Of a stretch of 64,000 nucleotides of DNA, positions 1 through 64,000 are shown piece after piece (position 1 is the stretch's first letter; each line of letters opens with the position of its first letter). The position numbers and the translations under genes are program-made. The stretch is from Bacillota bacterium. Its GTDB lineage: Bacteria; Bacillota; Sulfobacillia; Sulfobacillales; Sulfobacillaceae. A model generated the notes under the pieces. That model saw only the letters and a list, made by a program, of their open reading frames with translations, was not told where the DNA came from and searched no databases. The DNA is taken from assembly GCA_023512105.1 (NCBI GenBank), contig JAIMAE010000002.1, forward strand, positions 1 to 64,000. The letters run 5' to 3'.

Positions 1-998
1 CGCAGGTCACGCCCGACACGGCCATCGCCCTCGAAGCGACCGGAAATGCGTTCGCGATCTATGATGCGCTGGCGGCGCGGGCCGGTCAAGTCGCCGTCGC
101 CCATCCGGCCGCGCCGCGACGACTTGGCGCGGGCCGCCACACCGACCGGGTGGATGCCGAACGGTTGGCGCGGAGGTTGGCCCTGGGCACCCTCCCGCAG
201 GTCTGGGTGCCCCCGGCGGAGATCCGCGCCCTCCGGACGTTGATTGCGCATGTCACGGCCTGCCAGGAAACGGCGGCCGCGTGGAAAACCCGGGCCCAGA
301 ATGCCTTGTTGCGGGCGGGCTGGGCCGTGCCGGCCGGCACCGATCTCGCCCGCTGGCTCGCCGCCCACGGGACCGAGTTGGACCAGGATGCGCAGTTGCT
401 GGTCACGAGTGCGTTGACCGTGGCGGCGCAGCTGGAGGCCGAAGCGGAGCGGGTTCGCGCCGAAGTGCCGCACCGGGTCCACGAGCAGCCGGCTTTGCAA
501 CGGCTGTGGAGTATCCCGGGCATCGGGCCCTGGACAGCCGTCGTGATCTGGGCTTGGCTGGGCGATCCCCACCGGTTTCGGCGGGCCCGGCAAGTCACTC
601 GCTACGCGGGCTTCGACCCGACGGTCCATCAATCTGGCCAAGCCGATTGGCGGGGGCATATCAGTCGGCAAGGGCCCCCGCTCTTACGCAAGGTGCTGGT
701 GCAAGCGGCGTGGCAGGCGGTGCGGCAGCCGGAGACGGAATGGGCGGCGTTTTATCGGCGGGTGGTCAAGCGGTTAGGGCCCGGGCGCGCGATCGTCGCC
801 GTCGCGCGGAAGTTATTACTGGTCGCCTGGCGCATCTGGCGGGAGGGGCGGTGCCTCCGCGAAGTCGACCGCGTCCGCTATGCCCAAAAACTCCGGCGGA
901 TTCAGCGGTGGCGGGAGACCCATCCCCGGTATCCGTGGGCCGAGCGTTTGGCCCAATGGGGCATCGCGGCCCCCGAGGCGGTGCCGCAGTCGATTTAG
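1..998 (+). CDS. IS110-family transposase, 5' end outside window
   Basis: The reading frame is already open at base 3 and runs to the stop at 998, so the true start lies upstream. The first visible residues (ALEATGNAFAIYDAL) match the amino-terminal RuvC-like DEDD domain of IS110 transposases. The region around 510-700 (LWSIPGIGPWTAVVI, then RYAGFDPTVHQSG) is the carboxy-terminal helix-hairpin-helix Transposase_20 domain with its PGIG signature. The protein would move an IS by a site-specific, DEDD-type mechanism without terminal inverted repeats. An internal ATG at 150 is not a credible start because the DEDD domain lies before it. No frameshift is visible in the part seen. Confidence 0.9.
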   Translation, partial: QVTPDTAIALEATGNAFAIYDALAARAGQVAVAHPAAPRRLGAGRHTDRVDAERLARRLALGTLPQVWVPPAEIRALRTLIAHVTACQETAAAWKTRAQNALLRAGWAVPAGTDLARWLAAHGTELDQDAQLLVTSALTVAAQLEAEAERVRAEVPHRVHEQPALQRLWSIPGIGPWTAVVIWAWLGDPHRFRRARQVTRYAGFDPTVHQSGQADWRGHISRQGPPLLRKVLVQAAWQAVRQPETEWAAFYRRVVKRLGPGRAIVAVARKLLLVAWRIWREGRCLREVDRVRYAQKLRRIQRWRETHPRYPWAERLAQWGIAAPEAVPQSI

Positions 999-1718
999 GG
1001 GGGCGGCGGCGCGTTGCCGGGCCGCCCGCTCCCGCCAGCAGCGGGTTCCGAGACCCCGGGATGCGGGGGTGCGACCCATCCGCGCGCGGGACGGCCTTTG
1101 TTGCCCACGGCTGCTACCGAGAAAACGGCCGCTCTGCGGCCGGGGCGGGGCTTGACGCCCATCATACCCACATTTCCATTCTGGTGATCCTGGGTCAATT
1201 TATCGCTAACGCTGACACCGCACGCCCTCCTGATCCCAAGCCCTGGATTCACAAAATATCTTTGGGGGCCCCTGACGAATCTAGGGTGGCATATCCCTGC
1301 AGAGGATATATCTCCCTTAGCGGGCAAACCATCTACCCCAAGATCGCGGTTCGGAGCCAGGCCTGAACGGAGTGGGCACCGTCCCTCACTAGGCGATCGA
1401 CGATTATGCGCAATGCCACTTTTCGCGTATAGCCGGTTGCACAGTGGAACCATGTCGCCAGTTCTATGGCCGAGACCGCAGGAGTCTTTGGTGGGTAGTA
1501 GGCCTGAAGCCCCACGTAAATGCCACCGATTGGCCTCCGTTGTTCCGTGCGTGGTGGCCAGCGGGTTACTGGCCGGATTTGGGGGAACGGCCCAGGCGGG
1601 CCTAGAGCGGGGTCGGGCAGCGGGGCCGTGGCCACCACCCGAGAGCGTCGGTGTAACAATCGCGGGGCGTGCTAACATAGACCCGACAGTACTGACCAAT
1701 GAACGAGGAAGGATTAGA
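999..1718. other. Intergenic stretch between IS110 end and GntR gene
   Basis: No convincing gene. The first part is GC-rich and probably belongs to the 3' flank of the IS110 element. Bases 1126-1167 are an inverted, roughly 88% match to 10029-10070, so they look like an insertion-sequence end. The open frames through 1170-1718 show no recognisable domain and the frame leading into the GntR gene has no ribosome binding site before 1719. Confidence 0.6.
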
Positions 1719-2450
1719 ATGTTCGATCGGAGCTCGTCAATTCCGCTGCACCTGCAAATCAAGACCCGTATCTTGGAAATGGTCCGTCAGACCCCCCCAG
1801 AGGACCGCGCCAAAGCGCTCTTTACGGAAACCGCTTTGGCGGCTCACTTTGGCGTTAACCGGTTGACAGTCCGCCAAGCGGTTACAGAACTGGTGCGCGA
1901 GGGCGTGTTATATCGTGTCCGCGGGAAGGGAACATTCATTTCACCCCCCAAGGTAGAAGGCCAATTGCAGCACATTGAGCACTTTCTGGAGGAATGGCGC
2001 GAGCAACAGCACGATCCCCAATGCGAGGTCTTGTTTTATGGCTGGGTCGCGGTACCCGAGCCTTATGCTGAGTGGCTCCAGATGACCCCTGGCAGCAAGG
2101 GGCTTTGTTTCCGGCGACTACGGCGTCTTCAAGGAGTCCCGCTAGCCCTGGACGTGCGATATCTTCCACCATTTTTTGGACACCTGTTGCAACATGAAGA
2201 TATTGTAGAACATCCCGCTATCGACGCCATCGTAGCGCGCACGAAACTAGCCATCCAGCGGGTGGAAATGCACATCGAAGCGGTGGCGGCGGGCGTCGCC
2301 GAGGCGGCTTGGTTAGCAGTGGAGGAAGGAGCGCCGCTTCTGCGCCGCTCGATTATCATTGCCGTCGGGAGCGGAGAACCAGCCATCGCGGGGTGGTCGT
2401 TATATCGGGGGGATCGTTATCGGTATCGTGTCGTGCTTCCACACGCCTAG
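1719..2450 (+). CDS. GntR/HutC-family transcriptional regulator
   Basis: A 243-aa regulator with an amino-terminal winged helix (TALAAHFGVNRLTVRQAVTE, then the wing YRVRGKGTFI, roughly residues 35-80) and a carboxy-terminal UbiC transcription-regulator-associated (UTRA) ligand domain. ATG 1719 is chosen because it follows a GAGGAAGGA ribosome binding site and places the winged helix at the normal distance from the amino terminus; the open frame further upstream has no such support. It lies 90 bp before the grd-like operon on the same strand, with inverted repeats sitting on the operon promoter, so it probably controls that operon in response to a small molecule. The ligand cannot be deduced. 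Confidence 0.88.
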   Translation: MFDRSSSIPLHLQIKTRILEMVRQTPPEDRAKALFTETALAAHFGVNRLTVRQAVTELVREGVLYRVRGKGTFISPPKVEGQLQHIEHFLEEWREQQHDPQCEVLFYGWVAVPEPYAEWLQMTPGSKGLCFRRLRRLQGVPLALDVRYLPPFFGHLLQHEDIVEHPAIDAIVARTKLAIQRVEMHIEAVAAGVAEAAWLAVEEGAPLLRRSIIIAVGSGEPAIAGWSLYRGDRYRYRVVLPHA

Positions 2451-2470
2451 TGATTTGCGTGTCCACGACC

Positions 2471-2500
2471 TTGCAAAAGGAATAGTCTTCAGACTACAAT
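2471..2500 (+). promoter_or_regulatory. Candidate sigma-70 promoter of the grd-like operon
   Basis: TTGCAA (2471-2476) and TACAAT (2495-2500) are separated by 18 bp, each one or two bases from consensus. It lies 40 bp before the GTG start of the first operon gene. The palindrome at 2483-2496 occupies the spacer and touches the -10 box, the arrangement expected for repression. Confidence 0.6.
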
Positions 2501-2524
2501 GATCATGTCTAGATAAAGTAGACA
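2483..2524. promoter_or_regulatory. Two inverted repeats, probable GntR operator
   Basis: TAGTCT-TC-AGACTA (2483-2496) is a perfect palindrome with a 2-nt centre. TGTCTA-7 nt-TAGACA (2506-2524) is a second perfect inverted repeat. Both use related half-sites (TAGTCT and TGTCTA). They overlap the promoter and the probable transcription start, next to the GntR-family gene, which makes them operator candidates. Assignment to that regulator is inference. Confidence 0.5.
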
Positions 2525-2539
2525 AGGTGGGGAACAGGG

Positions 2540-3742
2540 GTGGCCTTGACCATACGACGCTATCGGCCTGAAACCGTCGCCGCCGGACCCTCCAACGGAT
2601 GGCGCGGCTCCCAACTGGTGATAGACCTTACCCAGCTAAAGGCTCATCTTGAAGCACGGATGCACATTCGTGTGCACGTCGAATTGGTCCCCCCCGAATC
2701 CGGTCGTGTGGTGCGAGATATCCGCGATCTCTGGCAAGTTCGCGCCAAGTTGGCACCAGCGGCTCTTTTGCCGTACGCATTGCCTGGCCAGCCACAAGAC
2801 GGGCGGGGAAGCGGTGTCACCATCGTGGTGGAACGCCTAGCGTTGTGCATTTCCGGGGAGGGAGCCGGTAACGTCACCCCTTGTATGCTCCCCATGGGGG
2901 ATCCGTCCCTCCCGCTGTCCGACCACTGGCTCCTTGAAGTAGCGCCAGCAATAGGCCCCGCATGGGACGAGTCGGACGAGGTGCGGATGAAGACTGCCCT
3001 GGCGGAGTGGATGCAGGCGGCGATCCCGGGACTCCAACCACCGCCGGGCTGTGTACAAGAGGAAACCTGGCAAGAGCCCGCCCCGACCGCCTCCCGGCAC
3101 CCCGAACGACCGGCGATCGGTCACTGCTATCTCGTGCAATCGCAGGGCTCTTTCCGTAGAACCTTCTTCCAAGGCAGTCCCTGCGACACGCTACGGCCAA
3201 CGGTCGTTAGTCCCTTGGTCATAATGGACGGGGCATTGGTCTCCAATAACTACGTGGTGTGTGCTAACCGTAACCCCACGTACTTTCACGCCGAAAATCC
3301 TCTCCTCCGCGGTCTTCTGCAACGACACGGCCAAGATCTCCAGATGGCGTCCGTGGTGCTTTTCACTGCCCCCGGCGACGAAGCCGCTAAACGCGCCACG
3401 GCGGCGGAGGTTGCCCAGATTGCCCGATCCCAATGCTGGGACGCGGCCGTGGTGACCAAAGAAGGTGGGGGCAACACCACCGTCGATCTCATGTTGCTCG
3501 TGGGCGCTCTGGAGGCTGAAGGGATATCCGCGGTAGGGATGGTCAACGAATCCGCCGGGCCCCAAGGGGACCAGCCCCCCCTAGTGGTGCATCACCCGGC
3601 GGCCGACGCCTTGGTGAGTACGGGGAACGTTGAGGCGGTCTGGCCAGGGGGGACAGATGCTTCCGGAGGGGCGCTGACCGCCTGGATCGCGGGAGCCACC
3701 AGTCTCCTCGGCGCGGGGCAGTGGGGCTGTGTCGAGGATTGA
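2540..3742 (+). CDS. Glycine/sarcosine/betaine reductase component B alpha/beta-like protein (GrdE-like)
   Basis: A 400-aa protein whose carboxy-terminal half matches the GrdE/GrdG/GrdI family: IMDGALVSNNYVVCANRNPT followed by FHAENPLLRGLL, then a TKEGGGNTTVDLML segment and ALVSTGNVEAVW near the end. In the family this precursor is processed to a pyruvoyl-bearing subunit that forms a Schiff base with the amino substrate. In known GrdE the cut is before a Cys in an Asn-Cys pair; here the corresponding place appears to read Asn-Asn-Tyr-Val-Val-Cys, so processing may differ. The amino-terminal third is diverged. GTG 2540 follows a GGTGGGGA ribosome binding site. It is the first operon gene, 18 bp before the GrdB-like gene. 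Confidence 0.82.
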   Translation: MALTIRRYRPETVAAGPSNGWRGSQLVIDLTQLKAHLEARMHIRVHVELVPPESGRVVRDIRDLWQVRAKLAPAALLPYALPGQPQDGRGSGVTIVVERLALCISGEGAGNVTPCMLPMGDPSLPLSDHWLLEVAPAIGPAWDESDEVRMKTALAEWMQAAIPGLQPPPGCVQEETWQEPAPTASRHPERPAIGHCYLVQSQGSFRRTFFQGSPCDTLRPTVVSPLVIMDGALVSNNYVVCANRNPTYFHAENPLLRGLLQRHGQDLQMASVVLFTAPGDEAAKRATAAEVAQIARSQCWDAAVVTKEGGGNTTVDLMLLVGALEAEGISAVGMVNESAGPQGDQPPLVVHHPAADALVSTGNVEAVWPGGTDASGGALTAWIAGATSLLGAGQWGCVED

Positions 3743-3760
3743 TCGGGGAGGGCGAGACGC

Positions 3761-5044
3761 GTGCGGCTAGTCCACTATCTGAATCAGTTCTTTGGGCAAG
3801 TCGGAGGAGAAGAGGCTGCCGACACCGCGATTTTGGTGCGAGCGGGGGCCGTGGGCCCTGCGCGAGCCGTGGCAGCCGCCCTGGGAAACGCTGGGGAAGT
3901 CGTCGCCACCGTGATCGCCGGGGACAATTGGGTCAACGCCGACCTCGAGGCACGGGCACAACTGATTTGTGATGCGGTAATGGAGCACTCGCCGGACGTG
4001 GTGTTGGCCGGCCCCGCGTTTGGGGCAGGGAGGTACGGGGTGGCGGTCGGTGAGGTGGTCCGGCAGCTTACCGCGCGCGGGTGCATTGCGGTTGGGGCAA
4101 TGGCACCGGACAACCCGGCACGCGCACTCTACGCTTCCCGCGGTTATCTCGTACCCTGTGACCCAAGCGTGCGGGGAATGTCAGCGGCACTGTCCGATAT
4201 GATGCGATTGGCCATCGCCTTACATCGCGGGGAGGCGGTGACCCATGACCGCTTTGCCTACTATCCTCGGGGACGTCGGATCATGCTTCGCCATAACGCT
4301 CCCGCAGCTGAACGCGTCATCGCCTTGGCAGTGGCCAAAGCGCGAGGAGGGACGTACCGCACTGAGATACCCCGCCGGGCCTCTCTGGAATGGGTAGCCG
4401 CGCCGCCCGTCGCCTCCCTGGCCGACACCATCGTGGTGCTGGCCACTGATGGGGGGGTGGTCCCCTGCGGGAATCCCGATCGGATTGAGGCGTCTATGGC
4501 TACCAAATGGGGGCGGTATCCGTGGGAAGCCTTGACATGCCTTGAGATCTCGCATGGTGGCTATGACCGCCGGTTTGCCCAAGAGGATCCCTGCCGGGTC
4601 TTGCCCTGGGACGGTCTTGAACACTGGCGGGCCGTTGGGGTGATTGGAGGGGTCTTCCCATATTGGTATACCACCGCTGGCAATGCGACCGCACCAAGTG
4701 TGTGCGAGGCGATGGCGGCTCAGATTCTATCCGACATCGAAGCGATACGGGGACAAGTAGGGGTGTTGCTCACGTCGACCTGAGGCACCAGCACACGCTG
4801 CGGCGCAGCGTTAGCTCGGTGGCTTGAGGCGCACGGGGTGCCGGTAGTGCAGATCACCACCATGACAGGCGTGGCCAAAGCCTTCGGGGTGCCGCGAGTT
4901 TGGCCTGGTCATGGTATTGCCTTTCCCGTGGGGGATCCGGAACGGCCCCGGGAGGCTGAACGGGCTTGGCGAGTCGAATGGGTCCACGAGGCCCTGGCGC
5001 TGTTGACCCAAAGGGTGCCCGCACCCCAATCCAAGGAGGTCTAG
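3761..5044 (+). CDS. GrdB-like reductase gamma subunit, selenoprotein (UGA = Sec341)
   Basis: Component B gamma-subunit family (GrdB/GrdF/GrdH), about 427 aa if UGA 4781-4783 is read as selenocysteine. Signatures are LVHYLNQFFGQVGGEE at the amino terminus, LAGPAFGAGRYG, and CGNPDRIEASMATKWGRY. The text around the UGA is LLTST-U-GTSTRCG, matching the family motif TSTUGTCTRCG; the same frame stays open for 86 more codons of family-like sequence to the TAG at 5042-5044. A conventional gene caller would stop at 4783 and lose the active site. GTG 3761 follows a GGGGAGGGCGAG ribosome binding site. Sec is expected to attack the substrate-pyruvoyl adduct and pass the carboxymethyl group to selenoprotein A. 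The first Cys of the family motif is Ser here. Substrate (glycine, sarcosine, betaine or other) cannot be assigned. Confidence 0.88.
4784..4821 (+). promoter_or_regulatory. bSECIS-like stem-loop after the grdB-like UGA
   Basis: Directly 3' of the UGA, CACC (4786-4789) pairs with GGTG (4818-4821), AGC (4790-4792) with GCT (4814-4816), and CGCTGC (4796-4801) with GCAGCG (4805-4810) around a GGC loop. Position and size are those of bacterial SECIS elements that recruit SelB. Folding was done by eye. Confidence 0.6.
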
Positions 5045-5472
5045 CCATGGGCGGCGAGTCGTTCACCGAGGTCGGCGCGCGTCGCCGATGGAGCGCCCTA
5101 TGAGTCTCAACCGGGCGGGAGGCTCCTCCGAGTTCCTCCCGCGTACTGCCTACGCAGGCTCCGCGCAAGCCCTTTCGGTCGACTTATCGCCATTGTCCGC
5201 CGTCGGTCTTGGTTACCGAGGACCCGGCATCCGCGATGATGGGCCCCCGTCAGCCGCGCCGAGGTCGCACCTCGGCAGGAGCACCGAGGGATCTCTGGGG
5301 CTCATGCCGCGCTCCGGGTTGCGGCAGTTCGCGCCGCTGGGGCTAGTGTCCACCAAGGCCGGATCCTTAGGCGGTCGGGCCTGGAGGCTAAGCGCCACCG
5401 ACAGGCGTAGGTGACCGGTGAGTCGCGGCGGGAGTTGACGCGCTCACGGGACCTGAAGAGGAGGTCTGAGTA
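5045..5472 (+). other. Unassigned, hairpin-rich stretch inside the grd-like operon
   Basis: No recognisable protein. A strong ribosome binding site (AAGGAGGT, 5034-5041) precedes ATG 5047, but that frame hits UGA at 5101-5103 after 18 codons; reading through the UGA it stays open to TAG 5344-5346 without a known domain. Another frame is open 5088-5414 (108 aa), rich in Gly, Ser, Arg and Pro. Two strong hairpins stand out: 5258-5265/5269-5276 (8 bp, CGC loop) and 5305-5310/5321-5326 (6 bp, 10-nt loop). It may be a further recoded or decayed gene or a structured RNA. The ribosome binding site of grdC (GAAGAGGAGG) is at its 3' end. Confidence 0.45.
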
Positions 5473-6882
5473 GTGGCCGCAATCCACGGAATTGCTTATA
5501 TCTTGGCGCATGTGCCCGACCTGGTACGGTACGGGTCCAAGCCCTACCGTGAGGCGGTTCAGAATCCCACATGGTTGGAGGTCTTCGAGCCGCATCTCAG
5601 GACCAGCGAGGCAGCTCGGTCCTATCTGCCCCACCAGGTGTTCATCGGAGCGGAATCCCCGGAGGTGCTCAAGGCGACTCCGCGTCCTTGGCATAGGCAC
5701 CTTGCCGAGCCAGTCAGTCGCGGGCGATGGGGCTGGATCATAGAGGAGCCCTTGGTATACGCCCTGTTGCGCGCAGCAGACGTTGCCCAACTCGTGTGGC
5801 TCGAACCATCGTTCGAAGATCAGGCACGCGACCTCCTGGCGTCGCATCCGTTAACCCAGGCGCTTACATGGAGCCAGCCAGCGCCACGCCCGCGCGGCCC
5901 GAACGAGGTGGGAGGCGTGTTGCCGCTACAGTGGGGGAATCGGCTGGTGGGAGCCGTTCGCGGAGACCACCAAACTGACGAGGCGCTGACCGCCGGAGTT
6001 CTGCTGGAAAACCTGCTCAGCAAAGTGACTGGGTACTTGGCAATTCAAGCGCTGCGGGCGCTTCTGCCGGACTATCCATGGGGTGCCTTGCCTTACCTGA
6101 TTGGCACTGGGGAGGAGGCGATTGGCGACCGGTATCAGCGAGGAGGCGGGAATTTGGCGAAAGCAGTGGCCCACATGGCCAGCCTTCAGCAGGCGACGGG
6201 CTGCGACGTCAAGGCCTTCTGTGCGGCGCCGATCCACGCCATTCCAATTGCCGCTGGACTGGTCGATTCGGGTATCTACCCTCATGTGGTGCTGTTCGGG
6301 GGTGGGTGTCTGGCCAAATTGGGGATGAAAGTGCTCAGCCATCTTCGGGCTGATATGCCGATCCTGGAGGACGTGCTGGGCGCATTCGCGATGTGGGTAG
6401 GCCCAGACCAACCGGGGACGGCCCATATTCGCCGCGAGGCGGTAGGGCGACATCCGGTGGGCGCGGGGGCTCAACCTCAGGCCATCTATGAGGCGCTCGT
6501 GGCGGACCCTTTGCGACGCGTCGGGCTTACGATGCGCGACATCGACCGGTTCGGCGTGGAGATGCACAACCCGGACATCACGGAGCCGGCAGGCGGTGGG
6601 GATATCCCGCGGACCAACTATCGTACCCTGGCGGCCTTGTCCATCTACCATGGTGAAGCGTCTCGCCATGAGTTGGACGCATTGGTGGATCGGTGGAGCT
6701 ACCCAGGATTTTCGCCCACTCAGGGACATGTTGCAGCGGCGGTACCGGCCCTGGGGTGGATTTTAGAGGAGTTCCGGAATCATGGCGCGGGACGGGCCAT
6801 GTTGGTGGCCAAGGGCAGTTTGTTTTTGGGACGAATGACGCCCCAATCTGATGGATCCTCCGTGCTTTTGGAGGCGCAATGA
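5473..6882 (+). CDS. grdC: Glycine reductase component C beta subunit
   Basis: A 469-aa GrdC protein with a FabH/thiolase-like fold. Highly conserved stretches include LIGTGEEAIGDRYQRGGGNL, DVKAFCAAPIHAIPIAAGLV (probable acyl-accepting Cys), FGGGCLAKLGMK, MHNPDITEPAGGGDIPRTNY, GFSPTQGHVAAAVP and MLVAKGSLFLGRMT. In glycine reductase, component C takes the carboxymethyl-selenoether of GrdA and, through an acetyl-thioester, yields acetyl phosphate with its partner GrdD. GTG 5473 is preceded by GAAGAGGAGG. It is somewhat shorter than the usual 510 aa at the amino terminus. No GrdD gene follows; thioredoxin and grdA come next, so the acyl product may leave by another route or GrdD may be encoded elsewhere. 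Confidence 0.92.
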   Translation: MAAIHGIAYILAHVPDLVRYGSKPYREAVQNPTWLEVFEPHLRTSEAARSYLPHQVFIGAESPEVLKATPRPWHRHLAEPVSRGRWGWIIEEPLVYALLRAADVAQLVWLEPSFEDQARDLLASHPLTQALTWSQPAPRPRGPNEVGGVLPLQWGNRLVGAVRGDHQTDEALTAGVLLENLLSKVTGYLAIQALRALLPDYPWGALPYLIGTGEEAIGDRYQRGGGNLAKAVAHMASLQQATGCDVKAFCAAPIHAIPIAAGLVDSGIYPHVVLFGGGCLAKLGMKVLSHLRADMPILEDVLGAFAMWVGPDQPGTAHIRREAVGRHPVGAGAQPQAIYEALVADPLRRVGLTMRDIDRFGVEMHNPDITEPAGGGDIPRTNYRTLAALSIYHGEASRHELDALVDRWSYPGFSPTQGHVAAAVPALGWILEEFRNHGAGRAMLVAKGSLFLGRMTPQSDGSSVLLEAQ

Positions 6883-6908
6883 AACGGCCAAGGAGGCAAT
6901 GAACCGCA

Positions 6909-7256
6909 ATGAGCCTGGTAACCGAGGTAACCCGGGACGAGCTGGACCAGGAAGTACTCCGTGAGCCTGGCATCGTCGTGGTAGACGTTTGGGGTCCGCG
7001 TTGCGGGCCGTGTTTACAACTGATGCCGGTGGTGGAAAAGCTCGCGGCGGAATGGGCACCCATGGTCCGGGTAGTGAAGCTCAACAGCCAGACAAATGCG
7101 ATGTGGTGTGTGCGCCGCCAGGTTTTGGGCCTCCCGACGTTCTTGATGTTCAAGGACGGCAAGGAACAGGCCCGCCTGAGCGGGGACGTGACGCCGGGGC
7201 AACTGGAGACCTTCTTTCGCGAAGCCGCCCAACAAGCTTCCGGAGATAAACAGTGA
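6909..7256 (+). CDS. trxA: Thioredoxin of the grd-like operon
   Basis: A 115-aa thioredoxin with the active site WGPRCGPC and the cis-Pro loop [13 protein letters not shown]. The Trp-Gly-Pro-Arg-Cys variant differs from the general WCGPC site and resembles the specialised thioredoxins of amino-acid reductase operons, which reduce the selenenyl-sulfide left on GrdA after each turnover. It lies 26 bp after grdC and 26 bp before grdA. The ribosome binding site AAGGAGG is 12 bp from ATG 6909; an out-of-frame ATG at 6899 is nearer to it, so translation may be modest. No thioredoxin reductase gene is adjacent. Confidence 0.9.
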
Positions 7257-7282
7257 GAGTCGATGGGAATGGAGGAAGAGCG

Positions 7283-7765
7283 ATGTTAAGTCTTCGAGGC
7301 AAACGCGTCATCGTCATAGGCGATCGGGATGGGGTACCGGGCCCGGCCATTGAGGTCTGTCTACGGGCCGCCGGTGCCGAGGTGGTTCACGCCGTAACCG
7401 AATGTTTCGTGTGAACCGCAGCAGGCGCCATGGATCTCGACGAACAGGCGGAGATCCAGCGGGTGGCAACCCGGCATCCAAATCAACCGTTGTTGGTGAT
7501 GCTGGGATCCGCCAATGCCGACAGCGCGGAGATCGCTGCGCTGACGGTAACGACTGGTGACCCTACGTTTGCAGGTCCATTGGCCGGCGTCCCGTTGGGA
7601 TTGCCTGTCTATCACGTTTTAGAGTCAGAAGTCAAGGCCGTCATTCCCCCGGAGGTCTTCTCCGAACAGGTGGGAATGATGGAATTGGTTCTTGATGTTG
7701 CTGCTATTGAGGCGGCGTTGCGTCGAGTACGCCAGGAGGCAGGCGTCGACTCTTCACCGTCATGA
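7283..7765 (+). CDS. grdA: Glycine-reductase selenoprotein A (UGA = Sec44)
   Basis: A 160-aa GrdA read through UGA 7412-7414. Before the UGA the frame gives [20 protein letters not shown] and VTECFV; after it [17 protein letters not shown], then [28 protein letters not shown]. The motif [12 protein letters not shown] and Sec at residue 44 agree exactly with known GrdA. ATG 7283 follows a GGAGGAAG ribosome binding site. GrdA carries the carboxymethyl group from component B to component C on its Sec. The SECIS is not obvious by eye: only CCGC 7416-7419 with GCGG 7448-7451 was found. A conventional call would report only the 111-aa carboxy-terminal part from 7430. Confidence 0.95.
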
Positions 7766-7771
7766 GAGCAT

Positions 7772-7808
7772 GGCCAAGATCCCGGCAAGGGATCTTGGCC
7801 TCTTTGTT
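7772..7808 (+). terminator. Rho-independent terminator after grdA
   Basis: A perfect 12-bp stem (GGCCAAGATCCC 7772-7783 with GGGATCTTGGCC 7789-7800), GGCAA loop, followed by TCTTTGTT. It begins 7 bp after the grdA stop and ends the operon before the MFS gene. Confidence 0.9.
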
Positions 7809-7850
7809 ATGGCTTAATCTCGGATTGCGAACAAGAGGGGGTAATGGAAG

Positions 7851-9110
7851 ATGAAGTCGGAATTGCGCTATCTCTGGCTAGCCATTGGGCTCGGGTCGAT
7901 GGTGTACCTGACCAATTACACCGACAAAGTCGTGATGAGCAGCATGGGTCCCCACGTCATTCAGGCCTATCACTTTAGCAAGATTGAGCTCGGCGTCATT
8001 TTCACGGCTTTTGCCCTCACCTATACGTTTCTGCAGGTTCCGATCGCGTGGTGGGCCGACCGTACCGGGCATCGTCGGGGCGTCGCCGCGATGACGGCGT
8101 TTTATGGCGTATTTACCGTACTCAGCGGTATGGTGGCTAGCAATCTTGGGCTACTAACCGCCGTGCGAGCCCTGGTGGGCGTTGGCGAGGCCGCCTCGAT
8201 GCCGGCCGTAACAGGGGGGTTGACAAAATGGGTGCCAAAACCGATGCGTGGCTTGTCCCAGGGTGTGATGCACGCTTTCACGCGGGTGGGAGCTGCCATA
8301 ACCTTACCGGTCAGCGTCTTTGCCTTACTAGCGTGGGGAATAGGAGGTCCTTTTCTGGTATTTGGGGCGTTTACGTTGTTAGTCAGCGCACTGTGGTATG
8401 GCTTGTTTCGTGATCGCCAGTTGGACCCCGCTGCCCCCACCATGCGGTGGTCGTGGCGCCACGTTTTCGAGAATCAAAGTTTATGGGCCCTATGTCTTGC
8501 GGACTTCTGTTACTTTTACACCCTGACCATCTACTTAACCTGGCTGCCTAGCTTTTTGGTACTTCATCGTCATTTCACTTTGCTTAACGTAGGGATCTGG
8601 GGAGGGCTGCCGTTTTTGGGCGGTGCGTTGGGAGGACTGGTTGGGGGGCGTATCTCCGATTACTATGGGCGACGCACCGGAAACATGGCTTTTTGGCGCC
8701 GCATTGTGCCGTGCGTGGGAATGCTCGGTTCGGTCGCCTTGCTGTTGCCCGCTGCCTTTTCCCACAATCAGGCAGCGACGATTGCGCTGTTTACGGCGTC
8801 GTTCTTTTTCTTGGATGCTACCATCTCCGTCTTTTGGGCGATCGCCATGGACATCGGCGGGCCCTATGCCGGAACGGTGGCGGGGGTTATGAACACGTGG
8901 GCCAACATCGGCGGGATTGTCTCGCCCCTGGTATTCGGAATCTTGGTGCAATGGGGACATAGCTGGACACTGCCGTTCTTAGTGGCTAGCGCCTTAATGG
9001 TGGTGGGCTCCATTCTGGTATGGTGGATACGACCGGCAGAGCCGCTATTTGCAATCCCGGAGGGGTTGTCGAGTCCGTCGCTCTCTCAGACGAGTGGTTC
9101 AGGTAACTAA
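7851..9110 (+). CDS. MFS transporter (anion:cation symporter-like)
   Basis: A 419-aa, 12-segment major-facilitator protein. The opening MVYLTNYTDKVVMSSM, the loop 2-3 motif WWADRTGHRRG and GEAASMPAVTGGLTKW are typical of the ACS (hexuronate/glycerate-like organic anion) branch. ATG 7851 follows GAGGGGGT. It lies 40 bp after the grdA terminator on the same strand and probably has its own promoter; the position suggests import of a substrate of the reductase or export of a product, which is inference. The protein ends in a short hydrophilic tail. Confidence 0.85.
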   Translation: MKSELRYLWLAIGLGSMVYLTNYTDKVVMSSMGPHVIQAYHFSKIELGVIFTAFALTYTFLQVPIAWWADRTGHRRGVAAMTAFYGVFTVLSGMVASNLGLLTAVRALVGVGEAASMPAVTGGLTKWVPKPMRGLSQGVMHAFTRVGAAITLPVSVFALLAWGIGGPFLVFGAFTLLVSALWYGLFRDRQLDPAAPTMRWSWRHVFENQSLWALCLADFCYFYTLTIYLTWLPSFLVLHRHFTLLNVGIWGGLPFLGGALGGLVGGRISDYYGRRTGNMAFWRRIVPCVGMLGSVALLLPAAFSHNQAATIALFTASFFFLDATISVFWAIAMDIGGPYAGTVAGVMNTWANIGGIVSPLVFGILVQWGHSWTLPFLVASALMVVGSILVWWIRPAEPLFAIPEGLSSPSLSQTSGSGN

Positions 9111-9342
9111 GAATCGTAAAGACCAGAAACATGGCTCGCGGCTGGGCGAGCGACCCCGTATTCTGCTGTCGGAATACAATTCGAGCCACAATTCCTGACG
9201 CGGGTAGTGCCGTAACGATGAGGTTCAGGAAGTGGATCCGGCGGTCTTTGCCTTAGAGCCCAGTTTCCATTACATTTGGTTGGAAGCGGTTGGTCCGACG
9301 AGGAGGTGACCGTACAAACTGAGTCCCGGGGAAGGGGTCCAC

Positions 9343-9969
9343 TTATGGACTTCGTGCAACGGTTAAACTCAGGAGTCCGCGTGGCGAAAACACGGTGGTC
9401 CAAAGCCCGCAGCGGCCGCTCGCCTGCTGCACCTGCACGCGCGCCCCCACCCGTTGCACCACGTGCCAACAGGCCATCGCGCTGAGACTCGGAATCCACG
9501 CCCGCAACCGCCTACCCTGGGGCGGCCCGGCGGTTGCGGGCACCGCCTGCACCCCCAGCGCGGGGACCCCGGGGGACAGCCGTTCCCGCGGCGCCAACCC
9601 CAAGGCCGCGTCCACGGGGTAGTACCGCCGCCCCGTCGTGCGATCCTGGACATCGCGGCGCCGGACAGTCAGGGGGCCCATCCGCGCCGTCAGGTGCCGT
9701 TCGGCCTTGCAGACGACGTGGATGCGCTCGGCGGCCTCCGCACAGAGGGTGTCATCCAGGTGCTCGAACGCCGCGGTCAGCCATTGACGGGCCGACTCCA
9801 TGCCACCACGCCCGTCTCTCACGCCACGAAATCCCGGGCCGTCCGCAAGCGTGCACGCATCTCCTCCATGCGGAGCAGGACCATCGGGATGATTGGCCGC
9901 ATCGTTCACCCGAGACCTCCGGCCCTCCTCTTCGAGATGAGCCAACCGAGGAGTTCCCGGGAATCCCAA
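9343..9969 (-). pseudogene. ISLre2/UPF0236-type transposase remnant, amino-terminal part
   Basis: On the minus strand the frame reads RHLTARMGPLTVRRRDVQD then TTGRRYYPVDAALGLAPRE and RLSPGVPALG, the conserved amino-terminal block of ISLre2-family (UPF0236) transposases. The catalytic remainder is missing and the frame dissolves into unrelated sequence near 9400. The interval 9111-9342 before it holds only short open frames with no recognisable product. Confidence 0.6.
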
Positions 9970-10028
9970 CGATTCCCTGCGGAAGGTCTCGTCCTTTGGA
10001 CGATCCCGGACCTAGAGAACGTTTACAC

Positions 10029-10070
10029 GTATGGTGGGTGTCAAGCCCCGCCCCGGCCGCTCCGCGGCCG
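10029..10070 (-). repeat. Insertion-sequence end-like repeat, partner of 1126-1167
   Basis: A 42-bp segment containing GTCAAGCCCCGCCCCGGCCG that recurs in inverted orientation at 1126-1167 with about five mismatches. It adjoins an ISL3-type fragment, so it is probably a terminus of a related element. Confidence 0.5.
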
Positions 10071-10075
10071 TCACG

Positions 10076-10266
10076 CGGAGTTGGCCGCCTCCGTAGTGGC
10101 GTCGGAGGGAGGCCCCCATTGCGCCCACCGCTCCGCGACCGGGATCCGGCTTGCCCGGGGCATCGTGGACGGTGCCCCGCAGGCCGAGCCAGGGGCGGAT
10201 CACTGGCATCTGCTGCGGAATTTGGCCACGGCGGTCGAACGATTTTTCCCACAAGCGTATCCTCGC
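10076..10266 (+). pseudogene. ISL3-type transposase fragment
   Basis: The plus frame gives RLARGIVDGAPQAEPGADHW then HLLRNLATAVERFFP, equivalent to the YARGI...AP.A..VADRWHLL.NL block in the middle of ISL3-type (IS204/IS1001-like) DDE transposases. Both ends are missing; the next bases switch to an IS630-type sequence. Confidence 0.65.
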
Positions 10267-10267
10267 T

Positions 10268-10462
10268 ACCGTGTCCCACCGATTTGACTTCGTGTTCACG
10301 CCCAATCATGCGTCCTGGCTCAACATCATTGACGTATTCTTTGCGAAGCTAACGCAGCCGCTGCTCCGAGACATCCGGGTGGCTTCGGTGGACGAACCCC
10401 ACACGCACATCGTGCGGTCCCTAGACCAGATCAAGGCCGATCCCGCTCCGTTTCGCTGGTAG
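10268..10462 (+). pseudogene. IS630-type transposase carboxy-terminal fragment
   Basis: Reads RFDFVFTPNHASWLNIIDVF then FAKLTQPLLRD and ends PAPFRW followed by a stop. This is the DDE_3 tail of IS630 transposases and parallels the tail of the element at 14190-15406 (FVFTPKHSSWLNLIEVFFAK). It is joined directly to the ISL3 fragment. Bases 10463-10576 hold no gene. Confidence 0.75.
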
Positions 10463-10576
10463 AGGAAACCCCGAACGCCTCTTGTAGATGCGCACACGAT
10501 TTAAGAATGGTTGTACCAGGGGAGGCGTGACCGTCCTCCCCTGGACACTGTGACGAGGACAGGTGCCCGGAGGTCG

Positions 10577-11710
10577 CTATGATAACCCATAAAAGCGCCG
10601 GGCATTATCAGCGAGAATCTTTCGCTTCTGGACGTCGTTCAGTTGAGGGTGATTCGCGAAGTGGTGTGCCGCTTCTGGCTCCCGGTCATTGTGGGGGATG
10701 TCCGAAGCCCAGACGATGGCCTCGTCCCCGATCATTTCCAGCGTCGCCGGAAGCAGCCGCTCATACTCTTCGATACCAAAGAAGCATTGACCGCGGCGAA
10801 TGTATTCGCTGGGGCGCTCTTGGGCCCGGTACTCCAAGAAAGGAAGACCAGGGCGACGACGGCGTACGTCGAAGTAGTACTCCATAATTTCCAGCCAGTA
10901 AGGAACCCACCCTACGCCGGCCTCAAAAAACCCTACTTTCAAATGGGGGTGGCGATCCAAAACGCCTCCGGCGATTAAATGGACAAATGCGATCTGTACT
11001 TGAGCCCGGAAAGGAAAGGTAATCGCTGTAAAATTGGTGTCAAAAAGTTGGTTCAGGCCTGGTGCTGACCATCCGACGTGAATGATGAGGGGCAAGCGGT
11101 GAGCTTCCAAGGCGCTAAAAAAGGGGTCGAAGGCTGGGCGGTCGAGCGGTTCGTCGCGAACAGTCCCTAAAGTCATGACGCCCACTGCTCCGGCGGCTCG
11201 CGCCCATTCTACTTCCTTGACTGCGGCCGCGACGTCGGTCAACGTAACGACCGCCACCCATTTCAGACGCGGCTCGTTGCCTACAGCATCATCGATCCAA
11301 CGGTTGTAGGCTTGATACAGGGCTACTTCCAATCGAGGGTCGGAGGCCAAACTATACGCTGCCACAAACAAGGTGGGGTAAAGAACTTGAAGGTCAATGC
11401 CTTCGCGGTCCAGGTCGGCCACGCGTGCTTTGGGGTCGCGCAACTCTTGACTGTCTAAACTCTCCAGCTTGTTGGCAGCGGCTACGCTGAGCACGCCGTT
11501 GGCGGAGGCCGGGGTGCCAAAGACATGGCATCCTTTTCCCGTCAACTTGGGAAATACGCTGCCTTCGATCCACCACATGGGTTGTCCTTCTACTAACGTA
11601 ACCAACGGGCGCTTGGAGGACAGATCGGATGGCCAGTAGCGGTCGGAGAACGTCGCTTCCCATTCCTCCACGTGGGCATCAGCATCAATAACCGGATAGT
11701 GGTTAACCAC
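10577..11710 (-). CDS. Amidohydrolase_2-family metal-dependent hydrolase/decarboxylase
   Basis: A 377-aa protein of the ACMSD-like amidohydrolase-2 family. The amino terminus has the metal-binding pattern VIDADAHVEE (D-x-D-x-H), the middle has RVADLDREGIDLQVLYPT, then LPLIIHVGWSAPG (metal His), and the end VWASDIPHNDRE (catalytic Asp) and ILADNARRFYGL. Members hydrolyse or decarboxylate cyclic or aromatic acids using Zn or Mn. GTG 11710 follows AGGAGGTT. It lies 31 bp after a paralogous gene, so the two probably form an operon. Substrate unknown. Confidence 0.88.
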   Translation of the reverse strand: MVNHYPVIDADAHVEEWEATFSDRYWPSDLSSKRPLVTLVEGQPMWWIEGSVFPKLTGKGCHVFGTPASANGVLSVAAANKLESLDSQELRDPKARVADLDREGIDLQVLYPTLFVAAYSLASDPRLEVALYQAYNRWIDDAVGNEPRLKWVAVVTLTDVAAAVKEVEWARAAGAVGVMTLGTVRDEPLDRPAFDPFFSALEAHRLPLIIHVGWSAPGLNQLFDTNFTAITFPFRAQVQIAFVHLIAGGVLDRHPHLKVGFFEAGVGWVPYWLEIMEYYFDVRRRRPGLPFLEYRAQERPSEYIRRGQCFFGIEEYERLLPATLEMIGDEAIVWASDIPHNDREPEAAHHFANHPQLNDVQKRKILADNARRFYGLS

Positions 11711-11741
11711 AGCCAGAACCTCCTAATCGGGTGAAATGGTA

Positions 11742-12812
11742 TTAGCCCTGGAGTCGATAGAACGCTGCAACGTTGTCGGCAAAAATACGTTGCTTAGTTT
11801 CTTCGGTAAGGTCTTCCCGCTCGGCCAATTCCTGGATCTCGCGCTGAGCGATTTCGGGGTTTGACTCGTGCGGAAAGTCGCTGGCGTATAGCACTGCGCC
11901 TTCTCCAAGGCGGCTTAAGGCGTAGGCAAGAGTTTCCTCGGAACCTTCACAGCTAACAAAAACACGCCCCTCCCTTAGATAATCGCTGGGCTTCTTCTTG
12001 ACTAGGTCACTGAACTCGCGATAAAGTGCAGAATTCCAAATTTCGTAGGCTCGGTCCAGACGATCCATCATGAACGGAATCCATGCCGTGCCGGATTCTA
12101 AGAAGGCCATACGGATCGTAGGGAACCGTTCGAGTACGCCTGAGAGCACCACGCTGGTAAGCTGGATCATTTGGGCAAACGGATGCTCCAAGCTTTGTGA
12201 AGGGGCGAACTGGCGAAACGCCTCGAGCCCCAGTCCCCAGGAGGGTGCGCCATGAAAGGCCAGCGGGCATCCCAACCGCTCTGCTTCCTCGTAGATGGGC
12301 CAAAAGTCCGGTTCGCCGAGCGGCTTACGCACCCCTGCGTCGGCGCTGTTGGAAACCATCAGCCCCCCTACCATGCCAAGTTCCGTGACCGCCCGGCGCA
12401 GTTCCTTAGCTGCCTCTCCAGGGTCTTGCAGCGGGAGCAACGCAACGCCCCGGAGTCGCGAGGGGCTTACGCGGTGGTAGCGGTCGGCAAACCAGTCGTT
12501 ATATGCTTTCGACACGGCGATGGCCCAATCTGGGTCCTGGATCATACCGGCGGCTAAGCCCGCAGTCGGGTAAAGGACCGTCGATTCAATACCTACCTGG
12601 TCCATGAAATTAAGCCACGTCTGGGCCGTGATGTTATAGTCTTTATACATGGCGTTGCGAGCCAAGATAGCGCCGCGCTGGAATCCATCAAGGGTCGGAA
12701 AAAAGGGATAGCCTAGCAACACTGGGTTGCCGCGATAAGGTGGGTCAAGGTATTCCAAGAGGTCGGCGTCACGTTCGATTACGTGGCCATCGGCGTCCAG
12801 TATCTTGAACAT
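11742..12812 (-). CDS. Amidohydrolase_2-family protein, paralogue
   Basis: A 356-aa amidohydrolase-2 enzyme: FKILDADGHVIERD at the amino terminus, LNFMDQVGIESTVLYPTAG, CPLAFHGAPSWG (metal His) and VLYASDFPHESNPE near the end with FADNVAAFYRL closing. The start at 12812 is preferred over the open frame to 12905 because the metal motif belongs within the first ten residues and an RBS-like GGCGAG precedes it. It is the upstream gene of the pair. Two different paralogues side by side suggest a two-component enzyme or successive steps on related ring substrates. Confidence 0.87.
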   Translation of the reverse strand: MFKILDADGHVIERDADLLEYLDPPYRGNPVLLGYPFFPTLDGFQRGAILARNAMYKDYNITAQTWLNFMDQVGIESTVLYPTAGLAAGMIQDPDWAIAVSKAYNDWFADRYHRVSPSRLRGVALLPLQDPGEAAKELRRAVTELGMVGGLMVSNSADAGVRKPLGEPDFWPIYEEAERLGCPLAFHGAPSWGLGLEAFRQFAPSQSLEHPFAQMIQLTSVVLSGVLERFPTIRMAFLESGTAWIPFMMDRLDRAYEIWNSALYREFSDLVKKKPSDYLREGRVFVSCEGSEETLAYALSRLGEGAVLYASDFPHESNPEIAQREIQELAEREDLTEETKQRIFADNVAAFYRLQG

Positions 12813-13387
12813 CTCGCCATCGCCCTTCCCTAATCTTTTGTATGTGAGGTGGTGTCGATCTGAACCACCCAATCTCTTGCCTAAAAATACCGTATTGCGC
12901 TTCAATTATATCCGAAAGCTTTGAGCGTGTAAACTTTCTTTGAGGAGGGTGTGATTTAGGGGAGCGATTTTCGCCAGCAGGATCGGCGGGGTGAACGGGC
13001 GGAGGTGCCCCCATGCCCCCGCCTCCTCGTAGGAGGTGCCGCCGTCGTCGGCACCCGGGTTGTCAGGATTGCCGGCTCCCGCGGGCGGGGACGGAGCACC
13101 GGGGCCCTCTGCTTTTCGCGATGCGTTTGCCCTGTCCCAGCGAAACCCTACGGCTGGGCTCCGCGACGAGCGACCACGCGTGCGATTTCGCAAAAGCTGT
13201 ACGCCACTGCTACCACCCGGGTTCGAAACCAAAATTGTACGGTCCGCTGACCACTATCTTCCGAAACTTGCTACCTTCACCGTTCAGGACAGCGAGAGGG
13301 GCTACGGCACTTTTCCGCCAGTTCGTTTGACGCCTGAAGAGAGCGCGGTATGCCCTCAAGTCCGACTTTTGTGATGTTAACACTCAG
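12813..13387. other. Intergenic stretch with repeated IS-end-like sequence
   Basis: No gene identified. Bases 12944-12965 are an exact inverted copy of 36071-36092 with similarity continuing several bases inward. The rest (12970-13380) is open in three plus frames, but the products are low-complexity Arg/Pro/Gly stretches without a known domain, probably an eroded mobile element. Confidence 0.5.
12944..12965 (+). repeat. 22-bp exact repeat, partner of 36071-36092
   Basis: Contains GAGGGTGTGATTTAGGGGAG; the identical 22 bases occur at 36071-36092 on the other strand, and the next ten bases (ATTTT, GCC) are nearly shared too. Both lie in gene-free, decayed sequence, so this is probably the end of an unrecognised insertion sequence. 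Confidence 0.6.
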
Positions 13388-14175
13388 CTAAACCCGCACC
13401 AACGTCGCGGTGCCGATGCCGCCGCCGACGCACATGGCAGAGATCCCCCAACCTCCTCCGCGGCGCCGCAGTCCCGTGATCAAGGTCACGAGGAGGCGCA
13501 CGCCTGACGCGCCGAGCGGATGCCCTAGCGCAATGGCGCCTCCAGCGGGGGTGAGGCGGGCATCGTCGACGGCCAGCTCGCGCTGCCAGGCTAGCGGAAC
13601 GGTGGCAAAGGCCTCATCGACTTCGTACCACTGGACCGCATTGGCGGGTACACCGTTCCGTGCTAAAAGCCGGCGGCTAGCCGGAATCGGCCCCGTTAAC
13701 ATCAGCACCGGGTCGCTACCGACCACGACATGGTCCACCAAAATGGCCTGGACGGGCCATCCTTCGCCCCGAGCGAGCTTCCGGTCAGCGAGGAGTAAAG
13801 CGGCCGCACCGTCCACGACCTGGCTCGAACTGCCGGCAGTCAGTCGCCCATCAGGTCGGAACGCGGGCGGCAGCTGCGCAGTTCGTTCTGGGCTGGTCTC
13901 AGGCCGAATTGTGTGGTCTTTTGTGATCCATCCCGGTGGGACCATGACCGGCACGATTTCCTCTGCAAACTGGCGGCGGTGGCTCCGTGCAGCATAGGCG
14001 TCGACCTCGGCGCGTGAAATGTGCCAACGGTCTGCGATGCGCTCCGCCGCCTCCCCTTGATGGGTGACCTCGTATCGTCGGCGATAGGAGGGCGGAAATG
14101 GCCCTTCGGCTCCTCCCGGCAGGCGTTGCTCCTGGTCCAACGGATTGCGGCTCATGGACTCCACGCCGCCTACTC
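13388..14175 (-). pseudogene. Thiolase (acetyl-CoA acetyltransferase), amino-terminal part deleted
   Basis: About 260 carboxy-terminal residues of a thiolase: VGGVESMSRNPL at the broken edge, GSSSQVVDGAAALLLADR, NAVQWYEVDEAFATVPLAW, GGAIALGHPLGASGVRLL and SAMCVGGGIGTATLV. The first 120 or so residues, including the nucleophilic Cys, are missing. The homology stops abruptly at about 14175, next to an IS630-type element, and the missing half is not found beyond that element. The product cannot be active. Confidence 0.9.
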
Positions 14176-14176
14176 T

Positions 14177-15410
14177 AGTATAACGATTCCTAAATAACGC
14201 TCCGTTCTAGCAGGTCCAGCTCGTCCAGTTTATACCGCCAGCGGAAGGGGACGGGGTGCTCGTTGATCTCGGCCAGGTATTGCTCCAGCCGCGTGACCAA
14301 CTCCGCCTGGGACTGGACCCAGAGATGTCGGAGGAATACCTTACTGAGCTTGGCAAAGAAGACTTCGATGAGATTCAGCCACGAGCTATGCTTGGGCGTG
14401 AACACGAATTCGAAGCGATTGGGGCGGGTGGCCAGATGCGCTTGGGTCTCCCGGGAGGTATGTGTAGAGTGGTTGTCCAGGACGATCTGAATCTTGGCCG
14501 CGGGGTCATATTTCGCATCCAAGGCCTGCAGGAACTCCACGAACTCGTGGCTCCGACCGATGACCTCGCCGGTGGCCCAGTCAATGCCGGCCAGCAAGCA
14601 CCCCGTCCCAAACCGCTGGTACGCATGGTCCCGCTGCCACGTCCCTGCCGGCCCCTCCGGCTGGGGCGGCCGATCCGGGGCCGTTGTCCCGATCGCCTGA
14701 ATCCCCGGTTTCTCGTCATAGGACAAGCGGAAGGTCGGCCGCTCGCCGTCGAAGGCAAACTCGACTGGCTGGATGACGTGCAAGACCCGCACCAGTTTGG
14801 CGTCGAAGTCCGGGTCTCGCCGTTCCAGATAGGACTGTACCCGGTGCGGATGGGGCGCGTGGGCCTTCAGGAGCTTGGCGACGGTGCCCGGGCCCCAGTG
14901 CGCCGCCACGGGATGGCCTTCGGCCTCCGCCGTCTGGCGGATAGGGGCGGCCAGCAGCCGCTGCGTCCACAGCTCTTGGGCATACCCGAACGCCGTGGGT
15001 TTCTGGCAGGCCAAGCCGATTATCCAGGCCCGACCCGCCGGCGTCAACTGCTGCGGACGCCCCGGCCGCGGGCGGTCGGCCAGCGCGGCCAGGGGGGGGC
15101 CGCCTCCAGGCTCAAGTCGACGCACCGCCGGACCTTGCGCGTGGAAAAACCGGTCTGGCAGTGAATGGCCCACACTCTCGCTCCGGCCGCATAGGCCACC
15201 AGGATCTGGGCGCGTTCTACCGTTTGGCGGGGCGCGGTGCGGGAACGGACCAGATGTTCGAGCCAGTCCTGGTCTTCGGGGGTGTGCACCAACAGGGGTT
15301 TGGCCCGGGGAGCGGCTGGAAGCTCATCCTTTCGCAGGCCTACTCCAGCGTACCACCCCGGGCCTATCATATCCAGAATAACGAAGCGATCTACTAGTAG
15401 ATCCATTACT
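14177..15410 (-). mobile_element. IS630-family element
   Basis: An element of roughly 1.2 kb with one transposase in two frames. Its left edge meets the truncated thiolase within the sequence CTCTAGTATAACG, which offers the TA target expected for IS630. The right edge is near the 16-bp palindrome 15388-15403. Clear terminal inverted repeats could not be fixed by eye, so the limits are approximate. Confidence 0.6.
14190..15406 (-). pseudogene. IS630 transposase in two overlapping frames
   Basis: The amino-terminal HTH part (frame 15406 to about 15095: LLVHTPEDQDWLEHLV, TVERAQILVAYAAGARVWAI) and the DDE part (frame 15120-14190: LADRPRPGRPQQLTPAGRAW, VQIVLDNHSTHTSRE-type Asp motif, FVFTPKHSSWLNLIEVFFAK) join only by changing frame. 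The crossover is at a run of eight G on the plus strand (15092-15099), read as eight C. That is either a polymerase slip or a programmed slippery site, known in several IS families. The exact start codon is uncertain. Confidence 0.8.
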
Positions 15411-15415
15411 AAATA

Positions 15416-16808
15416 GGGCTCTACGATAGAACTTGTGGGATCTGACTCCCTTCGGAGTTCCGGGAGACGGGTTTTCTCCTACGGTAGAGGGACTGGGGGG
15501 AGTGGAATCGAAAAAGGCCGCAATGTTCTGCGGCAGGAAAGGGCAGGAAGCACTGCCAATGGAGTGTTTTGACCAACATGGCTCCAAGGAGTGCTTCCAT
15601 GGATCCGTCGATCACAACCCTGTTCCAACTCGACGGGTGGGAGGTGACCGCCGTGGAGCAGACCGCTACGGGCTGGCCGGGGACCATTGAGGCGCCCCGC
15701 CCGGTCCAGTCTCCGCATTGCGGGCACCCGCGGCGGCATCGGCATGCTACGGTTCCGGCCCGCGTGGTCCCCCATCTGTGGGTAGGCCTCCGCCCGCTGA
15801 CCGTCACCTGGGTGCCCCACCGGTGGCGGTGTGCCGCTTGTGGGCGCACCGTTTGCCCCCGCCCGGCGGGTTTGCGCCCCTGGCAACGGTGGACGCCGGC
15901 GGCGCAAGAGGCGGCGTTAATCCTGCTCCGGGAGGCGAGCTTCCACCGCGTCGGCCGCCTGTTGGGCGTGTCCGCCGCCCGGTTACGGCGGCTCGTGGAC
16001 CGGGTCGTCCCGGCGGAAGACGCGACGTGGTGGGACCAACCCGGCGACTTCGTCCTGAGTATCGATGAACACAGCTTTCGGGGCCAGGACCTGCTGATCA
16101 CGGTCGCGTTGCAAGCCCCCGAGCGCCGGCTGCTCGCGATCTTGGGCGACGATCGGCTGCGCTCCCTGGATGCCTGGTTCGCCCAGATTCCGGCCGATGT
16201 GCGGGCGCGGATTCGCGCCGTGACCGTGGACCTCAAGCGCGCGTATGCCCGCGTCGTGCAACGCTGGTGCCCCCATGCTCAGGTCCTCGCGGACCCGTTT
16301 CACCTCGTCCAGGACGCCAATCGGCGCCTGGAGGAGATCCGACGCCTCGAACCGGAGGAAAGCCGGACCCCTATTCCTCGCTGGCCGGTGGTCAAAGGGC
16401 AGGAACGCCTCACCGCCCAGCAACAGGCGCCGTGGGTTGCCATCGCGGAACGGTGGCCGGCCTTGGGCCCACGCTACCAGCGGAAAGAAGACTTGCGGGC
16501 GCTCCTGACGGCGAAGACGCCGGAAGAGGCCCGCCAGGCCTGGGACCGCTGGCTGTGCAATGCCGATGCCTGTGACGACGCGGAGGGCGCAGTCTGGGCC
16601 CGCACGATGCGGCGTTGGCGCCGCGAAATCCTCGGGCATTGGACCCAGGTCCAGCGGTGGACCAATGGCTTCATGGAGGGTCTACACACCAAGATCAAGC
16701 AACTTAAACGGGTCAGCTATGGCTTTCGCAATCGGGACCGTATCGGCGCAAGAGGTTCCTGGGTTTCCTGCCACCGACCGCGATCCCACAGTTATTGACG
16801 TAGAGCCC
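15416..16808 (+). mobile_element. ISL3-family insertion sequence with terminal inverted repeats
   Basis: A 1393-bp element bounded by GGGCTCTACG (15416-15425) and its complement CGTAGAGCCC (16799-16808). The similarity continues inward (AACTTGTGGGATC against AACTGTGGGATC), about 26 bp of imperfect inverted repeat. No 8-bp target duplication is visible in the flanks, so neighbouring DNA was probably rearranged after insertion. Confidence 0.85.
15599..16801 (+). pseudogene. ISL3-family transposase, frameshifted near the carboxy terminus
   Basis: From ATG 15599 the frame encodes a zinc-finger amino terminus (CGHP, then WRCAACGRTVCPR), HTH, and DDE core (FVLSIDEHSFRGQDLL, TVDLKRAYARVVQRW, LADPFHLVQDANRRLEE, TNGFMEGLHTKIKQLKRVSY). 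After GFRNRDR the frame drifts; the expected tail YRRKRFLGFLPPTA is found one base over, ending at the TAG 16799-16801 inside the right repeat. A single-base deletion near 16740 explains this. The in-frame product stops at 16798 with an aberrant tail, probably inactive. Confidence 0.85.
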
Positions 16809-16878
16809 TTTCGCGGCCTAAGTTTTATACACCCTAATTAGTATAGTCTATAGAAAAAAATATGTACAAGGAGCTCCC

Positions 16879-16953
16879 ATGGAAAATATTACTCCCAATC
16901 CCTTGGTATATATCGAACATTGGGTGTACATCCATTTCTCCTTAACGCATTAG
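16879..16953 (+). CDS. Possible 24-aa leader peptide or gene stump
   Basis: ATG 16879 lies 5 bp after AAGGAG and opens a 24-codon frame starting MENITPNPLVYIEHW and ending at TAG 16951-16953. It sits 200 bp before the formamidase gene. It could be a leader peptide or the amino-terminal stump of a lost gene. No homologue is recognised. Confidence 0.35.
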   Translation: MENITPNPLVYIEHWVYIHFSLTH

Positions 16954-17075
16954 GCACTTACCCGAAAGAAATCGTAAACAGCTTTTTTCTGTTTTTGACC
17001 GGATCTCTGTTAGGTTACTAGAAGACTTTTACCTTCCCCTCCATTGTTTTTCCTAATATCCCCCTTATCCCTGTA

Positions 17076-17104
17076 TTGACATATTTCACACTACTATATA
17101 CCAT
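17076..17104 (+). promoter_or_regulatory. Candidate promoter of the formamidase operon
   Basis: TTGACA (17076-17081) and TACCAT (17099-17104) with 17-bp spacing, 53 bp before the formamidase ATG, in an AT-rich context. Confidence 0.5.
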
Positions 17105-17156
17105 TCACCTCGGGTCACGCATTCCCCAACCTTACATTTCCCTAAAGGAGGTCTAT

Positions 17157-18383
17157 ATGAGTCGCCCTTTGATTGAAGTCGATCCGACGCGCTCTGTGGA
17201 AGAACAACGCGAAGTTCTAATGAACCGCTGGCATCCAGACATTCCCGCGGTTGTAAGTGTTAAACCCGGTGACACTTTTGTTGTAGAGTGCCTAGACTGG
17301 ACAGGGGGACAAGTTCGCAACGATGATAGCGCGACAGATATAAGGGATATAGACCTTACCCCCAATCATGTTCTGACCGGTCCCATCCATATCGACGGTG
17401 CCCAACCAGGTGACCTACTGATTGTTGATATATTGGATGTCGGACCTCATCCAAAGCAAAATTGGGGTTATACAGGCATCTTTGCTAAACAAAATGGTGG
17501 TGGGTTTCTCACCGATCACTTTCCCGAAGCCCACAAGGCAATTTGGGATTTTCATGGTGTCTATGCTACCTCGCGACATGTTCCGGGAGTGCGTATACCA
17601 GCTATTCCACATCCCGGGATTATCGGCACCGCACCATCGGCTGCGCTGCTAAACAAGTGGAATGCGCGTGAGCGGAAATTGATCAGCCAGGATCCTAACC
17701 GGGTTCCTCCGCTCGCTTTACCACCCGAGCCCCGGAACGCTATTTTTGGTAAGCTTCTTCCGGGAACTCCTGAGTATGAGCGCATCGCAAGGGAAGGAGC
17801 TCGGACGATCCCACCACGGGAGAATGGTGGAAATCGTGACATCAAAAATTTGACACGTGGTGCGCGAGCGTTTTTACCAGTACATGTACCGGGGGCCAAA
17901 TTGACGGTCGGTGATCTACATTACACTCAGGGAGACGGTGAAATCACTTTCTGCGGTGCCGTGGAGATGGCTGGCTGGATAGAGCTGCATGTGGATATTA
18001 TCAAGGACGGTATGAACAAGCATAACATCCAACATGCCATGTTCATTCCCAGTCCAATAGAGCCTAGGTTTGCACGTTATCTAGTATTTGAGGGATATTC
18101 GGTAGACGAAGCTGGGGAACAATACTATCTTGATGCGCATGTCGCGTATCGCCGAGCGTGTCTCGAAGCTGTTCACTACCTGATGCAATTCGGGTACACT
18201 GGCGAAGAAGCATATACAATCTTGGGTGCGGCACCGGTAGAAGGTCACATTAGTGCTATCGTCGATATCCCCAACGCGTGTTGTACCTTGTGGGTTCCTA
18301 CAGAGATATTTGAATTTGACATTCTTCCGAAGAAGGACGGACCCCATCCCATGGTTCAAGGCGGCAAAATTGCTCACGCCTAG
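17157..18383 (+). CDS. fmdA: Formamidase / acetamidase
   Basis: A 408-aa FmdA/AmdA-family amidase that hydrolyses formamide or short amides to the acid and ammonia in the cytosol. Family features: VKPGDTFVVECLDWTGGQV, LTGPIHIDGAQPGDLLIVDI, GFLTDHFPEAHKAIWDF, IPHPGIIGTAPS, LHYTQGDGEITFCGAVEM and GAAPVEGHISAIVDIPNAC. ATG 17157 is fixed by AAAGGAGGT. Its GC content and codon use are lower than in the flanking chromosome, which suggests horizontal transfer together with the two small membrane-protein genes that follow. The AmiS/UreI channel downstream supports an amide substrate. Confidence 0.93.
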   Translation: MSRPLIEVDPTRSVEEQREVLMNRWHPDIPAVVSVKPGDTFVVECLDWTGGQVRNDDSATDIRDIDLTPNHVLTGPIHIDGAQPGDLLIVDILDVGPHPKQNWGYTGIFAKQNGGGFLTDHFPEAHKAIWDFHGVYATSRHVPGVRIPAIPHPGIIGTAPSAALLNKWNARERKLISQDPNRVPPLALPPEPRNAIFGKLLPGTPEYERIAREGARTIPPRENGGNRDIKNLTRGARAFLPVHVPGAKLTVGDLHYTQGDGEITFCGAVEMAGWIELHVDIIKDGMNKHNIQHAMFIPSPIEPRFARYLVFEGYSVDEAGEQYYLDAHVAYRRACLEAVHYLMQFGYTGEEAYTILGAAPVEGHISAIVDIPNACCTLWVPTEIFEFDILPKKDGPHPMVQGGKIAHA

Positions 18384-18402
18384 GGACCTTAATTATGCAT
18401 AT

Positions 18403-18431
18403 GGTAGGACAGGTTCATTTCCTGTCCTACC
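18403..18431 (+). terminator. Strong hairpin between fmdA and fluC
   Basis: GGTAGGACAGG (18403-18413) pairs perfectly with CCTGTCCTACC (18421-18431) over a 7-nt loop. No T-run follows, so it is more likely an attenuator, pause or RNase-stability element than a full terminator; the downstream genes lie close behind on the same strand. Confidence 0.5.
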
Positions 18432-18451
18432 TAGTTCTCAGGAGTGGTTAA

Positions 18452-18868
18452 ATGAATATTTGGGCTAACCTTGGACTGGTTGCGGTCGGGGGTGCAATTG
18501 GGGCATCCGGGCGATATCTCGTAGGCTACCTGATTCCCAGCCCTCGATTTCCCATTGCAACCTTCCTAATTAACGCCAGCGGCTGTCTGTTTATTGGAAT
18601 TCTCTTAGGGTTGGCCTCGTCACCACTACTAGCCAGTAGCGTAAAACACCTGCTGCGTCTCACCGCGGTGGGAGTGATAGGGGGTTATACGACCTTTTCC
18701 ACATATGCCTTCGAAACAGTGGCGCTACTTGAGGAGCATCGCTTGGCAGCAGCGATTGGCAACGTTCTAGGACAAACTGTACTCGGTTTAATTCTGGTGG
18801 CGGCAGGGTCGCACACGGCTCACTGGCTCCTAAATTTACGACCCGGGAAGGAAGCGTTCAGGGACTAA
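18452..18868 (+). CDS. crcB: Fluoride channel FluC/CrcB
   Basis: A 138-aa four-helix membrane protein with the CrcB/Fluc signatures GGAIGASGRYLVGY, FLINASGCLFIGILLG and GVIGGYTTFSTYAFET. The family forms dimeric, fluoride-selective channels that protect against cytoplasmic fluoride. ATG 18452 follows CAGGAGTGG. It sits between an amidase and an amide/urea channel gene with short gaps, probably in one transcript. That placement is unusual for a general fluoride-resistance gene. No fluoride riboswitch was recognised upstream. Confidence 0.9.
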   Translation: MNIWANLGLVAVGGAIGASGRYLVGYLIPSPRFPIATFLINASGCLFIGILLGLASSPLLASSVKHLLRLTAVGVIGGYTTFSTYAFETVALLEEHRLAAAIGNVLGQTVLGLILVAAGSHTAHWLLNLRPGKEAFRD

Positions 18869-18890
18869 CTCGTTTATTTCGGGGGTGGTG

Positions 18891-19514
18891 ATGTTGGGAA
18901 ACGTAGGATTGCTTTTTGTTGGAGCAGTTCTATTTGTGAACGCCATGATGTTGCTAGGGAAGGCTAGTCCACGGAGTGCAGCCATTTTTAACTTTTTTGT
19001 GGGGTTTCTCCAAGTGATTACCCCGCTGTACATTATCTTTACAGCGCATGGTGATCCATGGACCATCTTCAGCGCGGGGGGGATCTTTTTGTTCGGTTTT
19101 ACCTACTTGTATGTAGGTTTTGTGAACTGGACTGGAGCTCCCGCAGACGGGCTGGGATGGTATTGCTTATTTGTAGCAGCGATAGCCATAGGTTACAGTT
19201 TAGTTAATTTCCTTCACTTTGGCGACCTAAAATTTGGGCTCATCTGGTTTGAGTGGGCATACCTCTGGTTTTTATTCTTTCTGCTACTGGGTCTTGGAAA
19301 AACTCTGGCCGTATATGCTGGGTGGGTAACGCTCATTCAAGCATGGCTTACTGGAGCAGTTCCCGCATTTCTAGAGCTCGTTGGGTTATGGAACTCTGTA
19401 CCCAATTCCGTTTTCGAGATAGTCTTTGCAGCTCAAGTAATTGCATTTGTAGTATTAGCTCCGATTACCGCTAGAATGCCAGTTGCGCGAGAAGCTCCAC
19501 GTCAGGCTGGATAG
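18891..19514 (+). CDS. amiS: AmiS/UreI-family amide/urea channel
   Basis: A 207-aa protein with six hydrophobic segments (MLGNVGLLFVGAVLFVNAMM first) and family motifs PLYIIFTAHGD, GFTYLYVGFVNWTG, FGLIWFEWAYLWFLFF. Members conduct urea or short-chain amides; AmiS partners amidase operons. ATG 18891 is used; GTG codons at 18885 and 18888 are alternatives, and GGGGGTGG supplies the ribosome binding site. It probably feeds substrate to the formamidase two genes upstream. Confidence 0.9.
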   Translation: MLGNVGLLFVGAVLFVNAMMLLGKASPRSAAIFNFFVGFLQVITPLYIIFTAHGDPWTIFSAGGIFLFGFTYLYVGFVNWTGAPADGLGWYCLFVAAIAIGYSLVNFLHFGDLKFGLIWFEWAYLWFLFFLLLGLGKTLAVYAGWVTLIQAWLTGAVPAFLELVGLWNSVPNSVFEIVFAAQVIAFVVLAPITARMPVAREAPRQAG

Positions 19515-19639
19515 ATGTGGCATTCATCCCCTTCATCCTCCTAGGAGGAAGGCGTTTTCTATAACATTAGACGAGTTGTCTGTACTTTTCACTTCGAGGA
19601 AGAACGTGGCGCATCGTGAAAATTATCAGCGCGCCCCTG

Positions 19640-19910
19640 TAGCGGACTTTGGCATCGTCGGCCAGCCCTTGTGGGATTTCCGCTTTGAAGGGATCCCGCT
19701 GGGACGGCCGGGTCACCGGTGCAGGGGGAGTCGGGGAGAAACTTTCCTGTTCGAGACATTTCCGGACGGTTTTGCGGTCCAGGCCACAGTGCGCGGCAAT
19801 CGCGGTAATGCTCCATCCCCTTGGGCATGCAAACGCCAGACTTCGGCCACTGGCTCCATGCTCAGTGCCGTCCTTTCTGCCTCCTTGGGAGATTTCCTCA
19901 CAGAGGCCAT
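19640..19910 (-). pseudogene. IS21-type transposase amino-terminal remnant
   Basis: In two frames on the minus strand one reads MEPVAEVWRLHAQG and then WSITAIAAHCGLDRKTVRKC, the HTH start of IS21 IstA proteins, with a frame change near 19820. Nothing of the DDE core remains. It closes the plus-strand amide operon on its right side. Confidence 0.6.
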
Positions 19911-19988
19911 CGTCCCGGGAGGCTGCGTTATCCGTCAAGGTCACGGTGAAACTGAGGAAACCGCCGCGGTGAAACTGTCCTATTTCAG

Positions 19989-20792
19989 ATGATAAAACAC
20001 ACGGCGGCCGAACCCGCCGCCCCGTCTCGGGAAGCGACCCGGCAACAGCAATGGTGGCAAGCGATTCACGACCGGCTGGCCCAAGGGGAGTCACTGAGCG
20101 CCATCGCGCGGGCGCTGCCTCGGGACCGCCAGACGGTTCGCCGCGATGCGCGCATGGCCGCCCCGCCCTCCCCCAGCACGACGGGGCGGCGTCGCCGCCC
20201 GCAGCAAGATCGCTGGCAGGCGATGCTGGAAGCCGCCTGGGCCGCCGGCCATCAGACGGTCGCGGCGCTGTACGAGGCGGTCCGGGCCCAAGGCTACCCC
20301 GGGGGCCGGTCCACGGTCTATCGGTGGCTGGTGGAGCACCACGGCGTTCGGCGCCGCCGCGGGGCAGCTTCCGCAGGGCCTCCGGCCGACCCGCCGTTGC
20401 GCCCGCGGCAGTGGGCGACGTGGCGGTTGCAGCGGTGGACCACGTTGCCCCGCGCGGCGACCCGCCGCCTCAGCCAGCGGCTAGAAGACCCGGTCGTGCG
20501 CCAAATCTGGACGTTAGTGCATCCATTGGGGGTGCTGGTGCGGCATCGGCGGGAGCGCGCGCTGGCCGGCTGGCTCCGGCGAGCCGAGGCCAGCGGCATT
20601 CCGGAATGGGTGCGCTTTGCGCAAGGCTTGCAGCGGGACGAAGCGGCGGTGCGCGCGGCCATCCAGGGGCCCTGGAGCCAAGGACGCACAGAAGGGTTCA
20701 ATTACCGGATTAAACGCACCATCCGGGTGACCTATGGCCGCGCCAGTTTTCCGCTGTTGCGGGCCCGAGTGCTTGCGCCCCGGGAAGCCTAA
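19989..20792 (+). pseudogene. ISL3-type transposase, carboxy-terminal half only
   Basis: A 267-aa open frame starting inside the internal HTH (LSAIARALPRDRQTVRR, STVYRWLVEHHG) and ending with the conserved tail WSQGRTEGFNYRIKRTIRVT, YGRASFPLLRARVLAP. ISL3 proteins of the IS204/IS1001 type carry a zinc finger and the first DDE residues before this; those are missing. The piece at 10076-10266 is the region that would precede it, so the two could derive from related elements. Confidence 0.75.
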
Positions 20793-21794
20793 CCGCTGCC
20801 CCCCAGCGGGCTTCGCCCCAGCCTTGCCGCGGGGTGCACCGCGAACCCGTCTGGCGGCCCGGGCGGCCCACGCTTTCGAGGCCTCAGGCCGCGATGACGG
20901 GGCGGAGCCCGGCGGCGCGGGAACAGCCGGACCCGCGACGGTCCCCGTGCCGTGTCGAATCCCGACCCGGACCCACCGGGTGGTGAACCGACGATGAAAC
21001 ACGGGTACCAAAAGTGGACAAGAGCCAAGTTTAATCGGAAATGGCGGCGGAAGTTTTCCGGAATATACAACACGACCACGCCGAAATCCAGGAGGGCCAC
21101 TCGGCGCGGCATGGAATACGCCGCATACGGGGTCCAACCAAAGCCATAGACCAGCACCGGGAAAAGGTCTTGCAGCGGGAGATCGCCGCTGAGCGCGAGA
21201 CCCTGGCCCAACTCGGTTAAGCACCCGCACGCCAACGCTTTGCCTATAGCGCTGCGGCGGAGCACGTTCGTGTGGGTCACTAATGCCCCCCAGCGTTCCG
21301 CGCGCGAGCTAGTGGCCGCCTACTAAGGCCAAGACCAGGTGGAACATCCCTTCGCTGGGCAAAGCATCCCTGGCATCTGCAAGCTTTTTGGTTGCAAAAT
21401 CCCCGACGCATTGCGGGGTTGGGCTTTCTGTTGCTGTTCTTGCGACAGCTGGTGTGGTGGATGCGGCGGATGGTCCGCGAGACGTTGCGGGATCAACCGC
21501 CCTTAGCCTTGCCGGACGGGCGGAAGCTGCCGGCGCCCTCGGACGAAGTCCTCCTGGACCCGTTGCGCCCTCTGGGGTTGCGGCGGCGCAGGCCCCATGG
21601 ACACCGCTGGTATCCACGGGGCCACGTCCCGGCCCATGCGCAACGGGTAGTATTACCGGCCTTCGAGGTGCCGCTATACGTGCGCTTTGAGCCCGGCTAG
21701 TCGGCAGGTAGATAATTCGAGAAAAGTATTAGGGGTGAGATGCGGAAGGTGAGATGTGATTCTATTTCCTACAGACTAGATAATCAGTTAATAA
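20793..21794 (+). other. Decayed IS sequence, including IS1634-type remnant A
   Basis: No intact gene. From about 21240 the frames give TNAPQRSARELVAAY, then GQDQVEHPFAGQSIPGI and, at 21392-21700, GLGFLLLFLRQLVWWMRRMV and LALPDGRKLPAPS: the carboxy-terminal third of an IS1634-type transposase broken by stops and shifts. Bases 21290-21710 closely resemble 23860-24265. The part 20793-21240 is unassigned. The last 90 bases are AT-rich and would hold the promoter of the next gene. Confidence 0.6.
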
Positions 21795-22388
21795 ATGGTA
21801 TATGGAGGTGAGTGGGTATGGGGAAAAGGGTTTTGGAAAATTCTCACTGGAATTATGGTTCTCTTCTTCGGGCTGATTTTTGGTTTCAGCCTATTAGCAT
21901 TTGCGTCATCAGGAGTAAGTCTATCCTACACCACTTATATCACTGTTAGTTGGATAGGCAATTACGGTGAGCCTTTAACCTATAATTTCTCGACGCAGTA
22001 TTGGGCGGATTGGAGTTACTATGAGACCATCAACGGGAACGAGTTTGACTCCGTCACATACTATCAGGTGATTGGAGACCTTTGCGGCGAGCCGCCCGTC
22101 GATTCGTTTGCGGTGGAAGGAAATTACAATACCCTAACGGACACCTCCATCGATACATATACCATCTATCAGAGTCAATTAACATTTCAACCAACGATTA
22201 GTAATTGTCCGGTGTGGGAAGGGGGCTATATAAACATTCCAGTCGGCCAAGATATTCTGTATGCAGGAAGCATGTCTGCTCAGGCTTCTGTGGCGTGGGC
22301 CATAGACAAATATCCCGGCGGTCCTCCAGATTACGCCAACATTTATCCTGCGGTGGGTAATGCCACGTCACCAGCGTGGGACTTTTAG
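21795..22388 (+). CDS. Hypothetical secreted protein, beta-rich
   Basis: A 197-aa protein with an amino-terminal hydrophobic segment (ILTGIMVLFFGLIFGFSLLA) ending near an ALA-type cleavage site (LLAFASSG). The mature part is rich in Tyr, Ser, Thr and Asn with two Cys (CGEPPVDS and SNCPVWEG), suggesting an extracellular beta-sandwich with one disulfide. No family recognised. The start is uncertain: ATG 21795 has no good ribosome binding site. Its base composition is lower in GC than the IS sequence on both sides. It lies directly before a second exported protein. Confidence 0.6.
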   Translation: MVYGGEWVWGKGFWKILTGIMVLFFGLIFGFSLLAFASSGVSLSYTTYITVSWIGNYGEPLTYNFSTQYWADWSYYETINGNEFDSVTYYQVIGDLCGEPPVDSFAVEGNYNTLTDTSIDTYTIYQSQLTFQPTISNCPVWEGGYINIPVGQDILYAGSMSAQASVAWAIDKYPGGPPDYANIYPAVGNATSPAWDF

Positions 22389-22405
22389 CGGAGGAGGCCA
22401 ACGCG

Positions 22406-23086
22406 ATGAAAATGACCAGCAGAATGGTGAAAGTCATAGGGGGAATACTTGGTGGATGTGGGGCCATATGGGTAGGAGGAATCCTATTATGGTACTATCA
22501 TCGCCCTGTCGAGGCAGTTGATCGCTCCATGGGGTTGACGATAGCTACCCATTTGAAGGCGCTTCCCCCTGCGATTGTCGTCGCCACCGTCAATGGGCAA
22601 GCTATCACGGAGAGGGATGTGGCTCGGAGAGAAGTGTTCATTCAGTTAGCTGATGCGATGAACGGCCGTGCATTTACCCCAGAGAGCAATTCCCAGGCTG
22701 TACAAGCGATTGCCCAAAGCTTCGCTCTCGTGCAATCGGCTCAAAAGGCAGGCATCGTAGTGTCTGCACAGCAAGCTTATGATTTTGCATTAAAGCAATA
22801 TCAGATGGTCGAGCAGACGCCGGCATTGAAAAACGAGAAAGCACTCTTGGATGCTGTAATCAGTGACTTGGGTCTCTCGCCCGATGCATATATTCGGCAT
22901 TATATGGTGCCGGCCGCACAGCAACTGCTCGCCATTTCCCAAATGCAGTCTAAACTCGCCCAATCCATCCCGAAAGGCAACAAGACTTTGCAAGAATGGC
23001 ACCAAGCGCAAAGTGCGGCGGTAGCTGCATGGCGCCAGGATGTCGTCGGTTCCATGAAACTCGTTGTCGTGAAACCCGGGTATTAG
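22406..23086 (+). CDS. Membrane-anchored SurA-N-like protein
   Basis: A 226-aa protein with an amino-terminal membrane anchor (MVKVIGGILGGCGAIWVGGI) and a periplasmic-type domain starting VVATVNGQAITERDVARREV, which matches the SurA_N / PrsA-type chaperone opening. The following helices (QAVQAIAQSFALVQSAQKAG, AYDFALKQYQ, GLSPDAYIRHYMV) fit that fold. No parvulin PPIase domain follows. ATG 22406 is preceded by GGAGGAGG; the longer frame from 22376 overlaps the upstream gene. It may help fold the secreted protein encoded just before it, which is inference from adjacency. Confidence 0.7.
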   Translation: MKMTSRMVKVIGGILGGCGAIWVGGILLWYYHRPVEAVDRSMGLTIATHLKALPPAIVVATVNGQAITERDVARREVFIQLADAMNGRAFTPESNSQAVQAIAQSFALVQSAQKAGIVVSAQQAYDFALKQYQMVEQTPALKNEKALLDAVISDLGLSPDAYIRHYMVPAAQQLLAISQMQSKLAQSIPKGNKTLQEWHQAQSAAVAAWRQDVVGSMKLVVVKPGY

Positions 23087-23139
23087 CCACTGCGCAGTGG
23101 GCCCAGAGTGCGGGGCTTCTTGGTGGTCGACCGCTTCGC

Positions 23140-24262
23140 TAGGGCTTGAATCTTTGTACAAGACCCCGACATGTTGCCCGGAGCCAGGTGGCCCCTCGTC
23201 ATCCGGGTGTTGGCCGCAGGTATATCTTGGAGTCGGTCATCGACCAGCTCCTGCCGTGGGATCGCGACCGGACCCAGCCCCCGCCGTCGCTCGTGCTCCT
23301 GGGGCTGGTGATGGACGGGCGGAGCCATGGGCCCCCGCTGTACCCGGTCGAGCGGTGGATGCAAAGCCTTCCCTGTGATTTGTTCTGGGGCCCGGACGTC
23401 CGCCCCGAAACGTTTCACGACGATGCGTTAGGGCGGGCCTTGGAGCAACGGGCGGACCACGGCCCGGCGGGCTGGGCACCCTCGGCGCCCGGATTCAGGC
23501 CCTGGTAGCGGAGGGGCTGCAGATCTTGCATACGGACACCCCGTCGTTCTCGTTGTTCACGCCCCCCTGACCGAGCTGGGCCAGGCATTGGGGTGCCCAC
23601 GCTTTGCCGGCGCCGCCGATGCGGAGCAGGCGCACGCCACCACCCTGGCGCCCATTGGGCCGCGCTGGGATCCGGTCACCGCCACCGCGACTGCCGAGCC
23701 GGTGCCGGTGCGCCGCCGCGGTCGGTCGCGGCGCGATGCGGTGCCCGAGCCCACGACCGTCTATCAGGTCCAGTGGACAATCGCAGACCCCGACGCCGTC
23801 GCCGTGGCCGAACGTCCGCGGTGGAGCACGATCGGGTTGGTCACCAATGACCCCGAGTGTTCCGCGCGAGAGCTGGTGGCTGTCGACAAAGGTCAAGACC
23901 CGGTCGAACATGCCTTTCGCTAGGCAAAGCATCTCCGGCCTCACCAAGCCTTTTGGTTGTAAAATTCCCGATGCATCGCAGGATTGGGCTTTCTGCTACG
24001 GTTCGCACTCCAGAGGGTACGGTGGATGCGGTGGATGGTTCGGGAGGCGCTGCGGGATCCACCGCCCTGGGCCTTGCCGGACGGGCGTAAGCTGCGGGCG
24101 CCGTCGGATAAAGCGATCTTGGAAACTCTGCGCCCCCTATGGTTGCACCGCGTTGGACCCACAGGCGCCCCTGGTATCAATGGGGCCGCGTCCCACCCCA
24201 TGCGCAACGGGTGTTAACCGCCCTGGGCGTGCCGCTCTACGTCCGCTTTGAGCCCGGCTGAT
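23140..24262 (+). pseudogene. IS1634-type transposase remnant B
   Basis: Broken frames recover LVLLGLVMDGRSHGPPLYPV and ERWMQSLPCDLFWGPDV, DDALGRALEQ (DUF4277-like amino part), then TIGLVTNDPECSARELVAVD, and the tail RWMRWMVREALRDPP, LPDGRKLRAPSD. Several frameshifts and stops interrupt the gene. Its last 400 bp resemble remnant A at 21290-21710 and its tail resembles 28738-28825. It encodes no functional protein. Confidence 0.75.
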
Positions 24263-24598
24263 CGGCGGCCGCGAAACCCCGGGAAAAACAACGCTAGTGG
24301 GATACGGAAGCTGAGTCGTGAGACTCTCCATGAAGCCGCCCTGTTTGCCGTTGGCCCTGGGGCCAGGATCACGCTAACATTGGAAAGTTACCGCGCCCAC
24401 ACAGTGTTCACGAGTCTCCGTTGGTGTCGAACTACCAAACGTCGCTAAGGCAACCGCCTAACCGCAGCCAACAGTGGAAAGGCATTGCTTGCGGGGTCGG
24501 CAATTCAGACCATGGGATTCCCAGCCATGGCTGGAGGCCGGGCGGGAATCGAGGACCGGCTCTCTCGACGCTGTGTCTCGTTCGCCCAGGGCCGTCGC
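24263..24598. other. Gene-free stretch before the nitroreductase 3' end
   Basis: About 340 bp with no convincing reading frame, ribosome binding site or structured RNA on either strand; it is probably residue of the adjoining mobile-element decay. Confidence 0.5.
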
Positions 24599-25357
24599 CT
24601 AGCCCCGATTTTCAACGCTGTCGTCGGTGGCGGAGATTGACCGCCCGCGGAACACAGGAATCAGTTGGCCATCCCCGCGATAGCGCGACCGCCGCACCAA
24701 CTCCATACGCGCACGCAGGGCATCGTCGGACAACCATCGCACCGGGTCGTACCGTTCGCGATGCACGATCACCTCCCGGGGATGGCGGTAGCGGGTTGCT
24801 TGATATCGCGCCGGGTATCCGATCGGCAAGGTACACGGGATATCGTACACGTCGGGGATTCCGAACAATTCCCGTAGACGGCGGCGATGAAAGGAAAATG
24901 TCGTCGCGGACGTTGTGCTGAGTCCAAAGGTGGTGGCGGCCAGCCATAGCAAGAGGATCGCCCCCGCAACCGAATGCTGCAGAATTTCTTCGCCCACGGT
25001 CTCCACTTCAATCTGGGGATATGCTTGGACCAGGCGGCGGTCCACCAAGGGGATGATATAGACGGGGACCTTGAGCATCCATCGCTTGGAGTCTACCGGG
25101 AAGCCCGGGTCTTGATGGCGGTACTCGCGGTCGTGAAACTCCACGTAAAGTTGCCCGATCTTCCGGGTCATGGCGGGGTCTTTGACGACGAGGAATTCCC
25201 ACGGCTGGCTGTTCGCTCCCGAAGGGGCCCAACGAGCGGCTTCCAGTAGACAATCGATCACCTCGTCAGGAATCGGCGTCGGGAGATACCCTCGGGAAGC
25301 TCTGCGGTGGCGGACGATTTCCAGAAAATCGTCATACAGTCCTTCTTTGACGTACAT
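24599..25357 (-). CDS. Nitroreductase-family flavoprotein
   Basis: A 252-aa FMN-dependent nitroreductase. Near the amino terminus IVRHRRASRGYLPTPIPDEV and LLEAARWAPSGANSQPWEF are the FMN-phosphate-binding signature; SVAGAILLLWLAATTFGLST is the dimer helix. Family members reduce nitro compounds, quinones or other acceptors with NAD(P)H; the extended carboxy terminus (about 40 residues past YRHPREVIVH) is unusual. ATG 25357 follows GAGGAGGCGAGGAG. It stands alone between mobile-element debris and a small unknown gene on the same strand. Confidence 0.87.
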   Translation of the reverse strand: MYVKEGLYDDFLEIVRHRRASRGYLPTPIPDEVIDCLLEAARWAPSGANSQPWEFLVVKDPAMTRKIGQLYVEFHDREYRHQDPGFPVDSKRWMLKVPVYIIPLVDRRLVQAYPQIEVETVGEEILQHSVAGAILLLWLAATTFGLSTTSATTFSFHRRRLRELFGIPDVYDIPCTLPIGYPARYQATRYRHPREVIVHRERYDPVRWLSDDALRARMELVRRSRYRGDGQLIPVFRGRSISATDDSVENRG

Positions 25358-25480
25358 CTCCTCGCCTCCTCAATGCATGGAAAAGGCTCTATCGCTGGGA
25401 CTCCTCAGGCGGTCTCTCAGGCTATCGCCTTCCTCTCAGTCCTCGCAATCGGACACCTGGACGAATTTAGCTAGACAGCA

Positions 25481-25867
25481 TCATAGGGTGGGAGGAGGCG
25501 TTGTCGACCAAGTCCGACTCCATACCGCATCCCTTATTTGTATCCAATGGTACCGTCGCGCAGCGGCGTTATTCTCATTAACGAGAATTCCATTCTTCTC
25601 AAAAAAGTTCTTGCCAGGTAACTGGTCTCCTGTTTTTTCGACCACTAATGCGGTCAAGTCAGGATAGCCCTGTTGAAGACAATAATTCTCAATCCGGTCC
25701 AGTGCGTTTTGCCCAATGTGACGGTGGGTGTACTTCGTCCCCAAGACTTTATTAATCTCATCCGCTAGTTCTTGATAAGTTATCAAATCCCGATTGGCTG
25801 CTCGTTGTACCAAAATTGACCAAGCGATACGATTCAGTTCCGACTGCGAATGCCTTCCGGTATTCAT
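25481..25867 (-). CDS. Conserved small protein of the ITYGELA type, unknown function
   Basis: A 128-aa soluble protein. The pattern WSILVQRAANRDLITYQELA then GQNALDRIENYCLQQGYPDL and TALVVEKTGDQLPGKNFF resembles a widespread family of small proteins that is often found in accessory DNA; its biochemical role is not established to my knowledge. ATG 25867 overlaps the stop of the upstream frame (ATGA), implying translational coupling. The carboxy terminus (SRTWSTTPPPTL) is low in complexity and may be altered. Confidence 0.6.
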   Translation of the reverse strand: MNTGRHSQSELNRIAWSILVQRAANRDLITYQELADEINKVLGTKYTHRHIGQNALDRIENYCLQQGYPDLTALVVEKTGDQLPGKNFFEKNGILVNENNAAARRYHWIQIRDAVWSRTWSTTPPPTL

Positions 25868-26070
25868 GAACTGTTCCTCCTACATTCTTCTAGCACCTCG
25901 GAGGAAGCGAGACCCAAGCGCCTCCTGAAACCTTTACGCTCTAACCTCACATTCTCCTGACCTAGCCATCGCTTAATCGTTTCCTCCGACTGCAAGGCTT
26001 GGTCATGCCCTTCGCTTGCTCCGGGCACCGTGTTCTCGCTCTCAAGAAGTTGCCCAAGTCGGGGTACCAA
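25864..26070 (-). CDS. Short coupled ORF, probably the 3' remnant of a larger gene
   Basis: A 68-codon frame from TTG 26070 (VPRLGQLLESENTVPGASEG then HDQALQSEETIKRWLGQENV) that ends in a 4-bp overlap with the next gene. The frame can be read further back to a TGA at about 26090, and before that another open run gives FVDGFVVSEIVVPTIE. That looks like a gene interrupted by a stop. No family recognised, and no ribosome binding site is evident for the TTG. Confidence 0.4.
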   Translation of the reverse strand: MVPRLGQLLESENTVPGASEGHDQALQSEETIKRWLGQENVRLERKGFRRRLGLASSEVLEECRRNSS

Positions 26071-27015
26071 CCACTCCGTACAGTCGACTCATTCGATGGT
26101 GGGAACCACTATTTCGCTGACTACAAAGCCGTCCACGAATCCTCCTGCCCCGATACCCACCACCTATTCGGACGACTTTTAGTCTGAGCTCGGACCGCAG
26201 TTGGAGACCGGATCTTGGCCATGGCCCCCGGCTCCGCGGGGCGGTTAGCTATGCAGCCGGGCATGGTAAGATAGATCGGTCGTAGATCCAAGGCGTCGAC
26301 GATCGCCCTCCATGCATAGACGACGTGGTCCGGGGATCCACTCCGGCAGCGCCGAGGACAAGAAGAGTTGGGGGGGCGGGGTGCCGTGATGCAAGCGTTT
26401 CGTATTCATATGTGAAGAATTCGCGAGCCATCCGCGAATTCCTGCTGAATACTTCTACGGGCTCCTCGTGGGGCGGCCTGGGCCCGGGTGGGCGGCGCGG
26501 GGGCGCGACGCGGTGATCGCGGTGGCCTTCCGGGCGTGGTGCCTGGATGATGCATCCCAAGTTTAGGAGTATGGAAGAGATTTGGACGCTGTGGAAAGAA
26601 CCGGGGTGAGGCTTCGTCAAGTCCCACCCCGGTGCCAAACCACTCCGTTGGCCCCCGGCAGAAACGACGGACATTCGGCAAAGGAGATCGGTGGGACACG
26701 GCCGACCTGGCATGCTCACCAGGGGTTGTCCACACGGGAGGCCCTACGCTTGGTTTGCTGGGAACTGGGCGGGCGCTGACCAATGGGCCGCATATGATGG
26801 GCGCCCGCTCCCCCAGAGTCGGGCGCTACACTAGTAGCGTTAGCGGAATGACATGCAAAGAAATTGCATGGAGCCTCCCGATTCTCGCCCAGCTAACACA
26901 TGGAGCAGAACGTAGATGGCGAAAGCCTTGCTCCTACGCCAAGGGACGCAGTACCTTGGACTTGTCGACCAGTTCGGGTAGCCCAGTCGGTGGACGCCCA
27001 AGGAGGAGACAGACT
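26071..27015. other. Gene-free stretch with one strong hairpin
   Basis: No convincing gene on either strand. GAATTCGCG (26417-26425) pairs perfectly with CGCGAATTC (26433-26441) over a 7-nt loop. The frame that leads into the gene at 27016 is open from 26632 but has no ribosome binding site or recognisable sequence before 27016. Confidence 0.5.
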
Positions 27016-27921
27016 ATGAGCCTTACTAGCGCCTTAAAGAACCCTCAGCATCCGGTTTCCCAGTTTTTTGCCAGCGAGTGCCCCGGCCTTGCTGCGGTGG
27101 TTCAGACCGCTAAGCGCGCGATGCGACCCTGGCAGCTTACGGTACCCCCGCCGCGCGAGTTGAGTCCCGCGCTTGCGGCTCGGGTTGGCACCGCGTTGGA
27201 TTATGGAATCCGTATGATAACAGGGCCCGCACAGTTCATGGAGACGCTCGACCACACCGCTGCGGCCATGGGTTTGAACCTAGCATTGACCCCCGACCAC
27301 TTCGAGGTATGGCTGAGCTGGGAAGAGTTCACCCAATCGCTGCGCAACAGACTGGCGTGCGGTGCCACGTTGGAGGACATTGTGCGCTGGACCTACCTTT
27401 TGGCGGAATTGGAGGAACGGTATCGAAGTGGAGCGCGCGCGCAACTCTCGGAATCGGTCCAAGCAGTCATTCAAGGACGCACGAACTGGGAAACAGCGGC
27501 CGAGGCAATTCCCCAAGCCATGGAAGTAGACTTGATGCAACTTTTGACGGCGTATCAAGAGGGATGGCTTTCCCGATGGCGTGATCTCCCCGTCTTTCTG
27601 AACCCCACGTTTGACGGGAGCCGGGACGTTGGGGGAGCAGACGCTGACTGGATCGTCGACACCGTGCTATGGGACCTCAAGACAACCAAAAACCCGGAGC
27701 GTAACTTGGACCGCGACATTCGGCAATTGCTCGGCTACGTCTTCCTGGACTATTCCGACAGATATCATCTCAGCCATGTCGCGATCTACTACCCGCGGTT
27801 CCAACAGATGCTGCAATGGCCGGTCAACGACTTGCTGGAAACTGCGCTTGGCAAATCACGTGATCTGACGAAGTGGCGGGCGCGGTGGCAAAACTCGCTG
27901 AGAGAGCAGAACGCACGGTAG
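27016..27921 (+). CDS. Hypothetical protein with PD-(D/E)XK-like motif
   Basis: A 301-aa protein without signal peptide. The segment NPTFDGSRDVGGADADWIVD followed by TVLWDLKTTKNPERNLDRDI has the spacing and residues of a PD-(D/E)XK nuclease core (Asp, then Asp-x-Lys), followed by RQLLGYVFLDYSDRYHLSHV, compatible with the later Gln/Tyr helix. ATG 27016 is preceded by AAGGAGGAG, which sets the start. It could be a nuclease of a defence or mobile-element system; no partner is adjacent except the BrnT/BrnA remnant 230 bp downstream. Function otherwise unknown. Confidence 0.65.
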   Translation: MSLTSALKNPQHPVSQFFASECPGLAAVVQTAKRAMRPWQLTVPPPRELSPALAARVGTALDYGIRMITGPAQFMETLDHTAAAMGLNLALTPDHFEVWLSWEEFTQSLRNRLACGATLEDIVRWTYLLAELEERYRSGARAQLSESVQAVIQGRTNWETAAEAIPQAMEVDLMQLLTAYQEGWLSRWRDLPVFLNPTFDGSRDVGGADADWIVDTVLWDLKTTKNPERNLDRDIRQLLGYVFLDYSDRYHLSHVAIYYPRFQQMLQWPVNDLLETALGKSRDLTKWRARWQNSLREQNAR

Positions 27922-28008
27922 AGGAACCGATTCTGCCGGGGCCGTCCCGACGCTGTCTTCTGGGAGAACACAACTGTAGAGGTTTTCATGGCCACCAGCC
28001 GAAGGGCT

Positions 28009-28072
28009 TGACACTGGCGCTAGGAGTCTTTCATGCCCCTGCGCCGTTTGATCCCTCCCCTTGCCAGTGTCA
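28009..28072. repeat. 10-bp inverted repeat with 44-nt spacer before brnT
   Basis: TGACACTGGC (28009-28018) is complementary to GCCAGTGTCA (28063-28072). It overlaps a TTGACA (28008-28013) and lies 80 bp before brnT. BrnA autoregulates its operon in known systems, so these could be paired operator half-sites, but a chance or IS origin is not excluded. Confidence 0.35.
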
Positions 28073-28151
28073 GCACCCTTCGCCGCGGCACCGACCGCCA
28101 CCTTCCCCCGGTTTGGAAAGCATGGAGGGCAACTACAAATACACTGGAGCC

Positions 28152-28459
28152 ATGGAAGTATGGCGGGACGAGGCCAAACGGGAGGCCAACCTCCTGAAGC
28201 ACGGCATCGACTTCGCCGATGCCGCGGAACTGTTGGTCGGCCCTCGGTTTGAATGGAGGACACCCGTCGGGATTACGGAGAGCCGCAGTGGATTGCCATC
28301 GGGCTGATCCAGGAGCGCATCTGCGTCTGTGTGTACACCCTTCGTGGCCGTCGTCTCCGCATTATCTCCCTAAGGAGGGCCAACAGCCGTGAGCAATCCC
28401 GATTCATCCAAGCGCTCGCAGACCAACTGGGCGGTGGTGGACGCTCAGACCGACGCTGA
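28152..28459 (+). pseudogene. brnT: BrnT-family toxin, frameshifted
   Basis: From ATG 28152 the frame reads WRDEAKREANLLKHGIDFAD then GPRFEW, and one base over it continues EDTRRDYGEPQWIAIGLIQE, VCVYTLRGRRLRIISLRRAN to the stop at 28459. Together these make a full BrnT RNase-fold toxin of about 100 aa. The shift at 28254-28256 (TGG AGG where TGG GAG G is expected) looks like one lost G. The toxin is therefore probably inactive unless frameshifting occurs. Its end overlaps brnA by 70 bp. Confidence 0.85.
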
Positions 28460-28664
28460 CCTGCAAGACCCGGACAACCCGCCGCTCGACGACCGGTTTT
28501 GGGCCGAAGCGGTTTTTGTCCCCGGGCGCAAGCGGCAGGTAACGTTGCGATTGGACCCGGACGTCCTGGAGTTTTTCCGCGCGCAGGGGCCGGGCTACCA
28601 GCGCCGCATCAACGCCGTGCTCCGCCAGTATATGAACGCCGTCCGCCACTCTCACAAACGATGA
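28389..28664 (+). CDS. brnA: BrnA-family antitoxin
   Basis: A 91-aa protein ending in the BrnA DNA-binding ribbon-helix-helix block: RQVTLRLDPDVLEFFRAQGP followed by YQRRINAVLRQYM. The amino-terminal part (acidic, PDNPPLDDRFW) is the toxin-neutralising region of the family. GTG 28389 follows AAGGAGGG. The antitoxin frame is intact although the toxin frame is broken, as expected if only the toxin was free to decay. Confidence 0.88.
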   Translation: MSNPDSSKRSQTNWAVVDAQTDADLQDPDNPPLDDRFWAEAVFVPGRKRQVTLRLDPDVLEFFRAQGPGYQRRINAVLRQYMNAVRHSHKR

Positions 28665-29292
28665 GCGATGCCGAAATTCCCAAGAGCCGCGCCTCGCCTC
28701 TCCGAAGTTCGCTGAACCAGATGGGTAGCGTGAGAGGGGGCGGGGCCGGCCCATGCGTAATGGGTACTTCCCGCGTTTGGCGTACCGCTCTACCTCCACT
28801 TGGAACCCGGATGATGCTGGGCTAGGAAACTTCGCCCAATACTGGAGTTGACAGTCCAACGATGATTCTAGACCTTGTTCGCTGAGAACAGACCCAGCTC
28901 GGTCCCCGCGGTTTCCGGCCGTCTCAGGCCTTAGCTTTCCCCCAATTGTAGGGCAAGCGGGGAATCTGCCGAACCCGCTGCACCGGTAATGCCCTCCTTT
29001 GTTGACGTCTGCCTGTTCGGCACCACGTACGGAGCGAGATCATTTGATGAACCCGGCATGAGGGGTCCAGAGAGGTACGCGGGCGCCCCTCGTGTCGTGG
29101 AACGTTTTCGGGGGGGAAGGGTGGTGGAGGTGTCGGCATCGGGGGCGGAAGTATCGGAAAGCCTCGCTGTGAAGGGGTTTCCGGAGTACACATTTTGCGG
29201 CCTTAGACACCTGAAGGTTTAGCGACGAGCAGGAATCCCCTAGGTCGACGGAGAACCCAAACATAGGACTTGTCAGACGGGAGGGGTTGGCG
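28665..29292. other. Gene-free stretch with an IS1634-type tail fragment
   Basis: Bases 28738-28825 resemble the last part of the IS1634-type remnants A and B (GCCCATGCGTAATGGGT, then a CTCTACCTCCACTTGGAACC-like end). The remainder has only short frames, such as 28989-29222 (77 aa), without recognisable domains or convincing ribosome binding sites. Confidence 0.5.
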
Positions 29293-30033
29293 ATGGCACC
29301 AGAACCGTCCTTGGATCGGCTGGCGTTGCCAAATGGAGAGGCGCCCGTGTGGACCTGCGGAGAGGGGGAACCGCTTCTTTATTTCCACCCTGCCGCTGGT
29401 TTCCGTTGGTCTCCTGGATTAGCCCAGCTTTCCGGTCATTATCGGCTCATCGCTCCGCTGGCCCCGGGGTTCGACGGCACTCCTCTGGCCGGCGAAATCC
29501 ATTCCCTCCCCGAACTCGCCGACTGGATGGCGGAGGTCCACGACCGCCTAATCAGCCGTCCCTGTCCGGTGGTCGGACACTCCTTCGGAGGATGGCTGGC
29601 ACAATGGTTCGCCGTCCGCCACCCGGCGCGGGTTACAACGTTGGTCCTATCCGCCCCGGCAGGATGGCTGCCTAACGACGCTCCGCCACGGGGGCCCAAC
29701 TCCCCCCTTCCGCTCTTCGTCCACCCCCAGAACTTGTTCCCAAGCCATAAACCTCCAGGGACGGAAGAAGCAAACTGGGCGGCGGTTGGTCATTACACAG
29801 GGGGAAGGCGGCGGGACCCGGAACTGCCTCAACACCTCTCCCGGCTCACTGTTCCAACCCTTATCCTTCGGGGTAGCGAAGACGCCGTTGTCCCGTGGCG
29901 AAGCGTAGACGAACTGCAACGACATATCCCCGGCTCGATGTTGTTACAACTACCGGACGCCGGCCACGGCCTAGACGTCGACCAGCCAGAAGCCTGGGCA
30001 AAGTGGGTTTCCAGGTTTGGGCGCGGATTTTGA
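29293..30033 (+). CDS. Alpha/beta-hydrolase
   Basis: A 246-aa alpha/beta-hydrolase-fold protein with an amino-terminal strand EGEPLLYFHPAAGFRW (oxyanion loop), nucleophile elbow PVVGHSFGGWLAQW (Ser in GHSFG), acid region LILRGSEDAVVPWRSVDEL (Asp) and LLQLPDAGHGLDVDQPEAW (His). The triad is complete. The lid region (ALPPRGPNSPLPLFV) is short. ATG 29293 with GGGAGGGG upstream is preferred over TTG 29287. It stands alone. Possible activities are esterase, carboxylactone hydrolase or ring-cleavage product hydrolase; substrate unknown. Confidence 0.85.
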   Translation: MAPEPSLDRLALPNGEAPVWTCGEGEPLLYFHPAAGFRWSPGLAQLSGHYRLIAPLAPGFDGTPLAGEIHSLPELADWMAEVHDRLISRPCPVVGHSFGGWLAQWFAVRHPARVTTLVLSAPAGWLPNDAPPRGPNSPLPLFVHPQNLFPSHKPPGTEEANWAAVGHYTGGRRRDPELPQHLSRLTVPTLILRGSEDAVVPWRSVDELQRHIPGSMLLQLPDAGHGLDVDQPEAWAKWVSRFGRGF

Positions 30034-31228
30034 CCAATGCCGGCATGGTTTTTGCAGCCTCAAAAACCCCGAGAAGGCGGTTAACCGAAGAGCACGTTGA
30101 GCAGCACTTGGCGGCTGTTTCCTGCCCCCTCGTCTCACTTTCAGGCGCATTTGAGCACCACCTCCTTCTCCACACGGCGCACCGCCACCCTGTTCTTGGC
30201 CTCCCGCCACCAGACCGTTGGGATAATCGCGGGTCTCGTAACCAGTGGCGTAGGCCATGCCGGGGGCGACCATCAGGACCGTGCCTGAGGTGACGATAAA
30301 AGCCGGTGCACTGACACGTTGCCCTTAGGGGCGGTCACCACCGGGGTGGCCACCCCAATCAGACGAACGCCACGACTTGGTGGGACGACAGGAGATGGAC
30401 GGGGCCCTGGCACTCCAGCAGCGTTTCGTCTCCAACATGAACGTCCGCCCGGTCTACGCGAAGCCACATGGTGGTACATGTTTGGCCCATGCCGCCCACT
30501 CGCCTGCCCGTTTGCACCCAACCGAGCTCTCCCCGGCCAACGAGCTGTGCATCCTCTGATGTCTAACTGTTCGCGCCCGGCACGCGCGCTGGTGAGGAAG
30601 CAATCCATCAGCCAGATTGGCATGGACACCGCGCAACCGTTGCTGCCCCTCTTCACAACTCCCGAGCAGTGGGAGCATCGTCCTCTTCCTCGATGGGACT
30701 TAACCCTCCCATCCAATCCCTCTCCGCCCCGCCCGGACCGCCTTTTTATCACCTAACCCACATGCGGCCACGGGCGTTTCGGAAACCCTCATCCGCCTCT
30801 TCGAACAGTTCTCCCACAGACACCTTGGGGCCCTCTCCGGCAGAGACACAGAGGAAGCGGCCTATCCACCTCTCCACACGCTTGGCTCCAGCCCTGAGAA
30901 TCTCAGCCCCGGCCACAAACCAAGCGAGGCACGATCGGTGGCCGCCTTGCGGCGAACGATTGCGCCCAGGATGAAACGCTCGGAGAAAATAGTGCCCGGG
31001 GTGCGTGTCCTGGCCCCGACGATCTGTTTCTGGCTCCGGCTTGGTTCAAGTCATAGGCACGGGCCATGGCGACACCGTATTCGGCTTTGACTCCTCCCAC
31101 CGCCCTCTTTGTCCAATGCTCCGACGTCAGGCTATCCGGTTTTCGGAGGCTCTTCGGTATTCCCGAAGCAGCCGTGCCCCAAGGGGTTCTCAGCTAACCC
31201 AAGTCTCCCGGCTTGACCCGCCCGGCGT
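30034..31228 (-). other. Decayed coding sequence, no intact gene
   Basis: Minus-strand fragments read like former protein but change frame often: GVKAEYGVAMARAYDLNQAG then GARTRTPGTIFSERFILGAI (near 31090-30960), MWLRVDRADVHVGDETLLEC (near 30450) and VAPGMAYATGYETRDYPNGL (near 30270). They lie directly downstream of the SDR operon on the same strand, so one or two further operon genes were probably lost by mutation. Family not recognised. Confidence 0.4.
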
Positions 31229-32008
31229 TCAAGGTCCGATGTAAAGCCCCCCGTTGACATCCAAGGTAATTCCGGTGGTGTAACCGCCGGCACTCGAGCA
31301 GAGCACCGCCACTGCGGCGGCGATGTCCTCCGGTGTCCCCACGCGCCCCAAGGGGATGCGGGCCACGGTGGCCTCCAGCGCCGGACCAATCGGGCCATGA
31401 GGAACCAGACCCGGAGCGATGGCGTTGACGGTAATCCCATAGGGGGCCAGTTCCAAGGCCAAGGTCTTGGTCAAGCCGATGATCCCGCCCTTGGCCGCAG
31501 CATAGTGGGCGCCGACATGGATACTCCCATGGCGGGCGGCAAACGAGGAGAAGTTGACGATGCGCCCCCCGCCTCGCTGCTTCAAATAGGGCACCACCGC
31601 GCGGCAACACAAAAAGGCGCTGGTCAGATTGATGGCCAGCGTGCGATGGAAGGTGGCAAGGTCAATGGTTTCGATGGGATGCATGCCCCGGCTGACCACC
31701 ACATCGGGAAAACGGCGGGAAGGCTTGAGCTCCCCCCCGGCAACGTTGACCAGAAAGTCTATCCCCCCAAATGCCTCGGCGACGCGATGGACCATCGTGT
31801 TCACTTCGCCTTCGTCGGTGACGTCGACATCCCAACAGCGAAGTCCCCCCTCCCCCGTTCCGAAGGCAGCTTCCAATCCTGCTCCGTCGATGTCGACTGC
31901 CGCCACCGCCGCTCCTTCTTGTCGCAGCCGCGCCACCACCGCCCGCCCGATAACCCCCGCCGCTCCTGTGACCAAGGCTACTTTCCCGGCCAAAGCATCT
32001 AACTTCAT
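31229..32008 (-). CDS. SDR-family oxidoreductase (second of pair)
   Basis: A 259-aa short-chain dehydrogenase/reductase: cofactor motif VALVTGAAGVIGRAVVARLR, Asp in AVDIDGAG suggesting NAD preference, LVNVAGGE (NAG-like), Ser in IVNFSSFAARHGS, Tyr-Lys in HYAAAKGGIIGLTKTLALEL and the closing GGYTTGITLDVNGGLYIGP. ATG 32008 overlaps the stop of the upstream SDR by 4 bp (ATGA). The tyrosine of YxxxK is present (Y-A-A-A-K). It is the last intact gene of the minus-strand catabolic operon. Confidence 0.92.
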   Translation of the reverse strand: MKLDALAGKVALVTGAAGVIGRAVVARLRQEGAAVAAVDIDGAGLEAAFGTGEGGLRCWDVDVTDEGEVNTMVHRVAEAFGGIDFLVNVAGGELKPSRRFPDVVVSRGMHPIETIDLATFHRTLAINLTSAFLCCRAVVPYLKQRGGGRIVNFSSFAARHGSIHVGAHYAAAKGGIIGLTKTLALELAPYGITVNAIAPGLVPHGPIGPALEATVARIPLGRVGTPEDIAAAVAVLCSSAGGYTTGITLDVNGGLYIGP

Positions 32009-32832
32009 GGACAATACATCCCCCCGTTGATATCGATCACGGCTCCGGTGACGTATCCGAGCTCGTCCCCGCACAGTGCCACCACCCATTCCGCCACCTC
32101 TTCGGGTGCACCCACCCGGCCCATGGGAATGCCGCCGGTCATCCGTTGCCGGGCCTCCGGGGAAATGCTGGCCAAAGCGCGCTCGCCTCGCCAGCTCTCG
32201 ATGATGCCCGGTGCCACGGCGTTGACGGTAATCCCGTACGGCGCCAGTTCTAAGGCCAACTGCTTGGTCAAGCCAATCAGGCCGGCCTTGGCGACGGCAT
32301 AGGGTCCGCTGCTGATGGCACTCTCCGGCGCGCCTCCGCGTCGCCCGGCTAGAGAGGAGAAGTTGACGATACGCCCCCATCGGCGCGCCATCAAGTGCGG
32401 GATGGCGGCCCGACAGACGTAAAAGGGGGCATCCAGGTTGACCCCTAAAATTCTTCGCCAATCAGTATCGGAACAGCCAAAGGCGGGGACCGGAGCCGAT
32501 GGAGGCCGTCCTTCGACGATGTCCTCAGGGGATATTGCCCAAGACCCGCCAGCGGCGTTGACCACGACATCCAAACGGCCCATGGTCGCCACCGCCTGCG
32601 CCACCATCGCCTCCACCGCCCCGGGGTCGAGAACGTCCACGGTAAGGCAGAGGACCCGACGTCCGATTTGACCGAAGGCCTCCTCCAAGGCGGGAAATCC
32701 GGCCGCATAAAGGTCGGCCACCACCACGTCAGCACCTTCCCTAGCCAAACCCAAGGCTACCAACTGCCCCATGGCCCGAGGTTTGGCCCCACCCGTGACC
32801 AGGGCCACTTTTCCCGCTAGTTCCATCTTCAT
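32005..32832 (-). CDS. SDR-family oxidoreductase (first of pair)
   Basis: A 275-aa short-chain dehydrogenase: VALVTGGAKPRAMGQLVALG cofactor loop, DVVVADLY (Asp, NAD-type), VVNAAGGSW, IVNFSSLAGRRGG, and catalytic YAVAKAGLIGLTKQLALELA. The loop after NAAGGSW carries a 20-residue insertion (EDIVEGRPPSAPVPAFG). It starts 3 bp after the LLM oxygenase gene and is translationally coupled to the next SDR. Two SDRs in tandem suggest sequential alcohol oxidations or a heteromeric dehydrogenase. Confidence 0.92.
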   Translation of the reverse strand: MKMELAGKVALVTGGAKPRAMGQLVALGLAREGADVVVADLYAAGFPALEEAFGQIGRRVLCLTVDVLDPGAVEAMVAQAVATMGRLDVVVNAAGGSWAISPEDIVEGRPPSAPVPAFGCSDTDWRRILGVNLDAPFYVCRAAIPHLMARRWGRIVNFSSLAGRRGGAPESAISSGPYAVAKAGLIGLTKQLALELAPYGITVNAVAPGIIESWRGERALASISPEARQRMTGGIPMGRVGAPEEVAEWVVALCGDELGYVTGAVIDINGGMYCP

Positions 32833-32835
32833 CCC

Positions 32836-34041
32836 TCACCCTTCTACCGCCTCTTCCACCGCTGGTACGGTCAGCACCTCGTGCGCTTTCAGCGCGGGCA
32901 GCACCTCCTGGGCGAACCGTCGGATCTGCCGCATAAAGAGCTCATGGGGTAAGGCCCCGCGATTGAGGTTTATCAGCAACACATTGGCTCCAGTGTCGTT
33001 CATGACCTGCAAGATCTGGTCCCGCACCGTATCCGGCGATCCCCAAGGCATCGCTTCCACGCGCTCGCGCAGGGCCGACATGGTCAAGCCACGATAGCTT
33101 TGGCGGGCAAAAGCCACCAAGGGACGGTGTTCCGGGCGCAGATAGTCATGGGCAGAGCTGCTCAGGTACTGCATTTGGGCTTGCACCGAGGTGTCGGTTA
33201 CGTTCCCGTGACTGAAGAGCGTGGTGTAGAAGTAGTACCAGTACGGCCCCGCCTCGGCAAAGGCCTGCTCCTTATTGTCGGCCACGTATACATCTAGGGA
33301 GACGATCAAATGGTTCGGGGTGATGCGATGTCCGTGGGCCGCTAGACAGCGCGCATAATAGCGGATCACATCTTCCCGCACCCCAGGATGGGGACTTAAA
33401 CCCGGCGTGATCGGAAAGTTGTTGCGGGCAGCCCATTCAATGCTCTCCTTGCTGCTAGTAACCGGAACCCAGACCTGAGGATGCGGCTGCTGTACGGGTC
33501 GCGGCCAGATTGCAGCATTGCGGAACTGCCAAAACTTCCCCTCGTAATCGAGGACCTCTTCGGTCCACGCCCGCCGCATGATCTCCCATGCCTCTTCGAA
33601 ACGCGCCCGCGACTGTTGCGGGTTGACCTGGTAGACCTCGTATTCGCGGGGAATTCCGCGGGCGAGCCCGCAGATAATCCGCCCGTTGGACAGGCAGTCG
33701 AGCATGGCAATCTCCTCCGCCAGGCGCAGGGGGTTGTGCAGGGGCAGAAGATTGCCGTAGATGGCCAGCTTGAGCCGGCACGTGCGTTGAGATACGGCCG
33801 CAGCCATCAGGTTGGGAGAGTTCATGAGTCCGTAGGGGGAGGTGTGGTGCTCGTTGAAGACCACCCCATCGTATCCGAGCCGTTCTAATTCCTCCCAAGC
33901 TTCCAGGTGCTCGGCATAAGTTTTAATCGCCTCCTCGGGTCGGAAGTAACGTTTGGGTAGAGGCCATGGCAGCTCGCCATCGATCTTAAGATGGTCAAGA
34001 TGTTCCCGATAGGGCAACAAGTCAAAGACAAATACCTCCAT
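32836..34041 (-). CDS. LLM-class flavin-dependent monooxygenase
   Basis: A 401-aa luciferase-like TIM-barrel enzyme. Family features: GYDGVVFNEHHTSPYGLMNS (substrate/flavin His-His), LPLHNPLRLAEEIAMLDCLS, GRIICGLARGIPREYEVYQV (phosphate-binding), VWVPVTSSKESIEWAARNNF and a carboxy-terminal GSPDTVRDQI. Such enzymes use FMNH2 or F420 with O2 to oxidise or cleave organic substrates. ATG 34041 follows AAGGAGAAC. It lies between an MFS importer gene and two SDR genes in one operon, consistent with uptake and oxidative breakdown of one compound. A flavin reductase is not present. Confidence 0.9.
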   Translation of the reverse strand: MEVFVFDLLPYREHLDHLKIDGELPWPLPKRYFRPEEAIKTYAEHLEAWEELERLGYDGVVFNEHHTSPYGLMNSPNLMAAAVSQRTCRLKLAIYGNLLPLHNPLRLAEEIAMLDCLSNGRIICGLARGIPREYEVYQVNPQQSRARFEEAWEIMRRAWTEEVLDYEGKFWQFRNAAIWPRPVQQPHPQVWVPVTSSKESIEWAARNNFPITPGLSPHPGVREDVIRYYARCLAAHGHRITPNHLIVSLDVYVADNKEQAFAEAGPYWYYFYTTLFSHGNVTDTSVQAQMQYLSSSAHDYLRPEHRPLVAFARQSYRGLTMSALRERVEAMPWGSPDTVRDQILQVMNDTGANVLLINLNRGALPHELFMRQIRRFAQEVLPALKAHEVLTVPAVEEAVEG

Positions 34042-34074
34042 GGTTTGCTCTGTTCTCCTTCCGTCAGCCGCTGG

Positions 34075-35415
34075 TTAAGCCTTCTCTACCGCCGACGCCA
34101 CCTGTGCGCCCGGTTCTGCCTTAAGGTTCATCGCCCACATGGCCGCAATGGCTAAGAGAGCCGGGATCGCAGCCAGGGAAAAGACCGCGGCCATCGGCAT
34201 TTTGGCGGCGACCATGGCCCCGCCCAGGAGCGGCCCGGCTATCCCACCAAACCGTCCCACGCCGAGCGCCCAGCTGACTCCGGTAGAGCGCACGGTGGTG
34301 GGATAGATGCTGGCGGCCAGGCCGTTGAGGCCAAATTGCGCACCTACGATCCCCAGTCCGTAGATTAAAAGCATCAGCATCACCGGAAGAAAGCCGTGGA
34401 CCTGTCCCAGCAACACCAGGCCGACGGCCCCCAGGAGAAAGCCCGCCACCAACACCCCCTTAGGGCTGCGCAAGTCCGCACCCAGCCCGAGCAGTACGCC
34501 CCCTACGGTGGCCGCCCCCTCGATTACCACCAAGCCCCAAATGGCATCGGCCAAGGAGAAGCCGGCCCGCGTCAAAATCACCGTCAGCCATCCGTTGACC
34601 AAGTACTGCACCAAGAGGTTGAGGGCAAACATGATCCACAAAAGCACGGTATTTCGGGCACGCCCCCCGTCAAAGAGATGACGGACTGGAAATCCACGCG
34701 GGTTTTCCTCGCTCAGGTAGTAGGTGTCGGTATCGTTGAGCGAGGCGGAATGGTCGATGCTGCGCAGCAGGTGAGCGACTGCCCGCGAACGGGTTCCCTG
34801 AGCCACCAGAAAGCGAATCGACTCTGGGAGCAAGAAGGCCGCCAAAGCCCCGAGCACCAGAGCCGGAATACCTGCCACGTCGACGAACATGGCCCGCCAA
34901 CCCCATTTCGGGATGATGGCCTGGGCCAACAACGAGACCACCACCCCGCCGATGGTGATGCCGGTGAAGGCCAAGCTGACCATGGTCTTGCGCAGGCGTC
35001 GGGGGGAATATTCGTCCGCCAGCGGAATCACATTGGGCAAGGATCCGCCCACGCCCACCCCCACTAGAAAACGCAGGAGCAGGAGTGGGCCGACGGCGTT
35101 GACGCCGGCAGTGAACAAAGAAAAAACCCCGTAAAAAGCTGTGGAGATGACCACCACCCACTTACGGCCCACCCGGTCGGCGATGGGCCCCGCCAAGAAC
35201 GCCCCCACCATGATGCCGAAGAGGAACAGCGAAGAGATGCTCCCGAGCTCCATAGGCGGAATGCGCCAGGCCTTGGCCACGATCGGCAGCACGCTGCCGA
35301 TGATGACGATCTCGATACCATCAAAGGTGACTATCAACCCGGCCAAGACAACAACCCAAAGCTGTTTAAGACTCATGGGCCGGGAGTCAATCCATTGGGA
35401 GACATCGACCGCCAT
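34075..35415 (-). CDS. MFS transporter, aromatic acid:H+ symporter (AAHS) type
   Basis: A 446-aa, 12-segment transporter with the AAHS features LIVTFDGIEIVIIGSVLPIV (charged residues in TM1), GPIADRVGRKWVVVISTAFY (loop 2-3), RFLVGVGVGGSLPNVIPLAD and YSPRRLRKTMV. Members bring in aromatic acids with protons. ATG 35415 follows GGAGGAGGTCGTCTC; the open frame up to 35520 lacks support. It is the first gene of the minus-strand operon with the LLM monooxygenase and two SDRs, so it probably imports their substrate. Confidence 0.9.
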   Translation of the reverse strand: MAVDVSQWIDSRPMSLKQLWVVVLAGLIVTFDGIEIVIIGSVLPIVAKAWRIPPMELGSISSLFLFGIMVGAFLAGPIADRVGRKWVVVISTAFYGVFSLFTAGVNAVGPLLLLRFLVGVGVGGSLPNVIPLADEYSPRRLRKTMVSLAFTGITIGGVVVSLLAQAIIPKWGWRAMFVDVAGIPALVLGALAAFLLPESIRFLVAQGTRSRAVAHLLRSIDHSASLNDTDTYYLSEENPRGFPVRHLFDGGRARNTVLLWIMFALNLLVQYLVNGWLTVILTRAGFSLADAIWGLVVIEGAATVGGVLLGLGADLRSPKGVLVAGFLLGAVGLVLLGQVHGFLPVMLMLLIYGLGIVGAQFGLNGLAASIYPTTVRSTGVSWALGVGRFGGIAGPLLGGAMVAAKMPMAAVFSLAAIPALLAIAAMWAMNLKAEPGAQVASAVEKA

Positions 35416-36275
35416 GAGACGACCTCCTCCAAGACCAAAAGCGGACCGACACGAGCGTGGCGACCTCGGGAAATGAGGCGCAGCCGTGAATCGGCTTGCT
35501 AGGCTTGCCAAAGCGTGCACTACCCTAAAATAAACCTATAGTTCCCACTTTTAAGCTAAATGGTAATCAATATGGTGGTCAAATATCTCTTTATGTTCCG
35601 TTCCATAATGGCACTGTTATGACACTCACCGAGTACGCTCCCGATCCCCCTCACCGGTCCCATCGCCCCGCTGGTCCTGGCGACCGTTACCAAACAGGCG
35701 CACCCTTTCGACCCGGAGGCGCGCCATGGGTGCAATACGACCAGAACCAAAACCGGCGGCCACAAGCGCCACCAGCATGCCGACTCGGCAACCGGGCCCG
35801 TCTGGTCACGACCGTGATGGTCGCGCCGGCGAATGCGACGCACCGGGGCACCTCGTCGGCGTCGCTCCGTAGGCGGAAAGCCCCCACGAGGGCATTCCCG
35901 CGCCAGGTCCTGGGGAATGTGGCTTGCTGAACGCTTGCGGGCCAGGCTGCGGTTGGGTCGGCCACCATGGTCTGTGCGCTTGGCCAGAGCGCCCCGCACC
36001 ACGGGCAGGCGGGCCGTGGCATGGAGGCAGGTTGGACCGTCGACCACCACTGCTCCCGCTGGCAAAATAGCTCCCCTAAATCACACCCTCCCTAGCGTCC
36101 CTCCGCCCCCCGGTCCCCGGTGCAGCCGCCGGCGCAGGCATGATTCACGGATGGGCTCATTGCGGTCATAGTGGTAACGTTGTAGATGTGGTACCAAGAT
36201 ATTAGCCGTTAACGCCTGGTGGAGCCGAGAACCGGCAGGCGACGAACTGGGAATTTTGAGGAGGTCGCAACCGTC
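35416..36275. other. Intergenic stretch, probably eroded mobile element
   Basis: The first 150 bases should carry the promoter of the minus-strand operon. From about 35640 to 36100 several minus frames are open but give only Arg-rich products without a known domain. Bases 36071-36092 repeat 12944-12965 exactly in inverse orientation. The ribosome binding site of the next gene (GAGGAGGTC) is at 36258-36266. Confidence 0.5.
36071..36092 (-). repeat. 22-bp exact repeat, partner of 12944-12965
   Basis: Minus-strand copy of the sequence containing GAGGGTGTGATTTAGGGGAG. The shared part continues inward as ATTTT and GCC with one or two differences. It probably marks an end of the same unknown insertion sequence. 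Confidence 0.6.
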
Positions 36276-38729
36276 GTGCGGCACAAGTGGACGCGCCGCC
36301 AGTTTCTTCTCGCTGGAATCGGCCTTACCGGGATTTTGGCGGGTGGCGGCTTGGCCGATTGGGTGTTGAGAGCGCCCACCCCGTTGCCTGCACCGCGCAC
36401 CATGCGACCTCCGTCCTTGGACAGCGGTGCAAGCTTTGAGGTGATCGCCGTGGGCTCAAAGCAGGAGCTTTGGACCGCCAGCTCCCCGGACACCTACGCC
36501 CAGGCCATGCGGCATTGGCTTGGCTCCATCCAGCCATCCCCCAGCCTGCCGCGCCTAATCGTATTTCCCGAAGACGTCGGCCTGATCCTCGCCTTCTTAG
36601 GACTTCGAGGCGCTCCGGCCCGCAGACTCCCTTCTTCCACCCTGGCCATGGCCTCGCTCTTGGTCGCCTGGTGGCCAGAGATTTTGGCCATGCGCCAGAG
36701 GTTTCCGGACGTCCCGCTGCCTCCCCACGACCTCCGCCTGTTGTGGTTGGCCTTGGCCAACACCATGGTACCAACGTTTTGGTCTACCTTCGCCAACCTC
36801 GCCAGGCAATATCACGCTTACGTGGTAGCTTGCATGCCCTGTCCTCCCTTTGAGGTAACGCGCCAACAGTCCGGCTTTCCCACCCAAGTCGCACCTACCG
36901 CCCCCGCGGTATACAACACGGCTTTTCTCTTTGGACCCGACGGCGCCGTGATCGATCAGCTGCGCAAGGTGTACTTGGTGCCGGTGGAACATCAATTGCT
37001 CAGCCTCTCCCCGGGTCGCTTGGAAGAGGTCCACGGCGTGACCCTCCCAGGGGTCGGCAAGGTCGGTGTGGTCATCAGCAAGGATGCCTGGATGCCAGAC
37101 GTCCTGGACCGCCTGGAGATGGACGGCGTGGAGATCCTCATCCAGCCTGATGCCAACGACGCCCGGTGGGCCTCCCGCCCCGTGCTTACCGCCTGGCCCC
37201 CAGATGGGTGGAAGGCCGGAAACTGGGTCTCCGTGCAAAAACACATGGGATTTGAGTTAAGCGTCAACCCGATGATGACCGGAAACCTTTTTGAGCTTCC
37301 CTTTGACGGGCAAACCGCCCTGGTGGCCAAGGTGGCTCGGGTGCCGTGGCTCGGCCAATACATTGGGCAAGCCTCCGAGGGGGGATTTGTAGCAGTCGCA
37401 CCCTGGGTGGTGCAAGACCCCGTGAACCAGCCATTGCCTGAGCGCCGCCGCTTCCTGGCCTCGGTGGCCAGTGCCCTGGCCCCGGGTAGCCGCGCAAGCC
37501 TGCGCAACCGGTATCAGGCCACGGTCATCGTCCACCGGGACGCGCTGAGGCGGGCCCCGCAGCACGACCAGCCGACCCCACTCTTTCCCTGGCGCAAGCG
37601 ACAAATCCTAGCCGCCCCGGGAACGGCACACTGGTTGCCCAACCTGGCGAAGAGCTTGGACGGCACCCTCTACCTGACTTTTGTGGCCGCTTACCACGGC
37701 CAGACCGTCATCGGCCTTTGTCGCAGCGACGATGGAGGGGCCACCTTTTCCGAACCCCGCTGGGTTGAACCGGTGCCGTCCGCCTCGCAGTGGCATCCGG
37801 TCGTCGCCGCCTGGCCCCAGGGACGGGTGGCGGTGGCATGGATCGATAACCGGAATGGGGATTGGCAGCTGCGCCTGGCCGCAAGCCATAATTGGGGACA
37901 GGACTTCTCCCCAAGCGTCACCTTCCCCACCCCAGAAGGTCAACCCTTGGCGACCCGACCATGTTTATTGACTGCGGAGAATGGGAGTCTGCTGGTGGCT
38001 TGGAGCGACAATCGCCTGGCCAATGCCGTGGGCGCCATCTATTTTAGCCGCAGCGGGGACTTTGGAAGATATTGGTCTTCACCGCTGAAGGTCAGCGACT
38101 GCCCTACCGAGGTTGTAGGCGGGGTCGCCTTGGACACCGGCTATGCCTGGAACCCCTCGCTGGCCTGTGACGGAGATGTGGTCGCCTTGGCTTGGCAGGA
38201 TTTTCGCCCCCTCCAAGGAGAAGATCGCCGAACCCGGCGCAACCAAATACGCTGGGCAATCAGCCTAGACGGCGGCCACCGCTGGCAGCCGTCCCAGCCG
38301 TTGCAACCAGACATGGGAAGGGAGCAATATGTGCCCCGGATAGGGAGGGTCGGCCCCAAACATTGGGCGGCCGCCTGGGTGGAGCAAAGGTCGACGACCA
38401 AAGAAACCTTCCTGGTCACCTGGATCCAAAACGGCCAAACTTCCCCGGTTAACCGTTTGGGGTCAGGCGTCTTGGGGCTTCCGCCGGCCATGGCCATGAC
38501 CGAAGACCAAACCGTTTGGGTGGCCTGGACCACCACCGCAGGCACGCTCGGAGTAAGCCGTGGGGCAGGCGGGCAATGGCAGACGGCCCACGTCGCCCCC
38601 AAAGCCCCCGGAAAGCTCCAAGCGCCGACGCTGGCCACCTTGTCGCCAGGACACCTCGCGATGGCCTGGACCCATTCCGGGCCCCAAAACGCCTCCACCC
38701 TGGAAGTGGCCATGGCCCTATTCGAGTGA
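36276..38729 (+). CDS. Tat-exported nitrilase-fold / Asp-box propeller fusion protein
   Basis: An 817-aa two-domain protein. GTG 36276 (after GAGGAGGTC) starts a twin-arginine signal: WTRRQFLLAGIGLTGILAGG. Residues about 50-430 have a carbon-nitrogen-hydrolase layout: LIVFPEDVG (catalytic Glu), FGPDGAVIDQLRKVYLVPVE (catalytic Lys) and VGVVISKDAWMPDVL, where the usual Cys of I-C-x-D reads Ser. Residues about 450-817 hold sialidase-type Asp-box repeats (CRSDDGGATFSEP, SRSGDFGRYWSSP, AISLDGGHRWQPSQ), a beta-propeller. The protein is probably exported folded and bound at the cell surface. Loss of the nucleophile suggests a binding or altered enzyme. It is not clearly linked to its neighbours. Confidence 0.75.
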   Translation: MRHKWTRRQFLLAGIGLTGILAGGGLADWVLRAPTPLPAPRTMRPPSLDSGASFEVIAVGSKQELWTASSPDTYAQAMRHWLGSIQPSPSLPRLIVFPEDVGLILAFLGLRGAPARRLPSSTLAMASLLVAWWPEILAMRQRFPDVPLPPHDLRLLWLALANTMVPTFWSTFANLARQYHAYVVACMPCPPFEVTRQQSGFPTQVAPTAPAVYNTAFLFGPDGAVIDQLRKVYLVPVEHQLLSLSPGRLEEVHGVTLPGVGKVGVVISKDAWMPDVLDRLEMDGVEILIQPDANDARWASRPVLTAWPPDGWKAGNWVSVQKHMGFELSVNPMMTGNLFELPFDGQTALVAKVARVPWLGQYIGQASEGGFVAVAPWVVQDPVNQPLPERRRFLASVASALAPGSRASLRNRYQATVIVHRDALRRAPQHDQPTPLFPWRKRQILAAPGTAHWLPNLAKSLDGTLYLTFVAAYHGQTVIGLCRSDDGGATFSEPRWVEPVPSASQWHPVVAAWPQGRVAVAWIDNRNGDWQLRLAASHNWGQDFSPSVTFPTPEGQPLATRPCLLTAENGSLLVAWSDNRLANAVGAIYFSRSGDFGRYWSSPLKVSDCPTEVVGGVALDTGYAWNPSLACDGDVVALAWQDFRPLQGEDRRTRRNQIRWAISLDGGHRWQPSQPLQPDMGREQYVPRIGRVGPKHWAAAWVEQRSTTKETFLVTWIQNGQTSPVNRLGSGVLGLPPAMAMTEDQTVWVAWTTTAGTLGVSRGAGGQWQTAHVAPKAPGKLQAPTLATLSPGHLAMAWTHSGPQNASTLEVAMALFE

Positions 38730-38957
38730 GGCCATTCACCGGTTGCCTTCCAGGGCCCTTCCGTTCGCATCCGGAAGGTGGTTAGGCCGACCGGATCAGG
38801 AAGGTTCAACCAATCGGCCGGTGACTTTCAGTTCCCGTCCGTTTACATTGGATATAGCCTCAACTAGGCGGCGGAGCTTGACCCGGGCCGGACCGAAGAA
38901 AGAGGCAGCCCATGGATACCCTAAAATCCGGTACCCGTTTGGGGGGAGTCATCAGGC
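38730..38957. other. Intergenic stretch before the methyltransferase fusion
   Basis: A 228-bp gap with no recognisable gene; the promoter of the next gene would be here. GGGGGGAG before ATG 38958 is the likely ribosome binding site. Confidence 0.5.
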
Positions 38958-40088
38958 ATGTCTACATCAGACGAAGAGACCCCGCACCTGTTTGACGCCA
39001 TTGCCAAAGGCTACGATTGGTGGAGCACGCTCTTGTCGGCCGCCGGCATCCGCGCCTGGCACGGCTTGGCCTTGGAGCTTTTGGACCTCCAGCGCGGCTT
39101 ATCCGTGTTAGATGTTGGCTGCGGAACCGGAGGTCCCACCCGAAAAATGGCTCGAGCGGTAGGACCGGAGGGGAAGGTGGTCGGCCTAGACCCTTCGCGA
39201 GGAATGTTGGACGTCGCCCGCCTGGCGCCTGCCGAGGAGGGTTCGGCTCCTTTGGAGTGGATTGAGGGCAGAGCGGAGGCGCTGCCGTTTCCTGACCACA
39301 CCTTCGACCGAGTCACCGCCCAGTTTTCGCTTCGCAACACCGGGCATTGGATGGCAGCGCTCCAAGAGATGGTTCGGGTCTTAAAACCCCAAGGACGCCT
39401 GTTGGTCCTCGATGTATTGCAACCGACCACCACCCTAGGCGCGCTGGCTTTAAAGGGGCTAGAGGCCTCTCTCCACGCCCTGCCCCGCGCGGAGCAACAG
39501 TTCTACGAGTGGCTGGGCCTTTCGGTCCGCCATGCCCCTACGGCGGCCGAATTATCGGACGCCATGGCCGAGCTCGGACTGGAGGATATCCACACGCACT
39601 TTTGGCTGGGTGATTTGGTCGGCGTCGTGTACGGCACGCTGGCCGCCCATCCTGCCCGCCGCTCCTCGGACTTGCCTCCGGTGGTGGTTTGGGCCGTAGA
39701 CGGGTCTTGGGCCGCCTATCAAGGCCATCGATGGCTCGTGCGCCACCTGCATCCCGCAGCCCACGTCCACGTGGTCACCGTCATCCCCAACCGAGAGGTG
39801 GACACTCCGAGCCAAGCCACTGAAGCCGCTTTCTGGCGTCAACACTGGGAAGACGCGCAGCTCTCCCTCCAAGGCTCAGGATTCTCGGTGACTGCCACCC
39901 TCCTGGAAGGGGAGGTGGGACCGCGATTGGTAGAGTATGCGGCTGCGGTGAACGCGTCGGCGCTGTTGCTGGGAAAAAAGTGGCGCAGTCCGCTGGCAGA
40001 ACAGGTGCTGGGAAGGGTTTGGGCGTACGTCCTCGAGCGTGCTCCATGTCCGGTGATTGCCTTAAGCTCCCGCCTCCCGTCTCCTTAA
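38958..40088 (+). CDS. SAM methyltransferase fused to a universal stress (UspA) domain
   Basis: A 376-aa fusion. Residues about 1-225 are a class I methyltransferase of the UbiE/Methyltransf_11 type: LSVLDVGCGTGGPTRKMARA (motif I), VVGLDPSRGMLDVARL (motif post-I), AEALPFPDHTFDRVTAQFSL and EMVRVLKPQGRLLVLDVLQP. Residues about 240-376 resemble UspA: VVVWAVDGSWAAYQGHRWLV (strand 1, Asp), AHVHVVTVIPNRE, LLEGEVGPRLVEYAAAVNAS, LLLGKKWRSPLAEQVLGRVW and APCPVIALS at the end. The Usp ATP-binding G2xG9xGS pattern is degraded, so nucleotide binding is doubtful. Substrate unknown. It ends 31 bp from the convergent MCP gene. Confidence 0.8.
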   Translation: MSTSDEETPHLFDAIAKGYDWWSTLLSAAGIRAWHGLALELLDLQRGLSVLDVGCGTGGPTRKMARAVGPEGKVVGLDPSRGMLDVARLAPAEEGSAPLEWIEGRAEALPFPDHTFDRVTAQFSLRNTGHWMAALQEMVRVLKPQGRLLVLDVLQPTTTLGALALKGLEASLHALPRAEQQFYEWLGLSVRHAPTAAELSDAMAELGLEDIHTHFWLGDLVGVVYGTLAAHPARRSSDLPPVVVWAVDGSWAAYQGHRWLVRHLHPAAHVHVVTVIPNREVDTPSQATEAAFWRQHWEDAQLSLQGSGFSVTATLLEGEVGPRLVEYAAAVNASALLLGKKWRSPLAEQVLGRVWAYVLERAPCPVIALSSRLPSP

Positions 40089-40119
40089 ACAGCGATCCGT
40101 GGGTGGATGCGCAATAACC

Positions 40120-41673
40120 TTACGGCCAGGCGATCATCACCGCCCCAAATCGGTCTTCACCCACATAAAGGGGATAAGACAGGAGCGTCATCACCGTCAC
40201 GTTGTTGCGGATGTAGGTTTGGACCAACGGCTCCGGCGAATCCGCCGGTCGCTTCAGCGGGGCTCCCAGCTGAGAGAACTCCGCCCGGGTCAGCGCTTTG
40301 GGGACCGTCTGCACCGACCAGGCCATCCCGACCCGACTGCCGCGCACCCAAGTCGGATGGGTCAACAGTCGTTTGAAACGGTTGCGGTCGTCCACCTTGG
40401 GATCCCCAGTCAGCGGCAGTCGGTCGATGTCGACACAGGCAACCACGTAGCCGTTGAGGTCGACGACGCTAAACAAAATCCAGTCGGGATGACGGCTGAT
40501 AAAGGACTGGACCAAGCGATTGAGGGTACCCTCCACGGAATCTTCGTAAGGCACGCGAAACCGCGGGGGATCCAGTTTGCCTTTGCCCACCACCTGGGAA
40601 ACATCGCAATAGGGGGCAAGCCGACGAATGCTCTGGTCGTCGTAGGGTTCATACTGCCCGACCGCCAGCAGGCTCTCCCGTCGCACCCGACCGCTGGCCA
40701 CCGCCGCCTCCAACACCTGCTCAATCTCTTGTGCAGCGGCTAGGGCCTCGCGCCGCGCGGTCGGGAGCACCCCGTCGTACTGGTATTGTCCGAGCTCCTC
40801 ATACCCGCGTTCCATCCGCCGGGCCGTCTCCTGGACCTCTGCGGTGATGGCGTGGACCTGCTCGGATACTTGGCTGAACTGCTCAGACAAGGTGTTCATG
40901 GTGCCCGCGACCGCCTCCATGTGGTCGTTTTGGGCCTGGGCCAGCTGGGCGGTGGCCCCGATTTCCCGAGCGGCTTCGGAAATCACCTGGTTGATGACGG
41001 AAAATCCCTGATGAGAGCGGTGCACGGCCGCCCCCAGAGCGACCACCGCCGCCCCTGCCTCCTCGCTCACCGCGCGGGCCACCCCTAGCTGTTGACGCAT
41101 GGAGTCCAGGTCCTCGCTGATGATCTGGGCCTGTTGTCGGGTTTGGTCAGCCAGCTTGCGGATCTCTTCCGCCAAAACGGCAAAACTTCGGCCGTACTGG
41201 CCAGCCCGCGCCGCCTCGATGGCGGCATTGAGGGCCAGCAGGTTGGTGGTGGAGGCGATTTCCCGGATGACATCGCTCAAGCCTAAGATCCTTTCGGCGT
41301 GGCTCTGTAAATCGGTCATCGCCTGGCTAATCCGGCGACTCGCCGTCTCGGCTTGGGCGGCCTGCTCTAACGAGGACTCAGCCACTTGTCCCACTGCGGT
41401 GGCTTGGTCGCGCACCTCTTCGATCTGCGAGGCCGCCTCTTGAAGACGTCCGGCCATTTGCTCCACATCGCGAAACGACTGTGCAGTCGTCTTTTGGGTG
41501 GCTTGGACGAGTTGGGCCAGTTGCTGGACCACGCCGTCGACCGCCATCAGGTCTCGCTCGTTGGTGGCTGCCCGGGATGCCACGTCGTGCATCACCGACT
41601 CCAGCACCGGCAGCGACCGCTCCCAACTTGGCGCCACCATCAAGTTGCTATTTTGGTTCGAATCGCCTGACAA
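40120..41673 (-). CDS. Soluble methyl-accepting chemotaxis-like sensor
   Basis: A 517-aa protein without membrane segments. The amino-terminal 300 residues are a long coiled coil with the MCP hairpin tip: [20 protein letters not shown] followed by [20 protein letters not shown]. The carboxy-terminal part (about 330-517) has [20 protein letters not shown] and [20 protein letters not shown], a Cache/PAS-like sensory pattern similar to soluble energy or redox sensors. The order (signalling first, sensor last) is the reverse of classical MCPs. It lies 49 bp downstream of fdhD, so it may be cotranscribed with the formate genes and report redox state. ATG 41673 is the only good start. Confidence 0.82.
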
Positions 41674-41722
41674 CTCGTTTTCTCTCCCTTTCTGGTCTAC
41701 TTTGCCAGGTCGCCGGTTACCG

Positions 41723-42520
41723 CTATGCCGGTACGACTACCCGCTGTGGGTGGGTGTAGATGCTAAACTCGGAACCCCGAGCAAACCCGATGGCCGTCAC
41801 TCCGAGTTCTTCCGCCAACTCCACCCCTAAACTGGTGGGGCCGGCATTGGAGACGATGACCCCCCCTCGCATCTTCACCACCTTCAACAACACCTCCGAC
41901 GAAATGCGACCCGAGAACACCACCACCCGGTTGTCTTGCATCTCCCCCAGGCGCAAGGCGTACCCAAACAATTTGTCCAAGGCGTTGTGACGCCCGACGT
42001 CGGCGCGGATCGCCAACACCCGGCGCGGAGGATCGACCAGGGCCGCCATGTGCAACCCCCCGGTGGGGTCTAGGTGATGGCGGTCGGCCAGGATTCCGCT
42101 TAAGAATTGGACATCCTCCACCGTCAACAGCCCTTCTTGGACCGGAACCGGCCGGGTGGTGGCGGCGTCGGCCTCTAAGTAGATGGCCGGACGACTCTTG
42201 CCACAACACACTCCAAGGGCTCTCCGCCCAAATCGGCTCCACTGCTCCGCGGTGAGGTTCGGCACCCGCACCCACACCTCCTGATCCTCAGGGCGCCATT
42301 GCAGGATGCTGACCTCGTCGGGCTTGCGGATCACGCCCTCAGAAGCCAAAAACCCCAGGACGAGGTCGGGAACGTGGTCCGGGGTGACGGCGATGGTGAC
42401 AAACTCCGCCCCGTTAAGGTAGAGCGTCAGCGGCGTCTCTTCGGCCACCGGTTGCAATACCCGTTCCCACCCGGCGGGCGTCCACTTCCACCGCCCCATC
42501 GCTCGCTCGATCGTCGCCAC
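41723..42520 (-). CDS. fdhD: Formate dehydrogenase accessory sulfurtransferase FdhD
   Basis: A 265-aa Fdh[21 protein letters not shown] near the amino terminus, [26 protein letters not shown] (sulfurtransferase Cys loop), [15 protein letters not shown] and [24 protein letters not shown]-equivalent [11 protein letters not shown]. FdhD moves sulfur from IscS to the Mo/W-bis-MGD cofactor, needed for formate dehydrogenase activity. GTG 42520 is chosen because AGAGGA lies 10 bp upstream; ATG 42499 is an alternative. It is the last formate-module gene, 40 bp after the Fe-S subunit gene. Confidence 0.93.
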
Positions 42521-42560
42521 GTTCCCCAAGTCCTCTCTAGTCGTCCCTGCCAGCTCCGGC

Positions 42561-43469
42561 TTAAGGAGTCGCCGAGCCGCGATCCTGGACGAACTCGAAC
42601 CCAAACCGCCCCTTGACGCACAGGTGGCCCCGTGTGACCTCTCTGTCCAGCGGCGAGGTGACCTTGACAATTCGGTTATCCTGCACGTGCAGCTCTAACG
42701 TACATCCTACGCCACAATAGGGGCAGATGGTGTCGGTGACCGTCTGCCGTTGAGGATCCCAGGTGCCGGCCTCCCGCATCTCGTATTCGCTGCGAAACAT
42801 CAAGGCGCCGGTCGGGCAGACCCCGATGCAGTTTCCGCAGTAGACGCAAGCCGACTCCGGCAACTTGACGTCGTACTCGGTGGAGATGTGGGCGTCGAAC
42901 CCCCGCCCGGCGACGGCGATGGCAAAAGTGAACTGGGCTTGGTCGCCACAGGCCTCCACGCACTTGTAGCAGAGAATGCACCGACTGTAATCCCGAACGT
43001 AGAGCGGATTGTCCACCTTGACGGGTTGCTCGAGGGTAACCGCCGACCCAGGGGTTGGAGCATCCGCGGTATAGGGGGCCGGCTCGCCCCACCGATCCGG
43101 CTCGGCACCGTAGGCCTCAATCCACCGATGCACCTCCTCGCCGGCCGCCGAGAGGTCGGTCGCGGAGGCCAACAGTTCCAGGACCATCCGGCGGCTCTGG
43201 CGCACGCGAGGAGAGTCGGTCCTGACCTGCATTCCCGGTTCCACCTTGCGCGAGCACGAGGGAACCAGGGCCCGACTGCCCTCCAGCTCGACCACGCAGA
43301 CCCGACAGACGTTCACCGGGGCCAGGTTTTCCAAATAGCAGAGCGTCGGCACCTCCACTCCTGCCGCCACGCAGGCTTCGCGAATGGTGCTACCCTCTTC
43401 CACCTCTACCGGCCTGCCGTCGATGCTGACGGTGACGGTCCGACCTTCCACAGCGGCACCGCGGTTCAT
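42561..43469 (-). CDS. Formate dehydrogenase alpha subunit, split-off Fe-S amino-terminal part
   Basis: A 302-aa iron-sulfur protein equal to the front of NAD-dependent FdhA/FdsA. In order: [2Fe-2S] plant-type domain (PTLCYLENLAPVNVCRVCVV), NuoG-like His-Cys region (LSAAGEEVHRWIEAYG), two [4Fe-4S] sites (CILCYKCVEACGDQAQF and CVYCGNCIGVCPTGALMF), and the Molybdop_Fe4S4 domain (TICPYCGVGCTLEL, GHLCVKGRFGFEFVQ). It stops exactly where the molybdopterin-binding body should follow; that body is encoded separately at 45319-47274. ATG 43469 overlaps the stop of the diaphorase gene (ATGA). This subunit would carry electrons from the active-site subunit to the diaphorase. Confidence 0.9.
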   Translation of the reverse strand: MNRGAAVEGRTVTVSIDGRPVEVEEGSTIREACVAAGVEVPTLCYLENLAPVNVCRVCVVELEGSRALVPSCSRKVEPGMQVRTDSPRVRQSRRMVLELLASATDLSAAGEEVHRWIEAYGAEPDRWGEPAPYTADAPTPGSAVTLEQPVKVDNPLYVRDYSRCILCYKCVEACGDQAQFTFAIAVAGRGFDAHISTEYDVKLPESACVYCGNCIGVCPTGALMFRSEYEMREAGTWDPQRQTVTDTICPYCGVGCTLELHVQDNRIVKVTSPLDREVTRGHLCVKGRFGFEFVQDRGSATP

Positions 43470-45322
43470 TGTACTGCCTCCCCTTCTCCTAGGAATCCGA
43501 GCGCCCAGGCCGACTCAATGGCGTTGGCGGCCGTCTGCCCCAGCCCACAGATCGATGCGTCCCGCATCACCGCCGCCAGGTCGCGATGACGCTCCCGCTC
43601 CTCGTGCCAAGAAGTCAAGGGACGTCCCGCAACCACGCGCTCGACCAATTCCCATTGCCGTTCAGTGCCGACGCGGCAGGGCACGCATTGGCCACACGAT
43701 TCCTGGCGGAAGAAGCGAGCAATCCGGCGCACCGCCTCCCGAAGGTCGCTGGCGTCGTCGAAGACGATCACCGCCCCGGAGCCCAAGGTGGCCCCGCGGG
43801 TCCGAACCGCCGCGAAGGAGAGCGGAAGGTCGAGAGAATCCGCTCCCACGAAGCTGCCGGCGGCTCCCCCGAGGAGGATGGCCTTCAGCGAGCGTCCAGG
43901 CCTCAGGCCCCCGGCTGCCTGGAGCAATTCGCCCAGGGTGGTGCCGAACGGAACCTCAAACAACCCCGGCCGCCCCACGGCTCCGGAGACGCAGAACAGT
44001 CGGGTGCCGGTGGAATCCGCTGTGCCCAGGGAGGTGTAGGCCGCGGCCCCTAAGCGCAGAATGACCGGTACGTTGGCGATCGTCTCGACGTTGTTCACCG
44101 CAGTAGGCCGTCCAAACAGGCCGTGCACGGTGGGAAAGGGGGGCTTGTTGCGCGGCTCGCCGCGCTTGCCTTCGATGGCGTTAAACAGCGCCGTCTCCTC
44201 TCCGCAGACGTATGCCCCGCCCCCCGAGCGCACCTCCACATCGAAGGCGAAGGGCTCTCCGAGCACCGACTCTCCTAGGTAGCCCCGCTCCCGCAAGGTG
44301 GCGATGGCGGTCTCAAGCCGCGCACGGGCCAGCGGATACTCCCCACGGAGGAAGATGTATCCCTTGCTGGCGCCCACCGTCCACCCCGCAATGGTCAGCC
44401 CTTCGAGCACCGCGTAAGGGTCTTGCTCCAACAAGAGGCGGTCTTTGAAGGTACCGGGTTCCGACTCGTCGGCGTTTAACACCACGTATCGGGGCAGATC
44501 AGGACTTTTGGCCACCGCCTCCCATTTGGCGGCGGTGGGAAATGCGGCGCCGCCGCGCCCTAGCAACCGAGCCTCCTTGAGCTCGCGCAACACCCCTTCC
44601 CGGCCGAGGGCCAGGGCTCGCCGCAGCCCGGAGTAGCCCCCCGCCGCTCGGTAGGCGTCCAGAGAGGTGGGATCGAGGCGACCCATCCGCTCCGTCAACG
44701 GTTGCGGATGGCGGTCGGTCCGGTAGATGAAAGGAAGCGACTCTGGCCGCGGCCCTTCCTCCAGGCTCTGCATCACCGTCGCGGGAGTTTCAACCGCTCC
44801 GAGGCCAAAGGAACTGGCCCCGGAGCGCTGCACGAAGACCGCTGGCCCCTCGGCGCACCGGCCGAGACACGGGCTGCGGTGCCAGGCCACCGCCCGCTCT
44901 CCCTCCCCGGCGCCCTCCGGTCCCCACTCGCGTTCGCAGGCTTCAATCAAGCGTCCTGCCCCCGCCTGTTGGCAGGCCAAGTCGTCGCAGATGTGCACCA
45001 CCGCAGGGCTTGCAGCCTCCAGGTGGAGAAGGGCATAAAAGCTGGCCACCCCATAGGCTTCGGCGTAGGGCAAGCGCAGGCGCCGAGCCACCTCCCCCAG
45101 GGCGGCTGGACTGACCCAACCGATGCGCTCCTGCAGCGCCAACAGCACCGGCAAGAGCCGGTCGCGGCCATGCGGCCGCTCCGGCTGCACCGCAACCCGC
45201 AGTCCCTCGGCGGTCCGAGCCGCCCCGTTCCCTGCCCCCGCAGACCCCAGGATCGCGTCTATGACAGTCCGCTCGGAAGCGGTGGGCTCCATTTCCATGG
45301 GGTTTTGGGTCTCTGTCATCAT
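43466..45322 (-). CDS. Fused NuoE-NuoF-type diaphorase subunit of formate dehydrogenase
   Basis: A 618-aa fusion. Residues about 40-190 are NuoE-like with four cluster Cys (HICDDLACQQAGAG and SPCLGRCAEGPA). The rest is NuoF-like: EARLLGRGGAAFPTAAKWEA (NADH site), VLNADESEPGTFKDRLLLEQ (FMN site), VRSGGGAYVCGEETALFNAI, GEPRNKPPFPTVHGLFGRPT and the [4Fe-4S] motif QESCGQCVPCRVGT with SICGLGQTA. It reduces NAD(P)+ with electrons from formate, or the reverse. ATG 45322 overlaps the stop of the catalytic subunit gene by 4 bp, and its own stop overlaps the next ATG, so the three genes are tightly coupled. Confidence 0.92.
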   Translation of the reverse strand: MMTETQNPMEMEPTASERTVIDAILGSAGAGNGAARTAEGLRVAVQPERPHGRDRLLPVLLALQERIGWVSPAALGEVARRLRLPYAEAYGVASFYALLHLEAASPAVVHICDDLACQQAGAGRLIEACEREWGPEGAGEGERAVAWHRSPCLGRCAEGPAVFVQRSGASSFGLGAVETPATVMQSLEEGPRPESLPFIYRTDRHPQPLTERMGRLDPTSLDAYRAAGGYSGLRRALALGREGVLRELKEARLLGRGGAAFPTAAKWEAVAKSPDLPRYVVLNADESEPGTFKDRLLLEQDPYAVLEGLTIAGWTVGASKGYIFLRGEYPLARARLETAIATLRERGYLGESVLGEPFAFDVEVRSGGGAYVCGEETALFNAIEGKRGEPRNKPPFPTVHGLFGRPTAVNNVETIANVPVILRLGAAAYTSLGTADSTGTRLFCVSGAVGRPGLFEVPFGTTLGELLQAAGGLRPGRSLKAILLGGAAGSFVGADSLDLPLSFAAVRTRGATLGSGAVIVFDDASDLREAVRRIARFFRQESCGQCVPCRVGTERQWELVERVVAGRPLTSWHEERERHRDLAAVMRDASICGLGQTAANAIESAWALGFLGEGEAVQ

Positions 45323-47274
45323 GTAGGCACCTCCATGGTTTGGACGTCTTGGGCTGGTTGGGCCGGGACAGCCAGCTTCTCCACCCGGATGGCGGTGGCC
45401 TTAAACTCCGCCGTGCCCGACTTGGGATCCCATCGGTCTACCGTCAGCAGGTTGGTGTTGACCTGATCCGGATAGTGGAAGCTGAGGAAGGCCAAGCCCG
45501 GTCGAAGCGCAGGATCCTGGTGGACCGGCACCTCCAGGGCGCCGCGCCGCGAGACCACCCGCACCCGCTCCTCCTCTTGCAAGCCCAGTGCCCGCATATC
45601 TTCTGGCGCCAGATGCAAGTGCTCTCCCTTCGCCAACGGCGGATGATAGCGGCCGCTCTGCACCCCCGTGTTGTAAGCCTCCAGTCGCCGCCCGGTGGTC
45701 AGGCGGATCGGGTACTCGTCGGATAAGGCGTCGACCGGTGGTTCGTACTGCACTGGCTGGAAGGGAGCCAACGGCCCTTCCACCGGATCCTTCCACAGGC
45801 GTCCATGCAAAAACGGCGTGCCCGGGTGGTCTTCGGAAGGACACGGCCACTGAATGCCTCCCATCGCCTCCAGCCGGTCGTAGCGCATCCCGCGGTGCAT
45901 GGGAGACAGGCTGCGACATTCATCCCAAATCTGCTCCGCGGTCAGATGGCCCCAATCGTGTCCCATCCGCCGGGCCAGTTCGGTCAGGATCTCGATGTCA
46001 TCGCGGGCCCCTTCGGGTGGCACCAAGGCCCGATGGACGCGCTGGACCCGCCGTTCGCTGGAGGTCACCGTGCCCTCGGTCTCCGCCCACGACGCGGTGG
46101 CCGGCAACACCACCTCTGCCAGCTCGGCTGTCTTGGTAAGAAAGATGTCCTGGACAATCAGGTGGTCCAGTTGCGACAGCAGCCTGGCCGCTCGTCCGGC
46201 ATCGGCCTCGGACTGGGCCGGATTCTCCCCTATCACCAAAAGGCCGCGCAGGTTGCCAGAGGCCATGGCCTCGAACATCTGCGAGATGTGCATTCCCCGC
46301 TTGGGCTGGATGGTGCACCCCCAGGCCGCCTCAAAACGAGCCCGCGCCGCGGCATCTTCCTCGATGTCCTGAAAGCCCGGCAGCTTGTTGGGCAGCGCTC
46401 CCATGTCCCCTCCCCCTTGCACGTTGTTTTGCCCGCGCAAGGGGTTCAACCCGGAGCCGTAGCGCCCGACATGGCCGGTCAACAAGGCCAGGTTGATGAG
46501 TGCAAACACGTTGTCGACGGCATTGTGGTGCTCGGTGATGCCAAGCGTCCAACACAACTCCGCTCGGTCGGCGCGAGCGTAATCATGGGCGAGCTGACGG
46601 ATGGCCCAGGCCGGAACCCCGGTGACCTTCTCCGCCCACTCCAAGGTGTAGGGCTCGACCGCCTCGCGGTACTTCTCAAACCCAGTAGTCGCCCGCTCGA
46701 CAAACTGCCAATTGACCAATCCGGCGTGGATGATCTCCCGTCCCACGGCGTTGGCCAACGCGATGTCGGTCCCCACGTCGAGGCCAAGCCATAGGTGAGC
46801 CCACTCAGCCGAAGCCGTCCGCCGGGGGTCGACCACGTAGAGCCGAGCGCCATTCTTCACCCCCCGCAACACGTGGTGGTAAAAGATGGGGTGAGTCTCC
46901 CGGGCGTTAGATCCCCAAAGAATGATCAGATCCGTTTCCTCAATTTCGCGATAGGAGCTGGTTCCGCCCCCCGCACCAAACACCGTCGCCAGACCGACGA
47001 CGCTGGGTGCGTGTCAGGTGCGGTTGCAGCTGTCGATGTTGTTGGTGCCCAACACCACCCGTGCAAACTTTTGGGCTAGGAAGTTCACTTCGTTGGTGGC
47101 CTTGGAACAACTGAAAATCCCCACCGCGTTTGAACCGTAACGCGCCACGACTTCGGCCAACCCTTCAGCGGCCCGGTCCAAAGCCGCCTCCCAACTCGCC
47201 GGCTTGAGCTGGCCGTCTCGGCCTCGCACCAGCGGCTGGGTCAACCGTCCTGCGTGACTCAAACGCAAGTTCAT
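45319..47274 (-). CDS. Formate dehydrogenase catalytic subunit, selenoprotein (UGA = Sec87), lacking its own [4Fe-4S] domain
   Basis: A 651-aa molybdopterin oxidoreductase body when UGA (complement 47016-47014) is read as selenocysteine. The context NNIDSCNRT-U-HAPSVVGL matches FdhF/FdhA (family NNIDSCARVUHAPSVAGL). Before the UGA it reads VARYGSNAVGIFSCSKATNE; after it DLIILWGSNARETHPIFYHH, NALRGQNN-type NPLRGQNNVQGGGDMGALPN, and the molydop_binding end TGRRLEAYNTGVQSGRYHPP. ATG 47274 begins at the point that normally follows the Fe4S4 domain, which sits on a separate gene. Sec should ligate Mo or W and oxidise formate to CO2 or reduce CO2. Standard calling would give two pieces, 47014-47274 and 45319-46983. 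Confidence 0.92.
46972..47011 (-). promoter_or_regulatory. bSECIS-like stem-loop in the formate dehydrogenase gene
   Basis: Two bases after the UGA, CGCACC (47011-47006) pairs with GGTGCG (46977-46972), and CGTCG (47002-46998) with CGACG (46988-46984). The apical loop contains GGTCT, as in the E. coli fdhF element that binds SelB. Confidence 0.75.
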
Positions 47275-47402
47275 CCTTCCCGTCCTCCCTTTGCCATCGC
47301 GTCGCCGGAAACCGCTTTAACTGCCTATCAGAAAACGTTTGATGGATGCTGACTTCACTGTAGAAGGCCTGACGAATCCGGTCAACGGGGAAACGCGTGG
47401 AA

Positions 47403-47430
47403 GGAGGAGCAACCTTGCCATTGCTCCTCC
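47403..47430 (-). terminator. Hairpin between focA and the formate dehydrogenase genes
   Basis: GGAGGAGCAA (47403-47412) pairs perfectly with TTGCTCCTCC (47421-47430), 8-nt loop, just after the focA stop in the minus direction. No T-run follows, so it may end or only attenuate focA transcripts that enter the fdh genes. The fdh promoter would lie between 47275 and 47400. Confidence 0.55.
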
Positions 47431-47439
47431 TCCCGCCGC

Positions 47440-48273
47440 TTAGGAATGGCTCGCCGCTCGCTGGGCCGGGGTCACCTCTTGGGCCGGGGCAGCCGGCTTG
47501 CGCAGGTAGGTGAGCCAGTAGATCGTGGCGACAAACAGCCAGGCCCCGATCAGGTTGCCGATGAAGGCGCCCGCCAACTCGACGAAGGCCTGGCCCCAGG
47601 TGATGTGCCCGCCCACGAAAATTCCCGCCGGAATGAAGAACATGTTGGCGACCACGTGCTGAAACCCGATGGCCACGAAGGCCATGATCGGAAACCAGAT
47701 GCCCACGATCTTGCTGATGACGTCGCGCCCTCCAATGGCCAGCCAGACCGCCAACGCCACCAACCAGTTACATCCGATGGCGGAGGCCACGGTGGCGCCA
47801 AACGGCAGCTGCACCTTGGCCAAGGCAATCGCGATGGTGGCCTTCTCCCAGGGTGCCGCGGTCAGCATCTTGGCGTCAACCCCCAAGACGTAGGCCACAA
47901 ACAGGGAACCGATGAAGTTTCCGATCAGCACCCACAACCAGTTGTTCAACACTTTACCAAACGAGATGCGCCCGGCGTGCCAAGCGATGGGCAAGGTCAT
48001 CATGTTCCCGGTCAACAGCTCGGCGCCCGCGATCACGACCAGAATCAGCCCGATCGGGAAGACCGCGCCGCCGACCAAGAGCTTTATCGTCCCCCAGGAG
48101 TCGGGCATTCCGGCCGTGACTCGGATGTCGAACAAGCCTCCGATGGCGATGAACGCGCCCGCCAAAAACCCCAGGAGCAACAGCCTGTCGATCGAGAGCC
48201 GACTCTTGTCCACACCCGCTTCGACTGCCGCCTGCGCTATCTCAGGCGGAGTCAGGAAATTTGCTGCCGCCAT
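47440..48273 (-). CDS. focA: Formate/nitrite channel FocA
   Basis: A 277-aa FNT-family pentameric channel with six membrane segments: LLLLGFLAGAFIAIGGLFDI, AGAELLTGNMMTLPIAWHAG (FNT signature), NNWLWVLIGNFIGSLFVAYV, AIGCNWLVALAVWLAI, AIGFQHVVANMFFIPAGIFV (second signature with the pore His-like environment). It moves formate in symport with protons. ATG 48273 is chosen, with GTG 48279 as alternative; GGGCGGTG is the ribosome binding site. Its place directly before the formate dehydrogenase genes indicates uptake of formate for oxidation (or export of formate made from CO2). Confidence 0.93.
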   Translation of the reverse strand: MAAANFLTPPEIAQAAVEAGVDKSRLSIDRLLLLGFLAGAFIAIGGLFDIRVTAGMPDSWGTIKLLVGGAVFPIGLILVVIAGAELLTGNMMTLPIAWHAGRISFGKVLNNWLWVLIGNFIGSLFVAYVLGVDAKMLTAAPWEKATIAIALAKVQLPFGATVASAIGCNWLVALAVWLAIGGRDVISKIVGIWFPIMAFVAIGFQHVVANMFFIPAGIFVGGHITWGQAFVELAGAFIGNLIGAWLFVATIYWLTYLRKPAAPAQEVTPAQRAASHS

Positions 48274-48724
48274 AATCACCGCCCACTTTCGTTATGTGAT
48301 GAACTAAAAAGACCCCGCGTCACATCGAATCCAAAAGAGCTAACTCAGTGGAAAGCCACTACGCGCACCATCTCCCTAAATTGGTTTATGCACTATAGCT
48401 CAATCCACCTCCATCGATATTTTACAGTCTAGGGGGAATGGTTCGACATGTAGTCGGTAAATTCCTTCAACAGCCTCTCGCCCCCTTGTGTGGCCCGGGT
48501 GACCATGGCGGGGGATTCGGCCGCCGCACCTCCTTCGCCGGGTGCCCCGCCCGCCTGGGCCAGCCTCGATTCGGCCCGCGGTGGTGAGGAGATTTTCACC
48601 GCTGCCTTACCTCCCCCTCAGGCAGGTGGCATATCGTAAATTGCGGGTATTTGTCCTTTCCCAAGGAGAAAAGCGCGGAAGCTGGGACACAGCTGGAGCG
48701 TTCGGCCGCGCGGGGAGGGAGGAC
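48274..48724. other. Divergent intergenic region between focA and the GT51 gene
   Basis: Holds the promoters of both genes. AGTGG-AAAG-CCACT (48347-48360) is a small inverted repeat about 75 bp before focA and could bind a regulator. The region near 48380-48425 is AT-rich. The open plus frame from 48542 lacks a ribosome binding site. Confidence 0.5.
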
Positions 48725-49525
48725 ATGAAGGCGAGTTTTCACGGCACCGACCATTCGGGTTCCCGCCGGCTGGGCCGAGCCTTGGCCAGCCGTCGGACCC
48801 GGGTCGCCTGCTGGGGCAGTCTGGCAGGCGCGATCGGGGTTGGATTGGCGGTCTTCTACGCCAGCTACTGGCCGCGCCTGACCCACCTCAATGAACTGGC
48901 CTATGCGCAAATGGCGGAGCACGGGGGGCGGTGGGTTACCCTAGATGAGGTCTCTCCTCTGTTTGTCCAAGCCCTCATCGCCACCGAGGACCAGAGTTTT
49001 TGGACCAACTGGGGCATCTCTTTCGAAGGCACGGCGCGGGCGGTGTGGGTCGACCTACGCGCCGGCCGGTTTGCGCAAGGGGGAAGCACCCTGACTCAAC
49101 AACTGGTCCGCGACCTCTTGCTGACCCCGAAGAAGACCATTCCGCGCAAACTGGCCGGGATTATGCTTTCGCTGATGGCGGCACGCTTGTATACCAAATC
49201 CCAAATCCTGACCGATTACATCAACGAAGTCTACTTGGGAGCCGGGGCCTGGGGCATTTGGGCGGCAAGCCACCGGTACTTCGGCGTCTCGCCGACCCAA
49301 CTCACCGCTGCCGAGGCCACCATGCTGGCCGGACTGCCCGAGGCACCCTCGGCACTCAATCCCCTCCGCCATTGGCAAGCGGCCAAGGCGCGCCAGGCGG
49401 TGGTACTGCAAAATCTGGTGTCGGTCCACGACCTCACCCCCTCGCAGGCCCGGGCCATCTACCAGGCCCCCATCCCGCTCAGGTCTTGCCCGCCCTCGGG
49501 GTCGGATGCTCGCGCAACCGACTGA
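48725..49525 (+). CDS. Monofunctional GT51 peptidoglycan glycosyltransferase-like protein
   Basis: A 266-aa protein with one amino-terminal membrane segment (WGSLAGAIGVGLAVFYASYW) and a GT51 domain: ALIATEDQSFWTNWG (motif I, catalytic Glu present but the usual His of FxxHxG is Asn), AQGGSTLTQQLVRDLLL (motif II), IPRKLAGIM (motif III, where the Glu of RKxxE is Gly), SQILTDYINEVYLG (motif IV), and LAGLPEAPSALNPLRHWQAA (motif V region). It lacks a transpeptidase domain. The motif changes suggest altered or lost polymerase activity. ATG 48725 follows GGGAGGGAGGAC. Not obviously linked to its neighbours. Confidence 0.82.
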   Translation: MKASFHGTDHSGSRRLGRALASRRTRVACWGSLAGAIGVGLAVFYASYWPRLTHLNELAYAQMAEHGGRWVTLDEVSPLFVQALIATEDQSFWTNWGISFEGTARAVWVDLRAGRFAQGGSTLTQQLVRDLLLTPKKTIPRKLAGIMLSLMAARLYTKSQILTDYINEVYLGAGAWGIWAASHRYFGVSPTQLTAAEATMLAGLPEAPSALNPLRHWQAAKARQAVVLQNLVSVHDLTPSQARAIYQAPIPLRSCPPSGSDARATD

Positions 49526-49600
49526 GCCTGCGCGGAGTTATGGAAGACGGAGCCTCTTCCCGGCCTAGAGGACGACTGCACGCAGAGAGAGGGGTTTTCC

Positions 49601-49855
49601 ATGCGCACCCGTTGGCACGTCTGCATCGGTTGCGGCCAACGATTCCCATACCGCTACGACGGGTCTAGCACCCTGCAGGAGCTTCACGGCATCGACTTTG
49701 TCTGTGGCCGTTGCCTGGAGTGGGCGCTCCAACACCCGGCCTTTGCCGCCGAACGGGTGGCCTCGGCGGAAATCGCCCCGGGAGTCGCCATTCGCGCCCC
49801 ATGGTCGGAGGCCCCCCGCCCGCGCCCGCGCGTCCGGCGTCCTATCCGACGCTAA
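49601..49855 (+). CDS. Small zinc-ribbon protein, unknown
   Basis: An 84-aa protein with two Cys pairs, VCIGCGQRFPYRY and DFVCGRCLEWAL, spaced like a zinc ribbon, and a basic Pro/Arg tail (RPRPRVRRPIRR) that could bind nucleic acid. ATG 49601 follows AGAGAGGGG. It lies 75 bp after the GT51 gene. No family recognised. Confidence 0.65.
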   Translation: MRTRWHVCIGCGQRFPYRYDGSSTLQELHGIDFVCGRCLEWALQHPAFAAERVASAEIAPGVAIRAPWSEAPRPRPRVRRPIRR

Positions 49856-49984
49856 GCGGCTGGCCAACCCGCGCATTGCACTCCGCCCGCGGCCTCCGGG
49901 CCGCATCGGCGGAATGGGCCCGCGCAAAAAACTCAGCGGAACGGCATAGGCCGCCCCGCTGTCACTTCTCTCCCAGGCCTCAGG

Positions 49985-50767
49985 TTAGGCTAGGCGCTGA
50001 GCCGACTCCACCTCCGGTCGCAAGACCGACAACACCTCGCGTTTGAAGGCGACGAACTCGGGGGTCAAAGACAATTCCCAGGCCCTCGGGCGCGGGAACG
50101 GCACCTCGAAATCGCGGGCAATTCGGCCGGGACGGGCGGTCATCACAATCACTCGGTCGCCCAGCAGCACGGCCTCTTCGACGTCATGGGTGATGAAGAG
50201 GACGGTAGGACGCAACTCCTGCCACAACTCGAGCAGAAATCGTTGCATGTCGTTGCGGGTTTGGGCGTCCAGAGCTCCAAACGGCTCATCCATCAGCAAA
50301 ATCTTGGGCTGGGTGATCAAGGCCCGAGCAATCGCCGCCCGTTGTTGCATTCCTCCGGAGAGGTGATAGGGAGCGTGGCGTTCAAACCCTTCGAGCCCCA
50401 TGATTTTCAGGAACTGGCGCACCTTGGCATCGTATTGCGACCGCGGCAAGTTCTTTAATTTCAGGCCAAAGGCGATGTTGTCGTAGACTGACAGCCACGG
50501 ATAGAGAGCCGCCTGCTGAAACACCACCGCGCGATCCGCACCCGGGCCTTGGATCTCTTGCCCGTCCAAGAGGATGCGCCCTCCCGACGGCGACTCAAAC
50601 CCAGCCACCATGTGCAACAGGGTGGTCTTGCCACATCCGCTCGGTCCGACGATGCAGACGAACTCCCCGTCGCGGATGGTCATCGACACCTGTTGCAAGG
50701 CGGTGGTGGCCACCATTCCGCGCTTTTGCGGCGGATAGGTTTTGTAGAGGTTTTCCACCACAATCAT
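49985..50767 (-). CDS. tauB: ABC transporter ATP-binding subunit, taurine/sulfonate type
   Basis: A 260-aa ATPase: Walker A IVGPSGCGKTTLLHMVAGFE, Q-loop VVFQQAALYPWLSVYDNIAF, signature HLSGGMQQRAAIARALITQP, Walker B ILLMDEPFGALDAQTR, switch His LFITHDVEEAVLLGDRVIVM. The closest functional class is TauB/SsuB (nitrate/sulfonate/taurine). It is the last of three minus-strand genes (permease, binding protein, ATPase). The aminotransferase encoded divergently upstream supports taurine as substrate, an inference from context. Confidence 0.88.
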   Translation of the reverse strand: MIVVENLYKTYPPQKRGMVATTALQQVSMTIRDGEFVCIVGPSGCGKTTLLHMVAGFESPSGGRILLDGQEIQGPGADRAVVFQQAALYPWLSVYDNIAFGLKLKNLPRSQYDAKVRQFLKIMGLEGFERHAPYHLSGGMQQRAAIARALITQPKILLMDEPFGALDAQTRNDMQRFLLELWQELRPTVLFITHDVEEAVLLGDRVIVMTARPGRIARDFEVPFPRPRAWELSLTPEFVAFKREVLSVLRPEVESAQRLA

Positions 50768-50793
50768 CGGCGATTCTCCCGTCTTAACCCGGC

Positions 50794-51873
50794 CTACGAA
50801 CCTTTGGCAACCGCCTCCGCGTAGGTCGGGTTAACGTATTGTGCCATATCCTTAGGAACCGAGGTCAACGAATGGATGCTTTGTAAGTACTGCGCGGCCG
50901 AGGTGAGCGACTTGGTCACCAGCGAGGTGGCCACCCCTGAGCCGGTGCCCAGCCCCTCGGGGGTCAACTGGGCGTTGACGTCGTACAGCTTGTATCCTGC
51001 CAGCTCGGTCTTGGCCAAGTCCACTGAAATGCCCGCCTCCTTGGCCATGGCGGCGATGGCCTGATTGGGATGGGCCTGGTAGAAGGCGTAGCCGGCCTGC
51101 TCAGCCTGGATGAATTCCCGCACCAAGTCGGGATGCGATTTGGCCCACTGGCTGTTCACCACCGCCAGGTTGAAGATCGGGGCTTGCTGCTCCACGTCGG
51201 AGTCGTACATCAGGGCCTTGCCCCCGTTGTGCAGCATGGTGTCAAACGCGGGGTCCCAGACGTAGGCGGCGTCGATTTGGTTGCGCTCCCAGGCAGCCAC
51301 CATGCTCGGTGGCGACATGTTGTTGAACTGGACCGAGGAGATGGGAATGTGTTGCAGCTGCAAGGCGGTGTCCAGCTCAAACGGCGAGGTCGAACCCACC
51401 ACCAACGCCACCGTCTTGCCCTGCAGGTCCTTCAGGGAGTTGATCCCGGACCCCTGGCGAACCACCAGCCCTTCGTCCTTGGTGTAGAGCTCTTGGGCCC
51501 AGATCACCTGCAGCGGCACCCCCTGGGCAATGGCCGCCACCGCCGGCGGATTGCCGATCCCGGTCATAAACTGCAAGGCTCCCGAGCCGAGGGCGGCCAA
51601 AGAGGCCGGACCTGAGGAGAAGAAGCGGAGCTCTACGTGGGCATGCATGTATTTCGAAAAATAATTCTGGGCAATCGCCACCATTTCCGGGTCGGCCCCG
51701 TTGTTTTCGTACCCGATGACCACCGTCGGCTCATTCTGGGTCCCGCCCCCAGCCGCCGCAGAGGTCGGGGTCGACTTGGCCGCCGGCGCCCCCCCACTGC
51801 TGCCGCACCCCGCCAGGGCCAAGGCAGGGGCGAGCAGGGCCACCGGCATCACCCGACTCCATCGGATAGACAT
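50794..51873 (-). CDS. tauA: ABC transporter substrate-binding lipoprotein, taurine/sulfonate type
   Basis: A 359-aa periplasmic-binding-type protein with a lipoprotein signal (VALLAPALALAGCGSSGG, lipobox LAGC), a low-complexity linker and an SBP_bac_3/NMT1-like body: IGYENNGADPEMVAIAQNYF, LGSGALQFMTGIGNPPAVAA, SLKDLQGKTVALVVGSTSPF, AAWERNQIDAAYVWDPAFDT. Taurine-binding proteins of the TauA class share the AYVWDP motif. ATG 51873 is set by AAAGGAGGAGC; the frame to 51900 is an artefact. It is 26 bp before tauB. Confidence 0.88.
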   Translation of the reverse strand: MSIRWSRVMPVALLAPALALAGCGSSGGAPAAKSTPTSAAAGGGTQNEPTVVIGYENNGADPEMVAIAQNYFSKYMHAHVELRFFSSGPASLAALGSGALQFMTGIGNPPAVAAIAQGVPLQVIWAQELYTKDEGLVVRQGSGINSLKDLQGKTVALVVGSTSPFELDTALQLQHIPISSVQFNNMSPPSMVAAWERNQIDAAYVWDPAFDTMLHNGGKALMYDSDVEQQAPIFNLAVVNSQWAKSHPDLVREFIQAEQAGYAFYQAHPNQAIAAMAKEAGISVDLAKTELAGYKLYDVNAQLTPEGLGTGSGVATSLVTKSLTSAAQYLQSIHSLTSVPKDMAQYVNPTYAEAVAKGS

Positions 51874-51961
51874 CTCGATGCTCCTCCTTTTTCGTATCAA
51901 TACCGACTAACCACACCCAATAGCTTTCGGCAATGTCTTCTTAAACTGCCCGGGCGCCTTC

Positions 51962-52807
51962 TCAATGCCCTTTCCAGGGCACGGCCAGCCTTTCAATGGC
52001 GCGGATGATCAACTCCATCAGGTAGCCCAAGATCCCGATGGCCACGATCCCCACGAAGATGATGCCCACTTGCAAAGCCTGTCCGGCCTCTTGGACTAGC
52101 CAACCGAGCCCAGCGGTGGCCGCGATGATCTCTGCCGCCACCAAACAGGTCCATGCCACCCCGATGCCCACCCGCATCCCGGTGAAAATTTCCGGCAATG
52201 CAGAGGGTAAGATCACGTAGCGAAAGACTTGATAAGGAGTTGCCCCGAGGCACTGAGCCACCTGGAGGCGCTGGCGGGGGATGTTGCGGACCCCGGAGAC
52301 GGCGTTGATGATGATGATAGGGATGGTCCCCAGCAGGATCACCATCACCTTGGACACCTCTCCGATGCCGAACCACACCACCATCAGGGGAATGTAGGCC
52401 AAAGGCGGAACCGGACGGATAAATTGCAAGATCGGGTCGATGGCTTTAAAGACCGCTTGGCTAGAGGCCATCAGGAGGCCGAGCGGCACCCCGATGAGCA
52501 CGGCACCCACGAAGCCCATGGCAATCCGGGCGGCGCTGATCCACACGTCCTGGAACAAGGTCTTGCCCCCGTAGCCGGTTTGCAGAAGCGCCCCGGCCTC
52601 CCGCAAGACCGTCAGCGGCGCCGGCAGGATCAGGGGCGGAAACAGGTGCAGACTGGAGATCAGCTGCCAGAGGGCAACCAGCATCACCAAGACCAGAACC
52701 GGAATGGCCGGACCGGCCAGAATCCATGACGTCCATTTGGCGGGCCGCGCCGGCGTGGGAGCCGGTGCCACCAGCGGTTGGGCGGAAGGGCCGTCTGATT
52801 GGATCAT
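51962..52807 (-). CDS. tauC: ABC transporter permease, taurine/sulfonate type
   Basis: A 281-aa inner-membrane permease with six segments; the first is PVLVLVMLVALWQLISSLHL. The EAA loop reads QRLQVAQCLGATPYQVFRYV followed by ILPSALPEIFTGMRVGIGVA, standard for BPD_transp_1 permeases of the TauC/SsuC class. ATG 52807 is preceded by GAGGAGGGGG. It is the first gene of the ABC operon; its promoter lies in the 52808-53268 gap shared with the divergent aminotransferase gene. Confidence 0.88.
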   Translation of the reverse strand: MIQSDGPSAQPLVAPAPTPARPAKWTSWILAGPAIPVLVLVMLVALWQLISSLHLFPPLILPAPLTVLREAGALLQTGYGGKTLFQDVWISAARIAMGFVGAVLIGVPLGLLMASSQAVFKAIDPILQFIRPVPPLAYIPLMVVWFGIGEVSKVMVILLGTIPIIIINAVSGVRNIPRQRLQVAQCLGATPYQVFRYVILPSALPEIFTGMRVGIGVAWTCLVAAEIIAATAGLGWLVQEAGQALQVGIIFVGIVAIGILGYLMELIIRAIERLAVPWKGH

Positions 52808-53432
52808 ATTCCCCCTCCTCTCGGCGTAGCGAAGCGGGATGGGCGAAGCCCCAACGATCCCATAGACCTTTGTCCGACGATCCGACAACGTCACCGCTAA
52901 AAGGTTAGGTCCAGGATACGCACCGCCTCACTTTTCGTCAACGGATTACCGCGTGGCCACTCCAGCATCCTTCACCGCAACGGAACCAGGAGTGGATTCT
53001 CCCCCCGGCCCTTAGGTCCAGATTGCGGAATTTAGGTAAGAATGTCAAGACAAAACCCAAAACTTCTCGGTTCCAGGGAACTTGTGTAAGGTTACTTCAT
53101 CATGACCTAGACATTCGCCATCGCCATGTCATGGATACCTTGACATCGCTCTCCACATTCCCGATGCAATGTCATCTCTAACATAAAATGAACCGCTCTG
53201 GTCAATAAGATTACATTTTCGGGGGCGATCTCCGCCGTCCCGAATCCAGATTTATTTGTCCTTACATGTTGACATATACTGCCCGGACGAAAATACTGGA
53301 GGACAGAACGATGCCACGCCACTGCCGGGTTTTTGGCCACGTTCGCCGGGATTGGGCGGCGGGCATGGTCGGGGTTGGAGGTCCCTCCCGCCCTTGCTGG
53401 CTCGCCGCTGCCCATGAAGGGAGAGAAGCGCC
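52808..53432. other. Divergent regulatory region between tauC and tpa
   Basis: No gene. Two inverted repeats stand out: CATGAC (53101-53106) with GTCATG (53128-53133), and TGACAT (53141-53146) with ATGTCA (53169-53174). They are possible sites for a shared taurine regulator. The tpa promoter is at 53269-53297 and leaves a leader of roughly 130 nt. Confidence 0.5.
53269..53297 (+). promoter_or_regulatory. Candidate promoter of the tpa-ald operon
   Basis: TTGACA (53269-53274), 17-bp spacer, AATACT (53292-53297). It lies about 135 bp before the tpa ATG. Confidence 0.5.
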
Positions 53433-54839
53433 ATGGAAGAATTCGTCGCCTCAGATGCCGAGGTTCCCCGCTTAAAGGAATGGGACCGCGACCATTTGTG
53501 GCACCCTTTAACCCAACATCAACCCTACCTGGCCGGTCAAGCCGCCCCTCTGATCATCGACCGAGGCCAAGGATCCACCGTCTGGGACCTCGAGGGGCGC
53601 GCCTATCTGGACGCCGCGGCCGGGTTATGGTGTGTCAACGTCGGGTACGGTCGCAAGGAACTGATCGAGGCCGGTCAACGGCAACTGGAACGGTTGGCCT
53701 ATTACCCGTTGACGCAAAGCCATCCGGCGGCCATCCGCCTGGCCGCCCGCCTGGGCGCGCTGCTGCCGGACACTCCGCACCTGTACTTCTCCAATTCCGG
53801 TTCCGAGGCCAACGAGCTGGCCTTCAAGGCCGTCCGCCAGTACTGGCGCCAAATGGGCCAACCGCAGAAGTACAAGATCCTCTCCCGCCACCGCGGCTAC
53901 CACGGGACGACCATGGGCGCGTTGTCCGCCACCGGTCAACCCGAACGCAAGCGCGGGTATGAACCTTACGCGCCCGGGTTTATCCAGGTTGTCGCTCCCT
54001 ACTGCTACCGCTGCCCTTTTCGCCTGGAGTACCCCGGCTGCGGCCTGCAGTGCGCGGAGGATTTTGCCCGTCGGATCGAGATCGAAGGACCGGACACGGT
54101 GGCGGCCATCATCGTCGAGCCGGTGATCGCCGGCGGGGGCGTGATCGTCCCGCCCCAGGAATACCTGCCGCGCTTGGCGGAGATCGCCCAGACGTACCAG
54201 GTGAAGCTGATCATCGACGAGGTGGTCACCGGGATGGGGCGTTGCGGCACCCTGTTTGCCCATCAGGCGGCGGGAATCCACCCGGACGTGGTCACCATGG
54301 CCAAGGGCCTGGCCAGCGGCTACATGCCGATCGGCGCCACCGCCTTTAGCGAAGAAATCTTTCAAGCCTTTCTCGGCGAGGCCGACAGCGGCCGCCACCT
54401 GCGCCACGTCAACACCTACTCCGGCCATCCGGTGGCCGCGGCGGTGGCCTTGGCCAACCTCCAGGTGATCGAAAGCGAGGACCTGGTGGCGCGCAGTGCC
54501 AAGATGGGGCAATACCTGTTGTCCCGCCTCCGCCAGGCGTTAGCCGAGAGCCCCTTGGTCGGCGAGGTCCGAGGCCTGGGCCTTTTGGTTGGCGTGGAAC
54601 TGGTCACCGACCGGGCTCGGCGCACCCCCGTCGACGACGCCTTCATGCGCCAGTTGGCCCGTTACTTGGTCAGCCACGGGGTTTTGGCGGGCAAAGCCAC
54701 CGATGTCGAGGCCCATCACAACAACATCCTGATGTTTGCGCCCCCCTTGGTCATCACCCAGGAAGAGGTCGACCGCTTGGCGGCGACGGTGGCCGAAGCG
54801 ATCGGAGCGGTGGGAGCGAAAGAGGCGATCTACCGATGA
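53433..54839 (+). CDS. tpa: Taurine:pyruvate aminotransferase (class III PLP)
   Basis: A 468-aa class III aminotransferase. Features: DHLWHPLTQHQPY at the amino terminus as in Tpa of Bilophila, AAAGLWCVNVGYG, YFSNSGSEANELAFKAVRQY (PLP phosphate), RHRGYHGTTMGALSATG, LIIDEVVTGMGRCGTLFAHQ (Asp to the pyridine N) and VVTMAKGLASGYMPIGATAF (Schiff-base Lys). It would convert taurine plus pyruvate to sulfoacetaldehyde plus alanine. The assignment rests on the WHxLTQH opening, the following alanine dehydrogenase gene, which regenerates pyruvate, and the taurine-type ABC importer. Beta-alanine or another omega-amine remains possible. ATG 53433 is preceded by GAAGGGAGAG. Confidence 0.85.
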   Translation: MEEFVASDAEVPRLKEWDRDHLWHPLTQHQPYLAGQAAPLIIDRGQGSTVWDLEGRAYLDAAAGLWCVNVGYGRKELIEAGQRQLERLAYYPLTQSHPAAIRLAARLGALLPDTPHLYFSNSGSEANELAFKAVRQYWRQMGQPQKYKILSRHRGYHGTTMGALSATGQPERKRGYEPYAPGFIQVVAPYCYRCPFRLEYPGCGLQCAEDFARRIEIEGPDTVAAIIVEPVIAGGGVIVPPQEYLPRLAEIAQTYQVKLIIDEVVTGMGRCGTLFAHQAAGIHPDVVTMAKGLASGYMPIGATAFSEEIFQAFLGEADSGRHLRHVNTYSGHPVAAAVALANLQVIESEDLVARSAKMGQYLLSRLRQALAESPLVGEVRGLGLLVGVELVTDRARRTPVDDAFMRQLARYLVSHGVLAGKATDVEAHHNNILMFAPPLVITQEEVDRLAATVAEAIGAVGAKEAIYR

Positions 54840-55945
54840 TCGTAGGTCTGTTGAAGGAAATCAAGCCGCAGGAGCGGCGGGTGGGATTGACGCCGGACGG
54901 CGTGCGCGCCTTGGTGCGAGCCGGCCACACGGTGTTAGTGGAGCGGCAGGCCGGGGTAGGGAGCGGGTTTTTGGATTCGGAGTATCTTGACGCGGGAGCG
55001 CAAATTTTAGATCGGGAAGCGGTGTGCGCCCAGGCCGGGCTCTTGGTCAAGGTCAAAGAACCGCTACCCGAAGAATACCCGCTCTTGCGCCCCGGCCAGA
55101 TCCTCTTTACCTACCTACATCTGGCGCCGGCGCCTGAGTTGGCCGCGGCCTTACTCCGCCAGGACGTGATCGCCATCGCCTACGAGACCATCGAGGAGGC
55201 AGGCGGGAACCTGCCGCTGCTCACCCCGATGAGCCAAGTGGCCGGCCGCATGTCCATCCAGGTCGGGGCCCAGTTTCTGGAGTGGTTTTACGGGGGAGCC
55301 GGGGTCCTCTTAAGCGGCGTCCCCGGGGTGGCCCCGGCCCACGTGGTGGTGATCGGCGCCGGAACGGTAGGCCAAAACGCCATCGCCATGGCGGTAGGGC
55401 TGGGGGCGCGAGTGACCGCGCTCGACACTTCGTTGCCTCGCCTGACCGCGCTCGACGAGCGGTATCACGGGCGGGTGACCACTCTGGCTTCCACCCCAGA
55501 GACCGTGGCGCGGGTCCTGCCGACGGCCGATTTGGTCATCGGGGCGGTGCTGGTCCCCGGCTCCCGGGCTCCCCGAGTGGTCACCGAAAAGATGGTGGAA
55601 ACCATGCGACCCGGGTCGGTGATTGTCGACGTGGCCATCGACCAAGGGGGGTGCGTGGAGACCTGCGACCACCCCACCACCCACGCCGATCCCGTGTACA
55701 TCCGCCACCAGGTGGTCCACTACGCGGTGGCCAACATGCCAGGGGCGGTGCCCCGCACCGCTACCTTGGCTTTGACCAACGTCACCTTGCCCTTCGTGCT
55801 GCGCATTGCCTCCATGAGCCCCCGCGAACTGGCCCGCGACCCGGTGCTGGCCTCCGGGATCAACGTCTTTCGCGGCAACGTCACCCACCGGCAGGTGGCT
55901 CAATCCCTAAACCTTCCCTACCGACCGCTGGCCCAGGTGGTCTGA
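54836..55945 (+). CDS. ald: Alanine dehydrogenase
   Basis: A 369-aa Ald: [20 protein letters not shown] with the substrate Arg/Lys region, [20 protein letters not shown] (Lys), [14 protein letters not shown] (His), [20 protein letters not shown], and Rossmann motif [20 protein letters not shown], then [20 protein letters not shown]. It oxidises alanine to pyruvate and ammonia with NAD+. Its ATG overlaps the tpa stop by 4 bp (ATGA), so alanine formed by the aminotransferase is recycled to pyruvate at once, as in taurine dissimilation. Confidence 0.95.
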
Positions 55946-55996
55946 AAGTCTGCGGGGCCGGCCAACGGCGGCCGATGCCGGAGCCGGCCCCCTGGA

Positions 55997-56776
55997 TCAC
56001 CAGGCATCCATCATCCCGGCGCCGAGCTTTTCTCCCGGCGCCACCCCCTCCACCTCCTGCCCCTGGACAATCGTGAAGTGGAAGCTGGCCCCGCGAAACA
56101 CGGTCCGGACGTAGGCCAACGGTCGCGAATCCTTGGTGTAAAGCACCCCCTCCCAGATCATGATCGGGGTGCCCGGTCGCACCTCGAGGATGCGCGCCTC
56201 CTCTTTGCCCGCCCCGGCGGCGTAGAAGGTCTGCACCGCGCTGTAGACGATGAAGCCGTACTCCTCTTGCAGGAGGGGGAAAATCGGCCCGTGGTCGAAA
56301 TCCAGCCGCGACGGATCGGGCAAAAATCCGGAGGGAATGAAAAACGTCCGATAGGCCAGTCGCTCGTTGCGCCGTTGCAGGAGCACCATCAGTTCCACCA
56401 CCGTGGAGTCGGGTTTCAAGCCGAGCGCCTTTTCCACGTTGGGGGCGGCGGGCCGCACGGCGTAGTGGATGACCTGGGAGGTCACCGACTCCCACTGGCC
56501 GGGTCCCATAAAGGTGGTAAAGACGCGGGCGTTGTCCGTGATCAAGGAATGGGCCACAAACGTGCCTCTGCCCCGAGTGCGGACCAACAACCCCTCTTGA
56601 ACCAACTCTGCAAGGGCCTGCCGGATGGTCGGACGGCTCACCTGATACTCCTTGACCAGGTCGTTCTCGGTGGGGATCTTCTCCCCCGGGGTTAAGACCC
56701 CTTCCTGGATCTGCCGCTTGAGGTCTTCTTTAATCTGGTAGTAATAAGGAATGCCTGGTTTGAACGAAAAGGCCAT
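55997..56776 (-). CDS. GntR/HutC-family transcriptional regulator
   Basis: A 259-aa regulator: winged helix LTPGEKIPTENDLVKEYQVS, RPTIRQALAELVQEGLLVRT, RGRGTFVAHS, then a UTRA ligand domain ending GASFHFTIVQ. ATG 56776 follows GGAGGAGGCGGAG. It is convergent with ald and divergent from the UbiD-family gene, so either the decarboxylase or the taurine genes may be its target. The divergent 266-bp gap (56777-57042) should contain its operator and both promoters; no clear palindrome was fixed by eye. Confidence 0.9.
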   Translation of the reverse strand: MAFSFKPGIPYYYQIKEDLKRQIQEGVLTPGEKIPTENDLVKEYQVSRPTIRQALAELVQEGLLVRTRGRGTFVAHSLITDNARVFTTFMGPGQWESVTSQVIHYAVRPAAPNVEKALGLKPDSTVVELMVLLQRRNERLAYRTFFIPSGFLPDPSRLDFDHGPIFPLLQEEYGFIVYSAVQTFYAAGAGKEEARILEVRPGTPIMIWEGVLYTKDSRPLAYVRTVFRGASFHFTIVQGQEVEGVAPGEKLGAGMMDAW

Positions 56777-57042
56777 CTCCGCCTCCTCCCACCACCCGGC
56801 TTGGCCGCAGCGGTCCTGCCACCAGGTTCGTGTCTTAGCCTGGATTCTTATCTTCCATCATACGACACCGCTGCCTTGTGGGTGCAACCGCGCATTCTCC
56901 CCTCCCACAGGCAGGAACTCGGCTTTTCGGTCGCGAATCGGAGAGCAGTCAACGGTGCCGGCAGGTCGTCGCGCCCCATTGCGCCCCGGCCGCCGCATCG
57001 GCGGCTTGGCCACCGACGATATCGCCAGGAGGAGGAATCGCC

Positions 57043-58461
57043 GTGCTCGACCTCCATCAATACCTCGAGAGCTTGCGCCGGGAATCTCCGCAGGAGGTCC
57101 TGACCGTAGCTGAGCCGGTCAGTCTCAACCAGGAGGTCACTGCCATCGTCAAAGCCCTTGAGGCGGAGCGAAAACTTCCCGTATTGGTGTTTACCCATCC
57201 GGTCGCCGCAGATGGCCGGCCGCTGGCCTATCCTTTGGTCATGAACCTGATGGCCAGCCGCCGCCGTTCCGCGCGCCTTCTTGATACCGACTTCAGCCAG
57301 GTAGGACAGGTCTATGCCCGCCGCATCCGGGAACGGCGTGTGGAACCCATCGTCATCGACCGTGACGCCGCTCCAGTCAAACAAGTCGTCAAACGCGGCC
57401 CCGACATCGACCTCTTTGAGTTCCCGGCGATGGTGCACTTTCAGATGGACCCCGGACCTTACATCTCCGGCGGATTTTTGACCACCGTGGACCCGGACAC
57501 CGGAATCGACAACACCAGCCTCCAGCGGGGCTGGATCGTCCGCAAGGATGCCATCCGCTGTTACCTGACCACCTACTCCCACAACCGCTGGAATTTCAAC
57601 AAGTACGAGGCCAAGGGGGAGGACATGCCGGTGGCCTACTGGATCGGCCATCACCCCCTGGCCTACCTGGGCGGGCAGGCGCGGCTCGACTATCCCGAGA
57701 GCCATTACGCAGCCATGGGGGGGTTGATGGGGGAGCCCCTGCGCTTGGTCCCCAGCGAGACCTTCGGTCGAGATTTGTTGGTACCGGCCGACGCCGAGGT
57801 CGTGATCGAAGGATGGCTCCGTCACGGCCGCCGGTATCCGGAAGGGCCTTTCGGCGAGTACACCGGATACACGGGGCCGCAGATCCCCAACCCGGAGCTC
57901 GAGGTCACCGCCGTCACCCACCGGCGCCAGCCCTACTGGATGAACATCTTGGTGGGCGGCGCCGACAACCATTGGGGCAGCTACGCGATCGAGGCGGTAA
58001 TCTACGAGGCGGTCAAGCCGCGGGTGCCCAGCCTCCAGGCCGTCTATTTGCCGATGTCCGGACAGGCGCGCTTTCACGTCTACCTGCAACTTCACGATCC
58101 CAACCCCGGAGACGCCCGGGAAGCGATCATGGTCACCCTCACCACCGACTACCGGGTCAAGCACGTCTTTGTCTTTGACGACGACATCGACATCTTCAAC
58201 GAACAGGAATGCCTGTTTGCCCTGGCCACCCGCACCCAGTGGGACCGGGACGTCATGATCTTCCCCAACACCCGGGGCAGCGCGCTGGACCCTTCGGTGG
58301 CCGGGGTGCTGACCACCAAGGGCGGGATCGACTGCACCAAGCCGCCGAAGACCGCCTGGGCCGAACGCAACCGAGTAGACCCCCGGGTCCTGGAACAGTT
58401 CGACCTTCGGCGTTGGGTCTCCGCTGGCCAGGAGGCGGCGATTCCCCTGGAACGTCAGTGA
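57043..58461 (+). CDS. UbiD-family prFMN-dependent (de)carboxylase
   Basis: A 472-aa UbiD-family enzyme: FPAMVHFQMDPGPYISGGFL, DNTSLQRGWIVRKD, GRRYPEGPFGEYTGYTGPQI (the GPFGEYTGY signature carrying the catalytic Glu), MNILVGGADNHWGSYAIEAV and DDDIDIFNEQECLFALATRT. It needs prenylated FMN from a UbiX-type enzyme, which is not in the window. Members reversibly decarboxylate aromatic or unsaturated acids. GTG 57043 is set by AGGAGGAGGAAT; the longer open frame from 56878 lacks a ribosome binding site. It is followed by a 54-aa zinc-ribbon gene. Confidence 0.92.
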   Translation: MLDLHQYLESLRRESPQEVLTVAEPVSLNQEVTAIVKALEAERKLPVLVFTHPVAADGRPLAYPLVMNLMASRRRSARLLDTDFSQVGQVYARRIRERRVEPIVIDRDAAPVKQVVKRGPDIDLFEFPAMVHFQMDPGPYISGGFLTTVDPDTGIDNTSLQRGWIVRKDAIRCYLTTYSHNRWNFNKYEAKGEDMPVAYWIGHHPLAYLGGQARLDYPESHYAAMGGLMGEPLRLVPSETFGRDLLVPADAEVVIEGWLRHGRRYPEGPFGEYTGYTGPQIPNPELEVTAVTHRRQPYWMNILVGGADNHWGSYAIEAVIYEAVKPRVPSLQAVYLPMSGQARFHVYLQLHDPNPGDAREAIMVTLTTDYRVKHVFVFDDDIDIFNEQECLFALATRTQWDRDVMIFPNTRGSALDPSVAGVLTTKGGIDCTKPPKTAWAERNRVDPRVLEQFDLRRWVSAGQEAAIPLERQ

Positions 58462-58522
58462 GGTATCGTTCACAACCACCTTGCGCCCGGTCAGGGCCAA
58501 TCCCAACCGAGGAGGGAGTGCG

Positions 58523-58687
58523 ATGGGTCAGGTGTTTTGGTTAACCTGTCCTGCCTGCGGTTTTCGTTATTACGTCGGCCGCGAGCTGCTGGAGGCCAAG
58601 ACCGTCCCCAGTGTGTGTCCCCGCTGCCACCATGAGTATCCTCCCGAACACTCCGCAACCGGCATCGAGGCAACCACCAGCGGTTGA
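58523..58687 (+). CDS. 54-aa zinc-ribbon protein after the UbiD-family gene
   Basis: A small protein with two Cys pairs (LTCPACGFRYYV and SVCPRCHHEYPP), a rubredoxin-like zinc-ribbon layout. ATG 58523 follows GAGGAGGGAG, strong support for translation. It begins 62 bp after the decarboxylase. Some hydroxyarylic-acid decarboxylases have a small third subunit (VdcD/BsdD) with Cys pairs; this could be an equivalent, although clear homology was not seen. Confidence 0.65.
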   Translation: MGQVFWLTCPACGFRYYVGRELLEAKTVPSVCPRCHHEYPPEHSATGIEATTSG

Positions 58688-58764
58688 GGTTGCCAACGCG
58701 GCGAGCCGCTCCCCCGGGTCCAGTGGCAGCAGGCGCCAAGAGGCGAGCAGGGGCGGCTCGTCGC

Positions 58765-59418
58765 CTAAGCGTCGCGCGACGACTCGGCTCGCTTGGGCAG
58801 CGGATAGTAGGGAGTGTCGTGGGCGGGGTCGACCAGCTCGCGGTATTTGTCGATCACCTTTTTCAGATCCTCCCAGGCCTCGCGCTTCCATCCCGGGTTG
58901 CGCAGGAGCGCGGCCGGGTGGTAGGTGGGCATCAACCAGCGTCCATCGCGCACCACCCATTGGCCGCGCACCCGGGAGACCCTGGCGCCAGGGTCGATGA
59001 AGGCCTGGATGGCCGTCGCGCCCAGCAGCACCACAATCGCCGGACGAATCAAGGCCAGCTGGGCCTCGAGATTCGGACGACAGCGTTCCCGTTCCTCTTC
59101 GGTGGGAGCGCGGTTGCCGGGTGGCCGGCATTTGACCACGTTGAGGATGTAGGCGTTGCGAAAGCGGTCAAATCCCATCGCCCGCAACATTTGGTCCAAC
59201 AACTTGCCGGCTGCTCCGACAAACGGCCGGAGCAATCGGTCCTCTTCAGCCCCCGGCCCCTCCCCGCAAAAGACGATGCGAGCCGTGGGCGCCCCTTCTC
59301 CGAACACCACGCCCCGGGCCTGTTGCCGCAACCCACAATTGCGACAGGCTCGCACCACTTCCGACAGCTCGTCCAACGTCGCGCAGCGAGCCAGCGCATC
59401 GCGTGACCACTCCACCAC
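58765..59418 (-). CDS. Family 4 uracil-DNA glycosylase
   Basis: A 217-aa [4Fe-4S] uracil-DNA glycosylase that removes uracil from DNA during base excision repair. It shows VVRACRNCGLRQQA (first cluster Cys pair), FCGEGPGAEEDRLLRPFVGA (motif 1, with the water-activating Glu), NVVKCRPPGNRAPTEEERER (remaining cluster Cys) and PTYHPAALLRNP (motif 2). GTG 59418 (or 59415) is preceded by GGGGGAG; the open frame continuing to 59823 is not supported. It is divergent from the patatin gene. Confidence 0.9.
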   Translation of the reverse strand: MVEWSRDALARCATLDELSEVVRACRNCGLRQQARGVVFGEGAPTARIVFCGEGPGAEEDRLLRPFVGAAGKLLDQMLRAMGFDRFRNAYILNVVKCRPPGNRAPTEEERERCRPNLEAQLALIRPAIVVLLGATAIQAFIDPGARVSRVRGQWVVRDGRWLMPTYHPAALLRNPGWKREAWEDLKKVIDKYRELVDPAHDTPYYPLPKRAESSRDA

Positions 59419-59568
59419 CGCGTTCTCCCCCCGCCCATTTCTCTTCCAGCATCTTACCGAAATCCCCCCATTTGCGACAGCGCCTTTTGCGGCACCCGAG
59501 CGCGTCACCTCTTCGCGGCCGCCCACATAGGGTGGTAGCAGCAATCCGCGGGGTGGGGGGGAGAATCG

Positions 59569-60435
59569 GTGACGTGGGGCATCGCCTTGAGTGGTGGCGG
59601 ACTGCTGGGAGCAGCCCATTTGGGCGTCTGGCGCGCCTTGGAAGAATGGGGATGGGAACCGCAGAGCTGGTCCGGGACCTCGGCCGGCGGCCTGGTCGCC
59701 GCCTTGTGGGCTTCCGGAGCCGATTGGAAGGCGGTCGAGCGATTCGGGCAGCAGGTGGCCTTGAGTCCGCGCCGGTATTTTGAGCTTCCCTGGCGCCAAT
59801 TGCTCTCCGCCTGTCTTAGGCACTCCCCGGTGACCGGCATCATTCGCCCGGAGCCGTTTTTGACCGACCTCCTGAAGTTAGCCGCAGTCGCCCGGATGGA
59901 CCAGATTCCGGCGCCGCTGGCGGTCACGGCGGTGGACGTCGCCAACCTGGAGGCGGCGGCATTCGTCAGTCGAGCCGCGCCAAACCCTCCGGCCGGCAAA
60001 AGTCGGTGGCGCCAAATCGTCAAGGCCCCGCTCCGGCTGGCCCTGCACGCCACCATGGCCACCCCCGGGGTGTTTGAGGCGATCGGGGATGGGGATTCTC
60101 TCTACGTCGACGGCGGCGTGGCCGATACCCTGCCGGCCGATTGGGCCTGGGCGCTGGGGGTGGACCGGGTGCTGGCCATCGACGTCACTCCCGCCCCGCG
60201 GCTACCCCCTGCCCAAATCGGCCTGGAGAAACTCCTTTCGCGGTGCGAGCATTACATGACCGAGACCCTCTCGTCCCTTCGCGAACCGGCACCCTACCCG
60301 CTCCTCACCCTGCGCATCCCCACCGAGCAGATCGGGATGCTGGAGTTCAGCGCCTACGAAGACCTGGTTGCCTTGGGCTACCAAGTGGTCCACGACCACG
60401 AGGCCGAGCTGGCGCGCTTCCTCTCCGACCGCTGA
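59569..60435 (+). CDS. Patatin-like phospholipase
   Basis: A 288-aa patatin-domain esterase: oxyanion loop IALSGGGLLGAAHLGVWRAL, nucleophile GTSAGGLVAALWASG (Ser), and DGGVADTLPADWA (catalytic Asp in DGG). The dyad is complete. GTG 59569 follows GGGGGGGAGAATCG. It probably cleaves acyl esters or phospholipids on the cytosolic side. It resembles the RssA/YlbK group. No link to the neighbouring genes is evident. Confidence 0.9.
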   Translation: MTWGIALSGGGLLGAAHLGVWRALEEWGWEPQSWSGTSAGGLVAALWASGADWKAVERFGQQVALSPRRYFELPWRQLLSACLRHSPVTGIIRPEPFLTDLLKLAAVARMDQIPAPLAVTAVDVANLEAAAFVSRAAPNPPAGKSRWRQIVKAPLRLALHATMATPGVFEAIGDGDSLYVDGGVADTLPADWAWALGVDRVLAIDVTPAPRLPPAQIGLEKLLSRCEHYMTETLSSLREPAPYPLLTLRIPTEQIGMLEFSAYEDLVALGYQVVHDHEAELARFLSDR

Positions 60436-60477
60436 AAATCCCCGAGGCCTGGCCGGCCACGCCAGCTGCCAAACCAT

Positions 60478-61089
60478 TTACAGCAGTCGCCACCCCTGAA
60501 CCGCGCCCCACGCCAGCGGCACCCCTACCACCACCAACAGGTTGCTCAACAACACCGCCGGCAGCGCGGAAAGCCACAGCGGGTCCACCTCCCGGGCCAC
60601 CTCCTCCTCCACGTCCAAGGCCTGGCCGAGCTCCTCGGCGAGCCGACTGACTTCGGTGGCCTCTAAACCGTGGCGAAACCCGTGCCACAGCATGGCGACG
60701 AAGATTTCCGACTCCGGCAGGGGGTGCCGTGCCAAAAACTCGGCTACCGCGCGGTCGACCGCCTGTCCAGACAAAAATTCGCGCGCCAGTGCCACCACCT
60801 CCTCCCCCATCCCGCCCGCCTCTCGGGCACCCCATTCCAGCGCCTGCCAGAGGGAAAGACCGGCGGTGAGATACCATCCCACCCGCTGCCAAAGGTCCAC
60901 CAGGGCGCGCCGCTCGGCCACCTGGGAACGAGGGCGCAGCCTTTTCACCAGCAGGTATCCGGCCGCTCCCGCCGCCGCCACCCAGATCGGGGTCCCGAAC
61001 AGCCCCAAGCCGAAGCCCACCGCCGCCGCCAGGCCCAGCCCGGCCCAAACCGGCGCCCCACGGCCCCCTCCGTCGTTTAAAGCTGCCAA
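60478..61089 (-). CDS. tadC: Tad/type II secretion F-domain protein, TadC-like
   Basis: A 203-aa membrane protein, the shorter of two GspF-like proteins. An amino-terminal hydrophobic pair (VWAGLGLAAAVGFGLGLFGT, WVAAAGAAGYLLV) is followed by the cytosolic helical F domain (LVDLWQRVGWYLTAGLSLWQ, ESEIFVAMLWHGFRHGLEAT) and a last membrane segment (LSALPAVLLSNLLVVVGVPL). It overlaps the TadB gene by 13 bp. With TadB it forms the inner-membrane platform for Flp-pilus or similar assembly. It is shorter than the usual 300 aa. Confidence 0.78.
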   Translation of the reverse strand: MAALNDGGGRGAPVWAGLGLAAAVGFGLGLFGTPIWVAAAGAAGYLLVKRLRPRSQVAERRALVDLWQRVGWYLTAGLSLWQALEWGAREAGGMGEEVVALAREFLSGQAVDRAVAEFLARHPLPESEIFVAMLWHGFRHGLEATEVSRLAEELGQALDVEEEVAREVDPLWLSALPAVLLSNLLVVVGVPLAWGAVQGWRLL

Positions 61090-61907
61090 GCGTCGCCTGC
61101 TCCCCCTTCAAGAGGCCTTCCCAACTCCCGCCCTTTATCCCTGGCATCCGCCGAGGGCCGGGGAGACCGGCTCTGCTGCGCCGCAGCCTCCTCGGCGGTT
61201 TGGCGGGCCAGCCACTCCAACACCGCCGCCGTGGAGAGGCCGACCCAACCCAAGGCCAAGGTGCCGGGAAGGGTTTGGGTCAAGGTTTGGTAGAAAGCCG
61301 GCTCCAGCATCCGAAAGGCAGGGACGACCAGGAGGGGAGCTAAGCTAAGGGAAAGGATGGTCGCGCGTTTTCCCGCCTCTTGCACCCGGCGCCGCTCCTC
61401 CCGCCTCCGCTCGGCCTCCAGCCGCCGCACCACCCCGGCCACCACCGCCCGTCCCTCCCCGCCATGGCGGAGCAAATGCGGCACCACTCTGGCCAAAAAG
61501 GCCAGCGGAGGAATCGGAAAGCGCTTGGACAAGGCTTGTACCGCCTGCTCGGGCCGCACCTCCGGAATCTCCGCCAACCCCCGCATCGCCTCCTCCAGAG
61601 CCACCGGAAACGAGTGGATGCGCAAGAGATGATACAACCGGCGCAGGAAGAGGTCAGCCCAAGCGTAGGCCTCTCGCCGGCGATGGGCTTTCCGGGCTGC
61701 CTCTCGCAGGTAAGCCAGGCCCCATCCCACCAACCCAACGGCCAGGGCATAGCCGGCTCCCCCGAATCCCAGTGCCGATAGGGTCACCGCCAGCCACCAG
61801 GTCGGCAGCGTCGAGGCGCCGGCCGCCGTATACACCCAGAAGCCCACCCATAACGCCCAGGCCGGGTCGAGCCAGCTCATCGCGGCGGGCGCGAAGGATG
61901 TCGCCAT
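61077..61907 (-). CDS. tadB: Tad/type II secretion F-domain protein, TadB-like
   Basis: A 276-aa protein with amino-terminal membrane segments (WLDPAWALWVGFWVYTAAGA, ALGFGGAGYALAVGLVGWGL), a cytosolic F domain (RLYHLLRIHSFPVALEEAMR, FLARVVPHLLRHGGEGRAVV) and carboxy-terminal segments (ATILSLSLAPLLVVPAFRML, TLALGWVGLSTAAVLEWL). ATG 61907 lies inside the last codons of the ATPase gene (31-bp overlap), which fits Tad operons; the open frame to 62522 is a shadow of that ATPase. The tail is basic. Confidence 0.78.
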   Translation of the reverse strand: MATSFAPAAMSWLDPAWALWVGFWVYTAAGASTLPTWWLAVTLSALGFGGAGYALAVGLVGWGLAYLREAARKAHRRREAYAWADLFLRRLYHLLRIHSFPVALEEAMRGLAEIPEVRPEQAVQALSKRFPIPPLAFLARVVPHLLRHGGEGRAVVAGVVRRLEAERRREERRRVQEAGKRATILSLSLAPLLVVPAFRMLEPAFYQTLTQTLPGTLALGWVGLSTAAVLEWLARQTAEEAAAQQSRSPRPSADARDKGRELGRPLEGGAGDAWQL

Positions 61908-63058
61908 AGCGGTTTCACCCCCGAGGAGCCAACCTCCTCGATGCTGGCCACCCATCGCCGGCCGGCTCCATCTCGCTGCATCCACACCACCGCGTCGACC
62001 GTTTCCACGATCTGCTCCAGCATCTGTTCGAACCCAAAGCCCCGAGCCCGCCGCTGGGCCAAGCGGGCCAATCGGTGGAGGGGAGCCCATCCCCCGCTGC
62101 GGCTGTGCAAGGTGGCCAGCGAGCCGGCGTGACCGCTGGCCATCGCCTCCAGCAGGTCGAAGGCCTCCTCCCCCCGGACCTCGCCGACCACGATCCGGTC
62201 CGGCCGCATGCGCAAGGCTTGCACCACCAAGTCGTGGATCGCCCAGCGCCCGGCCGTAATCAGGCGAACCAGGTTGCGCCGCAGGGCCACCAACTCGCGG
62301 ACGTCCTCGATGACGACCAGGCGTTCCTCCTCCGGCACCGCCTCCACCAGCATGCTCAAGAGCGTGGTCTTCCCCACCCCCGCCCCTCCGGTGACCAAGA
62401 CGTTGCGCTGACCGCGAATCAGCTCCAAGAGGCATTGCCAGCCTTCCTTGTCGAGGCTGCCCGCCTCTAACGCCTCTTCCACCGACCATTTGCGCTGGCG
62501 CCGGCGCCGTATGGTGATGCACGGCTCTTCAACCACCGGGGGAATCGCGCAATGAATCCGCGAGCCATCGGCCAACTCGGCGTCCGCCATCGGATGCTCG
62601 GTGTTGATGACCGTTCCCGCCCGACTGGCCAACCGTTGAGCCAACATCAGAAGATCTTCGCTGTCTCCGAGGTCGAGCTCCACCGGCTCCATCGCTCCCA
62701 GCCTCACGCAGTAGACGTTATCCACGCCGTTGACCAGGATATCCTCCACGCTGTCGTCGAGTAACAGGCGGTCCAGTGGGCCTAGCCCGGTGACACGGTT
62801 GACCAGGGCACGGGTGAACCAGCCGACCCACTCCGATGCCACCTCCGGATCCTCGCGAACCACCGTCTCCGCCAGTTGCTCCAGCCGGGTCAGCCGCTCC
62901 CGCGTCCACACCAAATGGCTCCAAGCGCTGGCGTCCCGTTGGCGCAACGCTTGCTCCCAGCGATCCAGGCGGTCCGAGAGGGCCGGACTCCCCACCCCCC
63001 GGCCAGGGACCAGCGGGCCCCAGGTCATCTCCATCCTCGGCGACCAAAACGACTCCAT
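61877..63058 (-). CDS. tadA: Tad/CpaF-type secretion ATPase
   Basis: A 393-aa GspE/CpaF-family ATPase. An amino-terminal helical domain leads to GLGPLDRLLLDDSVEDILVN, TVINTEHPMADAELADGSRI, Walker A LVTGGAGVGKTTLLSMLVEA, Asp box VVIEDVRELVALRRNLVRLI, Walker B RPDRIVVGEVRGEEAFDLLE and the His box ASGHAGSLATLHS. It powers assembly of Flp-like pili. ATG 63058 follows GGGGAGGGCGG and overlaps the upstream gene by 34 bp. It heads the chain TadA-TadB-TadC. Confidence 0.93.
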   Translation of the reverse strand: MESFWSPRMEMTWGPLVPGRGVGSPALSDRLDRWEQALRQRDASAWSHLVWTRERLTRLEQLAETVVREDPEVASEWVGWFTRALVNRVTGLGPLDRLLLDDSVEDILVNGVDNVYCVRLGAMEPVELDLGDSEDLLMLAQRLASRAGTVINTEHPMADAELADGSRIHCAIPPVVEEPCITIRRRRQRKWSVEEALEAGSLDKEGWQCLLELIRGQRNVLVTGGAGVGKTTLLSMLVEAVPEEERLVVIEDVRELVALRRNLVRLITAGRWAIHDLVVQALRMRPDRIVVGEVRGEEAFDLLEAMASGHAGSLATLHSRSGGWAPLHRLARLAQRRARGFGFEQMLEQIVETVDAVVWMQRDGAGRRWVASIEEVGSSGVKPLWRHPSRPPR

Positions 63059-64000
63059 AACCGCCCTCCCCAGCTTAGTCGGGCGAGCGGGGCTTTGGCT
63101 CCCTGCCCGCCTTCGCCAGCGCTATCCCCCAACGGCTCCTTCCCGCTCGACTCCGGATTCCCCCCGGGCCAGGTCCGCACCTCGCATCCGAGGAGTGCCA
63201 TGGCCTGGCGCGCCCGCTCAGCCGGGCTCTGGTGCGTCCACACCACCGCGGCCACCTGCGGCCGGATTCCTCGCACCACTCGCCACACCTCCTCCCATTC
63301 TTGCCACCGGCTGGCCTCCTCCGCGACCAGCCAAAATTCCTCCACCCAGGGCAAAACCGCCTGCCAAAGCGGTGTTCGCAAGTCCGCTCCCAAATCAAAG
63401 GCGATCCACTCCCCCCGGCTGGCCAAGCGACGAAAGGCCCCGGGGTCCGGAAGGGTCGCCCCCAGCAGCCAGGGCGGCGGAGCCGGGACAAAGAAGCCGT
63501 AGGGAGTGCGCCGCAGCCATAGGTGGTGCGTGGGGGCGGAGGCAAATCCTTCCCGGCCGGCCAACTCGCTTGCGCTCAACCGGGGATCGGCCCAGGCCGC
63601 GTCCACCAAAACCCCCCGCCCCAGCTGGGCCGAGGCCGCGGCGACCACCTGCCGCCAAAACGCCACCCGACAGATTCCTCGCGGTTCGGTGTACACCGCC
63701 CACCGGCGCGGCAAAGGCGGGATCGGCGCTGGGGAACCGGACCGGCCCGGGAACGCCCCGTCCACCCATCCCCGCAGCCGCTCCGCCCCAATCTGCCCCA
63801 CCCACAGCTGGCAAGCCTGTCCGAGGCCTGCGAACGCGGAGCGCCACAGGGTCTCCTCATCCTCCCCCACCCACAGCACCAGGCTCCCCGTCCCCAGGGC
63901 CCGCTCGAGGGCTGAGGCCAGCGCCTGCGGCGTCGGCAGCCCCGGCAACCGGCTGCCCAGAAAGAGGTCATCTCCCGGAGCTAGCCTCGCGCACACGGCG
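63025..64000 (-). CDS. Probable CpaE/TadZ-like protein, 5' end at window edge
   Basis: At least 323 aa; a GTG at 63996 could be the start but the frame is open to the window end, so the gene may extend further. The middle (CRVAFWRQVVAAASAQLGRG, VLVDAAWADPRL, GEWIAFDLGADLRTPLWQAV, EFWLVAEEASRWQEWEEVWR) looks like a SIMIBI/ParA-type fold with the nucleotide loop degenerate, as in some TadZ/CpaE proteins that localise the pilus machine. The assignment depends largely on its place directly before tadA. Confidence 0.55.
   Translation of the reverse strand, partial: AVCARLAPGDDLFLGSRLPGLPTPQALASALERALGTGSLVLWVGEDEETLWRSAFAGLGQACQLWVGQIGAERLRGWVDGAFPGRSGSPAPIPPLPRRWAVYTEPRGICRVAFWRQVVAAASAQLGRGVLVDAAWADPRLSASELAGREGFASAPTHHLWLRRTPYGFFVPAPPPWLLGATLPDPGAFRRLASRGEWIAFDLGADLRTPLWQAVLPWVEEFWLVAEEASRWQEWEEVWRVVRGIRPQVAAVVWTHQSPAERARQAMALLGCEVRTWPGGNPESSGKEPLGDSAGEGGQGAKAPLARLSWGGRLWSRFGRRGWR

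Follow-up and report, generated by a model that had tools for sequence, protein, structure and literature searches.

The 64,000-nt stretch analysed here (the window; contig JAIMAE010000002.1 of a Sulfobacillaceae draft assembly) carries a gene resembling the GrdB subunit of glycine reductase whose frame is interrupted by UGA, raising the question of whether this codon is a stop or is read as selenocysteine (Sec) and what kind of reductase the gene would then belong to. Translation of 3761–5044 gave one in-frame stop alone, the UGA at 4781–4783 in the context LLTST-U-GTSTRCG, beyond which 86 codons stay open up to a TAG (5042–5044), exactly as described in an earlier note made from the sequence. 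Alignment of the read-through product confirmed that the family match passes through the UGA: TIGR01918 covered residues 2–419 of 427 (319 bits, cut-off 65, E = 4e-95), and PF07355 scored 298 bits (cut-off 22).

Conservation of the codon was assessed in a homologue set comprising 80 loci from named genomes together with loci from genome searches, with TGA read as open. TGA occupied the Sec site in 122 of 122 GrdB sequences covering it (window gene and paralogue counted), with no Cys or other sense codon among them; since the collection was gathered by similarity to these proteins, Cys forms may still occur elsewhere. One further sequence (L070) ended before the site. Two grdB genes at locus L163 escaped a regular-expression screen for the Sec motif but, as judged by eye, had TGA too, in LTGT-U-GTGTRCG. 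No homologue combining a true stop with loss of the downstream part was seen, and other Sulfobacillaceae had no full-length gene.

The paralogue lies in a second operon on contigs C20 (L020) and C90 (L181), which have an identical 77-nt end within grdC. This operon encodes an MFS carrier, an FAD oxidoreductase, GrdE, GrdB, GrdC and GrdA; its GrdB has the same U-GTSTRC motif and its GrdA also contains UGA, giving two UGA-Sec genes. The two GrdB copies are 37% identical, so the second operon is not a recent copy.

A two-part stem-loop directly after the UGA had also been proposed, and this was borne out by folding. The 46 nt from the UGA (4781–4826) gave a fold of -25.6 kcal/mol (z = -3.4) that none of 200 shuffles equalled; when 45 nt were recoded synonymously, only 0.03% of the variants folded equally well (p = 0.0003). 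The upper stem (4795–4801/4805–4811) closes a GGC loop, and the lower stem pairs 4786–4792 with 4814–4821. Across 120 sequences the upper stem (positions 16–21 with 25–30) was 93–100% paired, one pair alternating between U-A and C-G, and 119 of the loops read GGN; the covariation score, calculated from 21 divergent members, was 0.224 versus at most 0.069 for slid partners. The 37%-identical paralogue has a SECIS of the same shape.

The long lower stem was peculiar to the two grdB copies of this genome (window 4781–4826; L020 5059–5104), other family members being without it (-25.6 and -27.4 kcal/mol; median -11.5), and between the two copies a pair in it changes from C-G to G-C. In this genome selD and fdhA likewise fold into two stems, lower and upper, a shape that the SelB of this lineage may favour. 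The hairpin after the GrdA UGA was weak (z = -1.2), and Rfam at its gathering threshold gave no match within the window.

A search for the decoding machinery, suggested in the earlier note, recovered selC (a tRNA-Sec with UCA anticodon), SelB and a Sec-type SelD with a UGA of its own. SelA gave no match with two models in the draft (404 contigs, 97% complete). A strong SelA match was present in 29 of the 33 other Sulfobacillaceae genomes searched, one of the same genus included, which makes an assembly gap the likely cause of its absence here. Tetranucleotide profiles of the window and of the contigs with tRNA-Sec, selB and the second operon were correlated at r = 0.89–0.93. Independent evidence of Sec decoding comes from outside the operon, from a formate dehydrogenase alpha subunit (FdhA) whose UGA precedes a hairpin (z = -2.8) and would lie ahead of the start that ordinary gene calling assigns to fdhA. 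As a separate observation, several genomes of the class encode shorter proteins (L071-L083, e.g. L073, L075, L077) with an open frame of about 250–300 aa, one in-frame TGA and about 30% likeness to the C-terminal part of GrdB; these are perhaps PrdB-like selenoproteins.

Were the UGA a true stop, the locus would be a pseudogene or encode a 340-residue protein only. The missing SelA and the use of TGA as an ordinary stop within the operon, at the end of grdE, would fit such a reading, but it has to contend with the family sequence kept in the 86 downstream codons, the identical layout of the paralogue and, above all, TGA in every homologue covering the site and a SECIS under selection, and on these last two grounds it was rejected as highly improbable. 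An AlphaFold2 model (mean pLDDT 90) also speaks against it, in that residue 341 would sit at the helix head inside the C-terminal domain, in a turn between strand 332–338 and helix 342–357, with modelled strands 362–366 and 379–382 in the read-through part; a truncated product would, on this model, miss the active site together with the last portion of the C-terminal domain. No solved structure matched by sequence, and Foldseek returned generic matches only (TM-score about 0.2). Reading of UGA throughout as another residue was rejected as well, because grdE and grdA both terminate normally at a TGA. What computation establishes is the Sec site, its SECIS and, apart from SelA, the Sec machinery. 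Sec at the GrdB-type site, as the earlier note had it, agrees with the invariant TGA, the covarying SECIS stem, tRNA-Sec, SelB and Sec-type SelD, and 3761–5044 is supported as a genuine Sec-containing GrdB-type subunit by its homologues, its SECIS, the machinery and the other UGA-Sec genes.

Table 1. Annotated features of the window
Feature	Coordinates	Strand	Basis
GntR/UTRA-type regulator upstream of operon	1413–2450	+	Pfam GntR and UTRA
GrdE-like subunit of component B, without pyruvoyl-forming cysteine	2540–3742	+	PF09338 5e-50; alignment of 117 GrdE
GrdB-like selenoprotein, 427 aa, Sec341, motif U-GTSTRC	3761–5044	+	TIGR01918 and PF07355 matches
UGA codon read as selenocysteine (codon 341)	4781–4783	+	TGA in 122/122 homologous GrdB covering site
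Bacterial-type SECIS hairpin	4782–4825	+	Folding, recoding, covariation
GrdC (component C beta, FabH/thiolase-like)	5473–6882	+	NF040746 499 bits, cut-off 450
Thioredoxin	6909–7256	+	PF00085
GrdA, selenoprotein A, 160 aa, motif CFVU, Sec44	7283–7765	+	PF04723 207 bits over 1–147
UGA codon for Sec44 of GrdA	7412–7414	+	Sequence and GrdA matches
Intrinsic-terminator-like stem-loop 3' of grdA	7772–7800	+	12-bp stem, T-rich tail
MFS transporter, organic-anion symporter type	7851–9110	+	PF07690; best NCBIfam TIGR00893, below cut-off
Formate dehydrogenase alpha subunit (FdhA), Sec	45319–47274	-	UGA 47014–47016, motif NRT-U-HAPSV

The make-up of the operon, and the parts missing from it, were likewise established by computation (Table 1). 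The PF04723 match of GrdA spans one TGA, and NF040748 gave the read-through GrdA 213 bits (cut-off 130). The conserved GrdC cysteine is present in the window GrdC and in 92 of 92 homologues. The true start of the GntR/UTRA gene is probably about 300 nt downstream of its first possible codon; at locus L089 such a gene likewise precedes grdE. Between grdB and grdC lie 426 nt without clear coding (5047–5472), a segment with no second copy in the genome; the corresponding gap in the second operon is about 50 nt. Two adjoining Amidohydro_2 family genes were seen downstream (10577–12905, minus strand). Viral contigs gave no result.

Compared with clostridial GrdB, the earlier note was correct that Ser replaces the first Cys of the motif: the first 30 clostridial genes compared read UGTCTRCG, with Cys at +3 where the window protein has Ser. 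UxxSxxC instead of UxxCxxC was found in the window GrdB and six other loci, the seven comprising both copies of this genome, four betaproteobacterial loci and one deltaproteobacterial locus. Further GrdB members have Gly, Asp or Ala at the first-Cys place, and UxxCxxC is therefore a hallmark of the canonical branch and not of the GrdB family at large.

A second departure concerns GrdE, whose pyruvoyl-forming site is defined by the GrdE 242–266 peptide (PMC9908766). In an alignment of 117 GrdE, the consensus SGNCVSAC corresponded to SNNYVVCA in the window protein, which has Tyr at the pyruvoyl-Cys position and has lost the second conserved Cys as well. The GrdE partner was Cys-less in 7/7 Ser-type loci, and both cysteines were present in 83 Cys-type loci. 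Two groundwater Chloroflexi loci, L163 (7713–11449, 13494–14768) and L165, have two grdB and two grdE-like genes side by side, their GrdE being Cys-less.

GrdD was the missing part. NF040747 gave no match above its cut-off in any of ten genomes with Cys-less GrdE, this one among them (0/10), versus 4/5 pyruvoyl-type genomes; the sole PF02504 match of this genome was plsX, beside fabD and fabG. Among fetched loci with GrdC, GrdD accompanied 36/44 of pyruvoyl type versus 1/9 others (Fisher p = 1e-4), the exceptions being L129, with Cys-less GrdE yet GrdD, and the 8/44 pyruvoyl-type loci showing no GrdD. Transporters near operons with Cys-less GrdE were mostly of organic-acid type: MFS carriers adjoin both operons of this genome, tripartite tricarboxylate transporter parts those of L116, L158, L183 and L089, and sodium:sulfate/dicarboxylate-symporter type carriers those of L117 and L154; at L163 the neighbour is instead a binding protein of peptide type. 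Since pyruvoyl loss changes once on the tree, Ser-type GrdB, Cys-less GrdE, missing GrdD and carrier type are not independent traits and trace back to few evolutionary changes. Their co-occurrence was accordingly rejected as independent evidence, and an independent-pairs test was uninformative.

On the tree, the pyruvoyl type formed one supported group, and five Ser-type GrdB from Beta- and Deltaproteobacteria formed one clade (support 100/99). The trees disagreed on the window gene and its paralogue, both of which have very long branches: a careful 47-row tree set the window GrdB beside Gly-type L089/L090 (96/97) and did not resolve the position of the C20 copy, and holding all seven Ser-type GrdB together raised the likelihood by 49.6 over a short free search. 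The earlier proposal of a subgroup of its own thus stands for the five proteobacterial loci, with the window gene and its paralogue not securely in it, and as its defining mark the Ser-for-Cys change gives way to the clearer and wider difference of pyruvoyl-less GrdE with missing GrdD.

Full-length grdB was rare within the class, and its absence elsewhere in the Sulfobacillaceae suggests that the window grdB was acquired by transfer. Transposase genes at both sides of the operon region (150–998, IS110-type; 14190–15173, minus strand, DDE_3-type; 15569–16798, ISL3-type) agree with such a gain.

Component B of glycine reductase generates a carboxymethyl-selenoether, the two-carbon unit goes on to an acetyl thioester on component C, and acetyl phosphate is formed by GrdC and GrdD (PMC10298544, PMC9908766). 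The window operon retains the GrdB Sec, the GrdA Sec, thioredoxin and the GrdC Cys, and is without GrdD and without the pyruvoyl group that serves for free amines. Judged from its sequence, the complex is probably neither a glycine nor a sarcosine reductase, given the Cys-less GrdE and a genome with no GrdD. That this is simply a sequence-diverged component B of a usual glycine, sarcosine or betaine reductase appears unlikely: it would explain why GrdA, GrdC and thioredoxin adjoin grdB and why GrdB matches TIGR01917, NF040794 and NF040795, and betaine reductase is also without a pyruvoyl proprotein (PMC10838667), but these matches, at 283–313 bits, fall far under the curated cut-offs of 602–800 (283 against 602 for TIGR01917, the glycine reductase equivalog), GrdE has no pyruvoyl cysteine, the draft assembly yielded no GrdD, and the adjoining carriers are MFS rather than amino-acid or betaine type.

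The explanation we favour, and consider reasonably probable as a whole, is a Sec-dependent GrdB reductase that would act on a carboxylic acid with a non-amine leaving group and work without GrdD. SelB and tRNA-Sec would insert Sec341 by way of the SECIS hairpin behind the UGA, and GrdB with the GrdE-like protein would form the substrate-binding component B. The substrate may be an imported carboxylic acid, from whose alpha carbon Sec341 would displace a leaving group that is neither a primary nor a secondary amine (a halide or another); as betaine GrdI also has no pyruvoyl group, a quaternary amine may be the leaving group. The carboxyalkyl group would then move to Sec44 of GrdA and leave selenium as a thioester on the GrdC cysteine, GrdA being reset by thioredoxin, and the product would be released as free acid or acyl-CoA, not as a GrdD-made acyl phosphate. 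We infer leaving group, substrate class and product release from the gene neighbourhood and the missing residues. Pyruvoyl-less, GrdD-less operons were seen in genomes of Bacillota, Betaproteobacteria, Deltaproteobacteria, Chloroflexi and Rokubacteria, and we tentatively suggest, as a possibility only, that operons with these two traits constitute a separate, widespread class of Sec-reductases that cleave non-amine groups and release acyl-CoA or free acid from GrdC.

Automatic annotation would cut short both GrdB genes and GrdA, hiding the active sites in a selenium pathway that spans two operons. Cys-less GrdE, missing GrdD and organic-acid-type carriers predict, in soil and groundwater genomes, a whole branch of 'glycine reductases' for which amino acids are not the substrate. 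Should this branch strip small acids of halides or similar groups, it would bear on selenium use and dehalogenation, and on the reading of genomes with grd genes as Stickland fermenters. Sec-containing GrdB is already known; what is new is the variation seen in the pyruvoyl-less, GrdD-less operon, which stands close to the fluoroacetate reductase FarEB. No description of Ser-type GrdB with pyruvoyl-less GrdE, its own GrdA and GrdC and no GrdD was found in the literature searched, which left most subscription journals outside.

Among known systems, glycine reductase GrdB/GrdE of Clostridium and Eubacterium shares with the window operon the family, the Sec site LTST-U-GT-x-TRCG, the GrdE neighbour, the GrdA, GrdC and thioredoxin partners and an upper SECIS stem at the same place; the window GrdB is 37–44% identical to 28 aligned homologues, but differs in the Ser for the first UxxCxxC Cys, and its operon in a GrdE without pyruvoyl Cys and in that no GrdD was found. 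D-proline reductase PrdA/PrdB is a distant homologue with a UxxC motif; its PrdB model has 238 positions and gave the window GrdB 46 bits (cut-off 300), and PrdA/PrdB acts on a pyruvoyl adduct. Betaine reductase GrdH/GrdI resembles the window pair in joining a Sec GrdB-type subunit to a non-proprotein alpha subunit (PMC10838667), whereas the GrdH model scored 300 bits (cut-off 775) and the window operon is without a betaine carrier. The fluoroacetate reductase FarB/FarE of Cloacibacillus porcorum offers a Sec GrdB with altered CxxC (FarB lacks it), a FarE that, like betaine GrdI, is no proprotein and is without pyruvoyl cysteines, an adjoining MFS carrier (farA) and reliance on GrdA (PMC10838667). 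By this analogy the window operon could encode a fluoroacetate/haloacetate-type reductase in the strict sense, which would be one particular form of the favoured non-amine reductase, and the FarE model NF053623 does give the GrdE of L116, L109 and C20 230, 180 and 135 bits. We nonetheless regard it as somewhat less likely even than the diverged ordinary reductase, in that the window GrdE reaches 32 bits against a FarE cut-off of 675, one of the two cysteines of the motif persists in the window GrdB, the sequence gives no pointer to halides, and farACEB includes a radical-SAM gene (farC) that the window operon is without, and has no GrdA or GrdC, both of which the window operon carries.
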